The notes beneath the pieces were generated by a model, which was not told the origin of the DNA, searched no databases, and worked only from the letters and a program-made list of their open reading frames with translations. Positions 1-37,789 of a stretch of DNA of 37,789 nucleotides are shown in pieces. The DNA is from Chloroflexota bacterium (GTDB taxonomy: Bacteria; Chloroflexota; UBA6077; FW602-bin22): positions 1 to 37,789 of the forward strand of contig VGOZ01000027.1 in assembly GCA_016875715.1 (NCBI GenBank). The letters are read 5' to 3'. Within the stretch, counting starts at the first letter, position 1, and every line of letters starts with the position of its first letter. The position numbers and the translations under genes were made by a program.

Positions 1-62
1 ACGTCTCGGGCACCGCCGACGGCCTTCCTCAGCGGAGTGGGCACGCGCACCATCACAGTCAT
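1..62 (-). CDS. MoaD/ThiS-like sulfur carrier protein, N-terminal fragment
   Basis: Only the first 20 codons are in the window; the gene runs off the left edge. They read MTVMVRVPTPLRKAVGGARD, a beta-grasp N-terminus typical of MoaD/ThiS/CysO small sulfur carriers. The ATG at 62 has GGTGAG just upstream and lies 4 nt after the threonine synthase stop, so the two genes are almost certainly co-transcribed. The family carries a C-terminal Gly-Gly thiocarboxylate used for sulfur transfer; that end is not visible here. Its pairing with a PLP enzyme resembles the CysO/CysM arrangement, so it may serve thiocarboxylate-dependent sulfur transfer instead of molybdopterin synthesis. Confidence 0.6.
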   Translation of the reverse strand, partial: MTVMVRVPTPLRKAVGGARD

Positions 63-66
63 CGTC

Positions 67-1320
67 TCACCTCGCGCCGGTAAGTTCTCGTTCCCGCCAG
101 ACCCGCTCGAAAGCACTGAACGCGGCCGGGATCGACACGGGCGCCTCCACTTCGCGGGCAACCGCCTCCTGCGTCTTGAGCCCGTTCCCGGTCACGTAGG
201 CCACGGTGGACTCGTCCGGCCGGATCGCACCGGACTCGACCAGCCGCCTCAACACGGCGATCGTCACCCCTCCAGCGGTCTCGGTGAAGATCCCCTCGGT
301 TTCCGCGAGCAGCTTGATCCCATCGACGATCTCTCGATCGGCCACCGCGGCGCCGCTCCCGCCGGAACGCTTGATCAGCTTGATCACCTCGTACCCGTCG
401 GCCGGATTCCCCAGAGCCAGCGATTTGGCGATGCCGCTCGGTCTAACCGGGACGATCGTCTCATCGCCACGCTCAAATGCGGTGATCACTGGCGAGCACC
501 CGGTCGCCTGGGCCGCGCTCATCCGCGGCGGGCCGTTCGCGATCAAACCGACTTTCAGGAGCTCGTTGTACCCCTTCCAGAGTTTGGTGAAGAGCGACCC
601 CGAGCCGATGGGAACCACCACGTGATCCGGTGCGCGCCAACCAAGCTGCTCGGCCACCTCGAAAGCGAGCGTCTTGGAACCCTCCGAATAGTACGGGCGA
701 AGGTTGATGTTCGCGAATGCCCAGTCCTCGAAGCGATCGGCGATCTCCTGACAGAGCCGATTCACATCATCGTAATGACCGTCGACGGCAATGAGGGTGG
801 GTCCGTAGATTGCCGCTCCGAGAATCTTCCCGGCTTCGAGGCCCGCAGGAATGAAGACACATGCCCGCATACCCGCGCGCGCCGCGTGCGCGGCGACAGA
901 GCAGGCGAGGTTGCCTGTCGACGCACAGGAGAGGACCCGAAACCCGAGTTCCCGGGCGCGGGTCGAAGCGACGGAGACGACCCGATCCTTGAACGAATAG
1001 GACGGGTTGACGCTGTCGTTCTTGATCCAGAGTTCACGCAGTCCGAGCCGTCGCGCGAGGTTGTCGGCGCGAAGCAGCGGTGTCATTCCCGCGCCGATGT
1101 CGACAACGCTCTCCCCCTCGACGGGGAGCAGGTCACGATAGCGCCAGATCGTACGCGGACCGCGCGCGATGCGATCTGGCGACACAATCTCCCGGATGAC
1201 GTCGTAGTCGTACTCGACCTCGAGGGGACCGAAACACTCGTCGCACACGTGTGTTGCCTCGAGACGGCGCCGGGCACCACACTCGCGACACTTCAGACCG
1301 AGAATGCGCGACACGAACAT
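67..1320 (-). CDS. thrC: Threonine synthase (PLP-dependent, with N-terminal zinc ribbon)
   Basis: The product (417 aa) should convert O-phosphohomoserine to threonine in the cytoplasm. A zinc ribbon is visible at the N-terminus (C11-x2-C14 and C26-x2-C29). The PLP-binding lysine is K111 in the motif SFKDR, preceded by the family-typical NDSVNPSYSFKD segment, and Ser/Gly-rich phosphate-binding loops follow. I chose the ATG at 1320 because the protein then begins MFVSRILGLKC, as zinc-ribbon threonine synthases do; longer versions add unconserved residues. No strong Shine-Dalgarno is seen. The gene diverges from the Usp gene and is followed after 4 nt by a MoaD-like sulfur carrier. That neighbour leaves open a related role such as a cysteine-synthase-like enzyme using a thiocarboxylated carrier. 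Confidence 0.85.
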   Translation of the reverse strand: MFVSRILGLKCRECGARRRLEATHVCDECFGPLEVEYDYDVIREIVSPDRIARGPRTIWRYRDLLPVEGESVVDIGAGMTPLLRADNLARRLGLRELWIKNDSVNPSYSFKDRVVSVASTRARELGFRVLSCASTGNLACSVAAHAARAGMRACVFIPAGLEAGKILGAAIYGPTLIAVDGHYDDVNRLCQEIADRFEDWAFANINLRPYYSEGSKTLAFEVAEQLGWRAPDHVVVPIGSGSLFTKLWKGYNELLKVGLIANGPPRMSAAQATGCSPVITAFERGDETIVPVRPSGIAKSLALGNPADGYEVIKLIKRSGGSGAAVADREIVDGIKLLAETEGIFTETAGGVTIAVLRRLVESGAIRPDESTVAYVTGNGLKTQEAVAREVEAPVSIPAAFSAFERVWRERELTGAR

Positions 1321-1406
1321 CGATGTTAGCAGAGGGTTCTCCCGGCTCCTGTTCTGGCGAGCCACCCGATCGCTCGCCGTAGGCGGTACCATCACGGTTC
1401 ACTACG

Positions 1407-1919
1407 ATGCCAGGTATCGTCCTCGTGCCGCTCGATGCTACGCCGGTTGGGGAAGCGATCCTTCCCCACCTCGCCGAGATCGCGCGCCCGCTCGACTGGC
1501 AGATTCGCCTGATCCACGTCGTTCCCCCGCGCTCCGTTCATCGGAGTGGGGACCCTCGAGCGATGCAATCGCTCGGCCTGATGGGTGCACCCTCGCTCTT
1601 GCCCGACCAGTACCCGACCGCCTCCGCCTCGTTCTCGTACGATTCCGGGGAGATCGAGCGCACGCGATCGTATCTTGCGCGCTTGGCCGATTGGCTCCAC
1701 GCGGCAGGTCTCCGTGTCGAGGTTCAGGTGATCGAAGGGTTAGACGTCGTCGCTTCGATCTTGCGTGCCGCCGAGTCTGCCGACTACCTGGCGTTGTCTG
1801 CCCAGCGATCGTCACGGCGCGGCCTGGATCGTCTGATCGGAGGCTCGGTGCTGGATCGCCTGCTCGCCGGTGCACCGATTCCGGTCATCTTCCTCCGCGT
1901 GGCCGATGCAACGCATTAG
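1407..1919 (+). CDS. Universal stress protein (UspA family), degenerate nucleotide motif
   Basis: This 170-aa protein has the Usp fold signature: an N-terminal strand IVLVPLDATPVGEAILPHL, a middle RLIHVV strand, and a C-terminal segment ending IGGSVLDRLLAGAPIPVIFL. ATP-binding Usps carry G-x2-G-x9-G(S/T); here the first two glycines are replaced (SAQRSSRRGLDRLIGGS), so ATP binding is doubtful and it is closer to non-binding UspA types. It starts a four-gene plus-strand run. Its last 14 nt overlap the start of the SRPBCC gene, which points to translational coupling. The ATG at 1407 gives the canonical N-terminus; no clear Shine-Dalgarno is present. Confidence 0.8.
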   Translation: MPGIVLVPLDATPVGEAILPHLAEIARPLDWQIRLIHVVPPRSVHRSGDPRAMQSLGLMGAPSLLPDQYPTASASFSYDSGEIERTRSYLARLADWLHAAGLRVEVQVIEGLDVVASILRAAESADYLALSAQRSSRRGLDRLIGGSVLDRLLAGAPIPVIFLRVADATH

Positions 1920-2343
1920 CCGATCGATCCGCGTCGCCGCGCAGCCGGATCGGTGCTTTGACTATGTCGTAGACCCCTCCCATGCGCTCGACTGGATGCA
2001 CAACATGACCCGCTTCGAACCGGAGGCTTCCGGGCCGGCGCGGGTCGGGAGCCGTGTGCACGCATCTGCGGTGATGCTCGGCATACCGCTCTCCACAGTC
2101 GTGCAGGTCGTCGACGTGGACCCACCTCGGCGGTTTGTCTCCGAAACCAGCGGCCGACTGCGCAGTCGCGCCACGTGGGAGTTCGCGCCGGTCGACTTTG
2201 CGACGGACGTCACCTTCATCGGCGACTATGAGATCCCCGGAATCATTCTCCGCCTGGTTGGGGCGCAGACCGTGCTGGGAGAATTACAGTTCGCCGCGGA
2301 GCAGTCGCTGGCAAACCTCAAGAGGCGAATCGAAGGCCCATGA
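1906..2343 (+). CDS. SRPBCC (START/Bet v1-like) ligand-binding family protein
   Basis: The 145-aa product begins MQRISRSIRVAAQPDRCFDYVVDP, the usual opening of a polyketide-cyclase/dehydrase-type SRPBCC domain (strand, then the VFDYVADP-like helix). It continues with W-D/FEP and SRVHASAVMLGIP strands and ends in the long C-terminal helix (EQSLANLKRRIEG). These proteins form a hydrophobic pocket; the ligand cannot be told from sequence. The ATG at 1906 was chosen because residues encoded before it are unconserved; it overlaps the Usp gene by 14 nt. Its own stop overlaps the next gene as ATGA, so all three are probably cotranslated. Confidence 0.75.
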   Translation: MQRISRSIRVAAQPDRCFDYVVDPSHALDWMHNMTRFEPEASGPARVGSRVHASAVMLGIPLSTVVQVVDVDPPRRFVSETSGRLRSRATWEFAPVDFATDVTFIGDYEIPGIILRLVGAQTVLGELQFAAEQSLANLKRRIEGP

Positions 2344-2612
2344 CCGAAGGAACGCTTCCCGGCACCGAGCCCAACCCACCGGCTCGGTCGCGTATGCCTG
2401 AGTGGGCCCGGCGGGGCGTGGTCGGCCAGGTCTTCGGGTTCGGCGAGCGCCATCCACTGCTGACGTCGTGGGCTGTCCTGGCGATCGCGATGGTGGCGCT
2501 CCTTGTCTACACCTCGCGTGATGTGGGGTTGCTTCCATCACAACTGGCGGCGATGATCGTTGCCACTGTGCTGCTCGCTGGGGCCTGCGTCTGGATCATC
2601 AGCTGGGAGTAG
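2340..2612 (+). CDS. Small membrane protein, two transmembrane helices, unknown function
   Basis: A 90-aa protein with a proline-rich cytoplasmic-looking N-terminus of about 40 residues and two hydrophobic helices (about residues 44-58 and 66-87). I do not recognise a family. The start ATG overlaps the SRPBCC stop (ATGA), and the next gene's reading frame is already open across its 3' end. The neighbourhood (Usp, SRPBCC, CorA-like) suggests a membrane-associated role, but nothing more specific can be said. Confidence 0.65.
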   Translation: MTEGTLPGTEPNPPARSRMPEWARRGVVGQVFGFGERHPLLTSWAVLAIAMVALLVYTSRDVGLLPSQLAAMIVATVLLAGACVWIISWE

Positions 2613-3520
2613 AGGACGCCGCGCTTCCTGGTCGCCTTCGCTCGATCGGCCGCGGTGACGTCACCTGGTATCTAGCGGAGCGGCCGGGGCGCGCGGAGTC
2701 GGATTACCTCCGTGCACGCTTCGATCCGACCGGCGGCTGGCTTGAGGATCTGGCTCCCGACGGCGCGTCCTTCGTTGCACATCGTCACCCGATGCATGTG
2801 GCCCTCTCCTTTCCCATCGTCCTGGCTCGCCCGGGCCGGGTGTCGATCGCGACGATCGCTTTCCTGGCCGATCGTCAACGGGTCGCGCTGGTGCACCACG
2901 GTGATGTCCGAGGCCTGAACGCCCTGTTCGAGCGGGTCGAAACGCGGGCGGTGGATCTACCCGTCGGCGTCGCCTCGGTCCTTGTCGCCATTCTGGATTT
3001 GGTAGTTCGCGCGGGCAGGATGGTGGTGGAGCAGTATGGCAGCCAGGTGGACGACGTGGTTGCTTTGCTCCAGGCGCGAGATGCCTCGGGCTACGCGAGC
3101 GATCTGACCGCGCTGCAGGCAGAGATCGAGCGTGCGCGCCGCACTTTGAGATGTTCGGCCCGCGTGATGGGCCGGGTGTTGGCCCATCTCTCCAAGGGTG
3201 AATTCGGCGCTCTCGGGGAGAGCCCCTTCGTGCGAGAGCGGCTGCTGGCGTACGACCGGGAACTCGAAGAACTCGGCGCACGCCTGACCGCTGCGGAGCG
3301 ACGCTATCAACGGGCGCGCGAATCGCTCGATAGTGCCATCCAGCGCGGGCTCGCGGGATTCGCTTTCGCTGTGGCAACAGTCGCCCTCGCGCTCCTCCTC
3401 GCACCCACCACGCTGATCGCCAGCGTCAGCGCCGACGAGTGGATTCGCTACGCGGCGGCCGCGCTCCTCGCCGCTCTCCCGGCCATCGCGACTCTATGGT
3501 CCCTCTGGCGAGCGCGCTGA
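2603..3520 (+). CDS. CorA-like (MIT superfamily) membrane protein lacking the GMN motif
   Basis: The frame encodes a CorA-type architecture: an N-terminal alpha/beta domain, a long helical region (about residues 150-245) and two C-terminal transmembrane helices. Family features include W-x-LAERPG, a FDPTGGWLEDL segment and HVALSFPIVLARPG. The first ATG is at 2792, but in-frame sequence upstream back to about 2603 has strong GC3 bias and is needed for the N-terminal domain. No ATG, GTG or TTG occurs in that stretch, so I give the CTG at 2603 as a tentative start. CorA channels carry a GMN loop between the helices; here the link between helices (LIASVSADEW) has none, so magnesium transport is uncertain. 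A conservative annotation would start at 2792. Confidence 0.5.
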   Translation: MGVEDAALPGRLRSIGRGDVTWYLAERPGRAESDYLRARFDPTGGWLEDLAPDGASFVAHRHPMHVALSFPIVLARPGRVSIATIAFLADRQRVALVHHGDVRGLNALFERVETRAVDLPVGVASVLVAILDLVVRAGRMVVEQYGSQVDDVVALLQARDASGYASDLTALQAEIERARRTLRCSARVMGRVLAHLSKGEFGALGESPFVRERLLAYDRELEELGARLTAAERRYQRARESLDSAIQRGLAGFAFAVATVALALLLAPTTLIASVSADEWIRYAAAALLAALPAIATLWSLWRAR

Positions 3521-3526
3521 GCGTGC

Positions 3527-4339
3527 CTAGCTGACCACACTCTCGATGCGGTATCGGACCTTGCCGGCGGGCGCATCCACCTCGATTTCGTCACCCTGAC
3601 GACGGTCTATCACGGCACGGCCGACCGGCGACGCGACCGAGATGCGGCCCTCGCGCGGGTTCGCCTCATTCGGAGAGACCAGCGTGTACTCGATCACATC
3701 ATCTTCGCCGATGTCGCGAATCGTGACGCGGACCCCGAGGACGATGCGGTCCGCTGTGCGCCTGCCTTCGTCGATGATCTCCGCGCGGGCCAGGATCGCC
3801 TGCAGCTGGCGGATCCGCGCCTCCACCTCGGCCTGATGCTGCTTGGCAGCATCGAACGGCGCATTCTCCCGGAAGTCCTTGTCGATCCGCGCCTCGAAGA
3901 GATCGCGCGCGATTTCCGGGCGCTTGACGTTGATCAGGTTATCGAGCTCTTCCTGAAGCCGCCGGAATCCCTCCGCGGTGAGCATCTCGTGCTGTGGCGT
4001 CTCGACGCGCTCGGCGTTGCCGCCCCGCGCGCCGCCTCGGCCGTTCGCGCGGCGAATGCGGATGAACTTCCCGTAATTGATGTCGGTAAATCCCTGCTTG
4101 TGTGCAAACATAAGAAACGACTTGATCGGTTCCAGGCGGCGACTGTCGGCCCCGGATCGCTCTTGACCCTCCTGGTACTTCTCGACGATCTCGGCCGTGA
4201 GCCGCGCGATGTCGAACTGGTCGAAGTCCCGGACGAACTTGTTGAGTTCCTGGAGCTGGGCTTGACGCTCCTCGCCCTTCAGGCTGCTGGCGAATCGACC
4301 CGCGACCTCGCGAACCGTGACTGTGGTGACCTCGCTCAT
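3527..4339 (-). CDS. greA: Transcript cleavage factor GreA with ~110-aa N-terminal extension
   Basis: Residues about 113-270 are a full GreA: the N-terminal coiled coil (MLTAEGFRRLQEELDNL) and a C-terminal FKBP-like domain. The tip acidic residues D155 and E158 (KDFRENAPF) match E. coli D41/E44. GreA binds the RNA polymerase secondary channel and stimulates cleavage of backtracked RNA. The first ~110 residues are an added, mostly helical domain ending in a Gly/Arg-rich linker (RRANGRGGARGG), making the protein 270 aa against about 158 in E. coli. The ATG at 4339 has a good AGAAGGAG Shine-Dalgarno; upstream codons belong to the tail of the NERD gene. It is last in the plsX-fabF-NERD-greA run. 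Confidence 0.88.
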   Translation of the reverse strand: MSEVTTVTVREVAGRFASSLKGEERQAQLQELNKFVRDFDQFDIARLTAEIVEKYQEGQERSGADSRRLEPIKSFLMFAHKQGFTDINYGKFIRIRRANGRGGARGGNAERVETPQHEMLTAEGFRRLQEELDNLINVKRPEIARDLFEARIDKDFRENAPFDAAKQHQAEVEARIRQLQAILARAEIIDEGRRTADRIVLGVRVTIRDIGEDDVIEYTLVSPNEANPREGRISVASPVGRAVIDRRQGDEIEVDAPAGKVRYRIESVVS

Positions 4340-4358
4340 GCTCGGGTGCGCTCCTTCT

Positions 4359-5192
4359 CTATTTCCGGGGATTGCGCCAAGGGGGGCGACTGGTCGGGCG
4401 GCCGCGGCGCGGGCGGCGCGCCGCGGATCGGCGCTCAATCGCATCTCCGGCGTTCACGGGTTCGGCCTCGAGCGTCGATTCCTCAATGACCTGCGCCTCG
4501 AGGCGCTTCAGGATCGCCTGAGACGTCCCAGATGCGGTGGCAACTCTGCGGACATGCTCGCGACAGTCCCGGGCGTGCATGACCGGAATGGTGGGATTCT
4601 CGATCGTCAGGGTCACGCGGGGATGGGTGAAGATCACAACCGGCTCCACGGGGATGCGGGCGGCTTCCTCGGCTCCGAAACGATCGGTCAAGAGCTTCCG
4701 GACGAGTTCGACGCCGTGAAGCGCGTCGCGTGTCGGATTGCCAAGCGGTCCTTCGCTGAGCAACTGCAGCCAGCCGATGATGCCTCGCCGCCGAGACCAC
4801 CGGTCTCCGCGCACGATGATGTCCCCAATGTACGGGCGGGTCTCTACGACAACGATCGCGCCGGGCGCGACGATCAGGTGGTCCACCGGCACACACGACA
4901 CGTAGTTGAAGAGGACAACCCGGCTATCGAGCGAGCGAAGCTGGATCGCTAGCGCCTCATCGGCCCGCGGCCGGATCGCGAATCGGAGCCAGTCGCCCTT
5001 CCCGAACGCGATGAGCAGGTATCCGACCGCCAGCGCCGCGTACGAGATGACGATCGTCTCCGCGCGCTCGCCGCCGATGCCGAACGCCGAATAGAGGAGA
5101 CCGCCTAGGAGGATCCCGAAGCCCCCGAACGTCGCGACGCGACCGAAAATCGCGTGCCTGCGGATGTGGCCGCTATTACTGACGAGTCGCAG
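4359..5192 (-). CDS. Membrane protein with NERD (nuclease-related) domain; CTG start proposed
   Basis: Read from 5192, the 277-aa product has two transmembrane helices (about residues 17-38 and 46-64). A NERD-type domain follows: VPVDHLIVAPGAIVVVETRP resembles the D-H-v-V-x-P-x-G-v-x-V-v-E-x-K core of this nuclease-related fold. A charged Arg-rich tail ends the protein. The lysine after the Glu is replaced (ETRP), so catalysis is doubtful. The first GTG in frame is at 4901, which would delete both helices and part of the domain. No ATG/GTG/TTG lies between 4901 and the fabF stop. A CTG directly after that stop (5192-5190) has GGGAGG ending about 7 nt upstream, so I take it as the start. Confidence 0.7.
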   Translation of the reverse strand: MRLVSNSGHIRRHAIFGRVATFGGFGILLGGLLYSAFGIGGERAETIVISYAALAVGYLLIAFGKGDWLRFAIRPRADEALAIQLRSLDSRVVLFNYVSCVPVDHLIVAPGAIVVVETRPYIGDIIVRGDRWSRRRGIIGWLQLLSEGPLGNPTRDALHGVELVRKLLTDRFGAEEAARIPVEPVVIFTHPRVTLTIENPTIPVMHARDCREHVRRVATASGTSQAILKRLEAQVIEESTLEAEPVNAGDAIERRSAARRPRRGRPTSRPPWRNPRK

Positions 5193-6455
5193 TCACTCGC
5201 CTCCCGCCACCGATTCTGGACGACGGAAGGCGAGCACGACGTTCTGACCGCCGAAACCGAACGCGTTCGCCAGTGCCACGGATACATCCTGGGTCCGGGC
5301 GGTGTTGGGCACGTAGTCGAGATCGCACTCCGGGTCGGCGCAGTCCTGATTGATAGTCGGATGGATCTTAGCATCACGAATGGCGAGAACTGCCGCGAGC
5401 GCGCCGATCGCTCCCGCCGCCCCCATGGAATGGCCAACCATTGACTTGGTCGCGCTGATCGGGATGCGATCGGCGTGCACGCCGAATACGGAGCGAATCG
5501 CCCTCGTCTCGGCGAGATCGCCCGCCGGCGTAGAGGTTGCGTGGGCATTGATGTAATCCACCGACGAGCACGTGACATGCGCGTCGGCGAGCGCGCGACG
5601 CATGGCCAGAGCTGCCCCTCCACCGTTCGGGTCGGGGGCGACCATGTGGAAGGCATCGGAGGAGCACCCGTAGCCCACAAGCTCGGCGACGATGATCGCG
5701 CCGCGTGAGACGGCGTGGCGCCATTCCTCTAGGATGAGAGCGCCGGCTCCCTCGGCAGGGACAAGCCCGTCCCGCTCGCGGTCGAACGGTCGACTGGCGC
5801 GATCTGGCTCGTGGTTGCGTGTCGAGAGGGCGCGCAACGCCGTGAAGCTCGCCAGACCGGTCTCACAGATCGAGGCCTCTGTGCCCAGCGCGATCATTAC
5901 GTCGGCATCCCCACGCCGAATGACCTCGCCCGCCTCACCGATCGCCTGCGCTCCGGCGGCACAGGCGGTGATGATCGTGGAGCTATAGGCGCGTGCCCCG
6001 AAGACCTTGCTCACCTGCCCAGCAGCCATGTTCGGCAGCATCTGGGGGAGGAAGAAGGGACTGAGCCTCGTCCCACCGCGATCGCGGATCGTCTCGAACC
6101 CCTCTTCAAGGGTTCGAAGCGACCCGATCCCCGTACCCACAAGGACGCCGAGCCGATCGCGCTCAATGCGCGCGAGATCCAGCCTGGCGTGGGCGAGCGC
6201 CTCCTCGGTTGTCGCCAGGGCGAACTGGATGAACCGCGAGAGTCGGCGCGCTTCCTTGCCTTCCACACTGCGTGGCATCGGATACCCGTCGACCTGGCCC
6301 GCGATCTGCGCCGGGTAGGTCGACGGGTCGAACGCTCGGATGCGGCTGACACCGGACTCACCGCGCAAGAGCGCCTGCCAGGTTGTTTCGGCCGTCTCAC
6401 CGACCGGCGTGATCGCCCCGAAGCCGGTCACTGCGACCCGCCGCTCACCCTCCAC
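5193..6455 (-). CDS. fabF: Beta-ketoacyl-ACP synthase II (FabF)
   Basis: A 420-aa condensing enzyme of fatty-acid elongation that extends acyl-ACP with malonyl-ACP. The Cys-His-His triad is present: C165 (TACAAGA), H305 (NAHATSTPAGD) and H342 (SMVGHSMGAAGA). The start is the GTG at 6455, giving VEGERRVAVTGFGAITPVG and the usual length; a GGGGG Shine-Dalgarno lies just upstream inside the plsX 3' end. The longer in-frame ORF to 6602 only overlaps plsX. plsX ends 5 nt before the start, and the NERD gene follows directly in the same frame after the TGA. Confidence 0.93.
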   Translation of the reverse strand: MEGERRVAVTGFGAITPVGETAETTWQALLRGESGVSRIRAFDPSTYPAQIAGQVDGYPMPRSVEGKEARRLSRFIQFALATTEEALAHARLDLARIERDRLGVLVGTGIGSLRTLEEGFETIRDRGGTRLSPFFLPQMLPNMAAGQVSKVFGARAYSSTIITACAAGAQAIGEAGEVIRRGDADVMIALGTEASICETGLASFTALRALSTRNHEPDRASRPFDRERDGLVPAEGAGALILEEWRHAVSRGAIIVAELVGYGCSSDAFHMVAPDPNGGGAALAMRRALADAHVTCSSVDYINAHATSTPAGDLAETRAIRSVFGVHADRIPISATKSMVGHSMGAAGAIGALAAVLAIRDAKIHPTINQDCADPECDLDYVPNTARTQDVSVALANAFGFGGQNVVLAFRRPESVAGGE

Positions 6456-6460
6456 CGGAA

Positions 6461-7480
6461 TCAGCCCCCGAGCGCGACACCTGCTCGGGACTGTACCGCG
6501 CTGCGAACTGCCTCTGTCAGGCCTGACTCCGCGGCGTGCCGAGCAACGCGGATTGCGCTTCTCACTGCCCGAGCGTCCGAACGCCCGTGGGCAATGATGC
6601 AAATGCCATTCACACCGAGGAGCGGCGCGCCACCGTACTCCTGGTAGTCAAGCCGCCGGCTGATCCGCCGAAATGCACCCTTCATGAGCAGGCCGCCGAT
6701 GCTGCCCAGGAGCGAGCGCCTCGCCTCCTGCCGTATGACCTCGCGCACCAACGTGGCTGTTCCTTCCGCAGTCTTCAGGAGCACGTTGCCCGTGAACCCG
6801 TCCATCAGGATGACGTCGGCGCTGTGATGTGGAATGTCCTTTCCTTCGACATTACCCACGAAGTTCACCGAACTCTGGCGAAGTAAGGCGTGGGTCTCAC
6901 GCACGAGCGTGTTTCCCTTTGAATCCTCCTCGCCGTTGGAAAGCAGCCCCACGCGCGGATTGGTGACGCCGAACACGCGCTCCCAGTAAGTCGATGCCAT
7001 CACACCGAACTGCAGGAGGTTCTCCGGCCGGCAGTCCAGATTCGCGCCGATGTCACAGAGTAGGCAGTAGCCATGCAGCGTCGGAAACGCGGAGGCCAAT
7101 GCCGGCCGATCCACTCCCCGAACCCTGCCCAAACCCAGCACCGCCGCCGCCATCACCGCTCCGGAGTTCCCGGTCGAAACGAAACCCGCGGCCTGCCCGG
7201 CGCGAACCCCCGCGACTCCGACGACAATCGAACTCTGGGGCCGAGCCCGAACCGTCGCAACCGGGTTGTCCGACATCTCGATCACGTCGGGCGCATCGAC
7301 GATCTCGATACTGAGATCCGTCGCCTTCACGGCGGCAAGCGCCGCCTCAATCTCCGTGCGCCGACCAACCATCGCGATCGATGCGCCATCCTGACGCACA
7401 GCGGCCACGCCGCCGGCCACAAGTTCGGCAGTCCCCCGATCGCCGCCCATAACGTCCAGCGCTATTGGCGGAACACTCAT
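6461..7480 (-). CDS. plsX: Phosphate acyltransferase PlsX
   Basis: The 339-aa protein catalyses acyl-ACP plus phosphate to acyl-phosphate, the first step of phospholipid acylation in the PlsX/PlsY pathway. Signature regions are IALDVMGGD at the N-terminus, SNGEED, GFTGNVLLKTAEG, and a C-terminal GGAPLLGVNGICIIAHG. The ATG at 7480 gives the canonical N-terminus and lies 7 nt after a TATCAT hexamer, suggesting a leaderless transcript. An upstream ATG at 7501 is possible but adds unconserved residues. It heads the plsX-fabF operon and diverges from the hydrolase gene at 7540. Confidence 0.92.
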   Translation of the reverse strand: MSVPPIALDVMGGDRGTAELVAGGVAAVRQDGASIAMVGRRTEIEAALAAVKATDLSIEIVDAPDVIEMSDNPVATVRARPQSSIVVGVAGVRAGQAAGFVSTGNSGAVMAAAVLGLGRVRGVDRPALASAFPTLHGYCLLCDIGANLDCRPENLLQFGVMASTYWERVFGVTNPRVGLLSNGEEDSKGNTLVRETHALLRQSSVNFVGNVEGKDIPHHSADVILMDGFTGNVLLKTAEGTATLVREVIRQEARRSLLGSIGGLLMKGAFRRISRRLDYQEYGGAPLLGVNGICIIAHGRSDARAVRSAIRVARHAAESGLTEAVRSAVQSRAGVALGG

Positions 7481-7487
7481 CGATTCG

Positions 7488-7493
7488 ATGATA
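7488..7493 (-). promoter_or_regulatory. Candidate -10 element for a leaderless plsX transcript
   Basis: TATCAT on the minus strand sits 7 nt before the plsX ATG. With initiation about 7 nt downstream of the -10, the mRNA would begin at or next to the start codon. No good -35 is seen. Confidence 0.4.
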
Positions 7494-7539
7494 ACACCCA
7501 TCGGGGATCGCCCGAAAACTCGCACCGGGATGGAGAACG

Positions 7540-8511
7540 GTGAAACCGCTTGGTGACTTTCAGCGCTACCTGCTCGAGGAATTCGTCGAGGATTGGCGGC
7601 ACGGCGAGATGTCTCGCCGCGAGATGGTTCGCCGTGCGATCTACCTCACCGGGGGCACCGCGTCGGCCGCCACGGCTCTGCTGAGCGTAGGTTGCGCGCC
7701 GATGCCAACGCCCACAGCGATCCCGCCCACCGCCACTCCCGTTCCCCCCACGGCGACCCCCGCGGCCGCCGCGGCCCCGAGCGGTCCGCGCTCTCCGCTC
7801 TCGGTCGCGGAAGGGGATCCCGCGATCGAGGCGCAGAAAGTGGAGTTCGACGGCGAGGTCGGTAAGGTCTTCGGATACCTCGCGCGACCGAAGACCGGCG
7901 GCCCATTCCCGGGGCTGATCGTGATCCACGAGAACCGGGGTCTGGTTCCCCATATTCAGGACGTGACGCGCCGCGCTGGCAAGGCAGGCTACGTCGCGCC
8001 GGCGGTGGACCTTCTGTCCCGAAACGGCGGTACCGACAGGGTGACCGACCCGGCACAGGTGAGCGGGATGCTGGGGCAGGCATGGCCGGAGGATCTCGTT
8101 GCCGATCTCAACGCGGGCATCAAATTCCTGAAGACGCAGCCAAGCGTACGGCAGGATCGCATCGGCGCGCTTGGCTTCTGTTTCGGCGGAGGTTACACGT
8201 TGCGGCTGGCGACCGCGAACAAGGAGGTCAGGGCGGCGGCCCCTTTCTACGGCCCGAATCCGCCGCTCGAGTCCATCCCGAACACCGAGGCGGCGATCCT
8301 GGCGATCTACGGAGAGACCGACTCACGCATCAATACCGGTATCCCCCAGGTGGAAGCGGCGCTCAAGAGCGCCAACAGGACTTTCGAACTCAAGATCTAC
8401 CCGGGGGTGAACCATGCGTTCCACAACGACACCGGGGCAGCGTGGAACGAGGCCGCTGCCCTCGACGCGTGGGCGAAGATCAACGACTGGTTCAAGAAGC
8501 GCCTGGCCTGA
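7540..8511 (+). CDS. Dienelactone-hydrolase-family alpha/beta hydrolase, Tat-type lipoprotein
   Basis: A 323-aa exported hydrolase. Residues 24-52 form a signal with paired arginines (MSRREMVRRAIYLTGG), a hydrophobic core and a lipobox-like LSVGC, so it is probably Tat-exported and lipid-anchored. A Pro/Thr-rich linker (PTATPVPPTATP) follows. The catalytic domain has nucleophile C214 in GFCFGG, Asp in GETDSR and His in GVNHAFH, the Cys-Asp-His triad of dienelactone hydrolases. The true substrate is unknown. The GTG start at 7540 has GGAG about 6 nt upstream. It converges with gyrB across a large hairpin. Confidence 0.85.
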   Translation: MKPLGDFQRYLLEEFVEDWRHGEMSRREMVRRAIYLTGGTASAATALLSVGCAPMPTPTAIPPTATPVPPTATPAAAAAPSGPRSPLSVAEGDPAIEAQKVEFDGEVGKVFGYLARPKTGGPFPGLIVIHENRGLVPHIQDVTRRAGKAGYVAPAVDLLSRNGGTDRVTDPAQVSGMLGQAWPEDLVADLNAGIKFLKTQPSVRQDRIGALGFCFGGGYTLRLATANKEVRAAAPFYGPNPPLESIPNTEAAILAIYGETDSRINTGIPQVEAALKSANRTFELKIYPGVNHAFHNDTGAAWNEAAALDAWAKINDWFKKRLA

Positions 8512-8525
8512 CGCCCGGCTGCGCG

Positions 8526-8562
8526 GCCGGCGGGCCTCGACCGCCATCGAGACCCCGCCGGC
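8526..8562. terminator. Large hairpin between convergent hydrolase gene and gyrB
   Basis: A 9-bp perfect stem (GCCGGCGGG / CCCGCCGGC) encloses a second 5-bp stem (CTCGA / TCGAG) with a 6-nt loop. It is symmetric and could stop transcription from both sides. There is no T-run, so it is not a classical intrinsic terminator. Confidence 0.5.
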
Positions 8563-8583
8563 TGCCTAGGCCTGGTTCCCGCG

Positions 8584-11483
<2,900 letters not shown>

Positions 11484-11492
11484 TGGACACGA

Positions 11493-11498
11493 AGTCTA
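11493..11498 (-). promoter_or_regulatory. Candidate -10 for the membrane protein-gyrB operon
   Basis: TAGACT on the minus strand, 9 nt before the GTG at 11483. The -35 region is not consensus. Initiation would give a leader of at most 2-3 nt. Confidence 0.4.
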
Positions 11499-11571
11499 CC
11501 AGAGGCGACATAAATCACTGCCGCCGGTCGTCGGTCGACCTCCAGCCACGGACCTGTCTCTTCCGCGTGCC

Positions 11572-11577
11572 TATAAT
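11572..11577 (+). promoter_or_regulatory. Consensus -10 (TATAAT) for a leaderless ilvE transcript
   Basis: A perfect TATAAT ends 9 nt before the ilvE ATG, with no room for a Shine-Dalgarno. The transcript should start within 1-3 nt of the start codon. The -35 region is weak. Confidence 0.6.
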
Positions 11578-11586
11578 GCGCCAGCC

Positions 11587-12525
11587 ATGGTGACCTACTT
11601 TCGAGGTGCGTTCGTCGACGATCGTGAGGCCGTGATCGGCGTCAAGACCCATGCTTTCAACTACGGCACCGGGTGCTTTGAGGGCATTCGCGGTTACTGG
11701 AACGTGAGCGAGGGGCAGATCTACCTGTTCCGCCTCCGCGATCACTACCAACGCTTGGTTCAGTCGTGCCGGATCCTTGGGATCGGCCTGCGCCACACCG
11801 TGGACGAACTCTGTGCGCTCACGACCGAACTGGTGGTGCGCAACGGTTACCAGCAGGACGTGTATGTCCGTCCGCTGGCCTATAAGTCGAGTGAGATCGT
11901 GGGGGTGCGGATGCACGATCTCGACGACGACCTGACGATCTTCACCACCCCCTTCGGCAAGTATCTACCTGCCGAGAACGGGTGCCGGTGCTGCACCTCT
12001 TCCTACCGACGGGTAGACGACAACGCGATCCCCGCGCGGGCGAAAGTCACCGGTATCTACGTCAACTCCGCCCTCGCCAAGACCGAGGCGAACCTGAATG
12101 GGTTCGATGAGGCGATTATGCTCACCCATGAGGGGCACGTGTCGGAGGGGAGCGGCGAGAACATCTTCCTCGTCCTCAACGGCGCGCTCATCACGCCCGG
12201 ACCGACCGAGAACATTCTGATTGGCATCACCCGCGCGAGCGTCATCGAGATGGCGCGCCGCGATCTCGGCATCGAGACGATCGAACGTCCGATCGATCGC
12301 AGCGAACTGTACGTGGCCGACGAGGTATTCATGACAGGCACCGCCGCGGAGATCTCTCCGATCGTCGACGTGGATCGGCGGCCGATCGGTGATGGCCGCG
12401 TCGGTCCTGTATCTGAGCGGCTGCGCCGGCTATTTGATCGCGTGGTGCGGGGCCAGGCCAACGCCTATCGTCACTGGTGCAGCCCGGTGTATCCCGGCGT
12501 TCCGGCCGCGTCGGTCCGAGCCTGA
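11587..12525 (+). CDS. ilvE: Branched-chain amino acid aminotransferase
   Basis: A 312-aa fold-type IV PLP aminotransferase for the last step of Val/Leu/Ile synthesis, 2-oxoglutarate/glutamate dependent. Visible: THAFNYGTGCFEGIRGY at the N-terminus, R95/Y99 region (YVRPLAYKS), catalytic K153 in ARAKVTGIYVNS, EGSGENIFLV, and FMTGTAAEISPI near the C-terminus. The length matches bacterial IlvE. Its ATG lies 9 nt after a TATAAT box. It diverges from the membrane protein-gyrB operon, with 103 bp between start codons. Confidence 0.93.
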   Translation: MVTYFRGAFVDDREAVIGVKTHAFNYGTGCFEGIRGYWNVSEGQIYLFRLRDHYQRLVQSCRILGIGLRHTVDELCALTTELVVRNGYQQDVYVRPLAYKSSEIVGVRMHDLDDDLTIFTTPFGKYLPAENGCRCCTSSYRRVDDNAIPARAKVTGIYVNSALAKTEANLNGFDEAIMLTHEGHVSEGSGENIFLVLNGALITPGPTENILIGITRASVIEMARRDLGIETIERPIDRSELYVADEVFMTGTAAEISPIVDVDRRPIGDGRVGPVSERLRRLFDRVVRGQANAYRHWCSPVYPGVPAASVRA

Positions 12526-12573
12526 CCGGGGCACCCGACTATCTGGGCTGCACGCCGTCGGTCACCGGCGCTC

Positions 12574-12942
12574 GTGCGTAACGCACTCCGATCAGCATCG
12601 GCGGACGCCCCGTTCGTCACCGGGGCGGTTCTGGCGCTCGTCCTCAACATCGGACTCTATCTCTACTTGTGGTCGATTGATGCCGCGCCCACGATGGCGC
12701 TCCCATTCGGATACGAGGCCGACAGCACGGCCACGCTGGTCGGCACGGTGGCGGACCTGAGCCCACTGCCCGTCATCGGCTCGCTGTTGGCCCTGGTCAA
12801 CATTGCGGTCGGCATCGGCCTCCACGCTGCGGATCGTCCTGCCGCCCGGACGCTGGTGTGGACGGCTCCCATCCTCCAGGGATTGGCGGTGGGAGGCATC
12901 CTTCTTCTTCTGCTGCGAGCCGGACTCCCGCTCGGACGTTGA
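12574..12942 (+). CDS. Small membrane protein, three transmembrane helices
   Basis: A 122-aa hydrophobic protein starting with GTG. Helices lie at about residues 15-34, 63-83 and 92-115, with a loop containing PFGYEADSTATLV between the first two. I do not recognise the family. It lies 48 nt downstream of ilvE on the same strand and ends 1 nt before the convergent isomerase gene. Confidence 0.6.
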   Translation: MRNALRSASADAPFVTGAVLALVLNIGLYLYLWSIDAAPTMALPFGYEADSTATLVGTVADLSPLPVIGSLLALVNIAVGIGLHAADRPAARTLVWTAPILQGLAVGGILLLLLRAGLPLGR

Positions 12943-12943
12943 T

Positions 12944-13789
12944 CTAAGCCGGTGGGCCTGCGGCCGTCCAGAGACGCCTCACGTTCGCGACCGCGACGCC
13001 AAATGCATCCATCCCGGAGCGGCTCGCCTCCTCGACTGAGACCCATCCGTCGAAGCCCTGAAGCCGGGCTCGGCGAAATAGCTCGGCGATTGGGGCGATC
13101 CCCTCGCCGATGCGGCAGAAGCGAAACTCACCCTGCGTGGGGGTATCCGCCACGTGGAGAATCGCCAGCCTATCCTTGACCTCTTCGAATAATTCGAGAG
13201 CCTCCTCACCGGCAACGAGGGGGTTCGCCGAATCGAAGTTGACGCGAACCGAGGTGCCGCGTAATCCCGCGATGATGCGCGTGAACACCACCCCCCGCTG
13301 AGCGAAGTCGAAGTACTGCCAGAAGAAACTCTTGGTGTGATTTTCAAGCGCCAGTGTCAGGCCCCGTGCATCTGCTTCCGATGAGAGCGAGGCCAGAGCG
13401 TCGATCGCGTAGCCAGTCCCAACGTCATCGGACACACCGGGGTGCCGCTGTCCCGTGAGGACCCGGATCAGCGGCGCGCCGATCGCCAGGGCCGTATCCA
13501 GGTTGCGCGTCATGTCCGCGACCTGCGCCTTGCGGACATCGGGATCCGGATGGGTGAAGTCGGGATGGCAGGTGAGCATGCTGGTCTCCAAGCCGGCGTC
13601 CTGCACCATTGCCCGGAACTCCGCCGGCTGGTGCGGTCCGAGCGGGTGAATGAAGCCAAGGCTGCACTCCGTCCCATCGAGGCCAACCGATTTCGCCAGG
13701 CGCAGATAGTCGGTGAGCGGCATCGTCCGTTCGACGGCGATTGCCTGAAACAGGGAGACGGGCAGACACGAGAGCTTCATCGGAGGCAT
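12944..13789 (-). CDS. Sugar phosphate isomerase/epimerase family (xylose-isomerase-like TIM barrel)
   Basis: A 281-aa AP-endonuclease-2/xylose-isomerase-like barrel. Motifs typical of the metal-binding family are seen: LDGTECSL, the strand LTLALENH (metal Glu), VRVNFDSANPL (metal Asp), ILHVADTP (His/Asp) and the terminal GFDGWVSVEE (Glu). Members isomerise or epimerise sugars and inositols; the substrate cannot be determined. Two in-frame ATGs (13789 and 13780) are equally possible. The gene stands alone, convergent with the membrane protein gene and divergent from clpS. Confidence 0.8.
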   Translation of the reverse strand: MPPMKLSCLPVSLFQAIAVERTMPLTDYLRLAKSVGLDGTECSLGFIHPLGPHQPAEFRAMVQDAGLETSMLTCHPDFTHPDPDVRKAQVADMTRNLDTALAIGAPLIRVLTGQRHPGVSDDVGTGYAIDALASLSSEADARGLTLALENHTKSFFWQYFDFAQRGVVFTRIIAGLRGTSVRVNFDSANPLVAGEEALELFEEVKDRLAILHVADTPTQGEFRFCRIGEGIAPIAELFRRARLQGFDGWVSVEEASRSGMDAFGVAVANVRRLWTAAGPPA

Positions 13790-13868
13790 GGTACCGTGGG
13801 GAGATCAGCCGCTAAGCCACGCCAATCGTCGCTGCGAAGTCGTAACGCAGCGAGACGCCGCCCGTAGA

Positions 13869-13874
13869 TACGAT
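13869..13874 (+). promoter_or_regulatory. Candidate -10 for clpS
   Basis: TACGAT lies 7 nt before the clpS GTG, again placing transcription start at the start codon. No consensus -35. Confidence 0.4.
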
Positions 13875-13881
13875 AGGTGCC

Positions 13882-14190
13882 GTGTGGACTGCACCCCTAT
13901 TTCAGCGCCAGCTAGAAGTCGATCCGACCATCGACACCGACAGACTGACGGCGCGGCTGCCGCCGCACGTCGTGCTGCTCCATAACGATGAGGTCAACGA
14001 CATGGCCCATGTGGTCGACTCGCTCATCGCCGCCGTGCCACCGCTCAGTCGCGAGCGAGCGACAGAGATCATGCTCGACGCGCACAACCACGGTCGGGCC
14101 CGCGTGATCGTGTGTCCTCTCGAGCAAGCTGAGCTATACCGCGATCGACTGCTGAGCCGCCGGCTCACCGCGACGATCGAGGCCGCCTGA
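13882..14190 (+). CDS. clpS: ATP-dependent Clp protease adaptor ClpS
   Basis: A 102-aa adaptor that delivers N-degron substrates to ClpA/ClpC. The ClpS core is clear: VVLLHNDEVNDMAHVVDSL (the N-D-x-x-N/T region of the degron pocket), then MLDAHNHGRARVIVCPLEQAE (the H-x-x-G segment). The length is normal. It has a GTG start 7 nt after TACGAT with no Shine-Dalgarno. No clpA/clpC lies in the window; clpX and clpP are 7.4 kb away on the other strand. Confidence 0.9.
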   Translation: MWTAPLFQRQLEVDPTIDTDRLTARLPPHVVLLHNDEVNDMAHVVDSLIAAVPPLSRERATEIMLDAHNHGRARVIVCPLEQAELYRDRLLSRRLTATIEAA

Positions 14191-14197
14191 CTCGCGA

Positions 14198-14249
14198 GCC
14201 TGCTCGAACGTGTGGGCCGACGACCGCCCGAACGGGCGTGGGAGCAGGC
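14198..14249 (+). terminator. Nested stem-loop between clpS and the HtrA-like gene
   Basis: A perfect outer 8-bp stem (GCCTGCTC / GAGCAGGC) encloses a second perfect inverted repeat (CGCCCG-AA-CGGGCG at 14225-14238). It begins 8 nt after the clpS stop. It may terminate clpS or be a structured leader of the protease gene; no T-run follows. Confidence 0.4.
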
Positions 14250-14294
14250 CGGGCGGACCCGTAAAGTTGCCGCACTTGGTGGCGGGAGGGTGAT

Positions 14295-15200
14295 GTGAGC
14301 GCCATCGCGACATTGACACAGCTATCGGATGCGCTCGCCGAGGTCGTCGCCGGGGCGGGGAGATCGATCGTCGCAGTCAATGCTCGGCGCCGCCTTCCTT
14401 CGTCCGGACTGGTCTGGAGCGATGACGGCACGATCGTCACCGCCGACCACGGGATCGAGCGGGACGAAGAGATCACTATCACCGCGCCCGATGGCGCCGA
14501 CCTCCCGGCTCAGCTGATCGGTCGCGACCCCGGGACCGATATCGCGGTGCTGAAGGCCGAGGCCCAATTACTGACACCGGCCTCCTTTGCCACCGACGCC
14601 CGTGTTGGCGCGCTCGCCGTGGCGGTCGGGCGACCGGGCGCGGCACTGATGGCCTCGCTGGGCGTGATCGCCTCGGCGGGGAGGGATGACCGTACCGGGC
14701 GCGGCGGGACACTCGAGGACTACTACCGGACGGACGCGACCGCGCTGCCCGGATTCTCCGGGGGAGCGCTCGTTCTCGCCTCCGGTGGGATCGCGGCGAT
14801 GCTCACGTCGCATCTTGGTCAGGGCGCCGGGTTCGCGATCGGGCCGGCGACCCTCCGTCGGGTCGTGGGGGATCTCCAACGGCAGGGCCGGGTTCGTCGC
14901 GCCTATATCGGCGTGACGTCGCAGCCAGTGGCGCTCCCCGTCTCGATGCGGGATCGACACGCCCCTGGACAGGAGGCCGCCCTGCTCGTCGTGGGGCTCG
15001 AGGCAGATGGACCTGCGGATCGTGCCGGCCTCTTGCTGGGCGACGTGGTGATCCTCTTCGGTGGAGAGCCGATCCGGGATACGGGAGACTTGCAGACCGC
15101 ATTACGCGCGGATCGCATCGGCCAGGCGATCGCCATCCGCGTGATCCGCGGAGGCGAGGCGCGAGATCTCACGGTCACTGTGGGCGAACGCCCGACCTGA
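14295..15200 (+). CDS. HtrA/DegP-like trypsin-type serine protease with one PDZ domain
   Basis: A 301-aa protein with a chymotrypsin-like domain followed by a PDZ domain (about residues 200-298, containing GPADRAGLLLGDVVI). The triad can be read as H52 (TADHGIE), D82 (DPGTDIAVL) and S155 (LPGFSGGAL; GNSGGPL in canonical HtrA). No signal peptide or transmembrane helix is visible, unusual for HtrA proteins, so it looks cytoplasmic. The GTG start at 14295 is preceded by GGGAGGG. The LuxR-type regulator starts 2 nt after its stop, so the two are co-translated. Confidence 0.83.
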   Translation: MSAIATLTQLSDALAEVVAGAGRSIVAVNARRRLPSSGLVWSDDGTIVTADHGIERDEEITITAPDGADLPAQLIGRDPGTDIAVLKAEAQLLTPASFATDARVGALAVAVGRPGAALMASLGVIASAGRDDRTGRGGTLEDYYRTDATALPGFSGGALVLASGGIAAMLTSHLGQGAGFAIGPATLRRVVGDLQRQGRVRRAYIGVTSQPVALPVSMRDRHAPGQEAALLVVGLEADGPADRAGLLLGDVVILFGGEPIRDTGDLQTALRADRIGQAIAIRVIRGGEARDLTVTVGERPT

Positions 15201-15202
15201 CG

Positions 15203-15832
15203 GTGAGAGAGCGACTCCCCCGAGTGGTGATCGTCGCATCGGCACCGCTCATCAGGGAGGGGCTCCGCACTCTCCTCGCCCGCGAGGGGATCGTGACCGT
15301 CGCCGACGCGTCCTCGATTGACGATCTCCGCGATCCGTTCGATGGCAGCGCCGAGGCGCTTCTCGTGGACCCTCCGCTGGACGCAGCGGACGAACTCGCG
15401 GCGGGCCTGGCCGCGATTCGCATCGCGCCAGTTCTCCTTGGCCCAACGCCGTGGGCGGACCGACTCGCGGTTGCCCTGCGGAACCGCGTCTGGGGCTACG
15501 TCTCCCGCAGGGCGGACGGGCCGACTCTGGCAGCGGCGCTGCGCGCGGTCAGCGCGGGTCTTGTGGTCATTGAGCGTACGATCGCTTCGGGGGAGACACT
15601 CTCGCGCGGCCTGCGCATGGGCAATGGGAGCCCGAATGATCTGACCGCGCGAGAGCGAGAGGTCCTTCAACTGGTCGCCGAGGGCCTTGCCAACAAGATG
15701 ATCGCGGCTCGACTCGCGATCAGCGAGCACACAGTGAAGTTTCACGTAGCAGCCATCCTCACCAAGCTCGGCGCGGCGTCGCGCACCGAGGCGACGCATA
15801 CCGCCGCCAGACGAGGGTTGATCGCTCTCTAG
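15203..15832 (+). CDS. LuxR/NarL-type regulator with degenerate receiver domain
   Basis: A 209-aa protein with an N-terminal receiver-like domain and a C-terminal LuxR HTH (LTAREREVLQLVAEGLANKMIAARL, then SEHTVKFHVAAILTKLG). The receiver keeps an aspartate at D56 (LLVDPPLD). However, the two acidic residues that bind Mg2+ in true receivers are replaced by A12-S13 (VIVASAPLIREGL where IVDDHPLVREGL is usual), and the conserved lysine is Arg (GYVSRRA). It is therefore likely not phosphorylated conventionally. It starts with GTG 2 nt after the HtrA-like gene and has no adjacent histidine kinase. Confidence 0.83.
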   Translation: MRERLPRVVIVASAPLIREGLRTLLAREGIVTVADASSIDDLRDPFDGSAEALLVDPPLDAADELAAGLAAIRIAPVLLGPTPWADRLAVALRNRVWGYVSRRADGPTLAAALRAVSAGLVVIERTIASGETLSRGLRMGNGSPNDLTAREREVLQLVAEGLANKMIAARLAISEHTVKFHVAAILTKLGAASRTEATHTAARRGLIAL

Positions 15833-15835
15833 AAT
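15830..15835 (+). promoter_or_regulatory. Candidate -10 for the aminotransferase gene
   Basis: TAGAAT overlaps the end of the regulator gene and lies 8 nt before the ATG at 15844. No -35 consensus; the arrangement predicts a leaderless mRNA. Confidence 0.45.
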
Positions 15836-15843
15836 ACCTCGGG

Positions 15844-16965
15844 ATGGAGACGACCGATGTGGCAGGTCTGCTCTCCGAACGATCCCGACTGATCGAAAGT
15901 TCCGGCATCCGTCGTGTCTTCGATCTCGGGGCGTCGCTGAAGGATCCGGTCAACTTCTCGATCGGACAACCCGACTTTGCTGTCCCAGGGGACGTGAGGG
16001 CTGCGGCGATCCGCGCGATCGAGGACGGTCAGAATCGGTACACGCCTACTCAGGGAATCGCGCCGCTGCGCGATCGAATCGCGCGGAAGCTGCGTGAGGA
16101 GAACCAGATTTGGGCCGATGCTGATGACGTCCTGGTGACCTCCGGGAGTTCGGGCGGGATCTTCCTGGCCCTGGCCGCGCTCCTCGACCCGGGCGACGAG
16201 GTTGTCATTCCGGATCCCTATTTCGTGATGTACCCGCAACTGGTTGGCTTCTTTGGTGCCCGGCCGAAGTTTGTCGATACCTATCCGGACTTCGTCCTCG
16301 ACCCAGACCGAATCGAGGACGCGATCACGCCGCAGACGAAACTCATCGTCCTCAACAGCCCGGCGAATCCGACGGGGGCAGTCGTGCCGGAGGACCGGCT
16401 GCGCCGGATCGCGGTGATCGCCGCGCGACACGGCATCGTGATCCTCGCCGACGAGGTGTACGAGAAGTTCGTCTACGACGGATCCCGCCACTTCAGCATC
16501 GGATCCCTCTATCCAGCAACCATCACTCTCAACGCGCTGTCCAAGAGTCACGCCGCGACTGGGTGGCGCATCGGGTACGCGGTTGGTCCGCGCCCGATCC
16601 TCGACAAGATGAAGGAGTTGCAGCAGTACACGTTCGTCTGCGCACCATCGTTCGCCCAGTACGGCGCTCTTGTGGCGTTCGATGTCGACACCTCCGCCCA
16701 GGTGCGGGCGTATCAGCGGCGGCGCGATCTCATCGTGGACGGACTGCGGCGCCGGTTTGAGGTCTGGACCCCGGGTGGGGCGTTCTACGTGATGCCACGC
16801 GTCGACGATCGGGATGCGTCGTCCTTTGTGGAGCGGGCCATCGCGAACAACGTTCTGCTCATCCCCGGGTCGGTCTTCTCCCGGCAGCCGACGCACATCC
16901 GGATCTCCTACGCCATCTCCGAGGAACGGATTCTCCAGGGCGTCGATATCCTTACCCGGATCTGA
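15844..16965 (+). CDS. Class I/II pyridoxal-phosphate aminotransferase (aspartate aminotransferase-like)
   Basis: A 373-aa fold-type I aminotransferase. Visible: FSIGQPDF, YTPTQGIAPLRDRIA, TSGSSGGIFLAL, NSPANPTGAV (PLP pocket), ADEVYEKFVY, and Schiff-base K234 in LNALSKSHAATGWRIGY. The C-terminal IRISYAIS holds the substrate carboxylate-binding Arg. Closest to the aspartate/prephenate aminotransferase subgroup; the amino acid cannot be fixed. It starts 11 nt after the regulator stop but has its own likely promoter. Confidence 0.88.
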   Translation: METTDVAGLLSERSRLIESSGIRRVFDLGASLKDPVNFSIGQPDFAVPGDVRAAAIRAIEDGQNRYTPTQGIAPLRDRIARKLREENQIWADADDVLVTSGSSGGIFLALAALLDPGDEVVIPDPYFVMYPQLVGFFGARPKFVDTYPDFVLDPDRIEDAITPQTKLIVLNSPANPTGAVVPEDRLRRIAVIAARHGIVILADEVYEKFVYDGSRHFSIGSLYPATITLNALSKSHAATGWRIGYAVGPRPILDKMKELQQYTFVCAPSFAQYGALVAFDVDTSAQVRAYQRRRDLIVDGLRRRFEVWTPGGAFYVMPRVDDRDASSFVERAIANNVLLIPGSVFSRQPTHIRISYAISEERILQGVDILTRI

Positions 16966-17011
16966 TCGTCTCGATGCCGGCTGACGGGCAACCCAGCGGG
17001 AGGCTCTCCAC

Positions 17012-18190
17012 GTGAGACGGGTGAGCCTGAAGGAGACGGAGCCAGGTACGCTCCTCGGGCATTCGATCCTCGACGCGAAAGGGAACATCCTCCTCACCGG
17101 GGGGACGGCGCTCACGGAGCGGTACGTCCGTACGTTGCTCGAGCGGGGAACGACGGCGGTCACGATCCAGGACGAAGAGACCGCCGATATCGAGATGCCC
17201 GAGGTCATCAGCGACGCTCTGCGCGCCAAGGCGACGAACACGGTCTATCGGGTCTTCGAGGCGATTGGCGGCACGGCCGCGCAATTGAAAGGATTGAGTC
17301 CGCGGGAAATCCAGGGCAAACTGCGCGGCACGGAGTTCCGCCAGGCGGCAGGGCACCTCGTGCCGACTGCCGCCGTCGTTTCGGTCGTCGACGACATCAT
17401 GAACGAGGTTCTCGATACCGAACTGCTCACCGGAATGGCGGCGATCAAATCGTACGACAACTACACCTTCGCCCACTCAGTCGAAATGGCCACGGCGGCA
17501 CTCGTGCTGGGTCGCAAGCTTCGACTCGATCGTGGCAGCCTCAAGCGGCTGGCACGCGCATGCCTCCTGCACGATATCGGCAAGATCTTTGTCGACGAGG
17601 CGATCCTCAATAAGCAGGGGAAGCTGACTGACGAGGAATTCGAGGTCATGAAGAGCCACCCGACCCTCGGCTTCGAGTTACTCCAGGCGGCCCAGCCGAA
17701 CGACGTGCTGATCAATCACGTGGCCTACCAACATCACGAGCGCCAGGATGGCAAGGGGTATCCCCGCGGGCTTAACGGACTGAATCAGGTCCATCGCCCG
17801 CCTTTCGGCAACGAGGGGCGCATCATCCTCATAGCAGAGATCGCCGCGATCGCGGATGTCTATGATGCCCTCGCGACCGACCGACCCTACCGGCCAGCCC
17901 TCGCCCCTGAGGTCGTGCTGGACATCATGGCCAAGATGGGTACCTCCGCCCTGAACCAGGAGTTACTGGATCTCTTCCGCTCGCTCGTGCCATCCTTTCC
18001 AGTCGGGATGGCCATTCGGGTCACCGCCGGTCGCTGGCTGGGATACACCGGTGTCGTGGCGCGCGTGAACAAGGAGAAGCTCGATCGCCCGGTGGTCCGG
18101 ATTCTGCGCGGCTCCGGAGGGGCGAAGATCCCTTCGTTCGACTTGGATCTCAGCGAGGATGCCGCGACGCGGATCGTCTCGGTCCTGTGA
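17012..18190 (+). CDS. HD-GYP domain protein, predicted cyclic-di-GMP phosphodiesterase
   Basis: A 392-aa protein. Residues 1-130 hold an uncharacterised N-terminal region; the HD-GYP domain covers about 145-330. Metal and signature residues: H187-D188 in LLHDIGK, HPTLGFELL (216 onward), paired His in YQHHERQDGKGYP, and the GYP at 249-251, followed by ADVYDALATDRPYR. The family hydrolyses c-di-GMP. The C-terminal ~60 residues (VTAGRWLGYTGVVARVN) look like a beta-barrel PilZ-like or KOW-like add-on. The GTG start has GGGAGG at 16998-17003. Confidence 0.88.
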   Translation: MRRVSLKETEPGTLLGHSILDAKGNILLTGGTALTERYVRTLLERGTTAVTIQDEETADIEMPEVISDALRAKATNTVYRVFEAIGGTAAQLKGLSPREIQGKLRGTEFRQAAGHLVPTAAVVSVVDDIMNEVLDTELLTGMAAIKSYDNYTFAHSVEMATAALVLGRKLRLDRGSLKRLARACLLHDIGKIFVDEAILNKQGKLTDEEFEVMKSHPTLGFELLQAAQPNDVLINHVAYQHHERQDGKGYPRGLNGLNQVHRPPFGNEGRIILIAEIAAIADVYDALATDRPYRPALAPEVVLDIMAKMGTSALNQELLDLFRSLVPSFPVGMAIRVTAGRWLGYTGVVARVNKEKLDRPVVRILRGSGGAKIPSFDLDLSEDAATRIVSVL

Positions 18191-18197
18191 CAGTCGT

Positions 18198-18214
18198 GCG
18201 CTCGAAGAGAGCGC
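18198..18214. terminator. Hairpin between convergent HD-GYP gene and yjbQ
   Basis: A perfect 6-bp stem (GCGCTC / GAGCGC) with a GAAGA loop in the 25-bp convergent gap. No T-run on either strand. Confidence 0.35.
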
Positions 18215-18215
18215 G

Positions 18216-18614
18216 CTACCCGGCGATCACTTTCACGAGCACCGTGCGCGGCCGGGGACCGTCGAACTCGCTCAGGAAGATGCCCTGCCATGTGCCCAGG
18301 ACCAGTTCGGATGCCTCAATTGCCACCGCCACCGAGTTCCCGTACAGGCTTGTCTTCACGTGCGCGTCGGAGTTCCCTTCGGCGTGGATCCAGAATCCCT
18401 CGCGCGGCACCATCTCCGCAAGATGGTTGATGGTGTCCGCGGTCACGGCCGGATCGGCCGCTTCGTTGAGGGTCACGCCCGCGGTCGTGTGCGGCACGAT
18501 CACGAAGCAAACCCCTTCGGAGACTCCCGTCGACCGCACCGCCTGAGCGACGCGATCGGTGATCTCCTCCAGCGCCTCGCGTCGACGCGTGGGGACGGTG
18601 AGCCGAATCAGCAT
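18216..18614 (-). CDS. yjbQ: YjbQ family protein (UPF0047, secondary thiamine-phosphate synthase-like)
   Basis: A 132-aa single-domain protein with the family's signature: CFVIVPHTTAGVTLNE, the central histidine HLAEMVP, NSDAHVKTSLYGNS, and GTWQGIFLSEFDGPR near the C-terminus. E. coli YjbQ shows weak thiamine-phosphate synthase activity, but the true role is unsettled. The ATG at 18614 has GGGAG upstream and gives the normal length. Its start codon is 14 bp from that of the divergent mogA/moaB gene. Confidence 0.88.
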   Translation of the reverse strand: MLIRLTVPTRRREALEEITDRVAQAVRSTGVSEGVCFVIVPHTTAGVTLNEAADPAVTADTINHLAEMVPREGFWIHAEGNSDAHVKTSLYGNSVAVAIEASELVLGTWQGIFLSEFDGPRPRTVLVKVIAG

Positions 18615-18628
18615 GGTAGGCTCCCGCG

Positions 18629-19114
18629 ATGCGCCCGCAGGTCGCGATCTTGACGGTGAGCAGCAGTCGGGCTCGGGGCTCGACGGCAGCAGATGCCAGC
18701 GGGGATCTTGCCGCGCCCGTCGTGGCGGGCCTGGACGAGGTCGTCGAGCGCGGGCTCGTGGCCGACGATCGTGGCGCAATCGCCGACATCCTCCGCGCCT
18801 GGAGCGACCAGCGCGCAATCGATCTGACCCTCACGAGTGGTGGGACCGGTCTGGCTAGCTCCGACGTTACACCGGAGGCGACCGCCGATGTCGTCGATCG
18901 CGTCGTGCCCGGCCTCGGCGAGACAATGCGCGCGGTCATCCGCCCGGCAACGCCGCGAGCGATCCTCTCCCGAGCGATGGCGGGTACGCGGGGCAGGACG
19001 CTGATCGTCAATCTCCCCGGATCGCCGCGAGGTGTCCAGGAATGCCTGGAGGCGATCGAACCGACCCTGTACCACGCTCTCGAGATCCTGCGCGATCGCC
19101 CTACCGATCACTGA
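18629..19114 (+). CDS. MogA/MoaB-family molybdopterin biosynthesis protein
   Basis: A 161-aa protein of the MoCF-binding fold that adenylylates molybdopterin. The key motif TSGGTGLASSDVTPEAT and the C-terminal NLPGSPRGVQECL are both present, and the N-terminus AILTVSSSRARG matches the family. MogA and MoaB cannot be separated from this alone. No other molybdenum cofactor genes are adjacent, apart from the MoaD-like fragment at the far left edge. It starts 14 bp from the divergent yjbQ start, so its promoter must lie within or at the start of yjbQ. Confidence 0.87.
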   Translation: MRPQVAILTVSSSRARGSTAADASGDLAAPVVAGLDEVVERGLVADDRGAIADILRAWSDQRAIDLTLTSGGTGLASSDVTPEATADVVDRVVPGLGETMRAVIRPATPRAILSRAMAGTRGRTLIVNLPGSPRGVQECLEAIEPTLYHALEILRDRPTDH

Positions 19115-19115
19115 G

Positions 19116-19463
19116 TCACCGGTATTCGTCGCGCACTGGCGAAAAGACGTCGATCGCAACGGACTCCACCGGAGCCTCAACCGAATGGGTGGTGCCTCCT
19201 GGAATGAGCCAACCGTCGCCGGCTTCGAGCAGGTGCGTCTGTTCGCCAATGGTGAACGCCAGTCGGCCGCTGACCAGGTAACCGCATTGTTCGTGCGGGT
19301 GGTCGTGTGCCGGTACCACCGAACCGGCCGCGAGCGTGATTTCGCAGACCATAGCGCGATCTCCCCAACCGATCGTCCGTCGCACCACGCCGGGGAAGAT
19401 CTCCACCGCGGGTGTCGTCGTGCGTCTGCCTACGCGTGCCAGCGGGTCGTCTGGTGTCGGCAC
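19116..19463 (-). CDS. Cupin-domain protein
   Basis: A 115-aa single cupin. Motif 1 is seen as HDHPHEQCGYLVSGRLAFTIG and motif 2 as GDGWLIPGGTTHSVE, with the His/Glu metal ligands in place. These small cupins bind metal and small ligands; the role is unknown. The GTG start at 19463 has GGGAGG five nt upstream. It converges with mogA/moaB (1-nt gap). Confidence 0.82.
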   Translation of the reverse strand: MPTPDDPLARVGRRTTTPAVEIFPGVVRRTIGWGDRAMVCEITLAAGSVVPAHDHPHEQCGYLVSGRLAFTIGEQTHLLEAGDGWLIPGGTTHSVEAPVESVAIDVFSPVRDEYR

Positions 19464-19499
19464 TCTCGCCTCCCGGTGAGTTGTATCGCCGCCGTCTTC

Positions 19500-19516
19500 G
19501 GTCGGATGGGACCGAC
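19500..19516. promoter_or_regulatory. Inverted repeat upstream of the 136-aa gene, possible operator
   Basis: GTCGG-N6-CCGAC lies 8 nt upstream of the TATAAT at 19525, where a -35 or operator would be expected. Similar GTCGG/CCGAC-type palindromes occur in two other divergent intergenic regions here (11526-11540 and 36722-36735). Confidence 0.3.
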
Positions 19517-19524
19517 ACGAAGCG

Positions 19525-19530
19525 TATAAT
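19525..19530 (+). promoter_or_regulatory. Consensus -10 (TATAAT) for the 136-aa gene
   Basis: A perfect TATAAT ends 7 nt before the GTG at 19538, so the transcript is predicted leaderless. It decides the start: upstream in-frame codons would be untranscribed. Confidence 0.6.
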
Positions 19531-19537
19531 CGTCGGC

Positions 19538-19948
19538 GTGCTGAATGACAAGATCATCCGGCACGTCCTGGATCTCCTCCGCGAAGAGCACGGGGCGAGC
19601 CCGGGCGGGCGATCCGCTCAATCGGTTGAAGAACTGGTGCGGCGACGGGCGGCGCAGATCAACACCCTGATCGCACAGATGCAGGACTGGGTTCATACCG
19701 ACGATGTGGAGTTCGACGCGATTCGCACGCTCCTCGAACATCTGCCGTCGGTGCTCGTGCGCTTCGAGAGTCCGCTCCTGGTGGAGATGCAGTTCCCGCT
19801 CAGCGAGATGATGCTGGCGATTTCGGACACCGCTCGGCCCACAGGTGAGGTCGAGGGCCTCGAAGTGTTGCCCAACGATTGCCCGGAAATCCAGGAGTCG
19901 CCCGAAGATGATCTCGGGCCGTTCAGGAAGGCCTTCGAAGAGAAGTAG
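19538..19948 (+). CDS. Conserved-looking cytoplasmic protein of unknown function
   Basis: A 136-aa acidic, mostly helical protein (LNDKIIRHVLDLLREEHG; EELVRRRAAQINTLIAQMQDWV). It has no signal, membrane helix or motif that I recognise. I place the start at the GTG at 19538, just behind a TATAAT, although the frame is open back to 19412. It is divergent from the cupin gene and convergent with the membrane protein gene at 19958. Confidence 0.6.
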   Translation: MLNDKIIRHVLDLLREEHGASPGGRSAQSVEELVRRRAAQINTLIAQMQDWVHTDDVEFDAIRTLLEHLPSVLVRFESPLLVEMQFPLSEMMLAISDTARPTGEVEGLEVLPNDCPEIQESPEDDLGPFRKAFEEK

Positions 19949-19957
19949 TCCGGGCGC

Positions 19958-20539
19958 CTACTCCTCCTCCTCGTCGTCATACTCGGGCAGCTCGACAACC
20001 ATCTGAGGCCGAGGATCTCGGCCGAGGACAGCGTCGATCCAGAGTGACCAAAAGAGGATGCCGCCCAGGACCGACACCCAGACGATCCAGATGCCGAGCC
20101 ACCCATCCATCGTGTAACCGAGCGCGTATCGCGGCAGGCGCGGGAGATCGGCGATGGTCTGCGTATACGCGAACATGAGAATGGTTCCGAAGCCGATGCC
20201 GATCAGACCGATAAGAAAATCGAGGGTGGGGAGGAACGGCTTCCGCCCCAGCGCGTGAGCCAGACGCAACAGGGTCCTTCCCCGCCCGTTCGCCACGGTG
20301 AGGAGGACTTCCACGAGGAACAGCAGTCCGAGGACGATGTGTCCCAGGCCGGTTAGGACGCCCAGGACGTGGTATCCACCCGGGTCGCGCCGTTCGGAGT
20401 TGAAACCGACGATGATTGGCACGATGCCGATGACCAGAACCGTGACCGCCAGGAGGAGCGCGCCAACGATACCGGCGACAGGCCGCTCCCCGACGTCGTA
20501 CGTGATCTGCCGACCGACGGCCTCCTGCTGATCGGTCAT
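19958..20539 (-). CDS. Membrane protein with four transmembrane helices and acidic C-terminal tail
   Basis: A 193-aa protein with helices at about residues 21-45, 57-82, 104-127 and 146-168, and a strongly acidic tail (PEYDDEEEE). I do not recognise the family. It overlaps the upstream membrane protein gene by 4 nt (ATGA), so the two are cotranslated and may form one complex. Confidence 0.7.
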   Translation of the reverse strand: MTDQQEAVGRQITYDVGERPVAGIVGALLLAVTVLVIGIVPIIVGFNSERRDPGGYHVLGVLTGLGHIVLGLLFLVEVLLTVANGRGRTLLRLAHALGRKPFLPTLDFLIGLIGIGFGTILMFAYTQTIADLPRLPRYALGYTMDGWLGIWIVWVSVLGGILFWSLWIDAVLGRDPRPQMVVELPEYDDEEEE

Positions 20540-21027
20540 ATGGGGGGCGCCGCAGTGGGCTGATCTTCGGGCGGCGGCTCATAGGGGCGCCCCATCGCGA
20601 TCCACATCCAGGCGCCACCAATTAGGACCACGATGAATGAGAGGAACCCGAACATCGCGACCAGCGGACCGTAGCCCGCGCCGCTGACGGGCTGGGCGAA
20701 CGGCCCCACCAGTTTCGGCACTGCCTCGGTGGGCGCGATGACCAGAAGGATCACGATGAACGCGAAGGCGAGCCCCAAAAGCGCGATCCAGGCCAGGCGG
20801 TGATTCAGCATGGCATCGCGCTCCGGCTCTAGGAGTCCACCAAGACTTGTGTCGATCTTAAGCGGTGCCTCGCGGGCCAGAGCCGGCTCAGGAAGCGGAT
20901 GCCAGGGCGTACCTTCGGAGATCCGGGGCACGCGGGATTCTTGCTCGGCGCGTGGTGGTGGGGATGGGTGCCTGGGCGTCAGGGAGATGGGGAGAGGCGG
21001 AGGGCGACTCGGCTGCTGCGGCTCCAT
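20536..21027 (-). CDS. Membrane protein, proline-rich N-terminus, two transmembrane helices
   Basis: A 163-aa protein. The first ~55 residues are Pro-rich and disordered-looking (PQQPSRPPPLPISLTPRH). Helices lie at about 78-100 and 121-145. The function is unknown. It is the first gene of a two-gene membrane unit with the 193-aa protein, overlapping it as ATGA. Confidence 0.68.
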   Translation of the reverse strand: MEPQQPSRPPPLPISLTPRHPSPPPRAEQESRVPRISEGTPWHPLPEPALAREAPLKIDTSLGGLLEPERDAMLNHRLAWIALLGLAFAFIVILLVIAPTEAVPKLVGPFAQPVSGAGYGPLVAMFGFLSFIVVLIGGAWMWIAMGRPYEPPPEDQPTAAPPI

Positions 21028-21074
21028 TCAGTCGGTATCGGTGTACCACACCACCCGTTAGAACGGCCTCGCGG

Positions 21075-21626
21075 TTACGGACGGCCGAAAGGGAAATGGG
21101 CCACGGATCGCCAAAGGCCGCCGTCGGCCCGGACGATCAGATCGATCTCGCGTACGATCCACGAGTAGTTCAATCGCCACCCCCGCACGACCGTGAGGCT
21201 GCGCTCGAGATCGCCCTGCCGGATCCCACCGATGATCGTCGCGTGAGGTCGGGACCTTTGCCCACCATCGCCGATGGGGATGCCCACGCGACGGGCGAGT
21301 TCCTGCCCGACGCGGCGACGCAGCTCGAGTAGGTTTGGAGACTCCTCGAGCGGGAGAATGATCGCGTGGCCGCTCTCCTGAGCGATGACCTCGGCATCGG
21401 AGGTTCGGATCCCGAACGGCGGAAACCCCTGAACCGCGCGACGTAGTGCATCCAGAGCGATCTTCTGGCCATCGTGGACCGGCATGGCGAATGGACGACG
21501 CAGCGTCACGTGGAGATCCATCGCTGGCGGCATACCGCTCTGGGCACGGACCTTGCGCAGATCCTCGATCTGATCCCTCGGCGCGAAAGCTACGACCGCG
21601 TACTGCTCCTGCGACCGCGATTCCAT
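21075..21626 (-). CDS. 2H phosphoesterase / 2'-5' RNA ligase family protein
   Basis: A 183-aa LigT-like protein with the two H-x-T motifs that define the 2H family: H39 in DLHVTLRRPF and H128 in RPHATIIGG. Members act on 2',5'-linked or cyclic nucleotide phosphodiesters. The ATG at 21626 directly follows the clpX stop, so it belongs to the tig-clpP-clpX transcript. The substrate is unknown. Confidence 0.8.
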   Translation of the reverse strand: MESRSQEQYAVVAFAPRDQIEDLRKVRAQSGMPPAMDLHVTLRRPFAMPVHDGQKIALDALRRAVQGFPPFGIRTSDAEVIAQESGHAIILPLEESPNLLELRRRVGQELARRVGIPIGDGGQRSRPHATIIGGIRQGDLERSLTVVRGWRLNYSWIVREIDLIVRADGGLWRSVAHFPFGRP

Positions 21627-22925
21627 CTACGCGGGTACATCGCGCACGGCGTGATCCTCGATGACCCGATCCGACCGATTCAGCAGGATTGGCGACTTCT
21701 TATGCTTGATGACGTCGCCGTTGATGACCACCTTCTTGACATCCCCGCGCGAGGGGATGTCGTACATCACGTCTAGAAGGATGTCCTCGATCACGGTGCG
21801 TAGACCTCGCGCGCCGGTCTTCAGTTTGAGCGCCTCCTCGGCCGTCGCCTCCAGAGCGTCTTCGGTGAAAGAGAGGTCGACTTTGTCGAGCGCCAGGAAC
21901 TTCTGGTACTGCTTGACGATCGCGTGCTTCGGCTCGGTGAGGATCTTCATCAGTGCGTCCTTGCCGAGCGGATCGACCGACACTACCACCGGGAGCCGAC
22001 CAATGAATTCGGGAATCAAGCCGTAGCGCAGGAGATCGTCCGCGATGACATGGGCGAGGAGCGCCGCCGCCTCCTTCTGGTCGTGCTCGTCACTAACCAG
22101 GGTGGGCCGGAACCCGATCGACTTCTTCGTGCCAATCCGGTTGCCCACGATCTTCTCGAGCCCTTCGAATGCTCCGCCACAGATGAAGAGGATGTTGGCG
22201 GTGTTGATCTGGATGAAGTCCTGATGGGGGTGCTTTCGGCCGCCCTGGGGCGGCACGTTCGCGACAGTGCCCTCGATGATCTTGAGGAGTGCCTGTTGCA
22301 CTCCCTCGCCGGAAACATCCCGGGTAATCGATGGATTGTCGCTCTTACGGGCGATCTTGTCGATCTCGTCGATGTAGACGATGCCGCGCTCGGCGCGCTG
22401 GATGTCGAAGTCCGTGCTCTGAATCAGCCGGAGCAGGATATTTTCCACGTCTTCGCCGACGTACCCTGCCTCGGTCAGCGCGGTCGCATCCGCGATGCAG
22501 AAGGGTACGTCGAGGATCTTCGCCAGCGTCTGCGCAAGGAGCGTCTTGCCGCACCCGGTCGGACCGATCAGGAGGATGTTCGACTTCTGCAACTCGACAT
22601 CGTCGATCTGGGCGCCGGAGTTGACCCGTTTGTAGTGGTTGTACACAGCGACGGAGAGGACCTTCTTGGCTCGTTCCTGGCCGATGACGTGCTGGTCGAG
22701 CATGTCCACGATCCGTCGCGGCGTAGGGACCTTGGTGAGCGGCACCCGACTCTTGGGTTGCGGGGTCTGCTCCTCGTCGATGATCTCGCGGCACAGGTCC
22801 ACGCACTCATCGCAGATATAGACCGAACCCGGACCCGCGATCAGACGCCGGACGTGCTCTTGACCCTTCCCGCAGAAGGAGCAGTGGTACTGGCCACGCG
22901 CGCCGCCGCCACGAGCGTTCGCCAT
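21627..22925 (-). CDS. clpX: ATP-dependent Clp protease ATP-binding subunit ClpX
   Basis: A 432-aa AAA+ unfoldase. The N-terminal zinc finger has C15, C18, C38 and C41. The AAA+ domain shows Walker [19 protein letters not shown], Walker [13 protein letters not shown], a GGAFEG sensor region and the C-terminal [12 protein letters not shown]. The pore-loop and IGF-type ClpP-binding regions fall in normal places. It follows clpP by 21 nt and is followed by the 2H gene with no gap. Confidence 0.96.
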
Positions 22926-22946
22926 CTCCTTATCCTCTCGCGCGAC

Positions 22947-23621
22947 TCAGTTGTTGCGCGCCTCACTTTTGCCGTTCAATGAAAGGGGCTCATTCAGCCC
23001 CCTTCGCGCGGGAAGAACTTCGTCGACTAGGCCGTACTCCCGGGCCTGTTCGCCCGTGAGCCAGAAATTGCGGTCGGAATCGACCCGGATGCGCTCGATG
23101 GGCTGCCCGGTATGTTTGGCCAGGATGGCGTTCAAAAGCTCGCGCAGGCGAAGGATGCGCCGCGCCTCGATCTCCATGTCGACGGCCTGACCGCTGATGC
23201 CGCCGAGCGGCTGGTGGATCATGACTTCGGCATTCGGGAGCGCGTAGCGCATCCCCTTTGTTCCCGAACAGAGCAGCACCGCGCCGAAGGACGCCGCCAT
23301 CCCCAGGCAGTAGGTGTGAATGTTCGGCCGAATCGCCTGCATCGTGTCGTATATCGCAAGTCCCGCGTGAATGTGGCCGCCCGGCGAGTTGACGTACATG
23401 TGGATGTCTTTGTCCGGGTCCTCCCGGTCCAGATAGAGCAACTGCGCGACGATCACGTTGGCCACCTGATCGTCGATCGGCGTGCCCAGGAAGACGATCC
23501 GCTCCCGAAGGAGCAGCGAGTAGATATCGAAGGCGCGCTCTACCCGGCCCGTGTTCTCGATGACCATCGGCACGATGTTGGAGAGCGGTGTCGTTGAAGC
23601 GAAGGTTCGAAACGCGTCCAT
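22947..23621 (-). CDS. clpP: ATP-dependent Clp protease proteolytic subunit ClpP
   Basis: A 224-aa serine peptidase with the triad S111 ([12 protein letters not shown]), H136 (MIHQPLGG) and D183 ([10 protein letters not shown]). The usual GQAASMGA is changed to GMAASFGA, a mild variation. A TATAAT on the minus strand lies about 37 nt upstream, and GGAG precedes the ATG. It sits between tig and clpX, the standard quality-control cluster. Confidence 0.95.
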
Positions 23622-23658
23622 GTGCCACTCCGCGGGCGGCCGCCCCGCCCCTCCGGCG

Positions 23659-23664
23659 ATTATA
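23659..23664 (-). promoter_or_regulatory. Candidate -10 (TATAAT) for clpP-clpX
   Basis: TATAAT on the minus strand in the tig-clpP gap; predicted leader about 30 nt with a GGAG Shine-Dalgarno. The -35 is not consensus. It would allow clpPX expression independent of tig. Confidence 0.45.
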
Positions 23665-23701
23665 GAGAGCGTCCCCCGCGAGACATCGTTTCGCAGAGGG
23701 C

Positions 23702-25135
23702 CTATGCGGGGGGTGGAGATCCTGCCGATTCGGCTAGGTTCGCGCCCTCCGCATCGCCGTCGATCGGGGAAGACTCCGTGGTCCCGCTCGGAATCTCACC
23801 ATCCGCAATGGCGACTAGCAGGTTGACGACCTTACGCTGCCATATGGTCGAGTGGATCTCCTCCCGATCTCCGGCCCGATTGAGCGAACGTCGCGCCCGG
23901 CGACTATCGGCCTGATCGCCCAGCGTGAGGACGATCCGATCGATCTCCTGATCGATCTCGTCGCCATCCACTTCGATACCCTCGGCCCGCCCGATCTCCC
24001 GAAGGGTCAAGAACTGCCGCAGGTTCCGCTCCGCGTTGGGTCGCATTTCCTCGCGGATCGAATCGATCGTCTGGTGCATCGCTGTCAGATACCGCTCGAG
24101 ACTGGAACCCTGCGAGGTCAGGCTTCGCGAGAAGTTCGCAATGAGCCGATCGACCTCGCGGCGAATCAGCGTGGGTGGGATCTCGATCGTGGCCTGAGCG
24201 GTCGCGTCAGCGACAACCGCGTTCTCGTGCGCGTGGACGGCCTCGCGCTCCAACTGGGCCTTCAATCGCTCGTGGACATCGGTGCGGAGGGCCTCGAGTG
24301 TCGCGTAATCGCCCACGGACCGTGCAAACTCATCGTTCAGCGCGGGCGGGTGTGGTTCGCGCACTTCCCGAACCTCCACCTCGAAGAGCACGCTCTTCGA
24401 GCGCTGTTCCTCGATGTGCCAGTCGGCGGGAAATGAGAGCAGAAATCGTTTGGTCGAGCCGGCCCGAGCGCCGACGAGCTGCTCGTGAAAACCAGGTACC
24501 GGATCGGTGCGCTGTGGATCGATCTCGACCGAGATGTTCCTGTCTGAAAGGACCCTCTGCCGGCCCTCGGTCGACAAAATCGGCTGGCCGGCCGCGTCGT
24601 ACAGCGTGGGCGCCGCGCCGAGATACCCATCAGCCGCGCCGACCAACCGATCGCCCGGCCGTGCCGGCCTGTCGACGGGCACCCATTCGGTCTTCTGGTC
24701 GCGCAACCGCTCGATCGTGGCGTTGATCCGCTCGAAAGGAACATCTACGGGCACGCGAGCAAGTCGAATCGACCGGTAGCCTCCCAGCGTCACCGTCGGC
24801 TGGACCGAGACCGTGGCCTTCACGACCAGAGGATCGACCGATACGACGTCGATCTCGGGTTGGTCGATCGGAACGATCCCCACCTCGGCGACTGCCTTCC
24901 GGTACGCATCCGGAATCGCGCGCTCGACCGTCTCTTGGTGCAGAGCGTCGGCGCCGCCGATCATCCGCTCGACGATGTGCCGCGGCGCCTTGCCCGGCCG
25001 GAATCCCGGCACGCGGACCCGCGCCGACACGCTTTGAAATGCACGATCGCGCGCACGGGCGAGTTCTTCGCCCTCGACCTCTATGTTGAGGACGACCTGA
25101 GCATCCGGAAGGCGCTCCGAACTGACCTTGACCAT
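23702..25135 (-). CDS. tig: Trigger factor
   Basis: A 477-aa ribosome-associated chaperone. The ribosome-binding signature is [18 protein letters not shown] (about residues 43-60), followed by an FKBP-type PPIase-like domain (about 155-250) and the long helical C-terminal domain. The PPIase domain is divergent and contains an insertion ([17 protein letters not shown]). A ~30-residue acidic, disordered tail ends the protein. It follows the tRNA-Gly gene on the same strand and leads the clpP-clpX cluster. Confidence 0.92.
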
Positions 25136-25170
25136 TGGCGTCGCGTTCTCCGTTCAATCAGGCAGAAACC

Positions 25171-25188
25171 GGGGCCCGAACTGGCCCC
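25171..25188 (-). terminator. Hairpin between tRNA-Gly and tig
   Basis: Perfect 6-bp stem GGGGCC / GGCCCC with a 6-nt loop, 8 nt past the tRNA 3' end. Followed on the minus strand by GGTTTCT, so termination would be weak; it may instead mark the processing boundary of a tRNA-tig transcript. Confidence 0.35.
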
Positions 25189-25195
25189 GAAGGGG

Positions 25196-25267
25196 AGCGG
25201 AAGACGGGATTCGAACCCGCGACCACCTCCTTGGCAAGGAGGTGTGCTACCACTGCACCACTTCCGC
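25196..25267 (-). tRNA. tRNA-Gly (anticodon GCC)
   Basis: Cloverleaf on the minus strand: acceptor GCGGAAG/CTTCCGC, D-arm with GTGCAGTGGTAGCAC, anticodon stem ACCTC/GAGGT around CTTGCCAAG, and T-arm GCGGGTTCGAATCCCGT. The discriminator is U and CCA is not encoded. A near-consensus promoter lies 32 nt upstream. Confidence 0.97.
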
Positions 25268-25298
25268 ACGGTCGGCCCGCGCCTTCGCTAGTGTCCGT

Positions 25299-25327
25299 AT
25301 CCTATGGCTCCCCTCCAAGGGTGTCAA
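25299..25327 (-). promoter_or_regulatory. Sigma-70-type promoter for tRNA-Gly (and probably tig)
   Basis: Minus strand: TTGACA (25327-25322), a 17-nt spacer, and TAGGAT (25304-25299). The -35 is perfect and the spacing ideal, making this the best promoter in the window. Initiation is expected near 25292, about 25 nt before the tRNA. Confidence 0.8.
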
Positions 25328-25394
25328 GTTTGCGCGACGCGGTAGAACTGAAGCGAGGCCCGCCCGCCGCGGTATCCGGGCCGTTCCGGCCTTG

Positions 25395-28139
25395 CTAGCC
25401 GGTCGATTGCAGCCCCGCCGCAATCGCATTGATGGCGTGCATTACGGTCTCCAGAAGCCGGTCGCTCTCGTGCGACGAAGAGCTCCGGTTCCGCCATCGC
25501 CTCAGAAGCTCGACCTGGGCGACATGGAGCGGATCGACGTACGGGTTGCGAAGTTGGATCGAACGGGAGAGGGTCGTGGATCGTTCGAGGAGGACGCGCT
25601 GACCCGTGATGCGGAGAATCTGTTCGGTCGTGCGCGTCCGTTCCTCCTCGATAGCGACCGCGAAACGGGCGCGGAGTCCTTCGTCAGTCATGAGATTCGC
25701 GTACAGCCGCGCGACCCTCCGGTCGCTCGTTCCCAGGCTGATCTGCGCGTTGTCGATCGCGCTCGCGAATGCCGGCCAGGTGGCATAGACTTCCGCGGCG
25801 CGCCCGCGTTGGACCGCGCTCAGCGCTTCCAAGGCGGAACCGAGGCCGTACCAGCCAGGAAGGTTCACCCTCGCCTGCGTCCAGGCGAATACCCACGGTA
25901 TCGCCCGCAGATCCTGGAGGCCGACCGTGCTCGCACCGCGCCGACCGACCGGGCGCGACGCGATGCGCAGTTCCGCGATCTCCGGGAAGGGGGTCGCCGC
26001 CTTGAGATAGTCGATAAACCCAGGGTCGTCGACGAGGCCCCGATAGGCTTCGCGCGAGCGCGCCGCGATCTCGCTGGCCAGCGCTCGATCGACCCCCTCC
26101 TGAGGTTGCGTGAGTCGGGCCTGCATCGCCGCGTACGTGATCTGCTCCAGGTGTCGCCGCGCGATTGCTGAATGCGCATAGCGCGCGAAGATCATCTCTC
26201 CCTGCTCGGTGAGTTTGACTGTGCCGAATTGGGCGGCCAACGGTCGAGCGGCGATCGCTCTCTCGGTCGGGCCACCGCCGCGGCCGATCGCGCCGCCGCG
26301 CCCGTGGAAGATGCTGAGATGCACGCCGTGATCGCGTGCGACCGAGGTGAGACGCTCCTGCGCCTCGTGAATGCTCCAGACTGACTGGAAGTAGCCGCCA
26401 TCCTTATTGGAGTCGGAGTAACCGAGCATGACCTCTTGTCGCTGCTCCCACGCACGCAACTGCAGGGCGTAGATCTCCGTGGTGAAGAGCGTCCGCAGGA
26501 TTTCACCGCACTGATCCAATTCAGCGATGGTCTCGAACAGCGGTACGATCCGGATCTGGCTCCGCTCCGACCCAGACGTGAAGTCGACCAGGCCCGCCTC
26601 GCGCGCCAGAAAGAGGACCTCGAGCACGTCCGCAGCGCAGCGGGTCATGCTGATGATGTAGGTCTGGCAGCACTCCATGCCGTAGCTCGCCTGGGCCGAG
26701 CGCATCGCGGCGAGGACGCCCAACACTTCGCTGGCGTCCGGCGGCGGCACCGCGTGGGGGAGCAGCAGACGCGCGCCGCGCACGAACTGTTCGCGGAGCC
26801 AGGCTAGGCGCCCACGATCGTCGAGCAACTCGTAGCCCGTCTGGCCGGCCGCGGCGAAGAGCGACGCGAGCGCGCGGGTGTGCGCCTCCCGATGCTCGCG
26901 GATCTCCATCTCCGCCACGCGGAATCCGCAGACGCTCACCTGGTCGATCAGGTCGGTGAGCGTTCCCGTGGCGAGGTCGCCCAGTCCGCACTCAACGAGA
27001 GATCGGACGATCTCCTGGAGATCGGCCATGAAGTCTTCCGCGAACCGATAGCCTCCCGGAAGACCGGCCCGCGCCCGGCGCAATCGCTCGCCGACGAACA
27101 TCAATTTGACGCGATACGGCTCGCGGCCGAATCGATCGCCGAGTTCGGCCGCGAAGGACGGGACGTGCGCCCGATCGGCAGCGATCGACTCACCGAGCGC
27201 TGCGGATGCGTTGCCCGCGATCGAGAAGTCGGCGCACAGCGCTGAGATCCGTTCCTCGTACCAGGAGAGCGCACGCTCGCGGTAATGGCCGAGTGCCTCG
27301 ATCGTGGTCTTGACGCGGACGTTTGGATTGCCATCACGATCGCCGCCGATCCACGACCCGAACCGCACCAAGTCGCCGGCGCGAGGGCGCTCGATGCTTG
27401 GGTAGTAGCGTTGGAGCGAGTCTTGGAGATCGCGCATGAGGGCCGGGACGACCGCGAAACAGGTCGGCGTGATGACGTGCATCGCGCCGCGCACTTCATC
27501 CATGGGGTCTGGCCGGGCCGCCCGTACCTCGTCGGTCAGCCAGAGCAGACTCACTCTCTCGCGGATCTGCCTCAAGAGGGTTTCCCGGCGCGACGGAGTC
27601 AGCCGGGGATCGTCCAGCGCGGCGATCAGACCTGCGATGCCCGTGAGGTGACTCTGTACGGTCCGACGGCGCGCCTCCGAAGGGTGTGCCGTGAAGACAG
27701 GCCAGATCGTCAGGCCGTGCAGGGTCTGTGTCACCTCGCCGCTGCTGGCGCCAGACCGACGGGCGCTGGACAGTGCCGCGGCGATGGATTCCGGTCGCGG
27801 TGCGGGCGCGGCGTGACGCTCGCGCTCGCGCAGGGTCCTCAGGCGATGGTTCTCCTCGGCGAGGTTGATCAGGTGGAAGTAGATCCCGAACGCACGCACC
27901 ACATCGCCGATCGTCGCGACATCGAGGGTTGAGAACCGGGCGGTCAGGGATGGATCTATCTCCTCAACGCCCCTTTCACGCTGGGCGATCGCGCGCTGTC
28001 GCACATCTTCGATCAGGGCGAATCGGCTTTCGCCGGTCTGGCGCAGTATCACGTCGCCCAGCACGCTACCCAGCAGACGGACGTCGTCGCGAAGACGATC
28101 GATCGGCTGGCGCCCCATCTCGGCCGGCGATGGGTCCAT
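25395..28139 (-). CDS. ppc: Phosphoenolpyruvate carboxylase
   Basis: A 914-aa enzyme forming oxaloacetate from PEP and bicarbonate, an anaplerotic step. Catalytic motifs: FTAHPSEARRRTVQSH (usually HPTEA), GSWIGGDRDGNPNV, MLGYSDSNKDGG, FHGRGGAIGRGGGPTERA and EQGEMIFARYA. It ends in a Q-S-T-G version of the usual R/Q-N-T-G C-terminus. The length is normal. The ATG at 28139 lies 10 nt after a TATACT, so the leader is a few nt at most. It diverges from the selenoprotein gene with 89 bp between start codons. Confidence 0.95.
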   Translation of the reverse strand: MDPSPAEMGRQPIDRLRDDVRLLGSVLGDVILRQTGESRFALIEDVRQRAIAQRERGVEEIDPSLTARFSTLDVATIGDVVRAFGIYFHLINLAEENHRLRTLRERERHAAPAPRPESIAAALSSARRSGASSGEVTQTLHGLTIWPVFTAHPSEARRRTVQSHLTGIAGLIAALDDPRLTPSRRETLLRQIRERVSLLWLTDEVRAARPDPMDEVRGAMHVITPTCFAVVPALMRDLQDSLQRYYPSIERPRAGDLVRFGSWIGGDRDGNPNVRVKTTIEALGHYRERALSWYEERISALCADFSIAGNASAALGESIAADRAHVPSFAAELGDRFGREPYRVKLMFVGERLRRARAGLPGGYRFAEDFMADLQEIVRSLVECGLGDLATGTLTDLIDQVSVCGFRVAEMEIREHREAHTRALASLFAAAGQTGYELLDDRGRLAWLREQFVRGARLLLPHAVPPPDASEVLGVLAAMRSAQASYGMECCQTYIISMTRCAADVLEVLFLAREAGLVDFTSGSERSQIRIVPLFETIAELDQCGEILRTLFTTEIYALQLRAWEQRQEVMLGYSDSNKDGGYFQSVWSIHEAQERLTSVARDHGVHLSIFHGRGGAIGRGGGPTERAIAARPLAAQFGTVKLTEQGEMIFARYAHSAIARRHLEQITYAAMQARLTQPQEGVDRALASEIAARSREAYRGLVDDPGFIDYLKAATPFPEIAELRIASRPVGRRGASTVGLQDLRAIPWVFAWTQARVNLPGWYGLGSALEALSAVQRGRAAEVYATWPAFASAIDNAQISLGTSDRRVARLYANLMTDEGLRARFAVAIEEERTRTTEQILRITGQRVLLERSTTLSRSIQLRNPYVDPLHVAQVELLRRWRNRSSSSHESDRLLETVMHAINAIAAGLQSTG

Positions 28140-28149
28140 CAGTACGTTG

Positions 28150-28155
28150 AGTATA
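28150..28155 (-). promoter_or_regulatory. Candidate -10 (TATACT) for ppc
   Basis: TATACT on the minus strand, 10 nt before the ppc ATG; no Shine-Dalgarno fits between. A near-leaderless transcript is predicted. Confidence 0.5.
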
Positions 28156-28228
28156 GGGAGGGTCCCGGTGGAGGCGGCGCTGAGCTTGGCGCGTTAGACT
28201 GGCGCCCACCTGTACCGGGAGTGATCAG

Positions 28229-29872
28229 ATGGCGGAGCGCATCACGGTCCTCAATCCGATGGGGTACCCTCCTCGTGTCGCCAGGCGGCCGATGGCGCCG
28301 CGTATCGAGAGCCTGGACGGCAAGCGAGTCTTCCTCGTCGACGCGCGTTTCGACGATTCTGACCTCTTCTTGAAGCAGATGCAGGAGTGGTTTGCGGAGA
28401 ATATGCCCTCCGTGCGGACCGAGTTCGTACAGATGTCGAGCGTCTATCTGAGAGATGATCCGGCAACCTGGAAGCGGATCCGCGAGGAGGGCGACGCGGC
28501 GATCATCGGTGTGGGCCATTGAAGCACCTGTGCGCCGGCGGTCGCCGTGCACGGGATGACGATCGATAGCGACTACGGAGTCCCAACGGTCGCGATCCAT
28601 ACCGACAAGTTCGAGCGTGCGGTGCGCTCGGTCGCGCGTGTCAATGGGATCCCCTATGCGCGTGTGGCGTTCGTGCCGCAACCAGTTATGGGGAAAACCG
28701 CCGCGGAACTGCGTGCCTACGTCGACGGTATCGATCCGATCACCCGTCGCCCGGTGATGCGGGAGGTTATCGAGGGATTGACCCGTCCGCTCACCCCGCA
28801 GGAACTCACTGAAGGGTCATTCGAGCGGTCAACCCCGCGATACGTCGATCCCGGAACCGAGGATGAACTGCGCGCCCTCTTCGAGGCGAACGCGTGGACG
28901 GACTACCTTCCGATCGTTCTTCCCACAGAGGAGCGCGTGGCAGCGATGCTCAAGGGCACGAGTCGCCGCCCCGACGAGGTCGTGGGTCATCTCCGGCCGA
29001 CGGCGTTTCGCGAGTACTGGCAACTGCCCGTCGAGAAGGTCGCGGTCAACGCGGTCATGGCCGGTGCGCGACCCGAGGACCTGCCCGTCATCCTCGCCCT
29101 TGTCGCGACCGGCGTGACCGCCCGGCCGAGCACCACGAGCTCGGCGGCGGCGATGGCGGTCGTCAACGGCCCGATTCGCCACGAACTCGGGATGAACTTC
29201 GGAACGGGGGCCCTCGGGCCGCACAATCGGGCGAACTCGGTCATCGGGCGGGCGTGGGGCCTCGCATCGCAGAATGGCCAGGGGGGCTCCACACCGGGAC
29301 TCACCTATCTGGGTTCCCAGGGCAATAACTATGCCTACAACTGCCTCACCTTCGCGGAGAACGAGGAGGCGTCACCGTGGGAGCCGCTTCACGTTCAAAA
29401 GGGGTTCGACGCGCGTACGAGCACGGTCAGTGCCTTCTCCGGCTGCCGATCGACCGCTTTCACGCTCGGGCTCCGTGAGAAGCACTGGCGGGAGCACGTG
29501 CGAAACCTGCTGCTCGGCATCGACCCGCACGAATACCCGACGCTCGTGCTTGATCCGATCACCGCTCGCCAGTTCGTTGATCGGGGCGGGTTCGATACGC
29601 GGGAGAAGCTACTCGACTGGATCTACGAGACGGCGAGGATGCCCGCCTCCCAGTACTGGGACTACCAGTTGATCCAGAACTACGTGTACCCCCGCGCGAC
29701 GTACGGCGAGGAACCGTACGCCACCATGTTGCGGGCTTCTCCGGGCGACCTCGTGCCGATGTTCCTGCGCGACGACATCAACGTCGTCGTGGTGGGTGGC
29801 GAGACGAACGGCTACTGGAGGATCATCGGCGCGCATTACGGCAAGACCGTCTCGATCGACGACTGGCGGTAG
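28229..29872 (+). CDS. UGSC-family selenoprotein (Sec at codon 98), two-domain
   Basis: Reading through the in-frame TGA at 28520-28522 gives one 547-aa protein; without it the gene splits into a 97-aa ORF and an ORF from 28547 in the same frame. Across the TGA the sequence is VGH-U-STCAPAVAVHGMTI, giving a U-S-T-C redox motif. Around it lie a GKRVFLVDARFDDSD strand-turn and GVPTVAIHTDKF, the pattern of UGSC-motif selenoproteins. Residues about 200-547 form a second conserved-looking domain (GTGALGPHNRANSVIGRAWGL, QGNNYAYNCLTFAENEEASPW, FSGCRST) that I cannot name. A hairpin with a GGTC loop 17 nt past the UGA fits a bacterial SECIS. The ATG at 28229 has GGGAG upstream. It is followed after 9 nt by a TrxR-like gene. 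Substrate unknown. Confidence 0.85.
28530..28552 (+). promoter_or_regulatory. Predicted bacterial SECIS element, first selenoprotein
   Basis: Stem GTGCG/TGCAC (one G-U pair), a bulged C, stem CGGC/GCCG and apical loop GGTC at 28540-28543. The loop begins 17 nt after the UGA. A bulged nucleotide on the 5' side below a GGU-containing loop is the feature SelB recognises in E. coli fdhF. Confidence 0.7.
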
Positions 29873-29881
29873 TCGCGGCCG

Positions 29882-30808
29882 ATGCCCGACCTCATCATCG
29901 TGGGCGCGGGCATCGGCGGTCTGACCGCGGCGCTCTTCGCGGCGCGTGACGGACTGGACGTGTTCGTTCTCGAACGGATGGCGCCGGGCGGGCAATTGCT
30001 GAACGTCGAGACGATCGAGGATCTTCCCGGATACTCGCAGGGCATCGCGGGCTACGACCTCGGCCCGATCCTCCACGAGCAGGCGGAGGCCGCCGGTGCC
30101 CGCTTCGCGTTGGCCGAGGTCGCCGGACTGCGGTTCGAGAGGGGGGAGTGGCACGTCGACGCGGGGCGCGAGTCCGCCACGGCCAGATTCATCATCGTCG
30201 CGACGGGGTCGGCGCCTCGCCCAGTGGAGATCGCCGGGGTCGAGTCGCTGCTCGGGCGCGGCGTCAGCCACTGCGCCAGTTGCGATGCGCCGCTTTACCG
30301 CGAGCGTAACGTCGCGGTCATCGGTGGCGGTGACTCCGCGTTTCAGGAGGCGCTGACTGTTTCGGGCCATGCCTCCGACGTCGTGGTCATCGCGCGGACC
30401 GTGCGAGCTCAGCGCGTCTATCGCGATCGGTGCGCGGCGCACCCGCGCGTCCGCGTCCTCGATGGCGCAACGGCCGTGGCAGTCCGCGGCGCCAATTCAG
30501 TGGAGGGTGTGGAAGTGGTCGGGGCGCCGGAGTTCGCGAGTATCGAGGTTTCGGGGGTCTTCCTCTCCATCGGCTCCGATCCCGCCACTGCCTGGCTGCC
30601 TGCCGAGGTTGGGCGCGATCGGGCCGGCCACGTTGCCGTCGATCTCTCCATGCGATCCACCGTGCCGACGATCTACGCGATCGGCGCCGCCCGGGCGCAC
30701 TACTCGGGCCAGGCGGTGTCGGCGGCCGGCGATGGCGCGACCGCGGCGATGGCGATTGCGCGATCGCTGCGATCGGCAAAGGGTCAGACGAGCGCGAGCG
30801 CGAGTTGA
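29882..30808 (+). CDS. Thioredoxin-reductase-like FAD/NAD(P)-dependent disulfide reductase (CASC)
   Basis: A 308-aa low-molecular-weight TrxR-type flavoprotein. FAD-binding GAGIGGLTAALFAARDG, GGQLLNVETIEDLPGY, redox pair C131-A-S-C134 (usually CATC) and NADP-binding GGGDSAFQEA are present. Deviations: the C-terminal FAD motif, normally AAGDV, reads AIGAARAHYSGQAVSAAGDGATAA, so the Asp contacting FAD is Ala. The HRR NADPH motif is also altered (IARTVRAQRV). It starts 9 nt after the selenoprotein stop, so it is likely its dedicated electron donor. It overlaps the convergent radical SAM gene by 25 nt. Confidence 0.87.
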   Translation: MPDLIIVGAGIGGLTAALFAARDGLDVFVLERMAPGGQLLNVETIEDLPGYSQGIAGYDLGPILHEQAEAAGARFALAEVAGLRFERGEWHVDAGRESATARFIIVATGSAPRPVEIAGVESLLGRGVSHCASCDAPLYRERNVAVIGGGDSAFQEALTVSGHASDVVVIARTVRAQRVYRDRCAAHPRVRVLDGATAVAVRGANSVEGVEVVGAPEFASIEVSGVFLSIGSDPATAWLPAEVGRDRAGHVAVDLSMRSTVPTIYAIGAARAHYSGQAVSAAGDGATAAMAIARSLRSAKGQTSASAS

Positions 30809-31677
30809 CGCGACGGAGGCCGTGTAGGTTCCGGAAGGGCTGTCGCCGTGGGCACTCCGTAGCGGATCGACGCGGCCTCGAGAGCGGCGCGGACCCTCTC
30901 ACGCGAACCGCGTACAGTGGTATTGGGGCCGAGATCGCGGCCGATAGCACGTGCCAGAGCGGGGCGATGGTCTGCCAGGCGTGTGAGGAAGTACTCGCGC
31001 ACTCCGGGTGCCAGTCGTAAAGGAATCCCTTGGACGAGAGCCGCGCCAGCGTCCGCTGCAGCGCGAACGACATCGTCGATGCCTCCTGGGTCGCCGGTCA
31101 GTTCCTGGATCAGCGGTTCGAGCAGCACACCGGCGTGGATGCCCGCACCCCGCAGTCGTGCGAGCGCGCGAAGGCGTTGCGCGGGCGGTGGCGTTCCCGG
31201 TTCCGTCTGAGAGGCGATTCTCTCATTCACCGTTGGGATGGAGAGACAGACCGTGACGCCGGCGGTCGCCTGCAGATCGGTCAGGACGTCAAGATCGCGC
31301 ACGACGATTGTCCCCTTCGTCACGATGGTCGCGGGAGTCCCGTTCTCCGCGAGGGTGGCGAGGAAGCCACGAGTCAGCCGCCACATCCCCTCCGCGGCCT
31401 GGTACGGGTCCGTCGCCGTGCCCACGGCGACGAGTTCACGCTTCCATCTGTGCCGCGAGATCTCGGCACGCAGAGTCGGAACGATCTCCCTCCTGATCAG
31501 GATGATGTTGCTGAAGTCGCTGCCCGCGTTGAGCTGGAAATACGCGTGCGTCGGGCGGGCGTAACAGTAGGTACAGGCGTGGCGACATCCGCGGTAGGGA
31601 TTGAGCGACCATCGGAACGCCATGCCCTTGACGGGGTTGAGCGCCGATCGCACGGGGATGACCTCGTAGGTGACCAT
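30784..31677 (-). CDS. Radical SAM protein (SplB-like / Rv2578c-type)
   Basis: A 297-aa radical SAM enzyme with C31-x3-C35-x2-C38 (YRGCRHACTYCYAR) near the N-terminus. The opening ALNPVKG...WSLNPYRGC is characteristic of the Rv2578c group, which resembles spore photoproduct lyase but has unknown function. Barrel strands ELVAVGTATDPYQ and ATIVTKGTIVVRD follow. The ATG at 31677 gives the family N-terminus. Its 3' end overlaps the TrxR-like gene by 25 nt on the opposite strand. Confidence 0.85.
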   Translation of the reverse strand: MVTYEVIPVRSALNPVKGMAFRWSLNPYRGCRHACTYCYARPTHAYFQLNAGSDFSNIILIRREIVPTLRAEISRHRWKRELVAVGTATDPYQAAEGMWRLTRGFLATLAENGTPATIVTKGTIVVRDLDVLTDLQATAGVTVCLSIPTVNERIASQTEPGTPPPAQRLRALARLRGAGIHAGVLLEPLIQELTGDPGGIDDVVRAAADAGAALVQGIPLRLAPGVREYFLTRLADHRPALARAIGRDLGPNTTVRGSRERVRAALEAASIRYGVPTATALPEPTRPPSRQLALALV

Positions 31678-31797
31678 TGGCCGGATTCTCGAGAGTGACT
31701 CGCCGTCGTCGCCTTGCAGCGCGCACCTGGTGAGCGAAACCGCGTCACCCGGCGGTCAGCCGTGATGCCAGTCTGCAGCCCTGGCCCTCCGGAGCGT

Positions 31798-32163
31798 TCA
31801 GGGCTCGTCGACCGCGTCGATCGGTGCCCAGCCGCGAATGAGGTTCGTGTCGAGCAGGAACCAGCCGTTACTCTCTGCGACCGCCTGGGCGAAGATGCCC
31901 GCAGGAACGCGACTGAGCGGCTCAATCTTCGCCGCATCCGGGCGCGGCTCGAGGAGGAGGTCAACTTCGGCGCGCACGCGTACTCGATGCGGCGTGAATG
32001 GTCCCCGCGTTGCGCTCGGCACCCGCGGCACGAGCACGGCTGCTGAGCGAGGCGCATCGATCTCCTCCGCTGCCCGAGCCGCCTTCCACTCGAGGTACTT
32101 CTCGTTCGCGGTCAGGAGGATGGCGAGGATCGCCAGGAAGATGAGGAGGGCCCGGCTGGCCAC
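31798..32163 (-). CDS. Membrane-anchored SH3b-type domain protein
   Basis: A 121-aa protein with one N-terminal transmembrane or signal-anchor helix (RALLIFLAILAILLTA). The extracytoplasmic part resembles a bacterial SH3 domain (RVRAEVDLLLEPRPDAAKIEPLSRVPAG ... NGWFLLDTNLIRGWAPID). Function unknown. The GTG start at 32163 lies 6 nt after TAGAGT, suggesting a leaderless mRNA. It is divergent from the selenocysteine-rhodanese operon. Confidence 0.68.
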   Translation of the reverse strand: MASRALLIFLAILAILLTANEKYLEWKAARAAEEIDAPRSAAVLVPRVPSATRGPFTPHRVRVRAEVDLLLEPRPDAAKIEPLSRVPAGIFAQAVAESNGWFLLDTNLIRGWAPIDAVDEP

Positions 32164-32169
32164 CCGTTC

Positions 32170-32175
32170 ACTCTA
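32170..32175 (-). promoter_or_regulatory. Candidate -10 (TAGAGT) for the SH3b gene
   Basis: On the minus strand, 6 nt before the GTG at 32163. No Shine-Dalgarno is possible in between. Confidence 0.4.
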
Positions 32176-32187
32176 GCAAGGCCTTTC

Positions 32188-32217
32188 TTGACCCCTCGGA
32201 CAAGCGGCCGATATGAT
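32188..32217 (+). promoter_or_regulatory. Sigma-70-type promoter of the selenocysteine-rhodanese operon
   Basis: TTGACC (32188-32193), an 18-nt spacer and TATGAT (32212-32217). Initiation near 32224 would precede a GGAGGG Shine-Dalgarno at 32228-32233. Confidence 0.7.
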
Positions 32218-32243
32218 GCCGCCGCGCGGAGGGACCTCTGAAC

Positions 32244-32423
32244 TTGGGCGGCATCGACCCGATCTATCTGGTCGTCGTGCCCGCCATTCCTGCGATCGCG
32301 TTCCGTCCGAGCCGACTGCACCGCGTGCGGGCCGAACTCGACAGAGGGCGTGCGGCATGGTGGTCTGCCGTGCGCGAGGCGGAAGGACTGTCTGCCGACT
32401 CACCGGAGGAAGTGCAGCGATGA
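32244..32423 (+). CDS. 59-aa protein, TTG start, co-translated with the rhodanese
   Basis: The TTG at 32244 has GGAGGG 10 nt upstream and a good promoter before it. The product begins with a short hydrophobic segment (IDPIYLVVVPAIPAIAF) and then an amphipathic, charged region (RLHRVRAELDRGRAAWW). It may be a single-pass membrane or membrane-associated peptide. The stop TGA overlaps the rhodanese ATG (ATGA), so the pair is translationally coupled. I know no family; a role next to the sulfurtransferase is inference. Confidence 0.6.
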   Translation: MGGIDPIYLVVVPAIPAIAFRPSRLHRVRAELDRGRAAWWSAVREAEGLSADSPEEVQR

Positions 32424-33253
32424 CCGCGGCGGAGTACGCCCGACCCGAGATCCTCGTCGATACGGCTTGGCTCGCCGCGCAGCTCGACGATCCGTCGGTG
32501 CGCGTCGTCGATGCGGACTATCCGCAGGCATACGGCAGGGCGCATATTCCCGGCGCGGTCGGACACCTCGACGCGAACATCTATCTCAAGTCAGAAGACG
32601 GCGCGACCCTGATGATGGGTCCCGACCAGTTCGCGCAGACGATGGTGCGTATGGGGATCGGGAACGACACGACCGTAGTCGTGTACGACAGCCACACGAG
32701 CCTCTATGCGGCCCGCTTCTGGTGGATGCTCAAGGTTCACGGCCACCGCGATGCGCGCATTCTCAACGGCGGTTGGCACAAATGGCTGGCCGAGAGCAGG
32801 CCGGTGACGATGGCCCGGGCGACGCCGCGGACGACGACCTATCAGCCGGAGTTCGTCGACTCGCTGCACACCAGTTGCGATCTCCTGCGCGGGGTGATCG
32901 GTCGATCCGATAGCGTGATCGTCGACGTGCGGAACATAGCCGAGTACACCGGTCAGAACGATCGGGGGAACAAACGCCGGGGACATGTGCCCGGTGCGAT
33001 CCATCTCGAGTGGCTGGAGTTCATGACGTCCGACGACAACCGTGTGGTTCGGCCTGCCGCCGAACTCCGCGCGATGCTGGAAAGTCGCGGGATCACCCGA
33101 GACAAGAACGTCCACGTCTATTGACAGGGCGGCATCCGTGCGGCGCACGGAACTTTCATTCTGACGCTTCTTGGGTACGATCGCGTGTGCAACTACGATG
33201 GGTCCATGCGCGAATGGGCGAATCGGGGTGATACGCCGCTCGTCGTGCCGTAG
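32420..33253 (+). CDS. Selenocysteine-containing rhodanese (thiosulfate/3-mercaptopyruvate sulfurtransferase type)
   Basis: A 277-aa tandem-rhodanese protein if the TGA at 33122-33124 is read as Sec235. The N-terminal inactive domain contains VRVVDADYPQAYGRAHIPGAV and the ARFWWMLKVHGH / NGGWHKW segments. The C-terminal active domain has VIVDVRNIAEYTG and RRGHVPGAIHLEW. The active-site loop reads HVY-U-QGGIRAAH, where homologues have C-Q-G-G-I-R. Translation continues with a normal rhodanese ending (FILTLLGYDRV, YDGSMREWAN) to TAG at 33251. Termination at the TGA would remove the catalytic residue and the last 43 residues. A hairpin 10-26 nt after the UGA fits a SECIS. The ATG at 32420 has GGAGGAAG upstream. 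Confidence 0.88.
33135..33151 (+). promoter_or_regulatory. Predicted bacterial SECIS element, selenocysteine rhodanese
   Basis: Perfect 7-bp stem TCCGTGC / GCACGGA with apical loop GGC at 33142-33144. The loop begins 17 nt after the UGA, the same offset as in the other selenoprotein gene. Confidence 0.7.
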
Positions 33254-33257
33254 GCCC

Positions 33258-33296
33258 GGGGCGCTCGGAATGGATCGTTGACGAGCGCGCCCCTTT
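33258..33296 (+). terminator. Terminator-like hairpin after the selenocysteine rhodanese
   Basis: GGGGCGCTCG pairs with CGAGCG-(CG bulge)-CCCC, followed by TTT. It overlaps the last bases of the convergent dnaJ gene. Confidence 0.45.
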
Positions 33297-34296
33297 ACAC
33301 CGCGGCCCGCGAGGGCTCCAACTGGGCCATCTCGGTGAAGAGCGCCCGATGCCGCTCAGTGAGGGGTGTGGGGAGGTGCACCGCGATCTCAGCGAGGAGA
33401 TCGCCTCGCTCGTCAGGCCGGTTTATCCGCGGCATACCCTGACGGCGCAGACGGAACACGCGCCCGCTCTGCGTCTCGGGAGGGATCTTCAGCGCCAGCC
33501 TGTTGCCACGCGGCGTAGGGACTTCGATCTCGCCCCCGAGCGCTGCGACCGTCACGGGCACCGGAACCGTGACGCGGAGATCGTCGCCCTCGCGCGCGAA
33601 GACGGGGTGTGGGCGGACTGATATCAGGAGCATCAGATCGCCCGGCTGAGCCTTTCCGAGGCCCGGGCCGCCCTGACCGGCGATGCGTACCCGGGCGCCA
33701 TCGGCCACGCCCTGGGGAATCTTGACCTCGATGCGCCGGGCACGCTGCGAGCGCTCGTCGGTCAACTGTACGACGCGCGTCGCGCCGGTGAACGCCTCCT
33801 CGAGCGAGATCTCCACCGCCTGTTCGACATCCATGCCGCGCTGCCCAATCGAACTCGCGCCACCCCCACTTGGCCCACCGCCTCCCCGCCCGAAGAAGGT
33901 CTCGAAGAAATCCGAGAAGGTGGAAGGCCCGCCAGACCCGCCTCGGCTCCGTCCGAGCAGGTCGCCCAGATCGCCGACGGTGAAGGTGGTCCCACCGTCC
34001 CCGCGGAACAGGTCGCCGACGTCTCCCGCGCGGCCGGCGCCCGTACCACCAGTTCGTCGGGAGGTCGAAAACTGCTGCCAGTTGGCGCCAAGCTGGTCGT
34101 ATCGGGCCCGTTTCTCCCTATCCGAAAGGACCTCGTAGGCCTCGTTGATCTCTTTGAACCGTTGCTCCGCCTCCTTGTCGCCGGGACGTCGGTCCGGATG
34201 AAGGTCGCGCGCGAGTTTCCGATAGGCGGAGCGGATCTCCTTCTCGGTGGCGGTGCGAGCCACGCCCAGCACCTTGTAGTAGTCCTTGTACTCCAC
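33295..34296 (-). CDS. DnaJ-class co-chaperone without zinc finger (CbpA type)
   Basis: A 333-aa type II Hsp40. The J domain (residues 4-70) has the HPD motif at 33-35, then a Gly/Phe-rich linker (about 78-150). Two C-terminal substrate-binding beta domains follow (EISLEEAFTGATRVVQL; VPVTVAALGGEIEVPTPRG). The CxxCxGxG zinc repeats of true DnaJ are absent. It stimulates DnaK ATPase. The GTG start at 34296 has GGAGG upstream. It is the third gene of the hspR-dnaK-dnaJ operon, behind a hairpin. Confidence 0.9.
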   Translation of the reverse strand: MEYKDYYKVLGVARTATEKEIRSAYRKLARDLHPDRRPGDKEAEQRFKEINEAYEVLSDREKRARYDQLGANWQQFSTSRRTGGTGAGRAGDVGDLFRGDGGTTFTVGDLGDLLGRSRGGSGGPSTFSDFFETFFGRGGGGPSGGGASSIGQRGMDVEQAVEISLEEAFTGATRVVQLTDERSQRARRIEVKIPQGVADGARVRIAGQGGPGLGKAQPGDLMLLISVRPHPVFAREGDDLRVTVPVPVTVAALGGEIEVPTPRGNRLALKIPPETQSGRVFRLRRQGMPRINRPDERGDLLAEIAVHLPTPLTERHRALFTEMAQLEPSRAAV

Positions 34297-34317
34297 CGGC
34301 GAAAGCCTCCACGCCCG

Positions 34318-34346
34318 CCGGGTGGGATCGCGACGATCCCACCCGG
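34318..34346 (-). repeat. Perfect 13-bp inverted repeat between dnaK and dnaJ
   Basis: CCGGGTGGGATCG and its exact complement are separated by CGA, filling half of the 59-nt dnaK-dnaJ gap. On the minus strand there is no T-run after it, so it is more likely an attenuator, RNA-processing site or 3' stabiliser of dnaK mRNA than a full terminator. Confidence 0.65.
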
Positions 34347-34355
34347 AACTCGATC

Positions 34356-36266
<1,911 letters not shown>

Positions 36267-36287
36267 ATTGTTTCCCCCTGATCCTCT

Positions 36288-36650
36288 CTAGCTATCGAGT
36301 TCGAGTTTGCGGAGCGCGTCGTCCAGCCGCCGCACGATGTTCTGCTGCTGCTCGGGAACGCGACGACTCATCTCACCATCCTGCACCACATCGTCACGCA
36401 GGCGCCGTAGCTCTCGCGCTACCTTGAGCGCCAGTCGGATCCCGGCGACATTGACGCCGCGCTCCTCGCTGAGGACGCGAATCTGACGCAGGCGCGCGAT
36501 ATCCTCGTTTGAGTAGAGCCGAAGGTTACCGGTCGTCCGGGCTGGACTCAGGAGTTTTTCGTTCTCGTACTTCCGCAGCGTGTTGGCGTGCATCCCGACC
36601 AGACGCGCGGCGACGCTGATGACGAAGACGGCATCATTGTCATGCATCAT
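36288..36650 (-). CDS. hspR: HspR-like MerR-family heat-shock repressor
   Basis: A 120-aa MerR-type regulator. The winged HTH is FVISVAARLVGMHANTLRKYENEKLLSPARTTGNLRLYSNEDIARLRQI, followed by the HspR-type LSEERGVNVAGIRLAL and a short coiled-coil tail. In actinobacteria HspR represses dnaK with DnaK as co-repressor; here it is the first gene of hspR-dnaK-dnaJ, consistent with that feedback. GGGAGG precedes the ATG by 5 nt. Confidence 0.9.
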   Translation of the reverse strand: MMHDNDAVFVISVAARLVGMHANTLRKYENEKLLSPARTTGNLRLYSNEDIARLRQIRVLSEERGVNVAGIRLALKVARELRRLRDDVVQDGEMSRRVPEQQQNIVRRLDDALRKLELDS

Positions 36651-36662
36651 CCTGGCCTCCCA

Positions 36663-36685
36663 TGTGACGATGACACTATATCACA
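36663..36685 (-). promoter_or_regulatory. hspR-dnaK promoter -10 with overlapping palindrome (possible HspR operator)
   Basis: A TATAGT -10 on the minus strand (36680-36675) lies inside TGTGA-N13-TCACA. The known HspR box (HAIR, CTTGAGT-N7-ACTCAAG) is not found here, so this palindrome is the best operator candidate. The N13 spacing excludes a CRP site (N6). Confidence 0.45.
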
Positions 36686-36716
36686 CGGTCCGTGGAGGGG
36701 ATCCCGATTCCGGGGT

Positions 36717-36747
36717 GGATCGGTCGGCACCGACCCTCAGCCGATCC
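36717..36747. repeat. Overlapping palindromes in the hspR/unknown divergent region
   Basis: GGTCGG-CA-CCGACC (36722-36735) is a perfect 14-bp palindrome nested in GGATCGG ... CCGATCC (36717-36747). It could be an operator shared by both divergent genes. The 222-bp region otherwise holds TAGAAT (36826-36831), a possible -10 for the plus-strand gene, and an isolated CTTGAG at 36846. Confidence 0.35.
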
Positions 36748-36872
36748 GTCGCGGTGGCTGATTTTACCGGCCGTTAACTGACACTTAATGACGCCTTGAT
36801 CGCGCGTTTCTAGGATTGGCGCCCGTAGAATGATGCCACGAACCTCTTGAGACAGATTTGGGGTAACGGCGC

Positions 36873-37433
36873 GTGAGTGAGGGAGTTCCTCGACTGATCG
36901 TCCGTGGCATCGCGATGATGCTGCTCGGCCTGGTCAGAAGCCGTCGCTGGGTCCTGTTCGGAGCGGCCGGAGTAGCGGCGGCCGTCGTGATTGTCGCCAA
37001 CGCCGATCGGTTGCCGGGGATCGGTCCGGCCATCGCGGCGGGGCGGGCCGCGACGGGAGCGACGGTGAGCGGCGTGGCGATCAAGCGCCCCAGCGGGATT
37101 AGCGGCCAGTCCGTCGTCGCGGTGGAAGAGTACCTGCAGGGGATGGTCGAGTTCGATGCCCGCAAGATGTGGGGCGCGATGTCGGACGAGTTGATCGAGA
37201 TGACCAAGCAGCGTGGCGGAACTCTGGAGCGACTGCAGCAGAGCCTCGATGAGGCGAGACGTCAGGGTGGTCGCTACGAGGACATCACGATGATCGCGAA
37301 CTACCCGCTCCAGGATGGGCGGAAGTTCCTCTTCTACGTGCTCTCACGGCGCGGGTTCGGGTCTCCCCAGCTCGAGCAAGTCTTCTATGTCTTCACCGTA
37401 GGAGCGAACGGCAAGATCTCGCGGATCGATTGA
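36873..37433 (+). CDS. Membrane-anchored protein of unknown function
   Basis: A 186-aa protein with one transmembrane helix at about residues 26-43 (WVLFGAAGVAAAVVIVA), a low-complexity Ala/Gly linker, and a C-terminal domain (about 80-186). This domain resembles small NTF2/DUF4878-like folds (VEEYLQGMVEFDARKMWGAMSDELIEM ... FYVFTVGANGKISRID). The GTG start at 36873 has only a weak GGGG upstream. The membrane AAA+ gene follows after 14 nt, so they probably function together. Confidence 0.7.
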   Translation: MSEGVPRLIVRGIAMMLLGLVRSRRWVLFGAAGVAAAVVIVANADRLPGIGPAIAAGRAATGATVSGVAIKRPSGISGQSVVAVEEYLQGMVEFDARKMWGAMSDELIEMTKQRGGTLERLQQSLDEARRQGGRYEDITMIANYPLQDGRKFLFYVLSRRGFGSPQLEQVFYVFTVGANGKISRID

Positions 37434-37447
37434 GGAGGCCGGAACCA

Positions 37448-37789
37448 GTGATCGGACAGCGTGTCGAGGGCCCGCGCAAACAGGATACCGAACTCGTCCA
37501 GGTCGAGCGCCTGGTCGACACGGTGATCAGCGGAATCATCCGCGCGTGGAAGAGGATCATGATCACCATCGCGGTGCTGACGGGTCTCTACCTGATCGCG
37601 GCGCCGTTCTTCCCTGGTGCGTGGCAGTACGTGCTCTACGGCCTCTTGCTGCTGTTCCAGCTCTTCTTCGCGATCATCTTCATGATCGTCCAGTTCGTCG
37701 CCCTGTTCTGGTTCCTGGGGCGCCCGCGAATGTACTGGATCATGCCGGGTGAGACGGGCGTCGGATTCAAGGACTACAAGGGCAACCCC
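37448..37789 (+). CDS. Membrane-anchored AAA+ ATPase, N-terminal part (cut by window end)
   Basis: 114 codons are present and the frame is open at the window end. After a charged start (GQRVEGPRKQDTELVQVERL) there are two or three hydrophobic helices (about residues 38-53, 60-77 and 79-92). These are followed by FLGRPRMYWIMPGETGVGFKDYKGNP. This MPGETG-x-FxDY-x-G-x-P segment is what I know from chloroflexotal/actinobacterial membrane AAA+ ATPases just before their FtsH-like Walker A; the ATPase itself is outside the window. The GTG has GAGGAGG 9 nt upstream. Confidence 0.65.
   Translation, partial: MIGQRVEGPRKQDTELVQVERLVDTVISGIIRAWKRIMITIAVLTGLYLIAAPFFPGAWQYVLYGLLLLFQLFFAIIFMIVQFVALFWFLGRPRMYWIMPGETGVGFKDYKGNP

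Follow-up and report, generated by a model that had tools for sequence, protein, structure and literature searches.

The rhodanese gene examined here very probably codes for an SseA/TST-type sulfurtransferase with tandem domains, in which selenocysteine (Sec) takes the place of the catalytic cysteine, with the in-frame UGA decoded by SelB and a SECIS element. The case is built on homology to known rhodaneses, the position of the TGA, a conserved SECIS hairpin, the Sec machinery of the host, the conservation of the codon across lineages, and the replacement of Sec by Cys in some of them. The gene lies in a stretch of 37,789 nucleotides from a Chloroflexota bacterium; "the window" denotes this whole stretch. 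Its features are as follows.

32405 to 32409, plus strand: Shine-Dalgarno-like GGAGG, 5' of the ATG at 32420 (sequence).
32420 to 33253, plus strand: Sec rhodanese (tandem-domain, SseA-type sulfurtransferase), predicted Sec at residue 235 (sequence, Pfam, structure alignment).
32420 to 32806, boundary approximate, plus strand: N-terminal rhodanese domain of the catalytically dead type (Pfam, conservation, model).
32876 to 33242, boundary approximate, plus strand: C-terminal catalytic rhodanese domain (Pfam, alignment, conservation, model).
33122 to 33124, plus strand: UGA codon, read as Sec at the catalytic position (U-Q-G-G-I-R; alignment, homologous loci).
33135 to 33151, plus strand: putative SECIS hairpin with a 7-bp stem, UCCGUGC/GCACGGA (33135-33141 with 33145-33151), and the loop GGC (33142-33144) (conservation).

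The open reading frame starts with the ATG at 32420, ends with the TAG at 33251-33253, and comprises 277 residues if the TGA is taken as Sec. No other stop lies within the rhodanese frame, and 3' of the TGA the frame is homologous to known rhodaneses up to the C-terminus (...YDGSMREWANRGDTPLV), just as a preliminary description of this DNA had read it. The same description had placed the TGA at the catalytic position. Indeed, in an alignment with its best relatives of known structure (PDB 1uar and 3hzu), residue 235 falls on their catalytic Cys, in a loop of the form C-x4-R. Pfam family PF00581 matches both halves of the protein (3.5e-36), and the protein thus has what defines the tandem-domain rhodaneses (COG2897, SseA/TST), namely two domains, the second with a six-residue C-x4-R loop. 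An AlphaFold2 model based on an alignment of 37 Sec homologues (pLDDT 96.2, pTM 0.93) predicts a normal rhodanese fold, and its top Foldseek matches in the PDB were 1uar, 1e0c, and 3hzu (TM about 0.9). Invariant among 38 Sec homologues are R99, W102, D169, R171, E175, Y234, Sec itself, Q236, G238, R240, A241, H243, D260, and S262. In the N-terminal domain, Tyr89-Asp90, located near the site that matches the Cys of the active domain, is nearly invariant, in line with what is expected of the dead domain of tandem rhodaneses.

Closer inspection of the mRNA 3' of the UGA revealed the sequence CAGGGCGGCA-UCCGUGC-GGC-GCACGGA. The stem-loop expected just 3' of the UGA in a bacterial selenoprotein gene, with a small, G-bearing apical loop, is thus present; it starts 10 nt past the UGA, its loop opens with a G, and both spacing and loop G agree with the bacterial SECIS features described previously (PMC1088965). 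Compared to shuffled sequences, the fold of the 60 nt after the UGA was not significantly stable (z of −0.69), and therefore, the case for a SECIS element rests on conservation and not on stability. The 12-nt core CGTGCG[GT]CGCAC is found in 86 of the 88 Sec genes listed but in none of 10 Cys homologues of this phylum whose peptide fits the same pattern. At the third positions of the Arg, Ala, Ala/Ser, and His codons, the 88 Sec loci listed have T (87/88), G (88/88), G (88/88), and C (87/88), respectively, whereas the same bases occur in only 1, 2, 5, and 7 of the 10 Cys homologues. The third positions of the two codons 5' of the Ile codon of the stem are free in both sets; kinship makes the Sec sequences non-independent, but fixed and free codons are here compared within one set of sequences. 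Of the 88 Sec loci listed, 87 to 88 retain stem pairs 16-28 to 20-24, and the next pair outwards, 15-29, has undergone double changes from C-G to G-C (L178) and from C-G to A-U (L076). Judged from these alignments, synonymous sites frozen beside freely varying neighbors are the pattern that a conserved SECIS element leaves. The core (nt 16 to 27 counted from the T of the TGA, in all Sec loci) also encodes Arg-Ala-Ala-His beside the active site. RSSH stands at this place in many other SseA-type proteins, and Cys homologues with RAAH retained may have descended from Sec forms.

Absence of Sec machinery had been named beforehand as an observation that would speak against Sec. The host assembly (G000; 3.4 Mb, 94% complete, 5.5% contamination) contains selA (530 bits), selB (303 bits, above cut-off), selD (385 bits), and a tRNA-Sec with the anticodon UCA (73 bits). 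Hence, as expected of a bacterial selenoprotein, the host has SelA, SelB, SelD, and tRNA-Sec, and an in-frame UGA is aligned with the Cys of homologues. The selD gene of the host (L014, G000:C1:2679-3605) also codes for a selenoprotein, its in-frame TGA lying at GAG-U-ACK. SelB scored above cut-off in 306 of 400 genomes of the phylum, and its bare presence is therefore weak evidence; it was also above cut-off in 37 of the 40 named Sec-rhodanese genomes tested, and SelB-level matches were found in all 9 Sec-rhodanese genomes from within the phylum. This phylum is very probably Chloroflexota, as one of its genomes, G325, shares its SelB hit down to the coordinates with G402, a Dehalococcoidia MAG from Baikal.

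The TGA is not a peculiarity of this contig. It is found at the same codon in G001 (same family, 70% identity; the contig stops about 50 nt past the start of the TGA), in G004 (same order), and in G136 (same phylum, 45% identity). When 84,980 species genomes were scanned with a pattern of the UGA motif that left the hairpin unconstrained at third codon positions, at least 118 stretches matched, and 79 of the 80 loci among the matches listed are rhodanese genes with a protein conserved after the TGA; the remaining one (L068, Mucilaginibacter) is a chance match. The preliminary description had taken Sec rhodaneses to be rare, a view that does not hold with at least 79 genuine loci in a single scan. 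Together with L028, L029, L178, the window gene, and five loci from the 400 genomes of the phylum, at least 88 Sec loci were obtained, although L188 (G325, one of these five) probably comes from the same genome as L060, which would leave one distinct genome fewer. Among the Sec loci listed, most belong to Dehalococcoidia and SAR202 Chloroflexota, including the cultivated SAR202 strain Candidatus Lucifugimonas marina JH1073 (L108; on SAR202 in culture, PMC10444878); others are from Binatota/Binatia, one Gemmatimonadetes MAG, one Tectomicrobia, and one 'Desulfurellaceae' bin. In one locus (L123; KatS3mg131, BPKO01000001.1), the upstream frame is broken 54 codons before the TGA by a frameshift or an assembly error. 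Taken by their sequences, the Sec rhodaneses form a large family spread through uncultured Chloroflexota.

When 86 proteins were placed in a maximum-likelihood tree (quick search, L123 left out), 49 of 50 Sec sequences fell into one well-supported group (SH-aLRT of 97), and five Cys sequences lie inside this Sec clade, in two lineages. Four of the five genomes with nested Cys sequences (G115, G206, G157, and G227) gave SelB matches at the level of EF-Tu or none at all; the difference from the Sec genomes of the phylum has a one-sided Fisher p of about 0.005, calculated by hand with kinship ignored, and the four genomes stem from just two lineages. Conversely, a Sec sequence from the order of the window genome (L178 787-852, G004) is placed within a Cys group and has the identical SECIS core. 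A single clade for all Sec sequences was rejected by the AU test (p of 1e-50; 1e-7 without L178), which was run on the quick tree with groups defined after the tree had been viewed. The placement of the nested Cys lineages and of L178 thus suggests that Sec and Cys were swapped several times in the rhodanese family. That L178 has the identical core would be in keeping with Sec as the ancestral state and repeated losses; alternatively, Sec may have been regained or transferred.

In the window, the Sec rhodanese has a small TatA-like ORF alongside, and dnaJ, dnaK, and a MerR-type gene are convergent. The small ORF (L180, 32244-32423, plus strand) lies upstream and overlaps the rhodanese start via ATGA; its counterpart in G001 resembles TatA (MIGGGLFQPWHLIVILVLIVVFFGPSRLPRLGQSLGKSIRDFRSS...), the copy in the window has degenerated (FRPSRLHRV), with no Pfam family scoring above cut-off, and the ORF is absent from the other Sec loci compared. 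A conserved operon or neighbor was sought in 82 loci and none was found; the largest neighbor clusters are overlapping-frame shadows of the rhodanese itself, and the remainder are lineage specific. Therefore, the function has to be argued from the rhodanese family.

Sec rhodaneses have been predicted before, and the statement in the preliminary description that marine metagenome surveys had reported them was correct. A survey of the Sargasso Sea listed a selenoprotein rhodanese-related sulfurtransferase of COG2897 (SseA) with three sequences and a drawn SECIS (Zhang et al. 2005, PMC1088965), the GOS survey of 2008 a Sec rhodanese of cd01449 with eight (PMC2398784). COG2897 SseA is also listed as a Sec form in a review (PMC9312934), and a review of 2026 describes a "Rhodanese-like domain-containing protein form 4" with PF00581 and the motif UxxG (MCY3690685.1; PMC13188914). 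Both the survey sequences and form 4 resemble the window protein in belonging to the tandem-rhodanese/SseA family, in having Sec for Cys, and in a SECIS just 3' of the UGA. The window protein has the UxxG motif as UQGG and PF00581 twice, and on motif and tandem architecture, by likeness to the published descriptions (MCY3690685.1, AACY01016424), we file it with this predicted family. Whereas the survey sequences are environmental fragments, the window gene comes from a genome with the full Sec machinery and is one of at least 88 loci with a near-invariant SECIS core. Among characterized structures, the rhodanese of Thermus thermophilus (1uar) and SseA of Mycobacterium tuberculosis (3hzu) share fold, domain order, and catalytic position with the window protein at 35 to 38% identity in the structural alignment, but have Cys in a CRIAER or CRIGER loop instead of U-QGG-IR. 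The 3-mercaptopyruvate sulfurtransferase SseA of Escherichia coli (1urh; NCBIfam NF008557) is homologous over residues 11 to 275, although the window protein falls outside this equivalog (134 bits against a cut-off of 250). Other Sec rhodaneses (COG0607 forms with UxxS, UxxG, or CxU; rhodanese_LYCAU, NF041203; TsoB) likewise combine the rhodanese fold with Sec but differ in family assignment, motif, or fusion; NF041203 gave just 31.9 bits against a cut-off of 115. No NCBIfam model accepts the window protein above cut-off (the best is NF008557), and therefore, automatic annotation probably truncates Sec rhodaneses at the UGA, with loss of the catalytic end. In the open-licence literature, we found no biochemical work in which a Sec rhodanese was made or assayed, no paper naming a Sec-containing rhodanese in those words, and none on SAR202 selenoproteins; nor did the literature searched mention how broadly they occur in Chloroflexota, that their SECIS core is frozen, or that Cys replacement goes with a lack of SelB.

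Could the TGA be a nonsense mutation in a dying rhodanese gene, or an assembly error for TGC or TGT? The window genome holds two more rhodaneses with Cys (42% and 40% identical to the Sec copy), so that loss of the Sec copy might be tolerable. However, the identical TGA occurs in at least 88 homologous loci of independent genomes with a conserved downstream protein, far more often than chance would allow, and neither a sequencing error nor a lone pseudogene can account for it; the synonymous sites of the hairpin are conserved, the frame has no further stop, and a TGA shared among genera, classes, and phyla refutes both variants of this idea, which we regard as extremely improbable. The chances of a variant genetic code in which UGA is a regular sense codon are smaller still and practically nil: in-frame UGAs in two conserved genes, the rhodanese and selD, would be in line with it, but both sit at known Sec/Cys sites, tRNA-Sec(UCA) is present along with SelA, SelB, and SelD, and TGA terminates 11 of the 22 long ORFs within the window. 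Since UGA normally terminates translation in the rest of the window, simple recoding of the genome does not apply. The reading of the UGA as Sec made in the preliminary description is thus upheld by the Sec machinery, the TGA conserved across phyla, the near-invariant SECIS, and Cys homologues that lack the core.

Two further explanations accept Sec but assign it another role. The UGA might serve mainly as a selenium-responsive switch that, at low selenium, gives a product without the catalytic loop, with selection acting on regulation and not on Sec catalysis. Any bacterial UGA-Sec codon competes with termination, and the Cys paralogues in G000 could supply basal activity; yet it is precisely the catalytic residue that Sec replaces, conservation of the downstream domain is strong (with R240, H243, D260, and S262 invariant around Sec), and lineages devoid of SelB have Cys instead. 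This points to catalysis and makes a mere switch very unlikely. Alternatively, the protein may carry selenium and not sulfur, Sec235 taking up Se(0) and handing it to SelD for selenophosphate synthesis. Rhodaneses are able to carry selenium in vitro, and the host has a complete Sec pathway and a Sec-type SelD. Still, there is no conserved neighbor and hence no selD linkage in the loci examined, such a protein is absent from most selenium users, and Cys homologues persist in genomes without SelB; we consider this role unlikely, if less so than the switch.

For the preferred reading, a Sec sulfurtransferase, a catalytic cycle can be drawn by analogy with rhodanese chemistry. SelB would bind the hairpin, which starts 10 nt 3' of the UGA, and bring Sec-tRNA to codon 235, so that the catalytic nucleophile would be a selenolate. 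With thiosulfate, 3-mercaptopyruvate, or a persulfide as donor of sulfane sulfur, the selenolate may be converted to a selenopersulfide (Enz-Se-S−), held by the six-residue loop and Arg240, from which the sulfur would be passed to an acceptor thiol or another nucleophile. Donor, acceptor, and a kinetic benefit of Sec are all suggested by the same analogy, by which Sec may also alter the persulfide chemistry.

Sec rhodaneses, predicted since 2005, are widespread in Chloroflexota, including a cultivated SAR202 strain. As a bolder proposal, which we think rather doubtful in its entirety, the Sec rhodanese might be an ancient, standard enzyme of Dehalococcoidia-type Chloroflexota, with a near-frozen SECIS that fixes the Arg-Ala-Ala-His portion of the active-site peptide, and might serve a dedicated persulfide- or selenium-transfer step that is not covered by the Cys rhodaneses of the same cells. 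In any case, the Cys paralogues and the lineages in which Sec was swapped for Cys make the benefit of selenium in a sulfurtransferase directly testable.
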